In this document: piece by piece, positions 1-64,000 of the stretch
Layout of the letters: every line of letters starts with the position of its first letter
Position numbering within the stretch: the stretch's first letter is position 1
Source of the DNA: Gemmatimonadota bacterium
GTDB lineage: Bacteria; Latescibacterota; UBA2968; UBA8231
Assembly (NCBI GenBank): GCA_018672475.1
Contig: JABHFS010000120.1
Location: forward strand, 83,664 to 147,663
Length of the DNA stretch: 64,000 nucleotides
Direction of reading: 5' to 3'
Made by a program: the position numbers and the translations under genes
The notes under the pieces: model-generated
Databases searched by the model: none
Seen by the model: only the letters and a program-made list of their open reading frames with translations
Told to the model about the DNA's origin: nothing

Positions 1-123
1 TGGGACAACTACTTGAGCAATGGCGCCACTAGCAGCCCCCTCCTCAATTAGCGATTCCAAGTAAGTCTTTACCTTGTTCTCGTGCCCTGAATACGTATGC
101 AGAGCATACCAGCGCTGAGCCAT
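1..123 (-). CDS. nusG: Transcription termination/antitermination protein NusG, N-terminal fragment (runs off the window start)
   Basis: Reverse translation from ATG at 123 reads MAQRWYALHTYSGHENKVKTYLESLIEEGAASGAIAQVVVP, the NusG N-terminus; lies downstream of secE. Confidence 0.95.
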   Translation of the reverse strand, partial: MAQRWYALHTYSGHENKVKTYLESLIEEGAASGAIAQVVVP

Positions 124-218
124 GGCCCCAATTCCGGTGTTAGCTCCCGTCAAACTCGAACATAAAAAGAAGCGGCGAGTTAAGTACGCCGCCATCTTGC
201 TTTTATGCCCTACGGGAA

Positions 219-407
219 TTACTGCCCTAGAAGAATTCCCCAAATGAAGGAGATAATCAAATCGAACATACCAATGAAGACTGCAAAGACCGCAGAAAAA
301 GCCAACACAACACCTGTAGAACTGATTAGGTCCTCACGCGTTGGCCAACTGACTTTGGTAAACTCAGCCCGCACCTCTTTGACAAAACTAGTAAGTTTAT
401 CCCACAT
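219..407 (-). CDS. secE: Preprotein translocase subunit SecE
   Basis: 62 aa with VRAEFTKVSWPTREDL motif and one TM helix; precedes nusG. Confidence 0.95.
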   Translation of the reverse strand: MWDKLTSFVKEVRAEFTKVSWPTREDLISSTGVVLAFSAVFAVFIGMFDLIISFIWGILLGQ

Positions 408-430
408 CCCCTTACCCTAATGCAGAAGCC

Positions 431-506
431 TGGCAGGGCAGACAGGACTTGAACCTGCAACCGCCGGTTTTGGAGACCGGAGCTCTACCAATTGAGCTAC
501 TGCCCT
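431..506 (-). tRNA. tRNA-Trp (anticodon CCA)
   Basis: Reverse complement AGGGCAGTAGCTCAATTGGTAGAGCTCCGGTCTCCAAAACCGGCGGTTGCAGGTTCAAGTCCTGTCTGCCCTGCCA folds as a cloverleaf; CCA end encoded. Confidence 0.95.
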
Positions 507-510
507 ATGC

Positions 511-663
511 CTAGCGGGTTTCCTTGTGCGCCGTGTGCTTATGACAAAAACGACAATACTTTTTGTATTCGACACGGCCAGGTTGGTTCCGCCTGTTTTT
601 GGTTGTTGTATAGTTGCGCCGGCTGCAGATTTCACATTCCAGCGATATTTGATCTCTTGGCAT
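511..663 (-). CDS. rpmG: 50S ribosomal protein L33 (50 aa; absent from the supplied ORF track)
   Basis: ATG at 663 to TAG at 511: [50 protein letters not shown]; CxxC pairs typical of L33; sits between tRNA-Thr and tRNA-Trp/secE. Confidence 0.95.
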
Positions 664-701
664 CGGAACTCGCCGAGTTTAAGTTGGAAGCGCTATAGAA
701 A

Positions 702-777
<76 letters not shown>

Positions 778-808
778 TGCAATTACATGAATTTTTACTT
801 ATTGTATA

Positions 809-885
809 TGGAGCGGGAAACGGGACTCGAACCCGCGACCCCGAGCTTGGAAGGCTCGCGCTCTAGCCAACTGAGCTATTCCCGC
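809..885 (-). tRNA. tRNA-Gly (anticodon TCC)
   Basis: Reverse complement GCGGGAATAGCTCAGTTGGCTAGAGCGCGAGCCTTCCAAGCTCGGGGTCGCGGGTTCGAGTCCCGTTTCCCGCTCCA; CCA encoded. Confidence 0.95.
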
Positions 886-915
886 CCTACGTCAACGGAC
901 CCTACGTCAACGGAC
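886..915. repeat. Perfect 15-bp tandem duplication abutting the 5' end of tRNA-Gly
   Basis: cctacgtcaacggac occurs twice in tandem. Confidence 0.9.
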
Positions 916-1137
916 CAAACACCCCCGTCACCCATAGACTAAATAAAGTAAGACTGCTTTTTCTAACTGTCAAGAGTGGTTGGAAACTAAGTAGCGACAC
1001 TGCTTAGGAAACATGCGATAAAAGAGTCTTAAGCAATGGTACATCCTAAACTCTCGCATATGAATCCCGCCTTCGCCACTGCCACTCCACTTGCAATAAT
1101 TCCACCACCCAAGGGAGCCTCTTCGAAGCTTTACCGC

Positions 1138-1545
1138 CTATGCACTGCGCCGTGCGGTCTCAACACTTGCTACTTTAGGTAGATAATACTCGCTCATATA
1201 ATGCTTCTTGCAATATCCCCGCGATGAATGTCTTCCATCGCAATCTACCAGCTTGCAACTGGTCCGACCATAAACCCGTTCGCGCTCAGGAGTGAGCCGG
1301 CCATAGCGGCGTACCTGCTGATAGTGGCGAAAGCAATATCCCTTTGCGACCTGCCCTTCGCCGCAAATACCAACCCGACAATCTCCACTGCGCTTGTGAT
1401 ATTCCCGCTCTGGCGTCAGGCGACCATGCCGTCTAACTTGCTGGTAGTGACGCGGACATAATCCAACAGTTCTCGCCTCTGCATCGCAATCTCCAGCTTC
1501 GCAGATCACCTGCCATTTACCTTTAATGATGTTTGGGCTGCCCAT
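1138..1545 (-). CDS. Small protein with three tandem C-x4-C-x9-C-x2-H modules (putative zinc-binding)
   Basis: Start placed at MGSPNIIKGKW (ATG at 1545) behind AAGGAG; modules CEAGDCDAEARTVGLCPRH, CRVGICGEGQVAKGYCFRH, CKLVDCDGRHSSRGYCKKH. Confidence 0.75.
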   Translation of the reverse strand: MGSPNIIKGKWQVICEAGDCDAEARTVGLCPRHYQQVRRHGRLTPEREYHKRSGDCRVGICGEGQVAKGYCFRHYQQVRRYGRLTPERERVYGRTSCKLVDCDGRHSSRGYCKKHYMSEYYLPKVASVETARRSA

Positions 1546-1801
1546 AAGACGAATTCTCCTTGAGATACACATCGATATTATTTCGTCTATATAACAAGCA
1601 ACTATTATGCCACTTAAACTATATTGGCAATGCTGTATTAAAACACCATCGATACAGGTGATAATCACCCAAACTGCGTCAAACCTCAACCACTTGTCGG
1701 ATTTTTTAGACCCACCACTTCTCAAATATGAGACGCGCCTGCCATTACACCGCCTACTGGATGTGGCAATTGCAGGCACAGGCTATTCTTACAGCTCCGT
1801 A

Positions 1802-4228
1802 TCAATTATGATACTCGTATCTCATATTTGATGCTTCGCGATTTAAATCAAATTGCTTTAGACGACGATAAAAAGTCGCGCGACTCATCCCCATTAAATT
1901 TGCCGCTTTTTGTATATCGCCCTCTCCGCCCCTTAATGCCTCTAAGTACAATTGGCGCTGGGCTTCGTCAGCTTGCTGTTGTGCCTGCTCGAAAGTGGTC
2001 ATTGCCCTATCGTTCCCGTCTATATCATTGATAAAGGCGTTCAGGTGTGGGGGTAAATCTTCCACGGTAATGGTCCGCCCTTGAACCAATGCCACTGCAT
2101 GCTCGACCGCATTTTCAAGTTCGCGCACATTTCCAGGCCAGTCGAACTGGCTCATCTTGTTTATGGTCGGCTCGTCGACCCCAACGACAACCTTTCCATT
2201 GCGTTCGGCAAAAATATGCACGAATCGCCGGATAAAGAGCGGAATATCCTCGCGACGTTCATTCAGAGCAGGTATCTCGATTGTAATCACATTAAGACGA
2301 TAGAGCAGATCGCGACGAAAACGTCCTTCCGCTACAGCTTGCGGCAGATCCCTATTCGTCGCTGCAATCAACCGGCAGTTGATGGGAATCGTGCGATCCC
2401 CACCGACTCGCACAATCGCCTTTTCCTGTAACACACGCAGCAATTTAACTTGTACATCTGCCGGCATCTCACCAATCTCATCGAGGAACAGGGTGCCACC
2501 GCTTGCCAGTTCAAACTTGCCCAATCGCCCTTTTTTACTCGCACCCGTAAATGCCCCTTCGACATAACCAAACAACTCGCTTTCGATCAAATCCCGCGGC
2601 AGGGCTGCACAATTGACAGCGAGAAAGGGGCCCTCGCTATAGGCACTCGCACTGTGAACAGCCTGGGCAAAAACCTCCTTGCCAGTTCCCGTCTCACCCT
2701 GGATAAGAATATTGGAGCTAGTACTGGCAGCAATACGGGCCAATTCGACCGTTTTATGCATGATGGCGCTCTGGCCAATAATATCTTCGAAGGAATACGT
2801 GCGCTGGACGCCGATCACCCGATTGACCAGACGGCCGACTTCACCCATTTCGCGAAAGGTCAACACCGCACCGGCAGCACCGGTCGTTCCTTCCATAATC
2901 GGCTGTAGGTTGGCCATCGCCGCCACCTTACCAGATGCCGTATTGAGCGTCACGACCCGATTGCTAAACTGCCCGCCCGTGTCCAACCATTCGCGCAACG
3001 GAGGTTTATCCTCGACCAGTTCGTCAATATGAATTTGGGGCGTCTTTTTGGCTTCTACACCTAATATCCTTAAACCGACAGTGTTGATCTCTTCGACAAA
3101 ACCATCACGATCAACTGCCAATAGTGCATCAGATATTGATTGTAGGAAGGCTTGTGAGCGACTGTAGAGCGCACGTAATTGACTGGCCTGATGTTTCTCT
3201 GTGCGCACTAATTCCTGCAACCGCCCCGTGAGGCGAATATCCTCGATTTCAGCCGCGATCTGACTCGATAAGGCAAAAAGCATATCCAAATCATCAATGC
3301 TAAAAAGACGCCGCTCCGTGCCCAAAGGGACAATCTTGTCGAAAAGCGTTAGCGTCCCAACAACCCGTTCTTCCAACACCAACGGCACGCACGCCAACGA
3401 TGACCCCATCGCCTGCGGATCACGGGACGCCCGGACGTCGTCAATCATGATCGGCTCACCCGATGCCGCCACATATTCGGCGATACGCTGCTCGTAAAGC
3501 AAATCGAAGGAGTTATCCGTTTCAGTCACAACCGTCGCCAATGCCAAGGTACCGTCTTCCACCAATAAACGTACAGCCGACCCTTTCGCCCGGAGAGCCT
3601 CAGCCGCCAAGGAGGCGATCAATTCTAACGACTCATCCAATCCCAAACCCGAGTTCATCGCCTGGCCCAACTCGTTTAAGGCCTGCAGCTCCCCCGTGCG
3701 GCGGTTCATATTCTCAAAAGTTTGTACCGCGCTGACCAACGTCCGGATACTACTACCAACTTCCCCTTCCAGCATCGCGATTTCCCCTGGAACAAAACAG
3801 CGGCCAGGTCTGCTTTGCAGGTTAAATACACCGGATAGATCTTCGCCATGACCAAAGGGGACGGCCACAACGCTATTGTCGGACGGTTCCTCACCGACAA
3901 GGAAAACCGCACGCGGATCCATCGCCATATGGGCGACCTGTATCGTCTTGTTATGAAAAACGGCCAAACCGGAAATACCCTGACCGACCCGCAGACGCCC
4001 CCCCTTCACCGCCCCCTGACCGACACAGGCCTCGAGTAAGAGTTTGTCGGAACGTGGTTCGAGTAGGAAAATCGCACAAAGATCCGCATCAAAGCACTCG
4101 GAAATCAAACCCGCCATCGCGCCCAAGCTCTCCGACAATGACCTGGGTTGGGCTATCAACTCAAGCGCAGCTGCCCAAAATTCAGCTCTTCCATTCAGCA
4201 TATCAGCACTGGCCATATTCGATCTCAA
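1802..4228 (-). CDS. Sigma54-dependent Fis-family transcriptional regulator (GAF-GAF-PAS-AAA+-HTH); ATG may be 4216, 4228 is TTG
   Basis: Walker A GETGTGKE, GAFTGA loop (VEGAFTGASKKG), C-terminal Fis-type HTH (AANLMGMSRATFYRRLKQF). Confidence 0.93.
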   Translation of the reverse strand: MRSNMASADMLNGRAEFWAAALELIAQPRSLSESLGAMAGLISECFDADLCAIFLLEPRSDKLLLEACVGQGAVKGGRLRVGQGISGLAVFHNKTIQVAHMAMDPRAVFLVGEEPSDNSVVAVPFGHGEDLSGVFNLQSRPGRCFVPGEIAMLEGEVGSSIRTLVSAVQTFENMNRRTGELQALNELGQAMNSGLGLDESLELIASLAAEALRAKGSAVRLLVEDGTLALATVVTETDNSFDLLYEQRIAEYVAASGEPIMIDDVRASRDPQAMGSSLACVPLVLEERVVGTLTLFDKIVPLGTERRLFSIDDLDMLFALSSQIAAEIEDIRLTGRLQELVRTEKHQASQLRALYSRSQAFLQSISDALLAVDRDGFVEEINTVGLRILGVEAKKTPQIHIDELVEDKPPLREWLDTGGQFSNRVVTLNTASGKVAAMANLQPIMEGTTGAAGAVLTFREMGEVGRLVNRVIGVQRTYSFEDIIGQSAIMHKTVELARIAASTSSNILIQGETGTGKEVFAQAVHSASAYSEGPFLAVNCAALPRDLIESELFGYVEGAFTGASKKGRLGKFELASGGTLFLDEIGEMPADVQVKLLRVLQEKAIVRVGGDRTIPINCRLIAATNRDLPQAVAEGRFRRDLLYRLNVITIEIPALNERREDIPLFIRRFVHIFAERNGKVVVGVDEPTINKMSQFDWPGNVRELENAVEHAVALVQGRTITVEDLPPHLNAFINDIDGNDRAMTTFEQAQQQADEAQRQLYLEALRGGEGDIQKAANLMGMSRATFYRRLKQFDLNREASNMRYEYHN

Positions 4229-4239
4229 CCGGAAATACG

Positions 4240-4274
4240 AAACTCCCGGAAAGGCTTGGCCTTTCCGGGAGTTT
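4240..4274 (-). terminator. Intrinsic terminator downstream of greA
   Basis: Perfect 15-bp arms aaactcccggaaagg-cttgg-cctttccgggagttt. Confidence 0.8.
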
Positions 4275-4295
4275 CATAGTGAACTGACAAATCTC

Positions 4296-4766
4296 TCAGC
4301 GCGTTATTTTAATTATCTTATAATGCAGTTGGCCGGCGGGTATTTGAATTTCAACCTCTTCCCCCTCTTCGTGCCCCAATAGCCCCTTCCCGATCGGCGA
4401 AACCGTCGAGATCTTCCCCTCTTCAAAATCCGCTTCTTCCGGTGCCACAAGTGTATAGGTGAGCTGGCGTGGATTCTTGAGGTCCTCCAATTCAACCGTA
4501 GCGCCGATATAGACTTTGTCTTCCGGAATCGACTCGTGCTCGAGCAAACGGGCGCGGCTCAGTGTATCTTCGAGTTTGTCGATGCGCCCCTCGATAAAAT
4601 GCAACCTTTCCTTTGCCGCTGCATACTCGGCATTTTCGGACAAATCGCCAAATTCCCGGGCAACCTTTAGGGACTTGCGAACCGTCGGCCGCTCGACCTC
4701 TTTGAGTTCTTTTAGTTCCCCCTGGAGCTTCTCGTAGCCGTCTCTCGAAAGATATACTTCACTCAT
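4296..4766 (-). CDS. greA: Transcription elongation factor GreA
   Basis: MSEVYLSRDGYEKLQGELKELK...FGDLSENAEYAAAKERLHFIEGRI...; ATG at 4766 behind GAGG. Confidence 0.95.
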   Translation of the reverse strand: MSEVYLSRDGYEKLQGELKELKEVERPTVRKSLKVAREFGDLSENAEYAAAKERLHFIEGRIDKLEDTLSRARLLEHESIPEDKVYIGATVELEDLKNPRQLTYTLVAPEEADFEEGKISTVSPIGKGLLGHEEGEEVEIQIPAGQLHYKIIKITR

Positions 4767-4808
4767 TGCCAACCTCAAACGGAGAAGAATAAAGCGCTTA
4801 ACCTACAG

Positions 4809-4838
4809 AAAAAGCGGAAGCGACCAACCGCTTCCGCT
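4809..4838 (-). terminator. Leader terminator/attenuator upstream of greA
   Basis: On minus strand AGCGGAAGCG-GTTGGT-CGCTTCCGCT followed by TTTTT; lies upstream of the greA ATG. Confidence 0.7.
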
Positions 4839-4855
4839 ACCTAAACTCTACCTGC

Positions 4856-4884
4856 AATATACTACACTCAACTATTAGATGCAA
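4856..4884 (-). promoter_or_regulatory. Putative sigma70-type promoter for greA leader
   Basis: Minus strand TTGCAT-N17-TATATT; predicted start ~4849, about 11 nt before the leader hairpin. Confidence 0.55.
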
Positions 4885-4991
4885 GCATAACAACACCTGT
4901 GCAACCCTTTAGTAAATGGGGATTCCCCTAGTTCATCACTATCTTTATATTATAGCGGTCTCCCCCTCTTTAGCCTCTTCTTTCGCGAATT

Positions 4992-6263
4992 ATGGCACTA
5001 AACCTACTCCATTTCGCCGATCTCCATTTAGGCGTCGAAAACTACGGGCGTATAGACCCGGGTACCGGTCTGCATTCTCGAGTCCGGGATTTCGCCGCCA
5101 GTTTGGCAACCGCTTTTGACTTCGCAATCGAGGAAGAAATTGACCTCGTGCTATTCGCAGGTGACATGTACAAAACCTGCGATCCGACACCAACCCATCA
5201 ACGCGAATTCGCCCTGCAACTCCACCGCCTGCAAGAAGCGCGCATCCCGATTGTATTGATCGTGGGCAACCACGATGCCCCGGTCGCCTTCGGCAAAGCA
5301 ACCTCAATCGACATCTTCAGTGACTTGCAACTGGCCGGAACCCATGTAGTCCGCCGTCCGGAGATCCTGCGAGTAGAAACGGCGAATGGTCCAGTGCAAA
5401 TCGCAGGGCTGCCCTGGCCGACACGCAATATACTGCGCACCCATGACGAATACCGCGAACTACCGCAAGAAGAGATCACCGCGGCGATACAGGAAATCTG
5501 CGCTGCCCAGATCGACGAGTTCGCCCGCCAACTCGATCCAGCCGTGCCGGCCGTGCTCGCCGGCCATCTTGCGGCCGCCGACGCCGTATTCTCCGGTTCT
5601 GAACGCACCGCCATCATCGGCCACGACCCCATCCTGTTGACCAGTACACTCGCCAACCCATCCTACGATTACATAGCCCTGGGCCATATCCATAAATACC
5701 AAGACCTCAATAGGGGCCAGGATCCGCCCGTAGTCTATTCGGGTAGCCTGGAACGTATTGACTTCGGTGAGGAGAAGGAAGACAAGGGCTTCTGCCTAGT
5801 TCATATCGAGGACGCCCCAGATATGCCGAGGGGCCGCGCGACGACCTTTGAATTCGTCCCCGTCCCGGCCCGGCGTTTCACGACGATCCGCTTGCAGGTC
5901 GGCGAGGGCGAGGATGCCACCGAACGCATCGTCGCCGCCTGCGCCGATATCGACCTCACCAACGCGGTCGTCCGCGTCCTCTATGACCTGCCCGCAGGCT
6001 ATGCCGTTCCCATCGACTTGCAACAAGTGCGCCAAGCGCTAGCTGCAGCTTATCACATCGCCTCTATCCAACCCCAATTCGCAACGGTCGAACGCCAGCG
6101 ACGAGCGGAGATCACCGAGGACCTCGGACTCGGCGAGGCCCTTGACCGCTATATCGACAATAGCGCAGACTTGCAAGAGCACCGGCAGGAACTCAAGAAT
6201 TATGCGCTGCAACTCGAGCGCGAACTCGACCTCGGCGAGGCGACAGAGGCCAACGACGTATGA
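4992..6263 (+). CDS. sbcD: Nuclease SbcCD subunit D (metallophosphoesterase)
   Basis: HFADLHLG, FAGDMYKT, VGNHD, ALGHIHKYQ motifs; overlaps sbcC by ATGA. Confidence 0.95.
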   Translation: MALNLLHFADLHLGVENYGRIDPGTGLHSRVRDFAASLATAFDFAIEEEIDLVLFAGDMYKTCDPTPTHQREFALQLHRLQEARIPIVLIVGNHDAPVAFGKATSIDIFSDLQLAGTHVVRRPEILRVETANGPVQIAGLPWPTRNILRTHDEYRELPQEEITAAIQEICAAQIDEFARQLDPAVPAVLAGHLAAADAVFSGSERTAIIGHDPILLTSTLANPSYDYIALGHIHKYQDLNRGQDPPVVYSGSLERIDFGEEKEDKGFCLVHIEDAPDMPRGRATTFEFVPVPARRFTTIRLQVGEGEDATERIVAACADIDLTNAVVRVLYDLPAGYAVPIDLQQVRQALAAAYHIASIQPQFATVERQRRAEITEDLGLGEALDRYIDNSADLQEHRQELKNYALQLERELDLGEATEANDV

Positions 6264-9200
6264 TCCCGCTCACCCTATCCCTGCGCAACTTCCTCAGCTA
6301 TGGAGAAGGAGTCCCCCCGCTCGACTTCACCCAGTTTCGCATCGCCTGCCTAACCGGCGACAATGGCCACGGAAAATCCGCGTTACTCGACGGGATCACC
6401 TATGCGCTCTGGGGCGAAGCGCGCAAACACCAGGGGGAACGCAAAGCCGACGAGGGCCTGTGCCGCATCGGCGCCAGCGAGATGCGGGTCGAATTCGATT
6501 TTTCCCTCGACGACGACCACTACCGGGTCATCCGCAGTTGGCGGCGGACCAAGCGGGGCATCCCGAACCTGGAGCTGCAGATATCGGATGGTGACCTCTT
6601 CCGCACCCTCAGCGAAGGCCAAGGCGTCGTCCGCACCCAGGGACGCATCAACCAGCTACTGGCCATGGACTACAACACTTTCGTCAACTCCGCCTTTATA
6701 GTTCAGGGTAGGGCCGACGAATTCACCCAGAAAAATGCCAGACAGCGCAAAGAAATCCTCGGTCAGATCCTCGGTTTGGGACGCTATGACCAACTGCAAA
6801 GCATGGCCCGTGTCCACTACCAGAAACACAACCAGCAAAGCATCAGCCACCGGAGCCGCCTCGCGGAACTCGACGCCGAATTGGCCGGACGCGACACGTA
6901 CGAAACCGAACTGCGAACAGCGAACGAGCGCTTGCAAACCCTCAACGGCACCCTTGCAGGGCTCGAGAAAACACAGAGCAAACTGGACGAACAACGCTTA
7001 CAACAAGCGCAAGTCCGACAGCAACTGGCCGAAATCGCCCGCGAGAAGGAACGCAGTAGCGAGCGGGCACAGCAAGTTGGCAAGGAACTCGAATACCTGC
7101 GAGACCAGCAACGCAAAGACCGCGAGATACTCGATGCCGCCGATGCCATCGAAAAGGATTTTGCGACGCACAACGCACTCCGCACCCAGGTCGGGCGCCT
7201 CGAACAAAAAGTGCAGGCCCGCGGCCAATTGAACACGCGGCACTCAGAATTACAAGAGTCCATCGGCCGAGCCCGTCGGGACGTGGAGAAAAGGCAGGAG
7301 AAATGGGCAGCCATACTCGTTGAAAGGCAACGACAACTCGATGAGTTAAAGACCCTGTTGGAACAGGAACAAACCATCGTCGTCCGCTACGCGCAATTCA
7401 AGGCAACCAACGAACAGGATCAAGCGCTTGAGCAAGGGCGCATCCGCCACGAAGCCCTGTTACACGAACGCAGCCAGCTCGAGCACGCGATATCTCTTGA
7501 GGAGCAAAACCGCAAGCACCAATTGCAGACACTGACATCGGACTTGGAAAAACTGCGGCGGGCGATACGCGAAGCCGGAGACCTCGAACGCAATAACCTG
7601 CGACTGAAGACGCGCCTAGTCGAATTGGAAGACAAGGTCGCCAAACGAGACGGCCTCAAAGAGGAAGGCAGCACCCTCAATACGCAAATTGCCGAACGCC
7701 GCCAGCAACTGCGCGCGGAGGAAGAAGGCCTGGCCAATGAACGACAGCAGGCCGCCGGACACTTAGACTCGGACGCCGCACAATGCCCTTTATGCGGAAG
7801 CTCACTCGATGAAGAACACCGCGCCCGGGTAGAAAACGAACTTGCCCAACGAGAAGAGAAACACAAGGAGCAGATCACCGAGCTGCAAAAAAACATCGCC
7901 GACCTCGAAGAGCAAGTGCATAAGATGAGGGAGCACTATCAGGCCCTTGAAGAGGAAACGGCCCCCCTGCAACAACTCCACCGGGATCTTGCCGAAGGAG
8001 CCGCCCGACAAAAACAACTGCAAGAACACAGCGTCGAAGAAGAATCGTTGGCAGCGCAAGTTGCGACCATTGAACGCGCGTTCGACGAAGGAACCTACAC
8101 CCTCGCCGAACGCGAACGCCTGCTGAAGTTAGCAGGAGAAATGGCGCAATTAGGCTATAGCGCACAAGAGCATTCTGCCCAGCGCGAAAAACTCGCCGAA
8201 TTGCGCCCCGTAGAGACCGAGCACCCCCGCCTGCAAGACGCGCGCGACCAGGCCGACCGCTTAGCCAGGGAGCAGATCGAAGCCCAGGAGAAACGGGACC
8301 TCGCCGCCAGCTACCTCGCCGAATCTCGTTATGCCCAGGAAGAACAAGAGCAGTTGCGGGATATAGACCGGCAGATCGCCACTCTCGGTTACGACGAAAC
8401 CGAGCACCGGCAACTGCGCCTACAACTCGACGACCTGCTCGACAGCGTGACGAAGTTCGAACGCCTGCAAAATGCCCAGCGCCGCCGGGATTCGATCAAC
8501 GAATCGCTCGCTCGTTATGAAGGCGAAGCCACGACGCTCGCACAGCAACTAAGGGAAACCGAGCAAAGCGAGCAGGAATTGAGTAAACGCGATAGCGAGC
8601 TGGTGGACATCGATAAAAAACTGGAGGAAAACCAGTCCCAACTCGAAAGGCTCCGCAAGGAAAGGGATGAACTACTGCAACAGCAAGGGGCCCTAAAGAC
8701 ACTGTGCGCCCGCGGTGTCGAGTGGGCTCGAGAACGCGATAAACTGCGGGAAGAGCTCAAAGACGTCCAGCAACAGATCTGGATCTATCAACGGCTCGAT
8801 GAGGCCTTCGGTAAAGACGGGATCCAGGCGCTGATCATCGAAAACGCGGTGCCGCAAATCGAGAAAGAGGCCAACGCCATTCTCTCGCAATTGACCGACA
8901 ACCGTATCCAAATCTCCTTTGAGTCGCTGCGCGACCTTAAAAAGGGCGGCACCCGCGAAACCCTTGATGTCAAGATCTCCGACGAGATCGGCGAGCGCTC
9001 CTACCATCTCTACTCGGGTGGCGAAGCATTCCGCACCGATTTCGCCCTGCGCATCGCGCTTTCCAAGGTCCTGGCCATGCGCTCGGGCACCCGCCTTCGC
9101 ACCCTCTTTATCGACGAAGGTTTTGGCACCCAGGACCAACAAGGCCTCGAACAACTCGTCGAGGCGATCCAAATTATCAGCCGCAATTTCGACAAAGTCC

Positions 9201-9307
9201 TCGTCGTCACCCATTTGGAACAGCTAAAAGCCGCCTTTCCGGTACAGATCGAAGTGACCAAGCATCCGGATCTCGGCTCGCGTTTCGAGATTATGCAACA
9301 CGGTTGA
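6260..9307 (+). CDS. sbcC: Nuclease SbcCD subunit C (SMC-like ATPase with CxxC zinc hook)
   Basis: Walker A GDNGHGKSALLDGITYALWG, zinc hook CPLCGSSL, C-terminal LYSGGEAFRTDFALRIALSKVLA and FIDEGFGTQD. Confidence 0.95.
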   Translation: MIPLTLSLRNFLSYGEGVPPLDFTQFRIACLTGDNGHGKSALLDGITYALWGEARKHQGERKADEGLCRIGASEMRVEFDFSLDDDHYRVIRSWRRTKRGIPNLELQISDGDLFRTLSEGQGVVRTQGRINQLLAMDYNTFVNSAFIVQGRADEFTQKNARQRKEILGQILGLGRYDQLQSMARVHYQKHNQQSISHRSRLAELDAELAGRDTYETELRTANERLQTLNGTLAGLEKTQSKLDEQRLQQAQVRQQLAEIAREKERSSERAQQVGKELEYLRDQQRKDREILDAADAIEKDFATHNALRTQVGRLEQKVQARGQLNTRHSELQESIGRARRDVEKRQEKWAAILVERQRQLDELKTLLEQEQTIVVRYAQFKATNEQDQALEQGRIRHEALLHERSQLEHAISLEEQNRKHQLQTLTSDLEKLRRAIREAGDLERNNLRLKTRLVELEDKVAKRDGLKEEGSTLNTQIAERRQQLRAEEEGLANERQQAAGHLDSDAAQCPLCGSSLDEEHRARVENELAQREEKHKEQITELQKNIADLEEQVHKMREHYQALEEETAPLQQLHRDLAEGAARQKQLQEHSVEEESLAAQVATIERAFDEGTYTLAERERLLKLAGEMAQLGYSAQEHSAQREKLAELRPVETEHPRLQDARDQADRLAREQIEAQEKRDLAASYLAESRYAQEEQEQLRDIDRQIATLGYDETEHRQLRLQLDDLLDSVTKFERLQNAQRRRDSINESLARYEGEATTLAQQLRETEQSEQELSKRDSELVDIDKKLEENQSQLERLRKERDELLQQQGALKTLCARGVEWARERDKLREELKDVQQQIWIYQRLDEAFGKDGIQALIIENAVPQIEKEANAILSQLTDNRIQISFESLRDLKKGGTRETLDVKISDEIGERSYHLYSGGEAFRTDFALRIALSKVLAMRSGTRLRTLFIDEGFGTQDQQGLEQLVEAIQIISRNFDKVLVVTHLEQLKAAFPVQIEVTKHPDLGSRFEIMQHG

Positions 9308-9421
9308 GGGCAAGTCCCACATACGACGCGCAAATTATATAGGGCGAACGACAAACCATTCCCCGCGAAATACGCACCTCGGCCCCCATGCAAACCATCA
9401 CAGATATTGAGCCCGCTCAAA

Positions 9422-10405
9422 ATGACCTTACCTACTGACAGCATCAACGACGAATACAGAGCCGCCCGCACAGAAGCCGCCCTGCGTGACGCCTCGCATT
9501 GGGGACGCCTATGCATCCGCGGCGCCGACCATCTCGATTTTCTTCATCGCATGACCACGAACAGCTTCAATGGCCTGGAAACGGGCCAGGGGTGTGAAGC
9601 GGTCTTTATCGAACAGCGGGCGCGCATAATCGACTTAGGCGTCTTTTATCGCGGCACCGAGAGCACATTGCTATTACTCAACCCGCAATCTAGAGAAGAG
9701 ATCCCCATCTGGCTGGATCGTTTTATTTTCGCTGAGGCCATCGAATTTGAAGATGTCACGGATAAAACGGCGATGCTGGAGTGCTGTGGACCGCATATGG
9801 CCAAGTTACTGCAACAGACCCTTTCGCTCGATCTCGACCAACACCAAGACGGCCACCTGATCGATGTACCGACAAACGACACATTGTGGTTGGCCCGCAC
9901 CGATTGGGACGGTCATCCCGGTTTGCGCGCAATCGGCCCTCCGGAAACGATTGCCGATATGCGGGAGAAACTCATTGCCGCCGGCGCGCTGCAAATGACG
10001 GAGGCGACTTGGGAAATCCTGCGCATCGAACAGGGCATGCCCGTGATCGGCCGAGAATTAACCGACTCCTACAACCCCTGGGAAGCCGGCTTGGGCCGCG
10101 CGATTCATATGGACAAGGGCTGTTATATCGGCCAGGAAGTCATCGCCCGCCTGGATACCTATGATAAAATAAAACAGCATTTAGTGGGTTTGTTGCTACA
10201 AGAAAATGACCTGCCCACTTCCGGCCAAGCGTTAAACGACGGCCAGCGCGAAGTCGGTCACATCACCTCGACCGTACATTCACCCGCCCTCGGGCCGATC
10301 GCACTAGCCTATGTACGACGGAACGCGTGTGCCCCTGGCACCGTGCTTACATCAAACGGAGCACAGGCCACTGTCGTCTCCCTGCCCTTTGCCCGCGCCT
10401 CATGA
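9422..10405 (+). CDS. ygfZ: Folate-binding protein YgfZ (GcvT-like)
   Basis: Signature KGCYIGQEVIARL; FLHRMTTNSFNGL. Confidence 0.9.
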   Translation: MTLPTDSINDEYRAARTEAALRDASHWGRLCIRGADHLDFLHRMTTNSFNGLETGQGCEAVFIEQRARIIDLGVFYRGTESTLLLLNPQSREEIPIWLDRFIFAEAIEFEDVTDKTAMLECCGPHMAKLLQQTLSLDLDQHQDGHLIDVPTNDTLWLARTDWDGHPGLRAIGPPETIADMREKLIAAGALQMTEATWEILRIEQGMPVIGRELTDSYNPWEAGLGRAIHMDKGCYIGQEVIARLDTYDKIKQHLVGLLLQENDLPTSGQALNDGQREVGHITSTVHSPALGPIALAYVRRNACAPGTVLTSNGAQATVVSLPFARAS

Positions 10406-11334
10406 ACTCTTCGGCCCCTGCTGGACACCGCAAGGTCATTCTCGTCGGCATCGACTCCATCGCGGCCACCAAAACCGATGCCCAGCGACAGGTCTCCGGT
10501 GAACTCGCCGAACTCTTGCGCGAATTCACCGACTTGGTCGAATTCACCACCGACGCGGTCTACCTCGACGTCACCTACAATAAATTCGACATCCCCTTCG
10601 GGGGCCGGGTGGCCAAGATGATCAAAAGCGAAATCAAGCGTCACATGGGCTTACAGGTCTCGGTCGGCATGGGCCCCAACAAATTCCTCGCCCGCCTAGC
10701 CATGATCCAGGCCCGCCCCAATGGACTCGTTATTATCTTGCCCGAGCAGATAGAATCTTTTCTTGCCGACCTGCCGATCAGCACGCTTCCTGGCGCGGGA
10801 ACAATCACCCGCCAACGCCTTGGCGAGTTAGGTATCGAGCGCATCAGTCAACTTGCCGCCGCGCCCCTGCAGCTTTTAACCGACCGCCTTGGCCAACGCG
10901 GCAAGGACCTCTGGATGCTCTCCCAGGGACGAGACAACGAGCAAGTCACCCCCCTTGGACAATCGAGCCAACTCGTCGAAGAAACTACCTTCGCCGTCAC
11001 AACCTACGAGCGCGAAGAAATACTCGATGCCCTGCGCGAACTCGCCTCAGCCCTCAGCGGGCGCTTGCGGCGCAGATCGCTCATAGGCCGCACGGTACAT
11101 TTACGGGTCGTCTACCCAGACTTCCGTCAGACCGTTCGCATGCAACGCTTGTCAGATTATACCAACCACTTTCAGGTCTTGCTGCAATCCGCAAGCGAAC
11201 TCCTATACCGTACCGAAGCATGCGAAATTGGCGTACGGGCGCTGGAAATCGGCTTAGCTGGATTTGCCGGGGAGGCCGTTGAACAGCTGTACCTATTCTC
11301 CGTCACAGAGCAGGATAAAAGCCAACCGGTCTGA
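10402..11334 (+). CDS. DinB/Pol IV-like Y-family protein lacking fingers and part of the catalytic site (possible pseudogene)
   Basis: ATGA overlap with ygfZ; RKVILVGID aligns with RKIIHVDMD, then ~60 aa missing, then VEFTTDAVYLDVT in place of VEPLSLDEAYLDVT; MGPNKFLARLA, LPGAGTITRQRL, little-finger region retained. Confidence 0.85.
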   Translation: MNSSAPAGHRKVILVGIDSIAATKTDAQRQVSGELAELLREFTDLVEFTTDAVYLDVTYNKFDIPFGGRVAKMIKSEIKRHMGLQVSVGMGPNKFLARLAMIQARPNGLVIILPEQIESFLADLPISTLPGAGTITRQRLGELGIERISQLAAAPLQLLTDRLGQRGKDLWMLSQGRDNEQVTPLGQSSQLVEETTFAVTTYEREEILDALRELASALSGRLRRRSLIGRTVHLRVVYPDFRQTVRMQRLSDYTNHFQVLLQSASELLYRTEACEIGVRALEIGLAGFAGEAVEQLYLFSVTEQDKSQPV

Positions 11335-11682
11335 GGATTGCCCGCCATCTCCAATAACGACAGTAAACCGCATCATTGCCCTCCATGCGTGCGCTAATAG
11401 CCTCGGCAATCCCTTTGTATTTGACGAGCACTCCTCCATTACCGACCACACCGATATCCGGCAATTGTAGCCACCGCATTGGGCCCTGCCCAACCGCCGC
11501 CACCCTCGCCTTCAATTACGCCAGGTTTGGCCCCAACGACGCGGGCTGTCCTTGGGGCTGCTTGCCAGTTGGAGCGTGCGTCGCCCTGTTGCGACCCGGC
11601 GACGCGCACGGAAATTCGATCGATCTCGATAGTGGCGTCTCGCCATGGATTTATGCCCTAAACCAGTGCTGGGCCGTAGTCG

Positions 11683-12111
11683 ATTACTTACAGACTCGGC
11701 AATGCCCTTAAGGCCCAGGGCGAATTCGAAGCCGCGGCGCACCACGATTACGCCGCAAAAACATTAGACCCCGACACCCCAGCGAGCTATGTCAACTTAG
11801 GGATTTTACTGCTGATATCGGAAAGGTATGTGCAAGCGGCTGATTATTTCGAGCAAGCTCTAAGCGCCGACCCAACCCACCCCGGCGCCCATAACAACCT
11901 GGGATTTGCCCTGCGCGCTCTCAGCCGTTCGGAAGAGGCCGAAGATCATTTTCGCCAGGCCTGCGCCCTGCAGCCAGGATTCGCCGAAGCCCACTACACT
12001 CTCGGCCTGTCCCTGCGCACTCTCGGACAAGCGGTCGAAGCCGCAGAACAATTCCGCTATAACGCTGAAGCTTCGACCCACTTTCAACCAGGCGCGACGC
12101 GCGCTGAATGA
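11683..12111 (+). pseudogene. TPR protein remnant, no start codon and a probable 3' frameshift
   Basis: Frame reads YRLGNALKAQGEFEAAAHHDYAAKTLDPDTPASYVNLGILLLISERYVQAADYFEQAL...AEQF after an in-frame TAG at 11677; plausible TPR C-term ITLKLRPTFNQARRALNEIARKR continues in another frame from ~12055. Confidence 0.7.
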
Positions 12112-12126
12112 AATCGCAAGAAAGCG

Positions 12127-13389
12127 CTAAGCCGCTTCCTGCGGCAACACCGAGTCGCCGAAAGGCAGTGCCAAGACCGATGCATCAGCCCCGACCGCCT
12201 CGTAAGCTGCAGCCATCGCTTGATCCAAATCCGCAAAGGAGATCAAACCCACATCCCCCAAGGTTTCCGCAGACAGCGCTGAGACAAAATGCACTTGTGC
12301 TTTTTTCAGCACTGAAGCAATCGCGGCCGCCTTGTGCCCTCCCAGGACGAATTCGCGGCTGATGCGTTCGAGAATGCCGTCGGCGGATTCGGCCTCTTGT
12401 AACCAAGAAGCAAAGATTTCGCTGCCTAAACCCTCGCGGCATTCGGCAACCCATACGATAACCCCGCCTTCCCGCACCGCGTGCACAGCATTGTCGAGGG
12501 CCTTCTGCGCCTGGTACATATTGACATCAAGCGGGTAGCCGCCGGCGCTGACCAGTACTATATCCGCCAATTGCTCGATCGGCACGGCACCGCGCTCAGT
12601 GACCAACTCACACCCCTTGCGATGGGCCTGTAGCACATCCCCAGCAAAGACCGCTGCGATATGGTGATGGTCGTCGACGATGGCATTAACAATGAAATCG
12701 ACCCCCAGCATCGCAGCACCCTCTTCGAGATCTTCCCGTACTGGATTGCCCTCAAGGCGCCCAGTTACCGCCCCGGGCTGGGTCATCAGGCCGTGGTTGG
12801 CCGTCACCGTCGCCCTTGAGGCACAACCGGGCAATATAGACTTGGCCCCGCCCGAGAAACCGGCGAAGTAGTGGAATTCAAGATTGCCCAGACAGATGCG
12901 TATGTCGGCCTCGACCAAGGGGCGGAAAATTTCGACCGGCGTGCCGTGCGCCGTGACCCCCAAACGAACGACATCTTCGGGATCGTGGTTGAGCACGCGC
13001 ACCCGATCGTAGACCGCGCCCCCAACCAACTCTCTTAGCTCGGCCTCCGTCTGCGCCCGATGCAAACCCAAAGCAACCACCACTGTCACCGCCAAATCCG
13101 GAATCCCGGCCGCCGCCAGCTCATGCAATATCGGGGGCAACAAGCGGTCGGAGGGACAGGGCCGGGTCATATCGCTGATGACGATGGCGACTTGTTGACC
13201 GACTTGAGCTATTTCTCGCAGGGGCGGAGTGCCGATCGGATAGGCCAGCGCATCCTGCAGCAAAACGCGCTCATCACCGTGGTCATCGCCCCCCTGGTAG
13301 GGCAGGATCACACCGAGCAGACGCTCCTTCGGCACAGCGAACCGCAATTGCCCGTCACCAAAAGGCAGTTTGATCTCGGTATCAGCCAT
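12127..13389 (-). CDS. larA: LarA-family nickel-dependent lactate (2-hydroxyacid) racemase
   Basis: ISDMTRPCPSDRLLPPILHEL, LGNLEFHYFAGFSGGAKSILPGCASRATVTANH; start MADTEIKLPFGDG at 13389. Confidence 0.88.
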   Translation of the reverse strand: MADTEIKLPFGDGQLRFAVPKERLLGVILPYQGGDDHGDERVLLQDALAYPIGTPPLREIAQVGQQVAIVISDMTRPCPSDRLLPPILHELAAAGIPDLAVTVVVALGLHRAQTEAELRELVGGAVYDRVRVLNHDPEDVVRLGVTAHGTPVEIFRPLVEADIRICLGNLEFHYFAGFSGGAKSILPGCASRATVTANHGLMTQPGAVTGRLEGNPVREDLEEGAAMLGVDFIVNAIVDDHHHIAAVFAGDVLQAHRKGCELVTERGAVPIEQLADIVLVSAGGYPLDVNMYQAQKALDNAVHAVREGGVIVWVAECREGLGSEIFASWLQEAESADGILERISREFVLGGHKAAAIASVLKKAQVHFVSALSAETLGDVGLISFADLDQAMAAAYEAVGADASVLALPFGDSVLPQEAA

Positions 13390-13399
13390 ATTCCCCCGC

Positions 13400-13924
13400 T
13401 TAGGCCCGGTGCAACGCGGGTTGATACAAGCCGACGCTATAGAACTCGTAGGAAGCCGCCTTGTCGGGAAAATCCATGACATGAACAGTGAAACGCGACG
13501 GAACGCCGGTGTCGGGCATATGGTCGCGGAAAAAATTGCTATAGGCTTCGGAATAGGCCTTGTAGATGCGCTGCTGCTCCTCCTGAAAAAGTAGCGGCTC
13601 GACCAATGGATTGACATCCTTGGGCTGGGCGCCGAAGGCGTGTACCTCGATAAAATCGATTTTCGATATGGAATCGCAGATCTCCGCCTCCTGCAACCAG
13701 GCTTCCCAACTACGAAATACCAACTCGACCTCGATCGCAGGCTCCATACGCACCAATTCATCACGGTTGAGAACACCCTTGGCCGAGTGGCCGCCGGTTA
13801 GGCCGGCAAAATATATCTTCAAATCACCTTGGTCCAACTGTTCGGTTACTAGGGCCGACAAGGTCGGATGGTCGCCGCCATAATAATAGGTCAACCGACC
13901 GCGTTTCTTGATATTGAATGCCAT
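13400..13924 (-). CDS. Uncharacterised 174-aa protein between the D-lactate dehydrogenase and LarA genes
   Basis: Intact ORF, ATG at 13924, same strand and tight spacing (10 bp) to larA. Confidence 0.75.
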   Translation of the reverse strand: MAFNIKKRGRLTYYYGGDHPTLSALVTEQLDQGDLKIYFAGLTGGHSAKGVLNRDELVRMEPAIEVELVFRSWEAWLQEAEICDSISKIDFIEVHAFGAQPKDVNPLVEPLLFQEEQQRIYKAYSEAYSNFFRDHMPDTGVPSRFTVHVMDFPDKAASYEFYSVGLYQPALHRA

Positions 13925-13951
13925 ATTTATCCTTTCAAATATATTGTTTAT

Positions 13952-16822
13952 TTAAAGAGCTTCTACTAAAATTTCCACCCAGTGCCGAGCTTTGCGCCCT
14001 GTAAAATCGGCAATCTGATGCCGACACGATGTACCTACCGCTGCAATCTCAACATCTTCCGCCGACGCTGCCACCACATCGAGCAGTCTTTCCTGTCCAA
14101 CCTGCTTCGATACCTCAAAATGTTCTTTTTCATAACCAAAACTACCGGCCATACCACAACAGCCGGAGTCAATTTCCTCTACGTGGAAATTTGGCGGTAA
14201 ATTGAGCACCTTTATGGTCGCGGCGGTCCCGGTCAGAGCTTTCTGGTGACAGTGACCGTGCACCAAAATATGACGCGCGGTTCCTGTAAACTTCAGGTCT
14301 AACCGGCCCGCATCGGCTTCGCGGGCCAGGAAATCCTCGAGCATAACGACCTGTTCGGCGACGCATCGGACCTGCGGGTCGTCGACTAGATCCAGATAGT
14401 CGTCGTTTAGGGCCGACACACAACTGGGCTCCAACCCGAGAATCGGTATGCCCTCTTTTGCTAGGGGTGCCAAAGCCACGACATTGCGCTTTGCCATCTC
14501 CCGAGCCTTGTCGAGGAACCCCTTGGAAATCATAGGTCGGCCACAGCAGACTTTGTTTTCTACCAGCACCACCTCATAACCGGCCCGTTCAAGGATAATA
14601 GTCGCCGCCATAGCGATCTTCGGCTCGTTGTATTCGGAAAAGGTATCATTAAAAAGCGCGACCTTCCCCCTCCCCCCCACTTTGACATTACGACGACCGG
14701 CAAACCAACTCGAAAAGGTCTCGCGTGCGAAGGTCGGCAATACGCGACGGCGGTCGATACCCAAAAACTTATCGAGCAACCAGCGATTAAGCCAAGTACC
14801 GCCGAGCCAATTCGACAAAGGCGCGAAAGCCGAGCCCCAGCGGCTGATTCGAGCGATATTGGCAAATATTCGTGAGCGCAGTGGATAACCGTGTTCGCCG
14901 TGATAATGGGCGAGAAACTCGTATTTGAGTTTAGCCATGTCCACGTTTGACGGGCATTCGGCCTTGCAGGCCTTGCACTCGAGACAAAGGTCCATAACCC
15001 GATGAACCTCATGGCTATGCAAGCCATCGGGTAACGTACCGGAAAGCGCAGCACGCAAAGCATTGGCCCGGCCGCGGGTCGTATGTTCCTCATCGAGGGT
15101 CGCCATATAGGAAGGACACATCGTACCGACTAGTTTTTTGCGGCACTGGCCAACCCCCGAGCACAATTCGACGGCCTCTTGAAAACCACCGGCCTCACTA
15201 AAGCTGAAATAAGTTTCCACCTTCTGCGTCTGATACGCCGGACTATAGCGCAGATTCTCGTCCATCCTCGGCGCGCGGACGATCTTGCCTGGATTCATAA
15301 TGGCGTGCGGATCAAAAGCGTCCTTGACCTCCTCGAAGGCCGAGACCAGTTCTGGGCCGAACATTTTGGCGATCCACTCGCTGCGCGCCAGCCCATCACC
15401 GTGTTCACCCGTCATAGCGCCACCGTATTCGCGCACCATATCGCTCATACGCTCTTCGATCTGACGCAGCAAGGCGATCCCGCCCGGGTCCTTGAGGCTG
15501 AAGATCGGCCGAATATGCAAAAGGCCTACGCTGGCGTGGCCATAATACTCCGCCTCAACGCCCAACTCTTCCATCAAGGCGACAACCCGCCGCACATAGG
15601 CCGGTAATTTATCTACCGGCACACAAGTATCCTCCACGCCGGGGTTGGGTTTGGCGTCGCCTTTCATGCCCATCAGCAAACCCAGCCCCGCCTTGCGCAG
15701 CTCCCAAATCTCCTTCTGTGATTTCGCATCGGTGGCCCGTTCATACGCATAGCCCATACCGCGCTCGCGCAATAGCGCCTCCAACTCATTCATTTTCCGG
15801 TCCAGCTCGGGCACTGAATCGGCATAGTATTCGACGACAAGCAAGGCCGCTGGGTCTCCTTGGAGAAAACGCCGGCTCGGCGCGTGTTCGATCGAATCGA
15901 CCGTCTGGTCGAGCAGGATTTTATCTATCAGTTCGCTGGCGACCGGTTCGGTCTGTAATACCGTGAGATTGGCCTCCACCGATTCGACGATATCGCGAAA
16001 ATGCACGGCGACAAGCCCTTTATGCGCAGGCAATTCCACTAGGTTCAACCGCGCCTCTACCACGGTGCACAGCGTGCCTTCGGATCCGACCACTATTTTG
16101 CTCAGATCAAAGGGAGCATCCTTTATAAACTCGTCGAGATTATAACCCGAGACCCGACGCATCACCGCGGGAAAACCAGCGCGGATCTGTTCTTTGCGAT
16201 CGCGGGCGACACGGCGAATCTCGCGATAAATCTGTCCTTCAAGGTCATCTTGTGCGGCACGACGCTGATACTCGTCCTCTGCCACTGCAGCGAAGGTCGC
16301 CGCCGTACCGTCCGCCAGAATGACTTTTAACTCCTGCACATGATCGATGGTCTTGCCATAAACGATGGAATGGGCGCCACAGGAATTATTGCCGATCATC
16401 CCGCCGATATTTGCCCGGCTGCTCGTCGAAACATCCGGCGCAAAAATCAACCTGTGTGGCTGTAAATAGGCGTTGAGTTCATCTAGAACAAGGCCCGGCT
16501 GCACTCGGACCCATCGCTCATCCGCGTCAAATTCGAGGACCTTGTTCATATATTTAGAAAAGTCGAGATGGATTGCAGCTCCAACAGACTGCCCAGCTAA
16601 ACTCGTACCGCCACCGCGCGGTAGAATGGCCATTCCCCGCTCGGCAGCCATTTTGACCGCCACAACCACGTCCGCCTCATCTTTGGGCACCAATAGACCC
16701 AATGGTTCAATCTCGTAAATACTGGCATCCGTACTATAGAGCATGCGCGAAACGTCATCAAAGTGTACTTCTCCTTTGACAGCATATCGCAAAGCCTCTG
16801 CTAGCTCTTCTCTAACTTGCAA
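13952..16822 (-). CDS. FAD-linked oxidase / D-lactate dehydrogenase with C-terminal 4Fe-4S and CCG domains (TTG start)
   Basis: FAD-binding PRGGGTSLAGQSVGAAIHLDFS; CLECKACKAECPSNVDMA; CCGRPM, SGCCGMAGSFGYEKEH. Confidence 0.92.
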   Translation of the reverse strand: MQVREELAEALRYAVKGEVHFDDVSRMLYSTDASIYEIEPLGLLVPKDEADVVVAVKMAAERGMAILPRGGGTSLAGQSVGAAIHLDFSKYMNKVLEFDADERWVRVQPGLVLDELNAYLQPHRLIFAPDVSTSSRANIGGMIGNNSCGAHSIVYGKTIDHVQELKVILADGTAATFAAVAEDEYQRRAAQDDLEGQIYREIRRVARDRKEQIRAGFPAVMRRVSGYNLDEFIKDAPFDLSKIVVGSEGTLCTVVEARLNLVELPAHKGLVAVHFRDIVESVEANLTVLQTEPVASELIDKILLDQTVDSIEHAPSRRFLQGDPAALLVVEYYADSVPELDRKMNELEALLRERGMGYAYERATDAKSQKEIWELRKAGLGLLMGMKGDAKPNPGVEDTCVPVDKLPAYVRRVVALMEELGVEAEYYGHASVGLLHIRPIFSLKDPGGIALLRQIEERMSDMVREYGGAMTGEHGDGLARSEWIAKMFGPELVSAFEEVKDAFDPHAIMNPGKIVRAPRMDENLRYSPAYQTQKVETYFSFSEAGGFQEAVELCSGVGQCRKKLVGTMCPSYMATLDEEHTTRGRANALRAALSGTLPDGLHSHEVHRVMDLCLECKACKAECPSNVDMAKLKYEFLAHYHGEHGYPLRSRIFANIARISRWGSAFAPLSNWLGGTWLNRWLLDKFLGIDRRRVLPTFARETFSSWFAGRRNVKVGGRGKVALFNDTFSEYNEPKIAMAATIILERAGYEVVLVENKVCCGRPMISKGFLDKAREMAKRNVVALAPLAKEGIPILGLEPSCVSALNDDYLDLVDDPQVRCVAEQVVMLEDFLAREADAGRLDLKFTGTARHILVHGHCHQKALTGTAATIKVLNLPPNFHVEEIDSGCCGMAGSFGYEKEHFEVSKQVGQERLLDVVAASAEDVEIAAVGTSCRHQIADFTGRKARHWVEILVEAL

Positions 16823-16948
16823 GTCTACTATCCTCTTAGGTCTGTTTTGGCAATATTGATCGTTCGAGTAAACAACGTTGGGAAGGGCCCAATAAATCTA
16901 AAAATCCCCCAACTCAACGTCAAATCTCAATCTCCGGACGCTACATCA

Positions 16949-16978
16949 GTCAGTAGGGGCTATATAGCTCCGACTGAC
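16949..16978. promoter_or_regulatory. Imperfect 30-bp palindrome upstream of the lactate operon (candidate operator)
   Basis: gtcagtaggggctatatagctccgactgac; GTCAGT/ACTGAC outer arms and central TATATA. Confidence 0.45.
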
Positions 16979-17115
16979 AAAGATCTAAATCGCCGTGAAC
17001 TCCACTGCGAGAATATTTTACCTCCTTTGACTTAGCAAATATCATCGCTTTGCAAGGCCAATCTTTTGTCGCAAAGTGCGTTTCGGAGAAAAACGAGCAA
17101 AACATCAATATATGG

Positions 17116-17144
17116 TTGACAAACATTTGCACCCCCAATATATT
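17116..17144 (+). promoter_or_regulatory. Sigma70-type promoter upstream of zapA
   Basis: TTGACA-N17-TATATT. Confidence 0.75.
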
Positions 17145-17176
17145 GTCCCTCGCCACGTGGTTAGTTACGCAAAAGA

Positions 17177-17223
17177 GGGGGCTTCCGGGACAAGGGGAGA
17201 TCGCGGAAGTCCCCACTTTTTTA
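17177..17223 (+). terminator. Terminator/attenuator between promoter and zapA
   Basis: GGGGGCTTCCG...CGGAAGTCCCC (11 bp, one G-U) followed by acttttttat; 3' end 17 nt before zapA ATG. Confidence 0.7.
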
Positions 17224-17239
17224 TATTTATCTGAGGCTT

Positions 17240-17566
17240 ATGTCGCCAGACAAACCTATTACCGTCGAAATCTACAAACAGACCTACCAGCTAGGTGCTA
17301 GCGAGGGGCGCGACGCCGAGTATATTCAGCGTGCCGCAGCCTATCTCGATGAGAAAATGCAGCAAGCCGCAGCTGAAGTCGGCAATAGGGCTCCGCTTGA
17401 TATCGCCATTCTCGCCGCACTTAACATAGCTGAAGAAGTGCTGAGCGCTCGCGAGCAAAAAGAAACACTACTCGACCAAACCGACGCTCATATCGACTCT
17501 TTTACCCAGCTACTATCCAATGCGGATCCCCCTGAAGATCCCCCCCCTAGCAGCAAACGTTTCTAA
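17240..17566 (+). CDS. zapA: Cell division protein ZapA
   Basis: PITVEIYKQTYQLGASEGRDAEYIQRAAAYLDEKM; small coiled-coil protein. Confidence 0.88.
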   Translation: MSPDKPITVEIYKQTYQLGASEGRDAEYIQRAAAYLDEKMQQAAAEVGNRAPLDIAILAALNIAEEVLSAREQKETLLDQTDAHIDSFTQLLSNADPPEDPPPSSKRF

Positions 17567-17569
17567 TCT

Positions 17570-19315
17570 CTATATATAGTACTCAGACCCGCTGGCCTCT
17601 CCCTTTCGCGGGTGCGGGGTATTGAGCGGACAACGCGTTTTGTATGCTGGCTCGAGTCGAGCCCATAAATATTCGAGCGCGTGCTGATTCCAGCGAAAAA
17701 AGTGATCCCTGCCGATATACTCTATTGATCCTGAACGTTCTAAAACGTCGGTAAACTGTCTTTTAGCCCGTGTGAAATAGAGATCGATACCGACTTCGCG
17801 CATCCGCTCCACGACCGCGCGCAACGTCTGTTCTCCGGAGGGGTCAATTCGGTTAATGCCCTCCGCTTCGAGAATCAGATACTTCAACTCCGGCAAGTGG
17901 GCGATCGTTTCGAGTACACTATCCTCAAAATAGCTGCTGGAGCCAAAAAACAACTGACCGTCAAAGCGGATTATCGCGATTTGCTGGTCCTTCTCTAGGC
18001 CTTGAACCTCCACATCCCGCAAGGTGCCATCCAAATGCCGTATGAGATACACGACCCGCGGACGCATCGTCCGATAGAGATTGATCACCAGTGAAACCCC
18101 AACCCCCAACCCTATCCCGACATGCAACGCCGGCGCCAATAACAACGTAGCGACAAAGGTCACGATCCCGACGATGCCATCGAGACGGCTGATGCGCCAA
18201 GCGGTCAACAGTGGGCGGATCTGGACTAGGCCGACAAGCGCCGCCACGATAATAATCGCCAGCGTCGCCTGCGGCAGATAATACAGCAACGGGGTCAACC
18301 ACAGTAAGGTGATTGCCACCATTAGCGAAGTGACGACTGATGAGAAACCGGTACGGGCGCCGCTCTGGTGATTGACGGCCGAACGTGAGAACGACCCTGA
18401 AACCGCATAGCTTTGGAAGAGCCCACCCACCAAATTCGCCAAGCCTTGGCCTATGAGTTCCCGGTTAATATCGAGCCGCTGCCGGGTCTGGGTGGCAATG
18501 GTCTTGGCAATGGCCATCGCCTCCATTAGACCGATCAATGTCAAAGTCAGCGCGCCCAAAAAGAGCTGCGGCATGACCTCAAAGTCAATCGACGGAACCG
18601 TCGGCAGGGGCAAACCGCGCGGCACTTCGCCAACGACGGCCCCGCTAAAGCCTGTCAACCAGGAAACAAGCGTCGTAACGACTACCGTTATTAGCATATG
18701 CGGCAACCCCAAACCCACCCAGCGCAACAGCAACAGCAACCCTCCGGCCAGGGCCGCCATCCCCAGGGTCGGCCAATGCACTGCAACTGTCGCAGCGTCG
18801 ACGACGCCGATGACCGTCAATAAGTGCGAATCGCCGCGTTGAGCTTCAACTCCGAAAATTTTGTGCAATTGGGACGTGGCGATGATAAGGGCTGCAGCAT
18901 TGGTGAATCCGACGATGACCGGCCCCGAAAGCAAATTGACCAGTACCCCCAAGCGCAAAACACCCAAGCCCAGGCGAATCAAGCCCACGAGCAAGGCCAA
19001 AACCAGCGAATAGGCGATAAAGTTTTCACTGCCCGCTGGCGCTAGGACTTGAACGGTTGTCGCACTGATCAAAGAAGCCATCGCCACCGGGCCGGTAGCA
19101 AGTTGCCGAGAGGAGCCAAAGAGTGCGGCAACTGCCGGCGGCAGAAAAGCGGCATAAAGACCATAGACGGCCGGCAGACCCGCCAATTCGGCATAGGCCA
19201 TCGCTTGCGGCACCAGAATCATCGCCACAGTAATACCCGCGACCAAATCGGCGCGCAGCACGCCTTGTTGCCGCAACTCGGGCAACCAACGGATAAATGG
19301 AAATAGTCGATCCAT
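17570..19315 (-). CDS. SulP-family inorganic anion transporter with STAS domain
   Basis: LVAGITVAMILVPQAMAYAELAGLPAVYGLYAAFLPP; GSFSRSAVNHQSGART; C-terminal STAS region. Confidence 0.92.
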   Translation of the reverse strand: MDRLFPFIRWLPELRQQGVLRADLVAGITVAMILVPQAMAYAELAGLPAVYGLYAAFLPPAVAALFGSSRQLATGPVAMASLISATTVQVLAPAGSENFIAYSLVLALLVGLIRLGLGVLRLGVLVNLLSGPVIVGFTNAAALIIATSQLHKIFGVEAQRGDSHLLTVIGVVDAATVAVHWPTLGMAALAGGLLLLLRWVGLGLPHMLITVVVTTLVSWLTGFSGAVVGEVPRGLPLPTVPSIDFEVMPQLFLGALTLTLIGLMEAMAIAKTIATQTRQRLDINRELIGQGLANLVGGLFQSYAVSGSFSRSAVNHQSGARTGFSSVVTSLMVAITLLWLTPLLYYLPQATLAIIIVAALVGLVQIRPLLTAWRISRLDGIVGIVTFVATLLLAPALHVGIGLGVGVSLVINLYRTMRPRVVYLIRHLDGTLRDVEVQGLEKDQQIAIIRFDGQLFFGSSSYFEDSVLETIAHLPELKYLILEAEGINRIDPSGEQTLRAVVERMREVGIDLYFTRAKRQFTDVLERSGSIEYIGRDHFFRWNQHALEYLWARLEPAYKTRCPLNTPHPRKGEASGSEYYI

Positions 19316-19345
19316 GGGTATACAAACGACACTTATCGGGGTGAG

Positions 19346-19375
19346 TTGACACACGCGCGTTGAACGAATTACAAT
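19346..19375 (+). promoter_or_regulatory. Putative promoter for the phyH-repeat protein operon
   Basis: TTGACA-N18-TACAAT upstream of ATG 19423. Confidence 0.5.
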
Positions 19376-19422
19376 AATACGCACTTCTGACGCTTTAACC
19401 ACCCCCAGGCAGCGGAGAGTTC

Positions 19423-20223
19423 ATGAACCCACAGCAACAGCGAAGATTTTTCGAGGAGCGGGGTTATCTCATCGTACCCGACCTGCTCGACGACGATGAA
19501 ATTGCCGCCAGCCGGGCCGAGATCAAACGTCTCCACCAACTCGCCACCGACTTGCACACCCGCGAGGATCCATTGCGTGGCCATTTTCAGCGCGAACCTT
19601 TCGCCCACAACCACAATCGCGGCGATTTGCCCATCTTGAGAAAAATTGAGAATACGCGAAACTTCTCAGATTTTTTTGCCCGGCTTTCTGCGCATCCGAA
19701 CTTGGTCTCGACCATACAAAATCTGCTCGGGAACGACCTACTGCTCTTTCGTAGCACCCTTATGCTCAAACCCGCCTTACACGGTTCCGCCCATGCGCTA
19801 CACCAGGATTCCGCCTATTGGCCCATGGAACCACCGGCCCTGGCCACCGCCAGCATCGCCCTTGACGACGCCACATCGCAAAATGGCTGCATCAAGGTCA
19901 TTCCCCGCAGCCACCACTGGGGCCTGCAGCAATGGGGCCATATCGCACAAGCCCAGGACGCGCCATTGAGCGATCGCGAAGACCTCGACTTATCCGGCCA
20001 GATCGATGTGGAACTCAAGGCCGGATCGGCTGTGCTCTTCCACAGCCTAATGGTGCACGGATCAGGGCCGAATCAGACCGAACACTCCCGCAATACCGCC
20101 CTCTACGCCTATTTCTCGCCGCACGTGCGCTACGTGCCCGGCAAGGGTGCACCCCGTGAAAAATCCTTTCCGGTAATCGCCGGTTTAAATGATGCCACAG
20201 AGCACACCTTGGTCGCCTCTTGA
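19423..20223 (+). CDS. Phytanoyl-CoA dioxygenase (PhyH) family protein
   Basis: FFEERGYLIVPDLLDDDEI; HALHQDSAYW; HSLMVHGSGPNQTEHSR (Fe/2OG oxygenase pattern). Confidence 0.88.
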   Translation: MNPQQQRRFFEERGYLIVPDLLDDDEIAASRAEIKRLHQLATDLHTREDPLRGHFQREPFAHNHNRGDLPILRKIENTRNFSDFFARLSAHPNLVSTIQNLLGNDLLLFRSTLMLKPALHGSAHALHQDSAYWPMEPPALATASIALDDATSQNGCIKVIPRSHHWGLQQWGHIAQAQDAPLSDREDLDLSGQIDVELKAGSAVLFHSLMVHGSGPNQTEHSRNTALYAYFSPHVRYVPGKGAPREKSFPVIAGLNDATEHTLVAS

Positions 20224-22415
20224 AAAAAGTTCTATTGCTGGCGAGCCTGCTGCTATCAACTCCGGGGCGAAGTCAAGAATACCAGGATCTACCCACCGAT
20301 CTTGCCAGCCATTACGGCGTCCTCGGGTTGCGGCCGGCAAGCATCAGCCCCGACAGCCTCGCTGTCGAGCGCGTCATGCTCTACAGCGAGGCCCACCGCG
20401 CGGGGATACAAAAGGGCGATCGGATTATCGCCATTCCCCCCTATCGCATTCGCAACTCCGATGAATTGAGTCGCTGCATCCAGAGCTATGCCCCCGGCGA
20501 TACGCTCTCAATGGTGCTACGTCGCGACGGCCAAACCCTGGAGCTTTCGTGCAGCGTATCCGACATTAAGCACCTCTACTACCTGATGAATGAACAAGGG
20601 ATCGCTAAACCCATCACAGCTCCCTTGCACATCGCCGGGACCAAAGTGCCCCGCCACGAGAAAGCCGCCCGCGATCTTATCCGCCAACAAGATGCCATCG
20701 CAGGATTTTCAGCGTTGCAAAAAGCATGGGCATTTGATGCGGGACGCTACGGCAGCGACACCCGACTTCAGACCGTTAATATGGTCCTGCACGACCCGCT
20801 AACCGCCGGCCGCACGGCCAGTGCCCTGAGTAAATCGGTGACCGCCGACATGTCGCTGGTCGGGCATCTGCACATCGCCGCACAGTATTTGGATCTCGCG
20901 CTAGCAGCCCCACTCCAGGTATGGGATGACCAAGAGAATTCAGCACCGCACCTGATCCTCGCGTCGCTATTGGCAGCCAAGCAAATGACCGATAGCGCCT
21001 TTGCCAAGCTTACCGATAGCGAGCGCGCCGAGCTTGCCAATGCCATACCCGGGCTACTCAAACGTTTCGGCGAAACCTTCCAGTTGGACTCGGGCGATAG
21101 CACTGAAACCGTCGGCCATATTAACACCCTGCGCCTGGCAAAGAAAGTAGATCTCAATTCCCTGTTTCTCGGCGCCTTGCACTTAGCTCAACTCGCAGAC
21201 GGCGACGCACTCAAAACCATCCGCAGGAAATCGCAACAACTCGACCCCGCCCTAATCGATAGCTTACCTCCCGGTACCCAGGGCAAATTCCTCTACGCCA
21301 AATCCACGCCATTAGGCTGGATACTAGTCGGCGATCGAGGACCCAATTTATACACTGGCCATACCGCGGCGATAATCGACCTCGGTGGCGACGACATCTA
21401 TTTTCATAGCGATCCAGCACCTGCCAATATCGCGATCATTATCGACTACGAGGGCGACGACCGCTATATCGGCGGGCCTATTGCCGCGGGCATCCGCGGC
21501 ATCGGCATGCTGGTCGACCTAAAGGGTAATGATCTGTATAAGGGCGACGATTTGGCGTTGGGCACCGCTTTCTGCGGCATCGGCATGTTATGGGACAGTG
21601 AGGGCGACGACAACTACATAAATGCCCAGGTCGGTCAGGGCGCGGCCTTCTTCGGCGCGGGCTTACTGATCGACAGGAGCGGCAACGACCTTTATTCAGC
21701 GGATCTTTTTGCCCAGGGTTTTGGCGGCATGCGCGGCTTTGGCCTATTGCACGACTTAGCCGGCGACGACCACTATCTAGTCGATCGCGCAGTCCCCTCA
21801 TCCTACGGCACCCCCAATACCTATGCCGGCTGGGCCCAGGGCATCGGCTGCGGCTTTAGGGGATACGGGGCGGGCGGGATTGGCCTACTCTTGGATGGCG
21901 ATGGCGACGACGACTACCAAGGTGGAGACTTTGCCCAGGGCGTGGGTTATTTCTTTGGCATGGGCGTGCTGGCAGACCTACGGGGTGATGACCAATATCG
22001 AGGCAGTCGCTATGCGCAGGGGGCCGCGGCCCACCAGGCCGTCGGTGCATTGATCGAAACCGGGGGTAACGATCGCTATGAAACAAAAATAGCGGCATCC
22101 CAGGGTGCTGGCTGGGATGCCGCTATTGGCTATCTGGCCGATCTGTCAGGCAACGACCACTACGTGGCGTTGCACTTGAGCCAAGGGGCGGCGGCGATGA
22201 ACGGCCTCGGTTTACTCTTCGATGGCAATGGCCGAGACCGCTACGAGACGCAAACCGGCCAAGGTCAAGGCAGTTCGGCAACCTATTGGGGCGGGCGCAA
22301 CGCGCCCAATCTGGGCTTGCTGATTGATCTTGGCGGTGACAAAGACACCTACAGTATCAGAAAGAACCAGGCCGACGCCCACGATGCGGGAATCGGCCTT
22401 TTCAGTGATCGCTAA
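20220..22415 (+). CDS. Secreted PDZ-domain protein with ~12 GDDxY-type repeats (TTG start overlapping phyH stop)
   Basis: Signal peptide MKKVLLLASLLLSTPGRSQ; PDZ-like HRAGIQKGDRIIAI; C-terminal repeats of form GxGxLxDxxG[DN]DxY...QG. Confidence 0.85.
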   Translation: MKKVLLLASLLLSTPGRSQEYQDLPTDLASHYGVLGLRPASISPDSLAVERVMLYSEAHRAGIQKGDRIIAIPPYRIRNSDELSRCIQSYAPGDTLSMVLRRDGQTLELSCSVSDIKHLYYLMNEQGIAKPITAPLHIAGTKVPRHEKAARDLIRQQDAIAGFSALQKAWAFDAGRYGSDTRLQTVNMVLHDPLTAGRTASALSKSVTADMSLVGHLHIAAQYLDLALAAPLQVWDDQENSAPHLILASLLAAKQMTDSAFAKLTDSERAELANAIPGLLKRFGETFQLDSGDSTETVGHINTLRLAKKVDLNSLFLGALHLAQLADGDALKTIRRKSQQLDPALIDSLPPGTQGKFLYAKSTPLGWILVGDRGPNLYTGHTAAIIDLGGDDIYFHSDPAPANIAIIIDYEGDDRYIGGPIAAGIRGIGMLVDLKGNDLYKGDDLALGTAFCGIGMLWDSEGDDNYINAQVGQGAAFFGAGLLIDRSGNDLYSADLFAQGFGGMRGFGLLHDLAGDDHYLVDRAVPSSYGTPNTYAGWAQGIGCGFRGYGAGGIGLLLDGDGDDDYQGGDFAQGVGYFFGMGVLADLRGDDQYRGSRYAQGAAAHQAVGALIETGGNDRYETKIAASQGAGWDAAIGYLADLSGNDHYVALHLSQGAAAMNGLGLLFDGNGRDRYETQTGQGQGSSATYWGGRNAPNLGLLIDLGGDKDTYSIRKNQADAHDAGIGLFSDR

Positions 22416-22419
22416 AAAA

Positions 22420-22941
22420 TTAGATTGGCCTGAGGATCAGCGACATCTCACGACCCTCCATCTTCGGCTCTTGATCGACAACGGAGACATCTGTGAGCTT
22501 CTCGGCTAAACCACGCAAAAGCTCGCGCCCCCGCTCTTGGTAGGCCATCTGCCGTCCGCGAAAACGCACGCTGACTTTGACGCGATTGCCCTTTTCGATA
22601 AACTCGCGAATATGGGCCATCCGGTATTCGAGATCGTGCTCAGAGATATTGGCCCCGGCGATGCGGATGCCCTTCATCTGCACGTTGTGCTGTTTCTTGC
22701 GCGCTTCTTTAGCCTTTTTTTCCTGGTCGTAACGATATTTTCCGTAGTCGATAATACGGCAAACCGGGGGGCGCGCTTCGGCCGCGACCTCAACCAAATC
22801 GAGTTCAGCTTCTTCGGCCATGGACAAGGCCTGTGCTGTTTCGACGACACCGACTTGTTCTCCGTCGGGGCCAATTAGGCGCACCTGGGGCACGCGAATG
22901 TCGCCATTGACCCGGGTGACACTCTTTCTCTTTGTTGCGAT
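22420..22941 (-). CDS. infC: Translation initiation factor IF-3 (predicted ATC start)
   Basis: IATKRKSVTRVNGDIRVPQVRLIGPDGEQVGVVET...; GGAGG 8 nt upstream of ATC at 22941..22939; no closer ATG/GTG/TTG covering the conserved N-terminus. Confidence 0.9.
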   Translation of the reverse strand: MATKRKSVTRVNGDIRVPQVRLIGPDGEQVGVVETAQALSMAEEAELDLVEVAAEARPPVCRIIDYGKYRYDQEKKAKEARKKQHNVQMKGIRIAGANISEHDLEYRMAHIREFIEKGNRVKVSVRFRGRQMAYQERGRELLRGLAEKLTDVSVVDQEPKMEGREMSLILRPI

Positions 22942-22966
22942 AGCTTTAACCTCCGTAGAGCGTGAA

Positions 22967-22989
22967 TAAAAACGCGGGTAGCCCCCGCG
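22967..22989 (-). terminator. Candidate attenuator in infC leader
   Basis: Minus strand CGCGGG-GGCTA-CCCGCG followed by TTTTTATT, just upstream of the infC Shine-Dalgarno. Confidence 0.65.
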
Positions 22990-23195
22990 GGTTATTTAGT
23001 TAATATAAGATCCAACTACATTCTGTCTATCGACTCTATTTCGGATGCACTTTAGCGCGATTCCACAAACAAGGTCGCTTCACTAAATCTTAAACCCCAG
23101 TCCGGATTAAGACAAGGGTTGATTTGCCGCCATCCCTTTGGCATCAACAGCCTTATTGATTATTTTTATCGTCCCTCTACACAAAAAGGAGAACA

Positions 23196-24197
23196 ATGAC
23201 GCGCACATATGACGTTTACGGAGTCGGCCACGCCCTCGTCGATATCCAGTACCGGGTGCAACCCGACTTCCTCGCCACCAACCAAGTCGAAAAAGGCGTA
23301 ATGACCCTCGTCGATGAAGATCGCCAAGCGCACCTCGCCAAAGCCATTACCGACACCCCGGTCGCCTCGGCCTCCGGCGGTTCAGCCGCCAATACCATGA
23401 TCGGCGTCGCCCGTTTCGGCGGGCAGGCCTATTACGCCTGCCTGATCGGCCGCGATACCTGGGGCGACTTTTACCAGCGCGACCTCGAAGCCGCCGGCGT
23501 CGTTGCGAACCCGGCCAACCGCAGCGAGGGCACGACCGGCCAATGCCTGGTATTTATCACTCCAGACGCCGATCGCACACTCAATACCTTTCTCGGCATC
23601 AGCAGCGCCATCGGTCCGGCGCAACTGCAAGAAGATATCATTGCCGACGCCCACTATGTTTATCTCGAAGGGTATCTGTTCAGTTCGGACGATGGTTTCG
23701 CCGCCGCGATGCAAGCGCAGGAAATGGCCCAGCGAAACGATACAAAAGTCTCGCTAACGCTGAGCGACCCCTTCATGGTTAGTACCTTTAAGGAGCGCTT
23801 CGATTCCTTGATGCACAATGGCGTGGACCTGCTTTTCTGCAACGAGGAAGAAGCGATCGCTTGCACCGGGGCAGCCGATCGGGAGGCCGCTGCCAAGACA
23901 TTGGGTTCACAGGTCAATATGGCCTATATAACCTGCGGTCCCGACGGGGCGTTAGTATATGCCGACGGCCAGCGCCATATGGTCCCCGGCGTACAAGTAG
24001 AAGCCGTGGATACCACGGGAGCCGGCGATCTCTTCGCAGGTGGCGCGCTCTTCGGGCTGACCCACGGCTATACTCCCGTTGATGCGGCTCGCCTCGGCTC
24101 CTACGCCGCAGCGCAGGTTGTCGCCCGCTTCGGCCCTCGCCTTGAAGAATCTCTCGCCAATCAGGTCGACCAGATTTTGGCCCACTTCTCTGCTTAG
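23196..24197 (+). CDS. PfkB-family carbohydrate/nucleoside (adenosine-type) kinase
   Basis: SGGSAANTMIGVARFGG; VDTTGAGDLFAGGALFGL. Confidence 0.92.
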   Translation: MTRTYDVYGVGHALVDIQYRVQPDFLATNQVEKGVMTLVDEDRQAHLAKAITDTPVASASGGSAANTMIGVARFGGQAYYACLIGRDTWGDFYQRDLEAAGVVANPANRSEGTTGQCLVFITPDADRTLNTFLGISSAIGPAQLQEDIIADAHYVYLEGYLFSSDDGFAAAMQAQEMAQRNDTKVSLTLSDPFMVSTFKERFDSLMHNGVDLLFCNEEEAIACTGAADREAAAKTLGSQVNMAYITCGPDGALVYADGQRHMVPGVQVEAVDTTGAGDLFAGGALFGLTHGYTPVDAARLGSYAAAQVVARFGPRLEESLANQVDQILAHFSA

Positions 24198-24210
24198 CAC
24201 GGAGGTTGAT

Positions 24211-25167
24211 GTGAAAATCCTGATCCAGTATCCATTCAGCGACGAGCAGCACGAGCAATTTTGCCAGTTAGCGCGCGAAAACGGCGATCATCAAGTCCTT
24301 ATCGCCGCCGACGAAGCCGCAGCGATCCCCCTGGCAGACGGGGTTGAAGTGATTATGGGGTACTTCCCTCCCGCCGTCTGCGCCGCCGCCACCGACTTGC
24401 GTTGGATTCAGTCGTTTAGCGCCGGTATGGACAAATTCCTCTTCCCCGAGATTATCGAGCGCGACAAAGTCGCCATATCCAATGTCGCCGGACTCTACGC
24501 CCCACAAGGCGGGGAGCACGCCTGGGCGCTGCTGTTGGCCCTGGCGCGCGGCATCGACCAAGCCATTCGCCAAAACGACCAACGCAAATGGGCGGCCGGC
24601 TCCATGGTCGAGCTAACGGGGTTAACCCTTGGCGTCGTCGGCATGGGAGGGTTTGGCCTAGAAATGGTCAAGCGGGCGGCCGGCTACGATATGCAGATCA
24701 TCGCCGTAGACCCCGTGCGCCGGGATCCGCCGCCTGGCGTATCCGAACTGGTGGACAATAGTCAGGAGAATCTACACAGCTTATTACGCCGGTCTGATGT
24801 GGTGATGCTCGCTTGCCCGAAAACAAAGGAGACTTATCACTTGATTGGCAGCGAAGAGTTCGCATTGATGCGGGAAAACGCCTACCTCATCAATGTGACC
24901 CGGGGAGGCATCATCGACGAAGAAGCCCTGTGCCAAGCACTACGCGAAGGGCAAATCGCCGGAGCAGGTCTCGATGTCACTGAGATAGAACCTTTACCGG
25001 CCGATTCCCCACTGTGGGATGCGCGCAATATAATTCTCACTCCGCACAGGGCCGGGGCGTCTCAACATCGGCCACGCAAAGTGTTCGAATTTTTCCTCGC
25101 CCAGTTGGGGCGCTACCTCAAGGGCGAAGCCGTGCTAAATATCGTCAATAAAAGAAAAGGTTATTAG
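24211..25167 (+). CDS. D-2-hydroxyacid dehydrogenase (GTG start)
   Basis: LGVVGMGGFGLEMVKRA, NVTRGGIIDEEALCQALREGQIAGAGLDV, TPHRAG; GGAGG before GTG. Confidence 0.9.
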   Translation: MKILIQYPFSDEQHEQFCQLARENGDHQVLIAADEAAAIPLADGVEVIMGYFPPAVCAAATDLRWIQSFSAGMDKFLFPEIIERDKVAISNVAGLYAPQGGEHAWALLLALARGIDQAIRQNDQRKWAAGSMVELTGLTLGVVGMGGFGLEMVKRAAGYDMQIIAVDPVRRDPPPGVSELVDNSQENLHSLLRRSDVVMLACPKTKETYHLIGSEEFALMRENAYLINVTRGGIIDEEALCQALREGQIAGAGLDVTEIEPLPADSPLWDARNIILTPHRAGASQHRPRKVFEFFLAQLGRYLKGEAVLNIVNKRKGY

Positions 25168-25197
25168 CCGTTCTTTTTACACATTACAAATACCCGC

Positions 25198-25247
25198 GTA
25201 CAAAAAATGCGCCGACTATCGCACGACAGTCGGCGCATTTTTTGTAC
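25198..25247. terminator. Strong bidirectional intrinsic terminator
   Basis: 50-bp inverted repeat gtacaaaaaatgcgccgact...agtcggcgcattttttgtac with 20-bp perfect arms. Confidence 0.9.
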
Positions 25248-25377
25248 GCTGCCTATGAACGAATCGAAGTGCAATAGCTAACTTAGCACTATTCTGTAGA
25301 TCCGCGCCCCGCCGCGATCGTTACCCAACACCCGCATCCAACCACTTCTTCCCAGACACCACTTTGTAAAGCCACCT

Positions 25378-26184
25378 TTAATAACCCAATCGACGCAAAT
25401 AGTCGCGCATGCCTGCGCTGCGCTCGGCCTCGCTTACCGCATCTTCCCCCTCGTATGCGGGTTCCCCCGGACACGCCGTCACCCAACGGGTAAAATTGCG
25501 GTCTTCGAGCGTTTTTAGCACAGCGGTAAAATCGAGACATTCGGCCTCACCGACCGAAACCCACTTCGGATTGTATTGGCCCGGGTCGCGCACCGTGCAA
25601 GAGGCGTAATCCTGCAGATGCACATAATTGAGTTGGTCCCAGAAATCGACCAGCGACTGCACCGGGTCGTAGTCCCACAGTTCGGCGTGCGATACATCAA
25701 TACAGAGCTTGGCCTTGTCCAGCAAACTCATATAGAGCGTCCAATCCGCCGCCGAGTCGACCAATAGATTAGTGTGGATATGATAGCTGAGCTCCAACCC
25801 GTATTGGGCCGCGTATTCGGCCCACTGCTCCGCGCCTTCGGCCGCCCGTTCGATATCAGCCCGCTCCGTCGCCCGCCCTTCGGGTTTGCGCCCACTCATA
25901 AACATAAAGCAGTCGACTCCCATCTCGGCAGCATAGTCCATTCGTCTTTTATTGCGTTCGACATGTTCCCAGTCTCGGTCTTCCGGCGAACCGCTAGCGG
26001 TAAAAACACACAGCGGCATCTCCGCATCCTCGCACACCTGTTTTAGCCGCTTTGGCGGCCCGAGCCAATCCAGCGGCAGACGCCCCTCCCAGCCATCCCA
26101 ACCGGCCTTTTTTAACGCCGGTAAGGCCTTCGATAGATCCGGTTGCCGCCAACGCAGTGTCGCATATCCCATTTTGAGTGCCAT
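25378..26184 (-). CDS. Sugar phosphate isomerase/epimerase (xylose isomerase-like TIM barrel)
   Basis: LSYHIHTNLLVDS, LCIDVSHAELWDYDPV, NYVHLQDY. Confidence 0.82.
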   Translation of the reverse strand: MALKMGYATLRWRQPDLSKALPALKKAGWDGWEGRLPLDWLGPPKRLKQVCEDAEMPLCVFTASGSPEDRDWEHVERNKRRMDYAAEMGVDCFMFMSGRKPEGRATERADIERAAEGAEQWAEYAAQYGLELSYHIHTNLLVDSAADWTLYMSLLDKAKLCIDVSHAELWDYDPVQSLVDFWDQLNYVHLQDYASCTVRDPGQYNPKWVSVGEAECLDFTAVLKTLEDRNFTRWVTACPGEPAYEGEDAVSEAERSAGMRDYLRRLGY

Positions 26185-26287
26185 AGTCTACCTCCTCTTT
26201 CTGGCCTACAACTAAAGCAAAAGCCAATATCACAGGCAAGTTCGGTTGACCGATCTCTATACTGCCGCGATATTTTGCTGTTGGCTT

Positions 26288-28603
26288 ATGTCATCTGCTA
26301 CGGAAAAAAAAACCAGTCTCTCGCGCGGGCAAACCCACCGAGCCCTGAACTCCTTTGTCGCCGCCAGCGGCCTCTGGGGTGCATGGGGACAGGCCTGTGG
26401 GTTGGGCACGGCGGCCTTTACCGGCTTCGCATTGCACCTCGGCGCCGACGACTCCTTTATCGCCCTTTTCACCTCGGCCGCGTATTTCCTGGCGCTGACC
26501 CAGCTCTTAGCACCGTTGTTGAGTGCGCGAATCCGCAACAAGAAACACTTCGTTATCGGCGCTGGTTGCGTCGAAATCGTCTTTCGCGGCCTACCGCTGA
26601 CCATTCCCTTTTTAGTGCCCGAACAATATCGCTTGATAAGCCTGGTCGCGATGGTCTGCCTAAGTTTATTCAGCGGCTACTCCATCTCGCCATTCTACAA
26701 CACCTGGATCGCCAACGCGGTGCCAGAAAACACCCGTGCCCGCTTTGCCAGCCGCCAGACCATCGTCAGCACCGTAGTGGCCATGGTCGCCGGTTTCGCC
26801 ATCGGCCAATTCCTCGATTTGTTCCCCGATGGCAGCAAAGAAGAGGGCTTCGTCTGGGTTTTTGCTGTCGGCTCCTTCTTTGGCCTACTCGGCTATATCA
26901 ACCTCTTCCGCGCCCCGTACCCGAAACAAGAAACCTCCGCTGACAGCCAAGCTCCGGGACTGCGCGATCTATTGCAACCCTTACACGACCCGCACTTCCG
27001 TCGCGCGGCCCTCTTTTACGGGTCTTGGACCTTCAGCCTCGGCCTCGCCGGACCGCTCTATAGCGTTTTCATGCTCGATCGCCTGGCGATCTCCTATACC
27101 GAAATATCGATCTTCAACGCCCTCTTTATGCTGGCCAGTATCGCCGGCTATCGCATCTGGGCCGGACTAATAGACCGCTTCGGTTCTAAACCGGTGCTAC
27201 AAATCTTGATGGTCCCCGCGAGCTTCCTGCCCTTCGTCTGGGCTTTCAACCAACCGGAATCCTATTATCTGGTGCCCGTCGCCCTGGTGCTCAGCGGCAT
27301 TATTTTTTCGGGTATCGGGGTCAGCATCAACCCCCTGCTCTTCGCGCTATTGCCCACAGGTGAAAAACGCACGATCTATCTGGCCACGTGGTCTGTTTCA
27401 GTCAACTTAATGGGCGCCCTCGGCCCACTGATCGGCAGCATATTGGTATTCCAATTGCAAGACCTGCGCTTTAGTTTGCTGGGTATTCCCATGGGCAACC
27501 TACAGGTCCTCTTCGCCTTGAGCGCCTTAACCCGCCTAGTCCCCTTGCTTATTCTGAGAAAGATCAACGACGCCAAGGGCAACACCTCCCGCAGCCTATT
27601 GTCCAGGATGCTGCGCGGCAATGTACTCAGCTATGCTTACAACGCCACGATCTACAGCCTTGCTACCGCCGAATCCACGCGTGCACGCGCCGCCGAGGCC
27701 CTTGGACGCTCCGGTAACCCGCTGGCGATCGAGCAATTGGTACAAGCGCTTACCGACGCTAGTCCAAGAGTCCGCCGCAGCGCCGCCCGAGCCCTCGGCG
27801 AGAGCGGCGCCGAAAGCGCGGCAGAACCCCTTGTCCGCGAGTTGCTCGATGGAGCTTCGGATATCCGCAGCGAAGCGGCAGAGGCACTTGGCCGCCTCGG
27901 GCAACCCACCAGCATAGATCCCTTGGTCGACGCCCTTGACGATGCCGATTCCCAGGTCCGCATCAGCGCTATCCGCGGCCTGGCCAGCATTCGCGGCGAA
28001 GAGGTTCACGAATTGCTGTTCTGGCACTTCGGCAGCGACTTCGACCCACTGACCTTCCCAACGCTGGTCGACGTACTCGGCGAACGGCAGGACCGCCGCA
28101 TCGTTAAACCCGCGTTGCGGCGCCTGGTCGACTTCCCCTCGCCCGCCGTGCGCCTGCAACTACTCAACGGAGTCTGTCGGGCACTGGGCACCGGAGACCA
28201 GTTCTATCGCCTGCTTTCGCGAGACGACAACGACCGGGTCGCGACTATTACTCGTCTACTCAAAAGAGCGACGACCGTATTGGTGTCAGCCCGTTGCATA
28301 GAGCAAGCCCATCACCCCCGCTTAGGAGAACTTTGCAGCCGGTTAGTGTTGGCCTATGAGGAGGATAAGGCGGAAGAAATGGTCGAGACCATGAAGCAAA
28401 TTGTAATCACCGTGCGCGATGGCCTCTCCGGCAGCGGCGAGCAAGCGTATGAAGTGCTCTCGATCTATGTCGTACTGATCGCGATCAACAATTTCATCAA
28501 CAATCCCACTAGAAGTGATTCACCCATCGCACAAGAGATCTTTCTCGTCGTCTGTCTCCAACGCATGGCAGGGCTAATCGGCGAGATCGATAAACGGGCA
28601 TAA
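26288..28603 (+). CDS. MFS transporter fused to C-terminal HEAT-repeat domain
   Basis: ~12 hydrophobic segments (res. 1-430) then HEAT units ARAAEALGRSGNPLAIEQLVQALTD / VRRSAARALGESGAESAAEPLVREL / IRSEAAEALGRLGQPTSIDPLVDALDD. Confidence 0.85.
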   Translation: MSSATEKKTSLSRGQTHRALNSFVAASGLWGAWGQACGLGTAAFTGFALHLGADDSFIALFTSAAYFLALTQLLAPLLSARIRNKKHFVIGAGCVEIVFRGLPLTIPFLVPEQYRLISLVAMVCLSLFSGYSISPFYNTWIANAVPENTRARFASRQTIVSTVVAMVAGFAIGQFLDLFPDGSKEEGFVWVFAVGSFFGLLGYINLFRAPYPKQETSADSQAPGLRDLLQPLHDPHFRRAALFYGSWTFSLGLAGPLYSVFMLDRLAISYTEISIFNALFMLASIAGYRIWAGLIDRFGSKPVLQILMVPASFLPFVWAFNQPESYYLVPVALVLSGIIFSGIGVSINPLLFALLPTGEKRTIYLATWSVSVNLMGALGPLIGSILVFQLQDLRFSLLGIPMGNLQVLFALSALTRLVPLLILRKINDAKGNTSRSLLSRMLRGNVLSYAYNATIYSLATAESTRARAAEALGRSGNPLAIEQLVQALTDASPRVRRSAARALGESGAESAAEPLVRELLDGASDIRSEAAEALGRLGQPTSIDPLVDALDDADSQVRISAIRGLASIRGEEVHELLFWHFGSDFDPLTFPTLVDVLGERQDRRIVKPALRRLVDFPSPAVRLQLLNGVCRALGTGDQFYRLLSRDDNDRVATITRLLKRATTVLVSARCIEQAHHPRLGELCSRLVLAYEEDKAEEMVETMKQIVITVRDGLSGSGEQAYEVLSIYVVLIAINNFINNPTRSDSPIAQEIFLVVCLQRMAGLIGEIDKRA

Positions 28604-28618
28604 GCCGAACGAAATTGG

Positions 28619-29326
28619 TCAGCGGTGCATCCAGCGAATCCGCGCCAGGTCCTTAAAATTCTTGATCGTCCCGGTTACCGGATTAAAACGACTGTCCGGA
28701 TCAAAGGTCCATTTCACCGGAATCTTGTCGATCTTATAACCCTGTTTATTCGCCAGCATCAAGATCTCCACATCGAACATAAAACCATCGACCTTTTGTC
28801 GGGCGAAGAGATCGCGCACCACTTCCACCTGGAAGAATTTAAAACCGCACTGCGTATCACCAAAGCCCTGCAAACCCATCAACATCCGCAACAGAGAGCG
28901 AAAAACCTTAGAGCCCCATTCGCGATACGCCTTGCGTGCGACAACGAATTCGGTAGCCCCCAACGTCCGATCGCCAATCACCCCATCCCGCCCCTTTTCT
29001 AACAAGGGCATCACATCGTCTAACCCGGCGATATCGGTTTTGTAGTCTCCGTCCATAAAGCCGATATACTTGCCTTGGGCTTCTTGGATGCCGTGACGCA
29101 CCGAAAACCCCTTACCGCGATTGCGACCATTTTGCACGCAACGGACCTCGGGATGGTCCTGTGCATATTCCTCAATGCAGGCCACCGTGCGATCGGCACT
29201 GCCGTCGTCGACGGCTAACAACTCATAGGACCAAGACCGCTGTTGGAGAAATTCAAGAGTTTTCCCCAGCGTGGTTAAGATCCTCTTCTCCTCATTATAT
29301 GCGGGTATTACGATGCTCAGATCCAT
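28619..29326 (-). CDS. Glycosyltransferase family 2 (dolichyl-phosphate glucosyltransferase-like)
   Basis: LSIVIPAYNEEKRI, VDDGSADRT, GFMDGDYKTD, DTQCGFKFF. Confidence 0.9.
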   Translation of the reverse strand: MDLSIVIPAYNEEKRILTTLGKTLEFLQQRSWSYELLAVDDGSADRTVACIEEYAQDHPEVRCVQNGRNRGKGFSVRHGIQEAQGKYIGFMDGDYKTDIAGLDDVMPLLEKGRDGVIGDRTLGATEFVVARKAYREWGSKVFRSLLRMLMGLQGFGDTQCGFKFFQVEVVRDLFARQKVDGFMFDVEILMLANKQGYKIDKIPVKWTFDPDSRFNPVTGTIKNFKDLARIRWMHR

Positions 29327-29404
29327 AGTATGATTGCCTCAAGTCCAAATATGTCATAGGCTTGCGACCAGGTCAAACACGATAGCTTACACGACTCGCT
29401 TCGC

Positions 29405-29433
29405 TTGACATCGCAAACCACCACTGCTATACT
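29405..29433 (+). promoter_or_regulatory. Sigma70-type promoter for the HIT gene
   Basis: TTGACA-N17-TATACT. Confidence 0.7.
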
Positions 29434-29510
29434 TCGCCTTGCTAGCCAACTTAAACGGTCACCACCACAATTCCATTCACCTCGCCGAGCTGTTATTCAG
29501 AGACTGATCT

Positions 29511-29858
29511 ATGAACGAAAATACGATCTTCGACAAGATCATACGCCGCGAAATTCCCGCTGATATCGTCTTCGAAGACGATATATGTCTGGCGTTCCGC
29601 GATATACAACCGCAAGCGCCAATCCATATTCTCGTCATTCCCAAAAGAGTGATTGCCGGAGTGCAATACGCGACGCATGACGATATGGATTTGCTTGGAC
29701 ACTTACTGATCGCGGCGAAGCAGATAGCCGAAGAACAAGGCATCTCCGCCGACGGATACCGGTTGGCCATAAACGCCGGCGACCATGGCGGCCAGACCGT
29801 CGAACATCTGCATATACATCTGCTCGGCGGACGCCCGATGCAATGGCCACCCGGCTGA
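29511..29858 (+). CDS. HIT-family (histidine triad) protein
   Basis: IFDKIIRREIPADIVFEDD..., HLHIHLLGGR. Confidence 0.95.
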   Translation: MNENTIFDKIIRREIPADIVFEDDICLAFRDIQPQAPIHILVIPKRVIAGVQYATHDDMDLLGHLLIAAKQIAEEQGISADGYRLAINAGDHGGQTVEHLHIHLLGGRPMQWPPG

Positions 29859-29867
29859 ACACAAAAA

Positions 29868-29894
29868 AGGCGGCTTCACAAAAGGAAGCCGCCT
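29868..29894. terminator. Bidirectional terminator between HIT gene and rplC
   Basis: aggcggcttc-acaaaag-gaagccgcct with T-tracts on both strands. Confidence 0.85.
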
Positions 29895-29917
29895 CAATTT
29901 TGTTTTATGTCGTGTGC

Positions 29918-30535
29918 TTAGGTGCTCTGAATCAAAATAAAACCATTGTCACCGCCGGGCACTGCACCCTTGAGAAACAGCAAATTGCGGTCGGAGTCGA
30001 TGCGCTCAACCGTCAACCCCTTGGTCGTAACGCGTTTGTTGCCCATCTGACCGGGCATCTTCTTACCCTTCCAGACTTTACCAGGCGTGGTGCCCTGACC
30101 GACGGAACCGCCATGACGTTGTACGCCAGGTGTGCCGTGGGTCGCGTTTTTACCGCGAAAATGATAGCGCTTGACGACACCGGCGAACCCCTTACCCTTG
30201 GACTTACCGGTCACTCGAACATTGTTGCCGATTTCAAACTGGCTCACGTCCAAAACCTGGCCAATCTCGAACTCACCGTCCTGGCCGCGAAACTCGCGCA
30301 GAACGCGGTGAGGAGTAATGCCTGCTTTAGCCAGATGGCCCAACTGCGGCTTGTTCAATTTGCGTTCGGGAATCTCGTCAAAAGCCAACTGCAAACCCGT
30401 GTAGCCATTACTCTGATCGGTTCGCACCGCGACGACGGGGCAAGGCCCAGCCGCGACAATAGTCACCGGTACGAGCTCTTCTTTATCGTTGTATAACTGG
30501 GTCATCCCCAGTTTCTTCCCTATCAGGGCCCCCAT
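29918..30535 (-). CDS. rplC: 50S ribosomal protein L3
   Basis: IGKKLGMTQLYNDKEELVPVTIVAAGPCPVV; THGTPGVQRHGGSVGQGTTPGKVWKGKKMPGQMGN. Confidence 0.97.
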   Translation of the reverse strand: MGALIGKKLGMTQLYNDKEELVPVTIVAAGPCPVVAVRTDQSNGYTGLQLAFDEIPERKLNKPQLGHLAKAGITPHRVLREFRGQDGEFEIGQVLDVSQFEIGNNVRVTGKSKGKGFAGVVKRYHFRGKNATHGTPGVQRHGGSVGQGTTPGKVWKGKKMPGQMGNKRVTTKGLTVERIDSDRNLLFLKGAVPGGDNGFILIQST

Positions 30536-30641
30536 AAGGCCAGCTCCTTCAAATAATTGTCAGTCAGTCGGTCAAAATAGAACTTTAAAATTAGGCTAAA
30601 AAACCCAGGGTGGCAAGCCCCTGCATAGGGAGAACATCATA

Positions 30642-31538
30642 TTGGCTAATATCACGCTTATCCGCGGTGGTGCAATCGGCGATTTCGTGCTGACTCTGCC
30701 CGCCATCAACTCACTACACAAAGCATTCCTGAACAATGATTTACACTTAATAGGAAAGCCTGCAACCTTAAGGTTAAAACAAGCTCAAAATATCCTAAAT
30801 CAAGACGATCCGCGCTTGATACCCTTGCACAGAAAGGGTCCGATTCCACAAGAGACCCTCGCACTCTTTGCGCAAACCGAACGAGTCCTTGCCTATGCCG
30901 TAGATTCAGATCAGCAACTCAAGCGTCAATTGACGCAAATCGTACAAGGCCCAGTATTGTTTTGCGATCCACGCCCATTTAACCTGCACCAGCATATCAT
31001 CGATCACCTATTGAGCCCTCTACAAACATGGGACATACCCGTCGAAGACTCTACTCCACGCATCACCCTAACCCCAAGAGACCACGAATATGTCGACGCC
31101 CTACCCCGCTCACCGCAAGTTATTGTTCACATCGGCAGCAGTTCACCAAGTAAATGCTGGCCGGAATCATATTTCCGTATCTTAGTTGCAACATTGCGCA
31201 AAAAGGGCTGGGACACGGCGATATTATGCGGGCCAATTGAAATCGAACGCGGGTTCGTCGACGACAGTCTGCAACCGCCCGACCTGCGCGCACTAGCCGG
31301 ACTGCTCTCCCGTGCATCACTTTTTATTGGCAACGATTCAGGTCCGGGGCATATCGCCGCCGCCGTCGGCACTGCCACCTTATCGCTCTTTGGACCAACC
31401 GATCCGCAGACCTGGGCGCCGCGCAACAAACGAGGTAACGTGTTGCAGGCGCCAATGGGAGACATTGAGAACATCGCGCCCGCGCTCGTCATCGAAACCG
31501 CGTTGAACATGCTCGAAAGCACAGATAATGACGGATGA
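30642..31538 (+). CDS. Glycosyltransferase family 9 (heptosyltransferase-like; TTG start)
   Basis: IRGGAIGDFVLTLPAINSL; FIGNDSGPGHIAAAVGTATLSLFGPTDPQTWAP. Confidence 0.9.
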   Translation: MANITLIRGGAIGDFVLTLPAINSLHKAFLNNDLHLIGKPATLRLKQAQNILNQDDPRLIPLHRKGPIPQETLALFAQTERVLAYAVDSDQQLKRQLTQIVQGPVLFCDPRPFNLHQHIIDHLLSPLQTWDIPVEDSTPRITLTPRDHEYVDALPRSPQVIVHIGSSSPSKCWPESYFRILVATLRKKGWDTAILCGPIEIERGFVDDSLQPPDLRALAGLLSRASLFIGNDSGPGHIAAAVGTATLSLFGPTDPQTWAPRNKRGNVLQAPMGDIENIAPALVIETALNMLESTDNDG

Positions 31539-32151
31539 ATTCGCCGCCAAACGGCAAGCCATGGTTAATGAGCAACTTGCACGGCGCGGCATTGACAACC
31601 AGCGCGTGCTCGATGCCTTTGCCCGTATCGAAAGGCACCGCTATGTCCCCGCGGAACTGCACCAACTCGCCTATGAGGATTATCCATTGGCCATCGGTTC
31701 GGCGCAAACCATCTCACAGCCCTATGTCGTCGCCTATATGCTCGCCGCATTGGCCCTGCAAGGCACAGAACGCGTATTGGAGATCGGCACCGGTTCTGGC
31801 TACCAGACCGCCCTACTGGCCGAATTGGTGGCCGAAGTCTACAGTATTGAGTTTTTTCCGGAATTAGCCGAGCGCGCCGATCGCTTGCTCGAAGAGAACA
31901 GCAACCAGCGCGTCACCATCCGCGTCGGCGACGGGCGAGCGGGTTGGGCGAGTGCCGCACCTTTCGATGCGGTGGTCTGTTCCGCGGCTCCCGCCGCGAT
32001 CCCTCCCCCCCTACTCGAGCAATTAGCCCCAGGTGGCCGCCTCATAGTGCCCTTGGGAGTAGAGCACCAGTACCTTGTCCTCGTGCGACGCGTCGAAACA
32101 GGCTTCAGCCAACGGCAGCTTTTGCCCGTGCGCTTCGTCCCCTTGTTATAG
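31528..32151 (+). CDS. pcm: Protein-L-isoaspartate O-methyltransferase
   Basis: SAQTISQPYVVAYM, VLEIGTGSGYQTALLAEL, APGGRLIVPLG. Confidence 0.95.
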   Translation: MTDEFAAKRQAMVNEQLARRGIDNQRVLDAFARIERHRYVPAELHQLAYEDYPLAIGSAQTISQPYVVAYMLAALALQGTERVLEIGTGSGYQTALLAELVAEVYSIEFFPELAERADRLLEENSNQRVTIRVGDGRAGWASAAPFDAVVCSAAPAAIPPPLLEQLAPGGRLIVPLGVEHQYLVLVRRVETGFSQRQLLPVRFVPLL

Positions 32152-32156
32152 CGGAT

Positions 32157-32654
32157 TTACTCCACGGGTTTGGTGATTTCGATCATCACCTTAGCGGTTC
32201 CCTGCTTGACCATTTCCAACTCCAACGCCGCCGCGAAAGAAAGATCGAGAATCCGCCCTTCGATAAAGGGTCCGCGATCATTGACCTTGACCTCGACCCA
32301 GCGTCCGTTTTGCAGGTTCGTCACCTTGACATGCGTGCCCAGGGGCAATACGCGGTGGGCGGCGGTGAGTTTATACATATTAAACACCTCGCCATTAGCC
32401 GTCAGGCGCCCGTGAAACTTCTTACCATAATAGGATGAGACACCGACTTGATAGGCTTTATCGGTATTTATTTTATCGAGATCGATTGGGTGGGCGGCCG
32501 GACCGGGGGCAACAACCTGGGGAGGGGGTTTATTCGACGGCCTAGGACTGACCTGCGCGCCGCCACTGCGATAGACGGGTTTACTTACACAACCGGCAGT
32601 CAAGCCCAGGCAAAGGGCCACGCATAGCCATCTGCATTTGCGCGCCGGCAGCAT
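32157..32654 (-). CDS. rlpA: RlpA-like septal ring lytic transglycosylase/lipoprotein
   Basis: Lipobox LTAGC; GVSSYYGKKFHGRLTANGEVFNMYKLTAAHRVLPLGTHVKVTNL. Confidence 0.92.
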   Translation of the reverse strand: MLPARKCRWLCVALCLGLTAGCVSKPVYRSGGAQVSPRPSNKPPPQVVAPGPAAHPIDLDKINTDKAYQVGVSSYYGKKFHGRLTANGEVFNMYKLTAAHRVLPLGTHVKVTNLQNGRWVEVKVNDRGPFIEGRILDLSFAAALELEMVKQGTAKVMIEITKPVE

Positions 32655-32749
32655 CTTTGTACCCCATTCTCTTAGAGAGTCTCTAAAAAATCGTTCCGCA
32701 CCCCTTTGCCTGGAATATAAAGTAGCGATGCAGATTTTTTTAGATCCAC

Positions 32750-33661
32750 CTAGGTTTGCAGGCTGCCGACGAGCGAGGCAAGCTGATCAATGCCGTGCTC
32801 GTCACAATGGGCCTGGATGCCATCTACGACTTCGACGCCGGCGTTAGGATTGACAAAATTAGCCGTGCCGACCTGCACGGCGGAAGCACCCGCGATAATG
32901 AATTCGAGCGCATCGCGGGCCGTGGCGATCCCGCCAATGCCCATAATCGGCACCGAAACCGCCTGCGCAACCTTCCAAACCATCGCCAAGGCGACGGGTT
33001 TGACGGCCGGACCGGATAAACCACCGGTGATATTGCCCAAAATCGGCCGTTGACTGTTTACATCGATGGCCATGCCGACAAGCGTATTGATCAAAGACAC
33101 CGCATCCGCTCCGGCATCGACTACGGCCCTGGCGATCTCGGTGATATCGGTGACATTTGGCGTCAGTTTGGCAATAATCGGCCGACGGCTATTGCGCTTG
33201 ACCGCAGCGATCACCGCCGCCGCCGTCTCCGGCCGGGTGGCAAAATTATCGCCGCCCGCTTCGACATTGGGACAGGATATATTGACTTCGAGCGCGGCGA
33301 TGCCTGGCAATTCTTCTAAGCGCGCCGCCGTCAAGGCAAACTCATCGACGGAAAATCCAGCGATATTGACCACGACTTGCGTTTGCAAACCCGCGAGAAA
33401 AGCCCACTTCTCACCGACAAAGTCCTCAAGACCGGGGTTTTGCAAGCCGATGGCATTGAGCATCCCGCCCGCCGTTTCAATAATGCGCTGTGGTGGGTTG
33501 CCGCCGCGGGGCTCGGGCGTGATGGTCTTCGTCACCAAACCGCCGAGGCGCGAAAAATCTGTCAGCGGCAAAAGTTCCTGGCCATAATTGCAGGTGCCCG
33601 AAGCCAACAGCACGGGATTTTGCAACGGCACTCCAGCGAAATCCACTTTCAAATCGGCCAT
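32750..33661 (-). CDS. pyrD: Dihydroorotate dehydrogenase, class 1B catalytic subunit
   Basis: MADLKVDFAGVPLQNPVLLASGTCNYG; NISCPNVEAGG; PIMGIGGI. Confidence 0.95.
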   Translation of the reverse strand: MADLKVDFAGVPLQNPVLLASGTCNYGQELLPLTDFSRLGGLVTKTITPEPRGGNPPQRIIETAGGMLNAIGLQNPGLEDFVGEKWAFLAGLQTQVVVNIAGFSVDEFALTAARLEELPGIAALEVNISCPNVEAGGDNFATRPETAAAVIAAVKRNSRRPIIAKLTPNVTDITEIARAVVDAGADAVSLINTLVGMAIDVNSQRPILGNITGGLSGPAVKPVALAMVWKVAQAVSVPIMGIGGIATARDALEFIIAGASAVQVGTANFVNPNAGVEVVDGIQAHCDEHGIDQLASLVGSLQT

Positions 33662-34470
33662 CAGTCCTCCCATTTCACACGTCGGGCATCGAATACCGGA
33701 CCATCGACACAAATGCGGCCATAGCGCGTATAATCAGACCCGGCCGCTCCCTGCTCATCCGGTTGCAACTCAACTGCACACCCCACACAGATGCCAATAC
33801 CGCAAGCCATGTATTCCTCAAGAGAGACCTGACACGGAACCGCAGATTCACGACACAGCGCGGCCACAGCCCGCATCATCCCGTGCGGTCCACAACAATA
33901 AACTGCATGAGGGGCATCCCCTGCCAACTCCTCCTGCAATAAGTCGGTGACCAACCCCGCCTGGCCGAGACTACCGTCATCGCTTGCCCGCCTCACCACC
34001 GACGCGGCGGGCGCGAGCAATTCGTCGGGCAAATGTTTGCCCTTATTGCGCGCTCCGACCAAAAGCGTCACCGGATAATTCTGTCGCTGCAGCACCGATC
34101 CCCAATAGAGCATCGGCGGCACGCCAATTCCGCCGCCGACCAGACAAGTCCTCGCACCGGCAGGCGGCGGTGCGAATCCATTGCCCAAAGGACCAAGACA
34201 CGCCATTGAGACACCTCGTCCGATCCGGCTCAACACCTCGCTCTTAGGCCCCAGATTCTCGTAGAGTACCTCAATCCAACCGGCGTCTAAGTCGATCGCA
34301 CAAACGCTCAAGGGAATTCTCAATAGAGGGGCACCGCCCGTGCTGACCTGTATATTAACGAACTGCCCGGGTTTAGCCCGAGCGGCGATATATGGCGCTT
34401 GCAAGCGCGCCATATAAAATTCCTCGGCCACTTCGTCGTTGGCCAAAACCTCCACCTGCTCGTCAATCAT
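33661..34470 (-). CDS. pyrK: Dihydroorotate dehydrogenase electron transfer subunit
   Basis: GGGIGVPPMLYW, C-terminal Cys cluster YMACGIGICVGCAVEL...GRICVDGPVFDA. Confidence 0.93.
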   Translation of the reverse strand: MIDEQVEVLANDEVAEEFYMARLQAPYIAARAKPGQFVNIQVSTGGAPLLRIPLSVCAIDLDAGWIEVLYENLGPKSEVLSRIGRGVSMACLGPLGNGFAPPPAGARTCLVGGGIGVPPMLYWGSVLQRQNYPVTLLVGARNKGKHLPDELLAPAASVVRRASDDGSLGQAGLVTDLLQEELAGDAPHAVYCCGPHGMMRAVAALCRESAVPCQVSLEEYMACGIGICVGCAVELQPDEQGAAGSDYTRYGRICVDGPVFDARRVKWED

Positions 34471-37358
34471 ATGCCTTCGCCCTCCTCGACGACCGCCGCG
34501 CCGGCTGCATCACCATCAATACGCGAACTATCCGCCGGAGCAAAATCGGCCCTACCCTCTGCATCGCCGATGCCGCCGCCATCTATCAGAGCACCCTCTA
34601 GGGACGCGCCATCAGTAGCATCGGCGATACTGGACGTTTCGCCAGCCGCCATATCTATTCCACCATTCACTTCTGCCTCGCTGTCCACACGCGGTGCACG
34701 CGCGCTGTCCTCCCCCGACTGAGGACCAAAGGGCACCGTCAACTCGACCCACGCTTTGATTTCAACGCCATTATTACGGACTGCCGGATAAAAGACATAG
34801 TCATAAGCTGCTACGACCGCGTTGGAGGCAAAAGGCTCTTCTCCGCGAAAGACCTCCACCGACTCGGGCCGCCCTTCGCGATCGATCAAAACATCGAGCA
34901 GTACCTCGGTCGAATCAAACCCACCGACGGGATAGACCGGCCTCACTAGTTCCCGCACCAATGGCCAATCGCTCAGCGGCATATCCTTTTCCTGCCACTC
35001 GATCTTATCCTCGGGCATCATCAGGGCCAAACCCTCCAATTGCTCGAGGTCGAGATCCTCCTGATCCTCCGCCGCGTAGAAGTCCGGAAACTCCTCCTGC
35101 AAAAAACGGATCTGCGGGCTGCCCCGATCCCGGCGCACAACTTCGCGCAAATAGTGGTTGGCCGAATCCTCTTCAGCCGCAACGGTAAATACCTTCCATA
35201 ATCGGTAGTAGAGGCTCAGATTGGCCTTGTCAAAGGCCAACGCCTGGCGATAAAATTCAATCGCGTCGTCGGAATACCCTTCTTCCCAGGCGATATTCCC
35301 CAATTGGTATAGCGAGCGTGGGTTGTTGAACTGTTCATCGATACTCTGTTCATAAAAATCCCGGGCCATTTTTATATCGCCGCGCCGCTGGGCGCGCTGG
35401 GCAAAACCGAGATGCTTGCGTGCAAGCGAGACCGAATCGAGCGTATCGGGTTCCAGCGCCAACAATTCGATCCGTTCCCCTGGACCAAACTGTCCGCCGA
35501 CAGACTTCAGGCTGCGTTCGAGTTTCGCAATCAGTCCTTCCTCGCGGACCCTCTTCCGCTCTATGGCAAGTTTACCGAACTCGGTTTCGGCGTACTCCTC
35601 TCCTAAGAGCCGGTAACGCCTTTCGGCCTCCAGTGTATCCCCAACGATATTTTCATATGAAGTCGCCGCCAGAAAAGCCGCCCTTGCCCCCGCCACCGTG
35701 CCTGAAAACGCCTGGCTCAAACTGTCCAGCAGCGGCGCATAAGCATAGATATTCTCCGGTTCATGCAGACGCAAACGCTCGATGCGCTCAAACTCCGTCG
35801 CCGCCAACTCTTCGGCCGTAACCCGAGCTTCTTCCCCCAATAGATACCTGGCTTCATTAGCCTGCGCCGAAGCGGGAAAGTCTTCGATCAATCGCGCCAA
35901 ATAGGGACCAGCCGCGCTTTCATCGTTGCCTATCTCGCGGTAGATCCAGGCAATACTGAAAACGGCACGGGGCAATTGATCGCTCTCGGGAAAGCGGCGA
36001 ATGACTTCCTGGTAATAGGCGATGGCCGAATCGGCTTGACCAATATCGTCGCGATAGATCTCACAGGCGCTAAATAAGTCGTCCAGCACCTCGATATTGC
36101 GTGCGACTACGATCTCGTCCTTCGTCGTAGAATCGACTTCGGCGGGCACCCACCCCTCACTCCACACAAGCGGCCCCTGTATGGCCCCCAGCGAATCGGC
36201 ATAGAGCGAATCGGCCCGATGGACCCGAGCCTGCAACTGCTGCAACCGCCCCAAATAGGTCAACATCTCCTGCGCCAATAACACGCCCTGTGAACCGGGG
36301 CTCTCGCTATTGGTCTCTTGGAAATACTCGCGGGCTAACTCGGTGTCGCCGTATTCTTGCAGATGCAACAAACCCGTGCGATAAAGGGCCATTGCCGAGG
36401 AAGGTGTCGTGGGAAAATCATCGCGAACCTGGCCATATTCGTCGAGCGCTTGTTCGAGCAGACGGCGCTCCTCGTAGGACTCGCCGATCAAAAGGCGGGT
36501 GCGCCCCTCAAAATTGCGAAAGCGGCCCTCTTTGAGCAGTTCGACATAGGTCTCGAGCGCCTCTTCTTCTTCGCCCAATGCATAGAGCGCGCGCCCGCTG
36601 TTCAACCTGGCCCGGTATTCCTGGTCCGGATTCGGATCGGCCTGCAAGACATTGCGAAAGGACTGCAAAGCGTCGCCAAGCCGGGCCTCGTCTTGCAAGG
36701 CCATCTGCGCCTCGGCTAAACGCAGCCACAACTGCGCACGGTCACCGCTTGCGGGAAAGGCCTCCAGTACCGTGCGAAACTCTTGGATCGCGGCGACATA
36801 GTCTTCGCGTTCGAAAGCCATCTCACCCAACCGCAACCCGGCCCGCACCGCGATTTCCTCCTCGGCCTCCTCAACGAGCGTTCGGTAGAGTTTTTGCGCC
36901 TGATTATAGATCCGCTGCGCTTCGAGACCTTGCGCACGCCAATAACGGGCCTCGTCGAAAAATTCACTGGCGGGGAAATTTGTTTCCAGATCGCGGAAGG
37001 ATTGCACGGAACGCAGATATTCTCCCCGCCAATAAAACGACTTCCCCATCAGGAACATCGCGTCGTCGACCAAGTCACTCTCTTTGTATTTTTCCAGGAC
37101 CTTAGAAGCCTTGCGAGCAGCCTTGTCGTAGAACTGGTCGGCTTGATTCGAACGCTGACGCTGCAATTCGGGCCCTGCGCCGTCGAACGCCCACCCAGCA
37201 TAGGCCTCTTCGTGTTTTACACGTTCTTTTTCGGCTTTGCGGTAGAATTTTTTGGCGTTGTAGAAGGTGTTGAAATAAACACAGGCCGAAAGCGACAGAC
37301 AACAGACCAGCAGTATTGGCACGAAGGCCCCGATACGGCGTATAAACGCAAGCATCAC
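34467..37358 (-). CDS. Outer-membrane-type TPR lipoprotein with C-terminal TonB-like domain
   Basis: Lipobox LSLSAC; many TPR units; C-terminus EVLLDVLIDREGRPESVEVFRGEEPFASNAVVAAYDYVFYPAVRNNGVEIKAWVELTVPF. Confidence 0.85.
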   Translation of the reverse strand: MMLAFIRRIGAFVPILLVCCLSLSACVYFNTFYNAKKFYRKAEKERVKHEEAYAGWAFDGAGPELQRQRSNQADQFYDKAARKASKVLEKYKESDLVDDAMFLMGKSFYWRGEYLRSVQSFRDLETNFPASEFFDEARYWRAQGLEAQRIYNQAQKLYRTLVEEAEEEIAVRAGLRLGEMAFEREDYVAAIQEFRTVLEAFPASGDRAQLWLRLAEAQMALQDEARLGDALQSFRNVLQADPNPDQEYRARLNSGRALYALGEEEEALETYVELLKEGRFRNFEGRTRLLIGESYEERRLLEQALDEYGQVRDDFPTTPSSAMALYRTGLLHLQEYGDTELAREYFQETNSESPGSQGVLLAQEMLTYLGRLQQLQARVHRADSLYADSLGAIQGPLVWSEGWVPAEVDSTTKDEIVVARNIEVLDDLFSACEIYRDDIGQADSAIAYYQEVIRRFPESDQLPRAVFSIAWIYREIGNDESAAGPYLARLIEDFPASAQANEARYLLGEEARVTAEELAATEFERIERLRLHEPENIYAYAPLLDSLSQAFSGTVAGARAAFLAATSYENIVGDTLEAERRYRLLGEEYAETEFGKLAIERKRVREEGLIAKLERSLKSVGGQFGPGERIELLALEPDTLDSVSLARKHLGFAQRAQRRGDIKMARDFYEQSIDEQFNNPRSLYQLGNIAWEEGYSDDAIEFYRQALAFDKANLSLYYRLWKVFTVAAEEDSANHYLREVVRRDRGSPQIRFLQEEFPDFYAAEDQEDLDLEQLEGLALMMPEDKIEWQEKDMPLSDWPLVRELVRPVYPVGGFDSTEVLLDVLIDREGRPESVEVFRGEEPFASNAVVAAYDYVFYPAVRNNGVEIKAWVELTVPFGPQSGEDSARAPRVDSEAEVNGGIDMAAGETSSIADATDGASLEGALIDGGGIGDAEGRADFAPADSSRIDGDAAGAAVVEEGEGI

Positions 37359-37371
37359 CAGCCGATCGCCC

Positions 37372-40300
37372 CTAAGCCCGATGGTAATCTTGCAGCGCTT
37401 GCACGCTCAGATCAGCGCGCTGCAAAGCCTCGATACCCGCCACAGCGGCCCTCGCACCGGCCATTGTCGTGGTATAGGGCACATTGTTCATAACCGCCGC
37501 GCGGCGCACGACGAAATCATCGTATTGCGAGCTTTCGTCAAGGGGGGTGTTGATGACTAAACCGACCTGCCTGCTGCGAATCGCGTCCTCGATATGCGGC
37601 CGCCCCTCGTGCACCTTGAGCACGCTCTCGGCCTCAATGTCGTGGCGGCTGAGAATATCGCGGGTGCCTTTGGTAGCGACGAGCTCGAATCCGGCTTCGC
37701 ACAACCTGCGGGCGACCGGCACGACTTCCTCCTTGTCGCAATCGGCGACGCTAATAAAGATCCGGCCGCTCGCCGGCAATACAGAGCCCGCCCCCATCTG
37801 CGCCTTGAGGAAAGCCGTACCAAAATCAGGGCCAATCCCCATCACTTCACCGGTCGATTTCATTTCAGGACCCAGCAGGCTGTCGGCTCCGGGGAATTTC
37901 ATAAAGGGCAGGACCGCTTCCTTGACCGAGACATGATTCGGAACAATCTCTTCGGTGAAATCCTGTTCCCGCAAGCTTTTGCCGACCATGACCCGGGCGG
38001 CGATCTTCGCCAATGGCCGACCAATCGCCTTGCTGACGAAAGGCACCGTGCGCGAGGCCCGTGGATTGACCTCGATTACATAGACCTCGTCCTGGTATAT
38101 AGCGTATTGCACATTCATCAAACCGACCACGTCGAGCCCTCGCGCCAATGCATGCGTATAACGGCGCATCGTCTCGATATGCTCAGCGGGAGTGTCGAAA
38201 GGAGGTAGGGCACAGGCACTGTCACCGGAGTGCACCCCGGCGTGCTCGATGTGTTGCATGATGCCACCGACAACGACATCGACCCCATCCGCCACCGCGT
38301 CGACATCGAATTCCTCAGCTCTCTGTAAATAGCGATCGATCAGTACTGGCCGTTCGGGCGAGACATCTATCGCCTCGTTCATATACTTTTCTAAACTACC
38401 GGCATCGTAGACGATAACCATCGCCCGCCCGCCTAATACGTAGGAAGGCCTCACTATGACAGGATAGCCAATCCGCTCCGCCACTTCACTAGCCTCGGCA
38501 AAACTAGACGCCAAACCGTTCTCTGGCTGGCGGATATCCAGTTCGCGCAGCAAGTTGCCGAAGCGCTCGCGATCTTCGGCCAAATCGATGCTGCTGGGTG
38601 AAGTGCCGACGATGGGCACTCCTTCCCGTTCAAGTTCCGCCGCCAGATTCAACGGAGTCTGCCCCCCGAACTGCACAATGACCCCGTCGGGTTGCTCACG
38701 GTCGACGATATGCAGCACGTCTTCCACCGTCAATGGCTCAAAATAAAGTTTGTCCGCCGTATCGTAATCGGTGCTGACCGTCTCTGGATTAGAGTTGACC
38801 ATAATCGTTTCATAACCGTCCTCGCGCAGCGCGAAACAGGCGTGAACGCAGCAATAATCGAACTCGATCCCCTGGCCGATGCGGTTGGGGCCGCCGCCGA
38901 GGATAATGATCTTCTTGCGATCCGACCGCACAGACTCGTCTTCGCGATCATATGTTGAGTAGTGGTACGGGGTGTGCGCTTCGAACTCCGCGGCGCAGGT
39001 ATCCACCGTCTTGTAGACCGGACGGATACCCAATTCGCGGCGGCGGTCGCGTACGCTCACTTCGTCGCACTCGCTGAGATGAGCCAACTGACGATCGCTA
39101 AACCCCCACTCTTTGGCTTGGCGCAACAGCGCTGGGTTTTCGCGCGCGTCCTCTTTTTTTAGCCGCCATTCGAGTTCGGACAGTTGATAGAGCTGGTCGA
39201 GAAACCACGGGTCGATGCCGGTAAGATTATATATTTGCTCGTGGGTATAGCCCTTGTCGATCGCCAGTTTGATATAGGAAATTCGCTGTGAATTGGGACG
39301 ACTCAACTTCTCGCGCAGTTCCTTGTCAGAAACCTTGGCCGGATCCGGGCCTTTGCCGTCGGCGCCGAAACCAGCCCGCCCCGTCTCTAGCGAGCGCAAC
39401 CCCTTCTGCAGCGATTCCTTGAAGGTCCGGCCAATCGCCATCGTCTCCCCCACCGAACGCATCTGAGTATCGAGCACGTCCGGCGTGCTGGGAAATTTCT
39501 CAAAGGTGAAACGCGGAATCTTGGTCACCACATAGTCGATCGTCGGCTCAAAAGAAGCCGGAGTCTCGCGAGTGATATCATTGCGGAGCTCGTCGAGGGT
39601 ATAACCGACGGCCAGCTTGGCGGCGATTTTAGCGATAGGGAAACCCGTGGCCTTCGAAGCCAACGCCGACGAACGCGAAACCCGTGGGTTCATCTCGATA
39701 ACCGTCATCCGGCCGTCTCGCGGATTGAGCGCAAACTGAATATTGGACCCGCCGGTTTCGACCCCGATCTCGCGGATGACGCGAATCGCCGCGTCGCGCA
39801 TAATCTGATATTCGACGTCCGATAGCGTCTGCGCCGGTGCGACGGTCAAACTGTCGCCGGTATGGACCCCCATCGGATCGAAGTTCTCAATCGAACAGAT
39901 AATGACCACATTGTCGTTGCGGTCGCGCATAACCTCCAGTTCGTATTCCTTCCAACCGATGACCGATTCCTCGATCAGCACCTCGTCAATCGGGCTCAGG
40001 TCGAGCCCATGGCTTATAATGCGCTCGAACTCTTCGGCATTATAAGCAATCCCCCCACCGGACCCCCCCATCGTGAATGAAGGACGAACAATCGTCGGAT
40101 AGCCCAATTCGGCCTGATGCTGCTGAGCCTCTTCCAACGTGTGGATAAAAAAGCCATGCGTCATATCGAGCCCCGCCCGATCCATCGCCGCCTTAAAGAG
40201 CTCGCGATTCTCCGCCATTTTGATCGCGTTCAACTGGGCGCCGATCAATTCAACACCGTGCTCGGCTAGGACCCCGTTTTCCGCCAATGCCACCGCCACG

Positions 40301-40590
40301 TTAAGCGCGGTTTGTCCGCCGAGCGTCGGCAAAAGTGCCTGTGGTTTCTCTGCGGCGATAATCCGGGCGCAAATATCGGGAGTGATCGGTTCGATATAGG
40401 TCCGATCCGCCGTCTCGGGATCCGTCATGATCGTCGCGGGATTGCTATTGACCAGAATGATCTCGTATCCCTCTTCCCGCAGCGCTTTGCAAGCCTGGGT
40501 ACCGGAATAGTCAAACTCACAGGCCTGGCCGATCACAATTGGCCCGGATCCGATGAGCATTATTTTTTGTATGTCAGTGCGTTTGGGCAT
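37372..40590 (-). CDS. carB: Carbamoyl-phosphate synthase large subunit
   Basis: [42 protein letters not shown]; two ATP-grasp halves. Confidence 0.97.
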
Positions 40591-40631
40591 GAAGGGACTT
40601 TCAGAGACTCAAAGGGCGCGTATCGCGCGTA

Positions 40632-40659
40632 CAAAAATAGAGATGCGCACGCGCATCTC
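40632..40659 (-). terminator. Terminator between the 179-aa gene and carB
   Basis: gagatgcgc-ac-gcgcatctc; TATTTTTGT follows on minus strand. Confidence 0.7.
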
Positions 40660-40734
40660 AGGCTTGGCAAAATGTAGGAAATTTAGGACGGAATGGAAAG
40701 GGAAGAGCGTTTTGCGACTGCGATCGCCTGCCCA

Positions 40735-41253
40735 TCAGGGATTCTGGATGAATCCCAAATAGATGAGCAACATGATAAGCACAACCGTCGTGCCATAACC
40801 CAACTTTAGCAGCAATTGTCTATGGTGTTCCCAATTATAGCTCTGCTTGAGCTTAAACTTGGGACGAACGATTTCCTTTATCTCGCCCTGAAAACGCTGT
40901 TCGTCAATTAGGCGAACCAATTGCGGGTCATAGTCGGCGATAGCCTTTAAAATCATGCGCTTGCGACGGGCGATTTTCTCGGCGAAGGCTTCTTGCGCGT
41001 CTTTTATTTTTCCACCAGCCTCGTCAAAGGACGCCTCCTCATCGGAGTGATCAGCGATGAGAATACAGGTCTTTTCCCGGGCCAGGTCCTCTGCCAAACC
41101 GCTGATGGCTTCGCGGTTTTTTACATTGGCCTCAATAATAGCATAGCAGGTGTCTATAAAGCGCCTAAAATCCTCACGGATCTCGGCCTCGGAAAGGCCG
41201 AGTAAATAGGACTCTTCAATGATTTCTTCAATGGCGTCTTTGACGTTAGCCAT
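40735..41253 (-). CDS. Uncharacterised tail-anchored-type protein (one C-terminal TM helix)
   Basis: MANVKDAIEEIIEESYLLGLSEAEIREDFRRF...; hydrophobic YGTTVVLIMLLIYLGFIQNP at the C-terminus. Confidence 0.75.
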   Translation of the reverse strand: MANVKDAIEEIIEESYLLGLSEAEIREDFRRFIDTCYAIIEANVKNREAISGLAEDLAREKTCILIADHSDEEASFDEAGGKIKDAQEAFAEKIARRKRMILKAIADYDPQLVRLIDEQRFQGEIKEIVRPKFKLKQSYNWEHHRQLLLKLGYGTTVVLIMLLIYLGFIQNP

Positions 41254-41269
41254 AATTTGCGATTCTATG

Positions 41270-41311
41270 GTCAATATCGGTTGTTACGGTATAGTTACAA
41301 CCGATATTGAC
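41270..41311. repeat. 15-bp perfect inverted repeat directly upstream of the 179-aa gene
   Basis: gtcaatatcggttgt-tacggtatagtt-acaaccgatattgac; no T-tract. Confidence 0.9.
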
Positions 41312-41378
41312 AGTGATAATTAGATCCTAAATTCGCTTAACTAAAACCTTTATATGTTACAGCACTGACCAGGGGATG

Positions 41379-42956
41379 TCAAGTAGAACGCGCCGCGTCC
41401 TCTGAGGTCTCAACAAGCGTCCGAGGCACTTCGGCAGCAATATCCCCCGCCCGCATTCCCCATTCACCCAAACGGTCGCGTGCTCGGTCGCCAGCACGGC
41501 CGTGAATATAAACGCCTTGACAAGCCGCGACCTCGGCCTCGACACCCTGCCCCATCAAACCAGCGATTATCCCGGTCAGCACATCGCCCGACCCTGCGGT
41601 AGCCATGCCCGGATTTCCACTGGAATTTACTGCTACCCGCCCATCTTTAAAAGCCACTACCGTCGGCGCCCCCTTGAGGACCAACGTCAACTTGTACGCT
41701 TCCGCGAAATCGCGGGCAACCGCGAGCGGGGCTTCCGCAATCTGCTCTTTATCTAAACCACTCAACCTGGCGAATTCGCCAATATGCGGTGTGAGGACAA
41801 TCGGTACCGGTCGCCCTTTCAACAGTTCAGTGCATCCAGCAAAAGCATTGAGCCCATCCGCATCCAACACCAGCGGGATTTCAATCTCGGCGACTACCCG
41901 CCGCACGAGTTCCATCGTCTCCCGATACCCCCCCAAACCCGGCCCCATCGCGCAAATATCGGCTCGTCGCAACATATCCCGCACATCGCCTAAAGCCCTC
42001 AGCGACAAACAGCGTTTTTTACGCACTTCCGGCAACGGCCGAGTCATCACTTCCGACAATTTAACTTCGAGAATATCGTTGAGGCTTTGCGGTATCCCAA
42101 GGCTTACGCGACCTCCACCGCTTCTAAGAGCGGCTTCCGCCGTCAAAGCCGCTGCCCCCGTCATACCGACCGAACCGGCAACGACCGCCACCGACCCACA
42201 ACGGCCTTTGTGCGCGTCTCCACTACGCCGCGGCAATAGCGAGCCCAGATTCTCAGCGTCCAATAACCAGGCCGTATTCGGTGTATTCCTTACTATGTGT
42301 TCTGGAAAGCCGATATCGGCCAAGTGCAACGTTCCACAATAGGATCGACCGGGGTAAAAAACTTGGCCTACCTTGGCCACGCCAAAGGTCACCGTCAACG
42401 CCGCTTGCACGCAAGCCCCTTGGACCCTGCCTGTATCGGCCTCCACTCCCGAAGGCAAATCGACGGCGACTACAGGCCTTTGCCCCTCGACTACCCGAGC
42501 GATAATCCGAGAAATTTCCAGCCGAGGCGCATCGCGCAAACCCGTGCCCAATAGCGCGTCGACTACCAGGTCGGCTTCGCTAATAGCCGCATCCAGTGGG
42601 GTCAAATCGGCCGCCGGTATTTCGACCGTCCCGCCTGCACGCTCATAACGCTGCAAATGTTCTTCCGCGTCACCTTGAACCACCTGTCGATCGACCGCCA
42701 GAAATACCCGCGTCGTGACACCACCCGCCCGCAATAGACGAGCGACGACAAAACCGTCGCCGCCATTATTGCCCTTGCCGCATAGAACCACTGCGCGCAA
42801 ACCCACCAGGCCATCCCAGCGCGCGGCGATGGCCGCGACGACTTCAGCCCCCGCTCGCTCCATCAACTCGACACCGGGGATCCCCGCCTCAGCGATCGTG
42901 CGGCGATCGAGTTCGGCCATCTCGCGACCCGTGAGCAATTTAGCCAGTTGCAGCAC
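41379..42956 (-). CDS. Bifunctional NAD(P)H-hydrate epimerase / ADP-dependent NAD(P)H-hydrate dehydratase
   Basis: NnrE part GKGNNGGDGFVVARLL, VDLPSGVEADTG; NnrD part KGRCGSVAVVAGSVGMTGAAALTAEAALRSGGG, NSSGNPGMATAGSGDVLTGIIAGLMGQG. Confidence 0.95.
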   Translation of the reverse strand: MLQLAKLLTGREMAELDRRTIAEAGIPGVELMERAGAEVVAAIAARWDGLVGLRAVVLCGKGNNGGDGFVVARLLRAGGVTTRVFLAVDRQVVQGDAEEHLQRYERAGGTVEIPAADLTPLDAAISEADLVVDALLGTGLRDAPRLEISRIIARVVEGQRPVVAVDLPSGVEADTGRVQGACVQAALTVTFGVAKVGQVFYPGRSYCGTLHLADIGFPEHIVRNTPNTAWLLDAENLGSLLPRRSGDAHKGRCGSVAVVAGSVGMTGAAALTAEAALRSGGGRVSLGIPQSLNDILEVKLSEVMTRPLPEVRKKRCLSLRALGDVRDMLRRADICAMGPGLGGYRETMELVRRVVAEIEIPLVLDADGLNAFAGCTELLKGRPVPIVLTPHIGEFARLSGLDKEQIAEAPLAVARDFAEAYKLTLVLKGAPTVVAFKDGRVAVNSSGNPGMATAGSGDVLTGIIAGLMGQGVEAEVAACQGVYIHGRAGDRARDRLGEWGMRAGDIAAEVPRTLVETSEDAARST

Positions 42957-43697
42957 TCAAACCTCCCAGGGGCGGATCAGTTCACGCAGGCCACGGGGCA
43001 CCTCGACGGGTAGAGCCTCACCGGTATATTTGGGCAAAAGCGCACGTAGAACCATGCTCATCAAAAGGGCCCAAGCCGTCATCACGCCGCAAAACAAACC
43101 CAACCCCGAAGCCAGACCGACCGCAAGAAAAAAAATCGCGCCCAGCAACAAAGTGAGAGACCATTTGAGATTATCTACCGCGAGTAACAGGCTCTGCCGC
43201 AGCGTAGCCCAAACCGACCCTTCTTGTGTGACCAACACGGGAAAGAGATAGAGAGCCATAATCCCTGCCAGCAGCAGCAACCAAATCATCAAGCCGCTCA
43301 ATAGAGCGCCCAACCAGCCACCCAACTGTTGGTAGAAAAACATATTGACCAGTATTAGACCCGTAGCGACGATCAGCGATCCGCCCAACGCCGTTGCACG
43401 CCAAAACAAACGACGTCCAGTAAGTAAAATTTCCCGCATATTAAATTCATCGCCGCGCGCCCAATAAGCACAGACAATAAAAAGCAGAACCGTGGCCGGA
43501 GAGCCAAAAAGCAGCACACCGGCTAAGACGACTGCACAGGGCAAGAAAAGACCGCCGAGCGAAAAACCAAAGCGCAAGAGCATATAAGCCGCCCCAATCC
43601 AGGGTAGGCTCAATAGACTCCACAGCAAGTTATAGGCGACAATCCCACCCAGGTGATCGTACGCCGTCCAAAAATAACGCCGTAAAATATCGCTCAC
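42957..43697 (-). CDS. Multi-pass integral membrane protein (DUF624/YesL-like)
   Basis: Several TM segments; AYDHLGGIVAYNLLWSLLSLPWI start and FWRATALGGSL context. Confidence 0.65.
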   Translation of the reverse strand: MSDILRRYFWTAYDHLGGIVAYNLLWSLLSLPWIGAAYMLLRFGFSLGGLFLPCAVVLAGVLLFGSPATVLLFIVCAYWARGDEFNMREILLTGRRLFWRATALGGSLIVATGLILVNMFFYQQLGGWLGALLSGLMIWLLLLAGIMALYLFPVLVTQEGSVWATLRQSLLLAVDNLKWSLTLLLGAIFFLAVGLASGLGLFCGVMTAWALLMSMVLRALLPKYTGEALPVEVPRGLRELIRPWEV

Positions 43698-44941
43698 AGC
43701 ACCTCGAAACCCCGTTGCATAAACTCGGCATAGGTGCGGGCGGTCAATACCAGATCGCGCACCCGTACCCGCTCATCAACCCCATGTGCATGTTCCCCCT
43801 TAACCCCATAGCCAATTCCGGGCAATCCGCCTTCGACGACAAAGTAGTGCAAATCGGTAAATCCGGACGTCACCTTGAAACCAGCTGCACGGCGCCGCAC
43901 CGCCTGCACCGCCCGCGCAAAAGCCTCTGGCAATCCATCTTCGACATCGACGACGCAAGGCTCGATCTGCAAAGGTGACTCTACGCGATAGGACAGTAGG
44001 GCCTGCTGATCCGCCGCCTGGCTGACCGCTCGCCGCAGTTCGCGTTCGACTGCTGCGAGTTTCTCACCGGGGACCAAGCGGCGATCAATAGAAAAACGTG
44101 CGCACTCGGCGACGGTGTTGACCTTATCACCCTGTCCGCCTGAGAACGTGCCGCCAATATTAATCGTGGGATTGCGGGGTTGGCCGTCAAAATCGACAAA
44201 GCTTCGGCGGGCCTCCTGCAATTTGCGTTTGTAGTCCTGCAGTTTATTCACCACACCGGCCAACGCCTCAAAGGCATTGACTCCCTGTTCCGGCCTAGAA
44301 GCGTGCGCCGCCTTACCGGTTAATTCAACCTCCAACCACAGCACGCCATTATGACCACAGCCCACTTGGGTACCGGCCGCCCCTTCGCAGACGACCGCAA
44401 AATCGGCATTGAGCAAACCTTGGCCGACGACCCAACCAGCGCCCAATTCGCCGCCCGTCTCTTCGTCAGCGGTAAAAGAGCATTCGATATTGAACGCCGG
44501 CTCGACACCCGAGGCCTGCAGCGCCTCCACCGCCATCAACAAGGCCGCAATTGAGCCCTTCATATCCCCCGAGCCCCGTCCGTAGACCGCACCGGCAGCA
44601 ATGCCCGGTTCGAACGGATCGCCAAATTTCCACTGCCCCGAACAGGGGACCACATCATAGTGGGCGTTGAAATGCACGGTCCGCTCCCGTCCGACATCCC
44701 AACGAGCGATCAAATTATAGCGGGGATACTCGCTCGAACCAATTATCCGTCGCACTTCACCGTCGGGAACGCGATGGACCTTGCTGCGCATACCAAGCCC
44801 TTGACAGCGGACCGAGAGATGTTCGACCATCGCGCGATAGTCCAGCCCCGGCGGATTAACCGTGCCAATCCTGACCATATCCTGCAAATTGCGCACCAAC
44901 TGGCTTTCACGGTCCTCGATATAGCGATGTACTGAACTCAT
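43694..44941 (-). CDS. M20-family metallopeptidase/deacylase (ArgE/DapE-like)
   Basis: VHFNAHYDVVPCSGQW, YGRGSGDMKGSIAALLMAVEAL, SFTADEETGGELG. Confidence 0.9.
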   Translation of the reverse strand: MSSVHRYIEDRESQLVRNLQDMVRIGTVNPPGLDYRAMVEHLSVRCQGLGMRSKVHRVPDGEVRRIIGSSEYPRYNLIARWDVGRERTVHFNAHYDVVPCSGQWKFGDPFEPGIAAGAVYGRGSGDMKGSIAALLMAVEALQASGVEPAFNIECSFTADEETGGELGAGWVVGQGLLNADFAVVCEGAAGTQVGCGHNGVLWLEVELTGKAAHASRPEQGVNAFEALAGVVNKLQDYKRKLQEARRSFVDFDGQPRNPTINIGGTFSGGQGDKVNTVAECARFSIDRRLVPGEKLAAVERELRRAVSQAADQQALLSYRVESPLQIEPCVVDVEDGLPEAFARAVQAVRRRAAGFKVTSGFTDLHYFVVEGGLPGIGYGVKGEHAHGVDERVRVRDLVLTARTYAEFMQRGFEVL

Positions 44942-46095
44942 CTGGCTCCTTTATTCGCCCTTGAGCGCAATTCGGTAGAGCTGATATCCACGCGAAAATC
45001 CTCTTCTGGAATCGCAGCGAAAAGCGCCGCGAACCCGGCGGGTACATCTATATCAGCCAATGCCAGATACTTCCCCTCTTGCAGGCGCCCCGCGACCCAA
45101 AAGCAATGCTCTCCCGCTCTGAATTCTTCCAGTGCCGTGACCATACCCTGCTCGCCCCCTTCGTAATATTTACCCTGTAAAAGCCTTGTCGCCGTATCGT
45201 AACCGATCGCGAAATGACACCCACTAAAGAGCCGGGCCTTTTGCAGGAAAGTCGGCGCCCTAGTCATGATGACAGAAAAGCGTCCACGCATTGCCGCGAG
45301 ACGGCCTTCGATATCTACTCTCTGTAAGGACGGCTTATCGACATTTTCAACGGAGAGTTCCAAACTCGGCCGACGCCCACTTAATCGTCCCGCAGCAACG
45401 GCGAGGCGTTCGTGCCCTTCGTGCAAGGGATTAAAGGACCCAGGAAAGAGCAAGCGACTACCGCGCTCTACTTCGGATGCCCATACCCCATCAAGCCCGA
45501 ATTCGACAAGTTCTATATCGCCCGTCACCAACAGCCCCAATGGGTCCTGCAATGACAGGGTATGCCGAGAGCATTTGACGTAATCGGGCAGGGGCGACGA
45601 AATGGCCTCTGCACCGCAAGCTTCGGCCAAGACGGCCAAGACGAAACGACTGAGCCCCTCTTCTTGCGCCAAGCGATCGGCAGCCCCTTTCTCAAAATGC
45701 AAATCGAATAATCTATATTCTTGTGGCAGACGCAATGCGATATAAGCCCGGTCCTCTCCCCTCCGCGACCGACTCGTCGCCAAAGCCGCCGTTACACCCA
45801 CCCCGACGATTCCCTCCTCCACCCCGGTAAATCTCCGGGCCCTGACAAAAGCCCTGTCCGCCATATCCCGTGCCGTTTGCGCGGTCACCCGATGGGGACC
45901 AGCCGACCCCAAATAAGCCGCCAAGGCCTCTTCTCGATAAGGCACTTGCACTTCTATCACCGAAGCCGATGCCCCGGGATGGTTGAGCAACCAACTCACC
46001 AGTTCGCCCCCGCCGCCCGTAGCAGCCAGGGCCAATTGGCCACCACCTTGCAATAGGGATTCGACCTGCTGCCAAATATCTCGATCGACACGCAA
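44938..46095 (-). CDS. Fusion: CinA/PncC-like domain plus NMNAT-like nucleotidyltransferase
   Basis: N-term LALAATGGGGELVSWLLNHPGASASVIEVQVPY; C-term RLLFPGSFNPLHEGHERLAVAA and DISSTELR. Confidence 0.8.
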   Translation of the reverse strand: MRVDRDIWQQVESLLQGGGQLALAATGGGGELVSWLLNHPGASASVIEVQVPYREEALAAYLGSAGPHRVTAQTARDMADRAFVRARRFTGVEEGIVGVGVTAALATSRSRRGEDRAYIALRLPQEYRLFDLHFEKGAADRLAQEEGLSRFVLAVLAEACGAEAISSPLPDYVKCSRHTLSLQDPLGLLVTGDIELVEFGLDGVWASEVERGSRLLFPGSFNPLHEGHERLAVAAGRLSGRRPSLELSVENVDKPSLQRVDIEGRLAAMRGRFSVIMTRAPTFLQKARLFSGCHFAIGYDTATRLLQGKYYEGGEQGMVTALEEFRAGEHCFWVAGRLQEGKYLALADIDVPAGFAALFAAIPEEDFRVDISSTELRSRANKGAR

Positions 46096-46100
46096 TTATT

Positions 46101-47516
46101 TTAACCCGCGAAAAAATCGATAGCGCTACGGATACCCCACCCCATCAAGAAGAGCCCGCTGAGCACATTGAGACACACTAACGGCCAGCCCATCCGCAAA
46201 GGCTTTGGCAAGAAACGGCGATCGGTCCAGACCATCAGCAGACACCAGAGACCACAAGTGAGCACCCCGCCAAAAATCGCCGCCGGAGTTACGATCGTCA
46301 CTGGGTTTCCACCCATCCACATAATCGCTACGCCGCCTATTCCGCAATAGCCCACGACCCAAGGCCGCAAACTATCCACAGACGCCTCACGCACCCGGCG
46401 AACGATCGGCCGGAAACATTCGTGGGTCGTGCGGGCATAGAGTTCGTAAGCCGCCAGAATCGTGCCGAAGAACGCGGTAAATACGCCAAACTGATATAAG
46501 TAGACCAACGCCGGATGCATGCGAACGAGAAAATCAGCCTGCACCGAAAGCAATTGCATACCCTCCGGCACTATATGTTGAGGCCGCAGTACCGCCGCGC
46601 CCAAAATCACAAAAGCCATCGTAAAGATGACCACGCAGGCGAAGGAGACCGAAGAATCGATCATTGGTGCGCGCAACCAAGCTTTTCCCAGATTGACATT
46701 AGCTGTATCGGCTGCAATCTCAACCCCGTCAGCCGTATCTTCCACCTTACGTCCCATCAACCCCCAAGCCTTTTCCCGCAGCATGCCGATATAACCGAAA
46801 TAATCCTGCGTGCCACCACCGATCGCCCCCAAATAAACGCCCATTTCGACAATCGCCGACCGCGCCGCCACCGCTGGGTATTTACTCACTAGCCAGGGTT
46901 CGTATGCTGGTATCTTCGGCACGATTGTGCCCATAAGGACCGCTAGCCAATCCGGTTGTGACGCCGCCGCCGCGGTCAGGATCGAAAGCAATAATACACT
47001 GACTACGATCGTTTGAAATTTCTCCAATGACCCATAGCTCTGAATCATGGTAATCGCGATAGCCAAGACTACAAAAGCCGTTCCCCAAACTCGGGCGTCA
47101 CCCCATATATCGAGCCCCTCGAAACCCAGGATCCAAACCGTTAGTCCCCCGAGCATTTTGGGCAACCCAGACAGCCAAAGCGGAAAACAGAGCACCGTCA
47201 TAATTGCCAAGAGCCATACCGCCCACCCCTGCGGTCCGGGCAAATATTTCCAGCGCTCGATCGGATGCTCACCGGTCAGTGTGATATAACGCGCCGCAGT
47301 GTAGACCTGCACGAATTTCATCAGCCCCCCACCGACAAAACACCACAGCATCGCATAACCGAACACCGCCCCGCCGCGCGAGGCAAAAACCGTTTCGCCG
47401 CTGCCGATCGTCACTGAGGCAATAATCGCACCAGGCCCAAAAATACGCAGTATGGCACCAAAACCGCGCGCCTTTAGCTCGTCGCTGAGTTCGGGATAGC
47501 GCATCGCTTCGCTCAT
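46101..47516 (-). CDS. Divergent Nramp-family transporter
   Basis: FGPGAIIASVTIGSGETVFASRGGAVFGYAMLWCFVGGG; ~11 TM helices; TM6 region GAIGGGTQDYFGYIGMLREK. Confidence 0.78.
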   Translation of the reverse strand: MSEAMRYPELSDELKARGFGAILRIFGPGAIIASVTIGSGETVFASRGGAVFGYAMLWCFVGGGLMKFVQVYTAARYITLTGEHPIERWKYLPGPQGWAVWLLAIMTVLCFPLWLSGLPKMLGGLTVWILGFEGLDIWGDARVWGTAFVVLAIAITMIQSYGSLEKFQTIVVSVLLLSILTAAAASQPDWLAVLMGTIVPKIPAYEPWLVSKYPAVAARSAIVEMGVYLGAIGGGTQDYFGYIGMLREKAWGLMGRKVEDTADGVEIAADTANVNLGKAWLRAPMIDSSVSFACVVIFTMAFVILGAAVLRPQHIVPEGMQLLSVQADFLVRMHPALVYLYQFGVFTAFFGTILAAYELYARTTHECFRPIVRRVREASVDSLRPWVVGYCGIGGVAIMWMGGNPVTIVTPAAIFGGVLTCGLWCLLMVWTDRRFLPKPLRMGWPLVCLNVLSGLFLMGWGIRSAIDFFAG

Positions 47517-47629
47517 GAAAATAGCTCCTTATTCTCGCGTTGATTGCCCGTATGATATCGCTCAACCTACTGCTTGTCAAATAGTTGTGACACAACCATA
47601 TTCTACGTTTTCACCACCGGGAGAGTTAA

Positions 47630-48544
47630 ATGAGCATCAGCAAGGCCATCGCGCCGGTAGCCGGCTTGGGCACCCGGCTGCTGCCCACGACCAAAGTCCT
47701 GCCCAAAGAAATGCTGCCGGTCGGCAGGCTACCCGTCATCCACCACGTCGTCGAAGAATTGATCGCCGCCGGCATTCGCCAAATCCTCTTTGTCACCGCA
47801 GGCAATAAGGGCGCAATCGAGGACCATTTTGACGAGGGGTCCGAACTGATGCGCCGCCTCGAAGCAGAACAGCACGAATTGCTGGAGACCTGTCGTTTCC
47901 AATACCGCGACAGGGGCGTTGAGTTTTTCTCCGTGCGCCAACGCATCGCCCCCGGGCAAAACAAACCCGCCGGCACCGGCGATGCCGTCGCCGCGGGCGA
48001 AGCCTTCGTCGGCGACGAGCCCTTTGTGGTAGCCTTCGGCGACAGTATCGTGCGCACCCGCGCGGGCAAGCCCCTGCTGCAAAGAATGATCGCATCGCAT
48101 CGCGAGCACAACTCCGCCTGCACCATTGGCGCCTATCCAGTGTCCGACGAACTCGTCCACCACTATGGCATTCTGATACCCGAAACAAGCAATACGACCG
48201 ACAGCAAGCTGACCGGCATCCTCGAAAAACCACGTCCCGAACAGACGACAAGCCGCCTAGCCATCAGCGCCCGCTATATCTTTTCTCCCGACATTTTCAA
48301 CCGCATCCGCACTACCTCCCCTTCTTCCAGCGGAGAAATCTATCTTACCGACGCGATCGAAGCCTTGATCTCAGCAGGAGAAATGGTGCGCGCGGTCTGT
48401 TTAAGCAAAGACGAAAAACGCTGCGACATCGGCAATCATCTGGCTTATTTTCAGACCTTTGTAGACTACGCGCTCGACGATCCAGAATGGGGGGAGCAAA
48501 TCCGCACCTACATGCAGCAAAAGCTAACCGAGAACCGATCTTGA
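47630..48544 (+). CDS. galU: UTP--glucose-1-phosphate uridylyltransferase
   Basis: KAIAPVAGLGTRLLPTTKVLPKEMLPVGRLPVIHHVVEELIAAGI. Confidence 0.95.
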   Translation: MSISKAIAPVAGLGTRLLPTTKVLPKEMLPVGRLPVIHHVVEELIAAGIRQILFVTAGNKGAIEDHFDEGSELMRRLEAEQHELLETCRFQYRDRGVEFFSVRQRIAPGQNKPAGTGDAVAAGEAFVGDEPFVVAFGDSIVRTRAGKPLLQRMIASHREHNSACTIGAYPVSDELVHHYGILIPETSNTTDSKLTGILEKPRPEQTTSRLAISARYIFSPDIFNRIRTTSPSSSGEIYLTDAIEALISAGEMVRAVCLSKDEKRCDIGNHLAYFQTFVDYALDDPEWGEQIRTYMQQKLTENRS

Positions 48545-48568
48545 CAACCTCTTACAAATCCCTATCTT
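48541..48568 (+). promoter_or_regulatory. Promoter of nitrite/sulfite reductase gene, overlapping galU stop
   Basis: TTGACA-N16-TATCTT. Confidence 0.6.
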
Positions 48569-48634
48569 AGGTGCCAATTCAGACTAAGCCAATATAATAG
48601 TTCTCCCAACAACCACCTAGAGGCGGTTCAATAC

Positions 48635-50881
<2,247 letters not shown>

Positions 50882-50883
50882 AA

Positions 50884-51471
50884 ATGGGACTTATGCAAGA
50901 ATTACAGCGCATCAATATCAAAATGTACCTCGAAGACCCCGAGGCCCTCTCTGCCGAGGAGGCTTTCCGGGTATTCAATAGCTGGATCCCGACCACTCCC
51001 GACGAGGTCCTTATCGACGTCGCCGATTACAGCCACGTGCCCGAAGGACCGGTGACCTTGCTCGTCGGACATGAGGCCAACTACAGCCTCGATAACGACC
51101 ATGCGGAACCCGGGTTGCTCTACTCGCGTAAACGACCGGCCGAAGGCGACCTATCTGCCCGCCTCTCAAGCGCACTACAAGCCGTAATTAAAGCCTGTCA
51201 GCGCCTTGAATCCGAGCCAAGCCTCGACGGCAAAGTCAAGTTTCGCGGCGGCGATATCCTGCTCGTAGCCAACGACCGCCTCAACGCGACCAATGACGAA
51301 GAGGGCGAAAACGCCTTACGGGCAGAACTTGAGCCCGTGCTCGCCAAGCTCTTCGCCGGCGCTTCCTTTGCGATAGAACGCGATACAACCTCGCAATTGC
51401 GGCTCAACCTGAGGGTACGGTGCGATACCAACGCCAACGCTGCGACACTGCTGAGCAATCTCGCAGCTTGA
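50884..51471 (+). CDS. Uncharacterised protein coupled to the nitrite/sulfite reductase gene
   Basis: Intact ORF starting 3 bp after the reductase stop. Confidence 0.75.
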   Translation: MGLMQELQRINIKMYLEDPEALSAEEAFRVFNSWIPTTPDEVLIDVADYSHVPEGPVTLLVGHEANYSLDNDHAEPGLLYSRKRPAEGDLSARLSSALQAVIKACQRLESEPSLDGKVKFRGGDILLVANDRLNATNDEEGENALRAELEPVLAKLFAGASFAIERDTTSQLRLNLRVRCDTNANAATLLSNLAA

Positions 51472-51495
51472 CAAGCTCAAGGTGCCCCCTATCTT
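51468..51495 (+). promoter_or_regulatory. Promoter of ferredoxin gene, overlapping upstream stop codon
   Basis: TTGACA-N16-TATCTT, same spacing and -10 as at 48541. Confidence 0.6.
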
Positions 51496-51546
51496 TTCGA
51501 TAATTAATAACTACACCTATAAACAGCGACTTATCAGGAGAAATCC

Positions 51547-51861
51547 ATGGCCTATTATATTACCGAAACCTGCATCGACGTAAAAGACAAGGCCTGCGTT
51601 GAGGTTTGCCCCGTTGATTGCATCCATCCCATCGACGGCGAAGGCGAACCCATGCTCTACATCGACCCCGATGAGTGCATTGACTGTGGCGCCTGCGAGC
51701 CTGAATGCCCGGTTGAGGCCATCTTCGCCGAAGAAGACATGCCCGAAGATCAGGGCCGTTTTGTCGATATCAACACCAAGTATTTCGAATTGCGCGATAA
51801 TGGCGAAGAATGGACGCAATGGAAACAAGAGCACTCCGCCGACTTTGAAAAGAAAAGCTGA
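51547..51861 (+). CDS. Ferredoxin, 3Fe-4S/4Fe-4S or 2x[4Fe-4S] type
   Basis: MAYYITETCIDVKDKACVEVCPVDCIHP...DECIDCGACEPECPVEAIF. Confidence 0.95.
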   Translation: MAYYITETCIDVKDKACVEVCPVDCIHPIDGEGEPMLYIDPDECIDCGACEPECPVEAIFAEEDMPEDQGRFVDINTKYFELRDNGEEWTQWKQEHSADFEKKS

Positions 51862-51887
51862 GTAATCGCTCAAGACTGGCTTACAGG

Positions 51888-51919
51888 CCGGGATACCCCC
51901 AGGGGTATCCCGGTTTTTT
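51888..51919 (+). terminator. Intrinsic terminator after ferredoxin gene
   Basis: ccgggatacccc-ca-ggggtatcccgg-tttttt. Confidence 0.9.
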
Positions 51920-51991
51920 CACGCTTGACGATTCCTAGATCAAACCGCTTATTTTTTTCTCCCTTACGAAGCTTTATTGGAGATGTTATAT

Positions 51992-53026
51992 ATGGCGAGA
52001 ACTAACGCAAAGAAAAAACCAAGTAAGAAAAAAGCCCGGGGCAAAAAAGTTAAAGCCGCCACGCTCAGGGTAGATGCCGACAAACTCTGGTTCATGTACC
52101 GCAAAATGTCGGAAATTCGCCTCTTTGAGGAACGCGTCTGGGATGTGTATACCCGCGGCCTGATGCCCGGGTTAGCGCACCTATATATCGGCGAAGAAGC
52201 CGTAGCGGTCGGAACCTGCACCGCCCTGCGAGACGACGACTATATTACCAGCACCCACCGCGGGCACGGTCACTGTTTGGCCAAGGGCGGAAAGCTCGAC
52301 CGCATGATGGCCGAGATCATGGGCAAAGAAGCCGGCTATTGCCGCGGCAAGGGCGGCTCGATGCATATCGCCGACATGTCGGTCGGCATATTGGGAGCCA
52401 ATGGCATTGTCGGCGGCGGGTTCGGCATCTGCACCGGTGCCGGTCTCTCGGCCAAACTGCGCGGCACCGACCAGGTTGGCGTCTGCTTCTTCGGCGACGG
52501 CGCCTCCAACCAGGGCATTATGCTCGAAACCATCAATATGGCCGCGGTGTGGAACCTGCCGGTCATCTACGTTTGCGAAAACAACCAATATGGTGAACAT
52601 ACGCCCTACCAAGACGTAACCGGCGTCGAAGATATCGCCGATCGCGCCAAGGGCATGGGCCTAGAAGGTGTTATCGCCGACGGCACGGATGTCCTGGAGA
52701 TGTACGACGCAGTTTCCGCCGCCGTCGCCAAGGCGCGCAAGGGAGACGGCCCAACGCTGATCGAGGCCAAAACCTATCGGCACCATGGGCATCACGTCGG
52801 CGATGCGCAAACCTACCGCACCCGCGACGAAGTCAGTTGGTGGGCCGACAATAAGGATCCTATCCGCCTGCTCGGTAAGTATATGATCGCCAACAAAGTC
52901 GCCAAACAAGCCGAACTCGACACGCTCTACGAGCAGGTCGACGAAGAAGTCCTAGCGGCAATCGAATTCGGCAAAGACGCTCCTTTCCCCCCACCAGAAC
53001 AAGCGTTTGAGGATATATATGCCTGA
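51992..53026 (+). CDS. Thiamine-dependent 2-oxoacid dehydrogenase E1 alpha subunit (pyruvate/acetoin type)
   Basis: THRGHGHCLAKGGKLDRMMAEIMGKEAGYCRGKGGSMHIAD; GDGASNQG...ENNQYGEHTP. Confidence 0.93.
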   Translation: MARTNAKKKPSKKKARGKKVKAATLRVDADKLWFMYRKMSEIRLFEERVWDVYTRGLMPGLAHLYIGEEAVAVGTCTALRDDDYITSTHRGHGHCLAKGGKLDRMMAEIMGKEAGYCRGKGGSMHIADMSVGILGANGIVGGGFGICTGAGLSAKLRGTDQVGVCFFGDGASNQGIMLETINMAAVWNLPVIYVCENNQYGEHTPYQDVTGVEDIADRAKGMGLEGVIADGTDVLEMYDAVSAAVAKARKGDGPTLIEAKTYRHHGHHVGDAQTYRTRDEVSWWADNKDPIRLLGKYMIANKVAKQAELDTLYEQVDEEVLAAIEFGKDAPFPPPEQAFEDIYA

Positions 53027-54002
53027 TCGGGAAATGTTGTTTAGAGAAGCTATTAGCCTAGCCACCGCCGAAGAAATGCGCCGCGACGATACAATCTTCG
53101 TCATGGGCGAGGATGTCGGCGCTTCCGGCGGCATCTTCAAATGCTGCGAGGGCCTGTTCGATGAATTCGGCAGCGAACGCGTCATAGACACCCCCATCGC
53201 CGAAGCCGGTTATATCGGACTCGGCGTCGGAGCGGCCATGACGGGCATGCGCCCCTTGGCCGAGTTGATGTTCGGGGATTTCTCCCTGTTGACCATGGAC
53301 CAAATCGTCAACCAGGCCGCTAAAATTCGTTATATGTCCGGCGGCCAGTGCAAAGTGCCGCTGACGATCCGCCTGTCTATGGGCGCCGGCCGCTCTTCGG
53401 CCGCACAGCATTCCCAGAGCTTGCACGCACTTTTCGCTCATATTCCCGGGCTTAAAGTTGCCTTGCCCTCGACACCGCGCGATGCCAAGGGCTTGCTCAA
53501 GACCGCGCTTCGCGACGACAATCCGGTATTGTTCTTCGAAGATAAAATGATGTACAACGATTCCGGGGCCGTACCTGAAGAGGATGATTTTCTAATTCCC
53601 TTCGGCGAAGCCGAAATAAAGCGCCCCGGCGACGACCTGACCATTGTCGCCACATCGAGTATGGTCATCGCAGCGCTCGAAGCCGCCGAGCAACTCGCAG
53701 CCCAGGGGTTGGAAGCCGAAGTAATCGACCCGCGGACCTTGGTGCCATTAGACAAGGAAACACTGCTCGCTTCTGTCCGAAAAACCGGCTACGCCTTAGT
53801 GGTTGACGAGGGTGTCGAGCGCTATGGCGCCAGCGCCGAACTGGCGGCAATCCTCAATGCCGAGGCCTTTGATTACCTCGACGCGCCCGTGCTGCGCATC
53901 GGTGCCGCCGATGTACCCATCCCCTTCAGCCCGCCACTCGAACTGCGCACCATCCCCAACGTAGAGCAGATCGTCGAGACCGTGCTGTCGCAGCGGCGTT
54001 AG
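53019..54002 (+). CDS. Thiamine-dependent 2-oxoacid dehydrogenase E1 beta subunit
   Basis: MGEDVGASGGIFKC; RVIDTPIAEAGYIGLGVGAAMTGMRPLAELMFGDF. Confidence 0.94.
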   Translation: MPDREMLFREAISLATAEEMRRDDTIFVMGEDVGASGGIFKCCEGLFDEFGSERVIDTPIAEAGYIGLGVGAAMTGMRPLAELMFGDFSLLTMDQIVNQAAKIRYMSGGQCKVPLTIRLSMGAGRSSAAQHSQSLHALFAHIPGLKVALPSTPRDAKGLLKTALRDDNPVLFFEDKMMYNDSGAVPEEDDFLIPFGEAEIKRPGDDLTIVATSSMVIAALEAAEQLAAQGLEAEVIDPRTLVPLDKETLLASVRKTGYALVVDEGVERYGASAELAAILNAEAFDYLDAPVLRIGAADVPIPFSPPLELRTIPNVEQIVETVLSQRR

Positions 54003-54004
54003 GC

Positions 54005-54910
54005 ATGGTGCGCCCGGTCTGCCTAGTTACAGGGTCTTCAAGCGGTATCGGCGCCGCCATCGTTGACCAGTTCGCCGCGCGTGGCTACGACGTCGTCGTA
54101 CACTACAACTCCGGCGCTGATCGCGCCGAAGAGATCGCAGCCACACTGCGCGAAAAACACGATTGTGAGGCCTTGGTTCTCGGCGCCGACCTCTCGCAAC
54201 CGGACGCCCCCTTCGAACTGGTCGACCGAACCTTCGCCCACTATGGCCGTTTGCATGTGGTCGTCAGCAATAGCGGCGTGGCCAACTACGTCCAGGACGA
54301 AAAAGGCCAGCTCGCCCGCTACCGCTTTAGCGAAACCCCCATTGAGCACCTCGACAAAGAGATGGATCGCGTTCTCAGCCTCAACCTTATGGGAGCTTAT
54401 CGCCTGGCCCAACGTGCACTCGGCACCATGACCGAAATCGCCAAAAAAGAGACCGAGCCCGCCCACCGCAGCATTCTCTTTATTACCTCGATCTCTGATA
54501 TCGCCCCCGAGAGCACGCGCATCCCCTATGGGGTGAGCAAGGCTGGCCTCAACCACGCCGTCCTAGGTGCCGCCTTCGACGGAGGCCCTTACAATATCAC
54601 AGTAAACGCCCTGCGCCCTGGAGTCATAGATACCCCCCTTACCGCCCGCCCTTCCGGCGTGGAGGACCCAGCCACGGGCCGCGAATTCACCGTAGCGGAA
54701 ACCTATGGTCTAATGGCGGAAGGCGGCGCGCAACCCATTCGCCGCATCGGCGAGCCTGAGGATATCGCCTTCGCCGCCTACGCCTTTACGCAAATTCCAT
54801 ATATGACCGGCCAATTCGTCGCCGTAGACGGCGGTTTTACTTTGCCCGGCAATTTCCCAAATCGCGAGCTTTTTTTGCAGGAAGGACTGCGCAAGCGACA
54901 ACAGCAATAA
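54005..54910 (+). CDS. Short-chain dehydrogenase/reductase (FabG-like)
   Basis: VTGSSSGIGAAIVDQFAARGYDV; YGVSKAGLNHAV; FVAVDGGF. Confidence 0.93.
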   Translation: MVRPVCLVTGSSSGIGAAIVDQFAARGYDVVVHYNSGADRAEEIAATLREKHDCEALVLGADLSQPDAPFELVDRTFAHYGRLHVVVSNSGVANYVQDEKGQLARYRFSETPIEHLDKEMDRVLSLNLMGAYRLAQRALGTMTEIAKKETEPAHRSILFITSISDIAPESTRIPYGVSKAGLNHAVLGAAFDGGPYNITVNALRPGVIDTPLTARPSGVEDPATGREFTVAETYGLMAEGGAQPIRRIGEPEDIAFAAYAFTQIPYMTGQFVAVDGGFTLPGNFPNRELFLQEGLRKRQQQ

Positions 54911-54925
54911 GCACCGCAAGAACAC

Positions 54926-54967
54926 AAATAGCCCGCACTTTTCATCAGTGCGGGCTATTTTTTTTGG
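54926..54967. terminator. Intrinsic terminator after SDR gene
   Basis: aaatagcccgcact-tttcatc-agtgcgggctattt-ttttt. Confidence 0.9.
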
Positions 54968-54981
54968 TATTTAAGCTCGTT

Positions 54982-55734
54982 TTAGTGTTCGCTGATACTC
55001 CCAATCTGAATCTCGATATCATCGCGATTGGCGACCTTCTCCATTTGCCCATCGCGAATCCAAGCCATTCGATCAGCCGCGGTGAGCATCTTATCATCAT
55101 GAGTCACCGTGATAATTGTCGTGCCCATTTCCTCTTGCAAGCTCTTCATATAATCGATGATCTCTTGACCGGTATTGCTATCGAGGTTACCCGTCGGCTC
55201 GTCAGCGAGAATAATCCGCGGCTTATTTACAAAGGCCCGTGCGATGGCCACGCGCTGCTGTTGGCCCCCCGAAAGTTCTGAAGGGATATGATGGGCTCGC
55301 TCGTCCAACCCGACGATTCTCAGACATTCCATCGCCCTTTCTTCACCTTCTTCAGTCGTCATCCCGGCGAATACCGTGGGCAAGGATACGTTCATCAATG
55401 CACTCATCACCGGTAAGAGATTATACGTCTGAAAAATATAACCCAACTCAAAACACCGCACAGCGGCCAATTGCGGTGGACTAAGTGCAGCCAAATTAAT
55501 CCCCTCAATCAACACCTCACCACCCGTTGGGGACTGTAGCGCGCCAATCATATTGAAAAGCGTGCTCTTACCCGAGCCCGAAGGCCCCATGATGGCAAAA
55601 AACTCATTCTCGTATACTTGCACGCTCAAACCGCGCAACGCATAAACATGCGTCGATTCGTCGCGATTCTTGGCATTGTACACCATTTCCACGTCTTGCA
55701 CGTCGACGATTACACTGCGGCTACTTTCTGACAT
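54982..55734 (-). CDS. ABC transporter ATP-binding protein (LolD/MacB-like)
   Basis: [41 protein letters not shown]. Confidence 0.93.
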
Positions 55735-55948
55735 AAGCCCCTGTGCTCCTTAACCTGTTCTCTGCTTTATAAATACACTAGTATTTTAAAATTGAGTGGT
55801 TCCAATCTAAGATCGGAAATCCCGCAAGTCAAATACGCACGAGCGATTTTACACCTTTTCAAGGCCTCGTTTAAAAATAAATTAGCAATAAAGTCGCAAA
55901 AATCTAAATAACCGTGTTAAGGCGCCGATAATACTAACAAGAAATCAC

Positions 55949-55978
55949 TTGACGCTATACGCTACTATTTAGTATAAT
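55949..55978 (+). promoter_or_regulatory. Promoter of the MerR-REC gene
   Basis: TTGACG-N18-TATAAT. Confidence 0.6.
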
Positions 55979-56047
55979 ATTTTCACATACTACAGAGTTG
56001 GGTTTCTACAAGCCCAAAATCTGGCAACCTAAGGCCAGGAGTGCATC

Positions 56048-56734
56048 ATGCAGGACAGGCAAGAACTTATTGATATTCAAGCAGTTGCTGATAGTTTTGG
56101 CAAATCTGTCGAATCGATTCGCAAGTACAAAAATTTTGGTATTATCCGAGTTTCAGATAAACGCGGCAATAAGGACCTTTTTGACCGAGAGGAAATTATG
56201 TCGATCCGCGATCGGCTGCGTGAATTGCGTCTCAAAGGTCTTTCACTAGCGCAAATAGCCGACGAATTGGATATAGCGCGGGACGAACACTTGAGTTTGC
56301 CCAGCCCCCCGACGTCCATGTCCGGACAAACACCACATCACGAACCAGGCCGCCCCCTAAAGATTCTCGTCGTCGACGACGAAGACGAGGTTAGAGCCGG
56401 TTTGCGTGAATTTTTGGAGGGGATGGACTATGCGATTTGCGAGGCGGCCGACGGCGCAGAGGCCTTAGCCAAGACCTTTACCGAAAAACCTCATATGATC
56501 CTCTTGGATCTGCGGCTGCCTAAAGTCGACGGTTATCAGGTTTGCCAAACCCTGAAAGGCAACCCCATTACCTCCGGAATACCGATCATTATGTTGACCG
56601 CGCTCAACGCTACTCCTAATAAAATCAAGGGCATCGAGTTTGGCGCCGACGACTACGTCGACAAGCCCTTTGATCTCGACGAGTTAGCTGCGCGTATCAA
56701 GATGGTCACGCGGCGGATGGGCGTCGAGGCCTGA
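56048..56734 (+). CDS. MerR-like HTH fused to C-terminal response-regulator receiver domain
   Basis: N-term IDIQAVADSFGKSVESIRKYKNFGIIRVSDKRGNKDLFDREEI; C-term ILVVDDEDEVRAGLREFL...LLDLRLPKVDGYQVC...ADDYVDKPFDLDELAARI. Confidence 0.88.
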   Translation: MQDRQELIDIQAVADSFGKSVESIRKYKNFGIIRVSDKRGNKDLFDREEIMSIRDRLRELRLKGLSLAQIADELDIARDEHLSLPSPPTSMSGQTPHHEPGRPLKILVVDDEDEVRAGLREFLEGMDYAICEAADGAEALAKTFTEKPHMILLDLRLPKVDGYQVCQTLKGNPITSGIPIIMLTALNATPNKIKGIEFGADDYVDKPFDLDELAARIKMVTRRMGVEA

Positions 56735-56938
56735 GGGCGCGCCCTTAGGCAAATCGACAAACTGCTCCAGATGGCCGCACTGCAGACAGGCATAAACCGA
56801 TGCCGTAAGCAGTTGCGGCCTCTGTCGTTCTGCCTCGGCCGCATACAGCCGGTACGTGTCGGCCGGCACCGGGAACACCTCCTGAAAGTCCTCGCTCCCG
56901 CACTGCGAGCAATTAATAACGAAATCAGCCTCCAACAC
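56684..56938 (-). CDS. Small zinc-ribbon protein (GTG start immediately after uvrB stop)
   Basis: CSQCGSEDF...ACLQCGHLEQFVDL, two CxxC pairs. Confidence 0.65.
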   Translation of the reverse strand: MLEADFVINCSQCGSEDFQEVFPVPADTYRLYAAEAERQRPQLLTASVYACLQCGHLEQFVDLPKGAPSGLDAHPPRDHLDTRS

Positions 56939-58933
56939 TTAACCCACCTGACGCTCTTTTAGCTGGGTTATTTCATCGCGCAAATGCGCGGCTTTTTCAA
57001 ATTCGAGATTAACCGCTGCCGCCTTCATCTGTTTTTCCAATTCGGCCAGTAATTCCTTATCGTTTTCCCTTCCTTCGTAACTCACATTCGGTTCGGCAAC
57101 CAAAGCGGGCGTGGCTCCCCGAACATTCTCGAGCACCGAAGAGGCCTGCATTATCTCTTCCCGAGAGCGGTAGATCGTCTTGGGCACGATACCGTGCTCA
57201 TCATTAAAGGCCTGCTGCCTCACCCGCCGGCGATTGGTTTCGTCCATAGCCTTCTGCATCGAGTTGGTGACTTTATTCGCGTAGAAAATCACCATGCCGG
57301 CCACGTTGCGCGCCGCGCGACCGACCGTCTGTATCAACGCCACCTCAGAACGCAAGAAACCCTCCTTGTCCGCATCGAGAACGGCCACCAACGAAACCTC
57401 AGGCAAGTCAAGCCCCTCGCGCAATAAATTGATCCCGACCAGCACATCAAATTCGCCCAATCGTAGGTCGCGAATAATCTCAACCCGGTCCAAGGTCTCG
57501 ATATCCGAGTGAAGATAGCGAACGCGAATCTCTACTTGATCTAAATAGTCGGTGAGATTCTCGGCCATGCGCTTAGTCAACGTTGTCACCAAAACCCGTT
57601 CTTTTCGCTCGGCGCGCAGACGAATCTCGTCGATTAAGTCATCAATATGCCCTTCCAACGGCCGCACCTCGATCGAAGGATCAACAAGGCCTGTAGGGCG
57701 AATAACCTGCTCGACGATCACCCCATCCGATTGTTTCAACTCGTATTCGGAAGGGGTTGCCGAAACAAAAATAGCCCAACCCATCCTTTCTTCGAATTCC
57801 TTGAAGACCAACGGCCGATTGTCGTAGGCCGAGGGCAGGCGGAAACCATGTTCGATCAGGTTTTCCTTGCGCGAGCGGTCGCCGCGATACATGCCCCTGA
57901 CTTGCGGGACGGTCACATGGGACTCATCGACAAAGAGCAAGTAGTCTTCGGGAAAGTAGTCGAGCAACACATAGGGTGCCGTACCGGGCTCGCGACCGTC
58001 CATATAGCGCGAGTAGTTCTCGATGCCTGGGCAGAAACCGACTTCACGTATCAGCTCCACATCGTATTTGGTGCGAGTCTCCAGTCGATGCGCCTCTACA
58101 AGCCGATCCTCCGTGCGCATATCGAGCAGATGGCCCTCCAATTCGGTGAGAATCTCGTCACAGGCCCCAAGAACCTTGTCTTCATCGGTCACGTAGGCCT
58201 TGGCCGGAAAAATACTGATCTGCTCCCTAGGCTCTATAACCTCACCGGTAAGCGAGTCGATGATATGGATGCTTTCAATCTCGTCGCCAAACATTTCAAT
58301 ACGCACCCCCCGATCCTCTGAACCCGGGATAATTTCTACAATATCTCCCCGCACGCGAAAACAACCGCGCTGCAATTCGATATCGTTGCGGCGATAATAA
58401 TTATCTATGAGAGCCCGCAGAACTTCGTCTCGTTCGATTTGCTCGCCGCGACGTACTGTAATCTTGTGATCATCATACTCGCGCGGCGAACCAACGCCGT
58501 AGATACACGATACCGTGGAGATGATAATAACATCGCGCCGCTGTAAAAGAGAGCTGAAAGCCTTGAGGCGAAGGCGGTCAATCTCTTCGTTGATCTCGGC
58601 CTCCTTCTCTATATAAGTGTCCGTACTCGGCTTATAGGCCTCGGGTTGATAATAATCGTAATAGCTGACAAAATACTCGACGGCGTTGTCTGGGAAAAAA
58701 CCCCTAAACTCACCATAGAGCTGAGCGGCGAGCGTTTTATTATGGGATATAATTAAAGCCGGCATCTGCAATTCTTGAATGACATTTGCCATCGTGAATG
58801 TTTTGCCGCTGCCCGTAACGCCCAATAGGGTCTGATGGCGATCCTGCCGACGAACACCTTCAACCAACTCGGCTATCGCCCGTGGTTGATCCCCACCAGG
58901 TTGGTATTCAGAAACTAACTTAAACTCATCCAT
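56939..58933 (-). CDS. uvrB: Excinuclease ABC subunit B
   Basis: [28 protein letters not shown]-terminal UVR motif [24 protein letters not shown]. Confidence 0.97.
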
Positions 58934-59020
58934 AACATCTCCTCACTCTCACGCTATATATCTGGCAAATCTAGCCGTCTCATTCAACCTTGTCAACGAT
59001 GCAGGAATATTGGCCGACAA

Positions 59021-59036
59021 TGTCACAATGTCACAA
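59021..59036. repeat. Tandem TGTCACAA x2 (candidate enhancer half-sites)
   Basis: tgtcacaatgtcacaa, ~130 bp upstream of predicted dnaK start. Confidence 0.6.
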
Positions 59037-59135
59037 TTATATGAACACATGACATATCCCCATTCAAAACCTCATCCTGCTTAAATTCACAATAAATCAT
59101 TTATTTTCAATATATTACATTTCACCTATTCCACC

Positions 59136-59151
59136 TGGCACATACCTTGCT
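59136..59151 (+). promoter_or_regulatory. Sigma54 (-24/-12) promoter upstream of dnaK
   Basis: TGGCACATACCTTGCT fits TGGCACRNNNNTTGCW at every defined position; preceded by C; 50 bp before dnaK ATG. Confidence 0.8.
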
Positions 59152-59201
59152 ATGCAAAGCAACGTAAACCCTAACTTTAATAATGATCAGAGAGGAAAAT
59201 C

Positions 59202-61124
59202 ATGGGTAAAGTCATCGGCATCGACCTAGGCACCACCAATTCGTGCGTAGCGGTTATCGAGGGACAAGATTCGGTCGTCATCGCCAATTCGGAAGGGGGC
59301 CGCACCACCCCCTCAATGGTGGCCTTCACCAAAGACGACGAGCGCCTCGTCGGCCAGACAGCCAAACGGCAAGCAGTAACCAACCCGCGCAATACGCTGT
59401 ATTCCATCAAGCGCTTTATGGGACGACGCTTCGACGAAATCGGCGATGAAAATAGCGAAGTGCCCTACGAGTTGGGCAAGGGCGCTCGCGACCTAGTCGT
59501 CGCCAAGATCGACGACAAAGAATATACCCCACCCGAAATCTCGGCGATTATTCTGCAGAAAATGAAACAGACCGCTGAGGATTACCTAGGCGAGGAAGTA
59601 AAACAGGCCGTAGTTACCGTCCCCGCTTATTTTAACGACTCACAACGACAAGCCACCAAGGACGCAGGAACGATCGCTGGCTTGGAAGTCCTGCGGATCG
59701 TCAACGAACCGACAGCCGCCGCCCTCGCCTACGGCCTAGACAAAGTCGGCAGCAACGAGAAGATCGCAGTTTACGACTTGGGAGGCGGCACCTTCGACAT
59801 TTCGATTCTCGAGCTAGGCGACGGCGTCTTCGAGGTCAAATCGACCAATGGCGACACCCACCTGGGCGGCGACGACTTCGACCAAGTGATCATCAACTGG
59901 CTCGCCGGCGAATTCGAACAGGCCGAGGGCATCGACCTGCGCAAGGACCCGATGGCGCTGCAAAGGCTCAAAGAAGCCGGAGAGAAAGCCAAAATTGAGC
60001 TCTCCTCGGCGACGACGACCGAGATCAACCTGCCCTTTGTCACCGCCGACCAAACAGGTCCCAAGCATTTGCAGACAACGTTGTCCCGCGCGCAATTCGA
60101 GCGCCTGACCGAATCGTTAGTCGAACGCACCAAGGCCCCGTGCCTGCAGGCGCTCAAGGACGCCGAGTTGCCCCCCAGCGAGATCGACCAGGTGATTCTG
60201 GTCGGGGGCTCAACCAGAATCCCGAAGATCCAGGAGTCGGTCCAGGAACTCTTTGGCAAAGAGCCGCATCGGGGCGTCAACCCCGACGAAGTGGTGGCCA
60301 TGGGCGCAGCAATTCAGGCCGGCGTCTTGGCCGGTGAGGTCGACGACGTATTGCTACTCGACGTCACCCCGCTGTCTCTGGGTATCGAGACGATGGGCAG
60401 CGTTATGACCAAATTGATCGAGCGCAATACGACAATCCCGACCAAGAAGAGCCAGATCTTCTCCACCGCCTCCGAAAATCAGCCTTCGGTTGAAGTGCAC
60501 GTGCTGCAAGGCGAGCGCGAGTTCGCCAACGATAACCGCACCCTTGGCCGTTTCCACCTCGACGGCATCCCCCCAGCCCCAAGAGGCATGCCCCAGGTGG
60601 AGGTGACCTTCGACATCGATGCCAATGGCATTCTCAATGTCTCGGCCAAGGACAAGGGCAGCAATAAAGAGCAATCGATCCGCATCGAATCGTCCTCGGG
60701 CTTGAGCCAAGAGGAGATCGACAAGATGCAACACGACGCCGAGACGCACGCCGAAGAGGATAAGCAGCGGCGCGAAGCCGTTGACCGCCGCAACGAAGCG
60801 GATCAATTGGTCTACGCGACGGAAAAATCACTCGAAGAACACGGCGACAAAATCGGCGAGGAAGACAAGAAGGCCATCGAGGACACTCTAGCCGAAACGA
60901 AGAAGACGCTTGAGGGCGAAGACGACGAGGCCATCAAAACCTCAATGGAAGCGTTGCAACAGGCCTCCCACAAACTGGCCGAGGAAATGTATAAGGACGC
61001 CCAGGCACAACAAGGGGCCGAAGGCGGGCCAGCACCCGAAGGTGACGCCGGCCAACCACAAGGCAGTGCCGACGAGGGTGCCGTCGACGCCGATTTCGAA
61101 GTGGTCGACGACAAGAAAAAATAA
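59202..61124 (+). CDS. dnaK: Molecular chaperone DnaK (Hsp70)
   Basis: [61 protein letters not shown]. Confidence 0.98.
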
Positions 61125-61145
61125 AGCCCTACCAGACAAGAACAG

Positions 61146-61183
61146 AAAAAGGGGTGCGGCGAGAAATCGCCGCACCCCTTTTT
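61146..61183. terminator. Bidirectional terminator between dnaK and ADH
   Basis: aaaaaggggtgcggcga-gaaa-tcgccgcaccccttttt, GAAA tetraloop. Confidence 0.92.
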
Positions 61184-61199
61184 TATGTCATAATGGCAT

Positions 61200-62234
61200 T
61201 CACCCCTGTGGCATGAACATCAGCTTAATGCCCTCCTGCCCTTCGGCCATATCGAAGGCGCGCTGCCATTCGCCCAAAGCAAAATGATGGGTAATCAGCT
61301 TGTCGCTAGGAATAAAGCCGCCCTCCATCAGCCGCAGTGCCCGTTTCCAGGCCGGGCGCCGTTGCCCGATGCCGCCGGAAACCTGCAGCTCGTTGTAGGC
61401 AATTTTCTCGAAATCGATCTCCACCGGTGCCCCCGGAAGCCCCATCTGCGAATAGCGCCCCCGTTTGCGCACCAAATCCAGAGCCAAGCGCATCGCCGGC
61501 GCCACCCCGGCACACTCTACCACGACATCGGCCCCATAACCGCCCGTCAACTCGCGCACGCGTTGAATCGGATCGCATGCCTCAATATCGATCACGTGCT
61601 GGACGCCCAACTCCTCGGCGAGCTTCAACCGCTCCGCGTCGCGCGAAGTACCACAGAGTACCACCGTGCCGCCCTCAGCGAGAGCGACCAACGCCGAAAA
61701 CAAACCCACCGGCCCCGGACCGGTGATCGCGACAAAATCGCCGGCTGTCACGCCGGCCTGTTCGATGACCGAGTGCACACAGCAGGCCAATAATTCAGTC
61801 AGTGCCCCCGCCTCAAAATCGACCGACTCGGGCAACTTGTGTACAAATGTCGCGTTGCAGTAAGGGGCGAAACAGCCATTGTGCCAATAGCCCATAACCT
61901 TGCGTTCAGGGCACAGATTGTAGTGCTCGCTCAAACAATAATCACAACGCCCACAGATATAGACACTCGGCTCGCCGGTCACCCGGTCGCCGACCTGTAT
62001 ATCCGACCCAACTTCGGCCCCCTTCTCGACGACCACGCCACTGAACTCATGCCCCATGACGACCGGTGTCTGTATATTGTAATTGATGGTATCGCGATAT
62101 ACGTGCAGGTCCGACCCGCAGATTCCAGCCGCCTTGACCTCAACCTTAACCTGGGCGGGACCGGGCGGCTCCTCGGCCAGGTCCCGCAACTCGACGAAAC
62201 CATCACCACGCTCGTATTTGATTACCCCTTGCAT
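61200..62234 (-). CDS. Zinc-dependent medium-chain alcohol/polyol dehydrogenase
   Basis: AGICGSDLHVYR, GHEFSGVVVEKG, CGRCDYCLSEHYNLCPERK, ITGPGPVGL. Confidence 0.93.
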   Translation of the reverse strand: MQGVIKYERGDGFVELRDLAEEPPGPAQVKVEVKAAGICGSDLHVYRDTINYNIQTPVVMGHEFSGVVVEKGAEVGSDIQVGDRVTGEPSVYICGRCDYCLSEHYNLCPERKVMGYWHNGCFAPYCNATFVHKLPESVDFEAGALTELLACCVHSVIEQAGVTAGDFVAITGPGPVGLFSALVALAEGGTVVLCGTSRDAERLKLAEELGVQHVIDIEACDPIQRVRELTGGYGADVVVECAGVAPAMRLALDLVRKRGRYSQMGLPGAPVEIDFEKIAYNELQVSGGIGQRRPAWKRALRLMEGGFIPSDKLITHHFALGEWQRAFDMAEGQEGIKLMFMPQG

Positions 62235-62238
62235 CTTG

Positions 62239-63264
62239 TTATTCTCCTTCTGTCTCGACCAACTTTAGCCGGTCCCCTGGTTTAATCGGGCCCGTCTCGC
62301 TCAGCACCCGCAGACTCGATAACCGGGCACCGACGACCTCGGCGACCTCGACCACGGCAACAGACTGTAGTGGATCGAGCCCTTCAGCCTGCGCCCGATC
62401 CGAACCGGGATACACCGCAAAGCGAAACCTAGGGCGCAAACCGTGTTCACTGCCAAGGTTGGTGTAGATATCATCGCCATAGACCGATATAATCTCAGGT
62501 GAAACACCGACCAACTCAATTCCACCCGGCTTCAAAACAGCGGCGACCTTCTGCACCAGATCGTCTATTGCCTCAACGGTCGTCTTGCCTATCAGCGTTT
62601 GGCGAAACCCTTCGGAGCCGAACTCGAGATCCTTCAATCCAGCGAATTGCGCATCCTGCTCACGCGGCTTACCCAATATGTCCAACCCCAAATCCCGGTC
62701 GTTGAGTTCCCTCAGGGTTTCAACTACCCCCATTTCGTCCCCTTCTACGACCCGCAAAACTCGAACCTGCATCTGGGCAACCGCGGTATATGACTTGTAG
62801 CCGCCAACCAATGGATCCCCCACTGACAAGCGGCGCATATCGTAATCCTGTAACAACCCCAATAACACGACATCCGCCCCCAATTGCCGAGCAATCTGCA
62901 ATGCTTTAGTTTCGGTTTCAGCGCCGTATTCCAATGTCAATTCGGCTACGGCGATAAAGGGAACTACCCGCCATTCGGGAATGGCCTCAAGCTCGATACT
63001 GAGCATATTGGCCAGTTCGTATTCGACATTCCATACACCTTCGCGAAAACCCGATTCGTCGGCAAAGGGAACCACCAATACAAAGTCGGGACGGGGTCCA
63101 GCCTGAGCCTGTAAACGGCTGCGCGCTTCCAGATAACTCTTTAAGGCGCTTGGTGTTTCAATCAGGGGTTCCTGTTCCCGCCACGCCCCCGACACAGCCC
63201 CTTCAGGCGAAGTCAGCGGCGCACAGCTACACCACAGCAGTAAAGCAATAGCCAATCTCAGCAT
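62239..63264 (-). CDS. Lipoprotein of CsgG/TolB-like type, uncharacterised
   Basis: MLRLAIALLLWCSCAPL signal/lipobox-like; FVLVVPFADESGFREGVWNVEYELANMLSIELEAIPEWRVVP. Confidence 0.6.
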   Translation of the reverse strand: MLRLAIALLLWCSCAPLTSPEGAVSGAWREQEPLIETPSALKSYLEARSRLQAQAGPRPDFVLVVPFADESGFREGVWNVEYELANMLSIELEAIPEWRVVPFIAVAELTLEYGAETETKALQIARQLGADVVLLGLLQDYDMRRLSVGDPLVGGYKSYTAVAQMQVRVLRVVEGDEMGVVETLRELNDRDLGLDILGKPREQDAQFAGLKDLEFGSEGFRQTLIGKTTVEAIDDLVQKVAAVLKPGGIELVGVSPEIISVYGDDIYTNLGSEHGLRPRFRFAVYPGSDRAQAEGLDPLQSVAVVEVAEVVGARLSSLRVLSETGPIKPGDRLKLVETEGE

Positions 63265-63503
63265 AAACCGTGTCTTGGAAAAAGTTGCGTTCGCTATTTT
63301 AAGCGTTTCAACGCTCCGATCAGGCATAAAAAGGACATTGACCAACTTTGTGTCAACTATCTGAAATTCTTGACTTTTCGCCTTTCATTCGCAACCCAGA
63401 GACGACGGGCACAGCTCCACTTACCCAACGGTGTAAATATGTTCCGCCGCATAGTGTAACATCTGCGACTAGGCCTTACTCTTAGAACACGGCCTAGTCA
63501 ATT

Positions 63504-63788
63504 GGCGTGATCGACCATATCGTGCGGAGGACAGATGGCCTCTGGCAAATCGTCGATTACAAAACAGGGGCCATCCCCGACAAAGCCGAGACCGCAGAAC
63601 GCCATCGGCTGCAACTGGAAATCTATAACCTCTACCTCGCAAAGCTCTTTCCAGACTAGGGGACCTACCCGACGGTACTCTATTTCACAGACCTCGACGA
63701 TATCCATTCTTTTAATTTTACCCCTACCGAGCAAGTTGCAACGCGCGAACGCGTCGATGACCTCGTCGCGCGACTCATCCTGACAAAA
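63504..63788 (+). pseudogene. Remnant of an AddA/RecB-type PD-(D/E)XK nuclease C-terminus
   Basis: GVIDHIVRRTDGLWQIVDYKTGAIPDKAETAERHRLQLEIYNLYLAKLFPD*GTYPTVLYFTDLDDIHSFNF...; in-frame TAG, no helicase domain upstream. Confidence 0.8.
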
Positions 63789-64000
63789 CCTCACCCCGAA
63801 CTTGCGCCGCAATATCTATCCCCACCCGCTCGCCCCATGCCGCGATCAATTTTGCAAAGAGCCCCCCCGGCAACCCGTCGCCGATCGGCAGACCGTTTAT
63901 TCGGGTCACCGGCGCCATGCAATAGGGCGTCGTGGTCAAAAAAGCCTCATCGGCGTTGACCACGTCGTAGACCTGGAAGTCGCGTTCGATAAAGGGGATC
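63775..64000 (-). CDS. Class IV aminotransferase (branched-chain/D-amino acid type), C-terminal fragment running off the window
   Basis: IPFIERDFQVYDVVNADEAFLTTTPYCMAPVTRINGLPIGDGLPGGLFAKLIAAWGERVGID. Confidence 0.85.
   Translation of the reverse strand, partial: IPFIERDFQVYDVVNADEAFLTTTPYCMAPVTRINGLPIGDGLPGGLFAKLIAAWGERVGIDIAAQVRGEVLSG

Follow-up and report, generated by a model that had tools for sequence, protein, structure and literature searches.

Does the greA gene of a Latescibacterota bacterium limit its own transcription by means of a terminator placed ahead of its start codon? The question arises from a 64,000-nt stretch of contig JABHFS010000120.1 (assembly GCA_018672475.1; hereafter the window), in which a hairpin followed by a T-run lies on the minus strand between a promoter-like sequence and greA. 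An element of this kind in the leader of E. coli greA, GraL, was reportedly described by Potrykus in 2010. In E. coli the GraL terminator lets only about one third of the transcripts through, the short RNAs measure 37-59 nt with imprecise 3′ ends, and GraL is needed in cis for autoregulation by GreA, which lowers greA expression through this element in a manner requiring GreA catalytic activity (Dylewski 2019; PMC6829880). In those sections of the survey by Naville and Gautheret (2010; PMC2965389) on which we draw, attenuators in greA leaders are described for Proteobacteria, bacilli and Clostridia, each with a clear antiterminator, and greA/rnk is the 7th-ranked attenuated gene family; the same sections do not mention Latescibacterota or Bacteroidota among the greA-leader attenuators.

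The greA locus and its leader

The greA gene of the window (4296..4766, minus strand) encodes a 156 aa protein with both Gre domains and the catalytic-tip residues D41 and E44, and it is the sole GreA/GreB gene that we found in the genome (assembly of 6.6 Mb in 210 contigs). Upstream of its leader lies a gene for an sbcD-like nuclease (a metallophosphoesterase; 4992..6263, plus strand) with sbcC behind it; the gene upstream of greA is a divergent ORF of ~420 codons both in the window and in most relatives from genera 1, 2 and 4. The sequence-only reading of this DNA had pointed out that sbcD is on the opposite strand. This is indeed so, and since sbcD is divergent, the hairpin cannot serve as the terminator of an upstream gene.

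Just 3′ of greA there is a further long perfect hairpin, AACTCCCGGAAAGGC...GCCTTTCCGGGAGTT (4277-4235, minus strand). Several genera of the family, though not genera 6 and 7, retain the core CTCCCGGA...TCCGGGAG of this downstream terminator, so that conservation of the stem is not wholly peculiar to the leader. A gene for a GAF and sigma-54 activator follows immediately downstream of greA (1802-4228, minus strand); the same adjacency is seen in L040 and seemingly in L018 and L021. The window also contains a cluster of three tRNA genes (434-885, minus strand), which were the only hits of an Rfam search of the whole window; no family matched the greA leader at the gathering threshold.

Followed on the minus strand (4884 to 4764), the leader begins with the promoter that had been proposed from the sequence, TTGCAT (-35 element, 4879..4884) and TATATT (-10 element, 4856..4861) at a spacing of 17 nt. 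With 8 of 12 matches to the consensus it is unremarkable taken alone, and a promoter scan demanding at least 9 of 12 did not list it; TTGC and TAnATT are invariant, and the spacer has 17 nt, in all 23 relatives considered below. Transcription is predicted to start at ~4849, the first 11 nt (4839..4849) being a predicted single-stranded 5′ segment. There follows a hairpin with a perfect 10-bp stem (4838-4813), made up of the 5′ arm AGCGGAAGCG (4829..4838), the loop GTTGGT (4823..4828) and the 3′ arm CGCTTCCGCT (4813..4822), and then TTTTT, the T5 tract of an intrinsic terminator (4809..4813). The Shine–Dalgarno-like GAGG (4773..4776) and the ATG (4766) come after it, and the hairpin thus has the perfection, the distance of ~11 nt from the predicted start and the place ahead of both signals that had been claimed for it. 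The predicted fold has a stability of about -18 kcal/mol, and the short RNA is predicted to measure ~41 nt, with its 3′ end at 4809 or a few bases past it.

When the 225-nt greA–sbcD gap was shuffled 20,000 times with its dinucleotides preserved, a perfect 10-bp stem with a loop of 3-8 nt and an immediate T5 arose in 40 cases, and a looser terminator criterion was passed by 23 of 400 shuffles. Because the latter amounts to ~6%, the single sequence of the window is only suggestive, and it is conservation that decides.

Conservation of the leader within the family

From 25 genomes of the family greA was recovered in 23, providing 23 leaders from six genera. Every one of them carries TTGC-N19-TAnATT followed by GCGG[A/G]AGCG-loop-CGCTTCCGC-TTTTT, the 3′ arm deviating by one missing base in L023 and by one changed base in L024. 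The hairpin first proposed for a single genome is thus kept in orthologous greA leaders, together with its promoter and T-run, throughout the family sample. Among ten representatives the divergence is 2% in the stem arms, 0% in the T-run, 6% in the -10 and 23% in the -35 element, as against 74% in the promoter spacer and 64% at fourfold sites of greA. Since the stem arms have changed so little by comparison with the latter two, the stem is, to judge from these rates, under purifying selection for its letters, beyond pairing. The loop varies from 4 to more than 20 nt and its sequence drifts freely, while the 5′ single-stranded segment, counted from predicted starts, has 6-24 nt in the relatives and an unconserved sequence that differs even within a genus; the predicted short RNAs of the relatives have 37-69 nt. 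As a control for strand, terminators were scored in the family leaders on the same and on the opposite strand, giving 23 versus 0.

The stem-loop-stem pattern has one site in its own genome, and 21 family genomes each have exactly one copy of the stem with its T-run, in every case on the 5′ side of greA. Among 64 Latescibacterota genomes searched there was no copy away from those greA sites, and the reversed pattern used as a control gave zero matches. With a single copy, the stem does not represent a terminator sequence that recurs commonly in the genome, and its conservation in the family together with its uniqueness per genome excludes an origin by chance.

The distance from the T-run to the ATG is 28-71 nt across the family leaders, and in most members of genus 7 it is 28 nt, too short for a promoter and a leader. 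We looked for a promoter downstream of the hairpin and saw none that was credible between the T-run and the ATG of the family leaders, where the best promoter-like pair had 7 of 12 matches at positions touching the start codon. Given the little space left and the lack of a credible second promoter, the greA mRNA must, by the layout of these leaders, read through the terminator, which would make it an attenuator by position.

Fold predictions from the predicted start sites revealed no antiterminator in most family members, including genera 1, 2 and 4, where the structures ahead of the terminator reach only -1.5 to -4.3 kcal/mol. In genus 7 a competing fold ahead of the terminator is possible, again from the predicted start sites. 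A candidate antiterminator was encountered in another family, f4, where each of the 11 leaders of genus 16 (L107-L116 and L118) has, 31-48 nt upstream, the sequence ATAGAC, which can base-pair with the stem at GTCTAT.

Leaders in other lineages

A terminator-like hairpin near the greA ATG is also found in 23 of 30 leaders from other Latescibacterota families, with unrelated stems and under loose criteria that some shuffled sequences pass as well; for comparison, a slightly stricter criterion finds such a hairpin in 8 of 91 other long leaders of the genome to which the window belongs. Families f3 and f4 have a common stem starting with GTC, in which 5 of 9 pairs show two-sided changes and all cells are paired, although the arms were picked to maximise pairing and the fully paired count is biased upward. 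The strand control for these other families gave 23 same-strand versus 12 opposite-strand hairpins; it is probably weakened by the A-run before the genus-16 hairpins, which would mimic a terminator on the opposite strand. In the f4 leaders just named, the A-run ahead of the hairpin gives a bidirectional look. In family f7 greA either lies close behind a co-directional gene or has no clear hairpin.

In an evenly drawn sample of 70 Bacteroidota greA leaders (L157-L226), 56 meet the terminator criterion, compared with 9 on the opposite strand and a mean of 4.7 in shuffled sequences. These hairpins mostly lie 20-90 nt before the greA ATG and have clade-specific stems; GGACCCTT...AAGGGTC(T)TTTT was seen in many Bacteroidales leaders (L049-L103, mostly Bacteroidales). 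Since the gene upstream of greA is often co-directional in Bacteroidales, it is possible that some of the Bacteroidota hairpins terminate that gene at its 3′ end, although the majority are situated 20-50 nt ahead of the greA ATG. Nor is the design universal, because the examples of greA leaders from Betaproteobacteria, Synergistota and Nitrospirota mostly have no terminator hairpin.

Discussion

We consider it probable (roughly 0.8) that the greA leader hairpin acts in cis as a termination-based attenuator of greA, be it regulated or not. RNA polymerase would start near 4849, and the GC-rich hairpin with its five U residues would form within ~40 nt; part of the polymerases would stop at the T-run and free an RNA of ~41 nt while the remainder would read on into the greA mRNA. 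Such termination, presumably efficient yet partial, would limit the output of GreA. By analogy with E. coli, the share of read-through might answer to the level of GreA or of a partner factor and so close a feedback loop; that GreA itself feeds back on attenuation is a tentative proposal, to which we give somewhat less than an even chance. Since the letters of the stem are nearly frozen beyond what pairing demands, what recognises the hairpin sequence may be the elongation machinery or a protein, for example NusA or GreA-bound polymerase.

The resemblance to E. coli GraL that had been suggested is supported for the layout, a design that may be convergent or anciently conserved, but not for the sequence. 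Both leaders have a promoter, a short 5′ segment, an early intrinsic terminator, greA downstream and a divergent gene upstream, and the ~41 nt predicted for the short RNA of the window lies beside the 37-59 nt of GraL. On the other hand, the upstream gene is dacB in E. coli and sbcD in the window, two promoters are present in E. coli while one was recognised here, and the distance from hairpin to ATG is 102 nt in GraL as against 46 nt. The stems, GACCTGGGACTTGTACCCGGGTC in E. coli and GCGGAAGCG...CGCTTCCGC in Latescibacterota, are unrelated; comparing them by eye we saw no sequence homology, and a common RNA family is not supported.

With the greA leaders treated in the sections of PMC2965389 used here, the window leader shares an intrinsic terminator in the 5′ leader, in sense orientation, less than 300 nt from the greA start and closer to it than to the gene upstream, as well as conservation across species at greA. 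It differs in that those leaders have a clear antiterminator and most leaders of the present family have no visible one. In this respect it is closer to the rimP leader of the same sections, a short terminator with conserved stem letters, mostly without an antiterminator and inferred there to be recognised by a protein, probably NusA. The conserved stem letters and the lack of an antiterminator in most members are common to both; the gene, rimP, and its stem, GGGc...gCCC, are different.

In the unregulated variant of this attenuator the terminator would be constant, a fixed fraction of read-through setting a low level of greA and sensing nothing. Genera 1, 2 and 4, with neither an antiterminator nor room for a sensor, and the strength of the stem (about -18 kcal/mol) would fit this well, but a weaker promoter would have the same effect at a lower cost, the near-invariant letters of the stem go beyond what pairing needs, and greA is autoregulated through the corresponding leader in E. 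coli (PMC6829880), which together make a constant terminator rather doubtful, if far from negligible. It is quite improbable that the released RNA is chiefly a small RNA acting in trans, as was proposed for GraL on nudE (PMC6829880). Beyond that precedent, RNAs of 37-69 nt with a 3′ hairpin and a U-tail are predicted to be stable, yet their only single strands, the 5′ segment and the loop, vary in length and letters within a genus, and the conserved letters are locked inside the stem. Because the single-stranded 5′ part drifts in this way, the short RNA is unlikely to have been conserved for base-pairing in trans.

A hairpin this close to the 5′ end and with conserved letters could instead stabilise the greA mRNA or bind a protein and not terminate transcription at all, but the T5 tract directly after the stem in 23 of 23 leaders is explained by termination and not by stabilisation, and we give this reading very little credence. 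Even less can be given to an insulator or to chance. The hairpin with its T5 would stop transcripts entering from upstream too, but the upstream ORF is divergent in the window and in most relatives of genera 1, 2 and 4, and the conserved promoter sits between that ORF and the hairpin; chance is contradicted by the conservation.

Attenuation in greA leaders is already known; what is new here is its probable occurrence in Latescibacterota as a phylum, the near-invariant stem and the breadth in Bacteroidota. In the literature that we found, the experimental record of GreA autoregulation through a leader terminator comes from E. coli only, and the mechanism is unsolved there. A distant lineage with a very short leader and a near-invariant stem narrows the question of how GreA is sensed, since any sensor would then have to act less than ~40 nt from the start, on the stem. 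One may speculate, as a rather unlikely generalisation, that greA leaders across Bacteria share a self-adjusting early termination in which GreA-bound polymerase or NusA reads the letters of clade-specific frozen stems, GreA thereby adjusting its own read-through with no antiterminator or ligand taking part. The surveys of Bacteroidota and Latescibacterota suggest that the design of the greA leader is wider than reported, and its clade-specific stems are natural variants on which such ideas may be tested.
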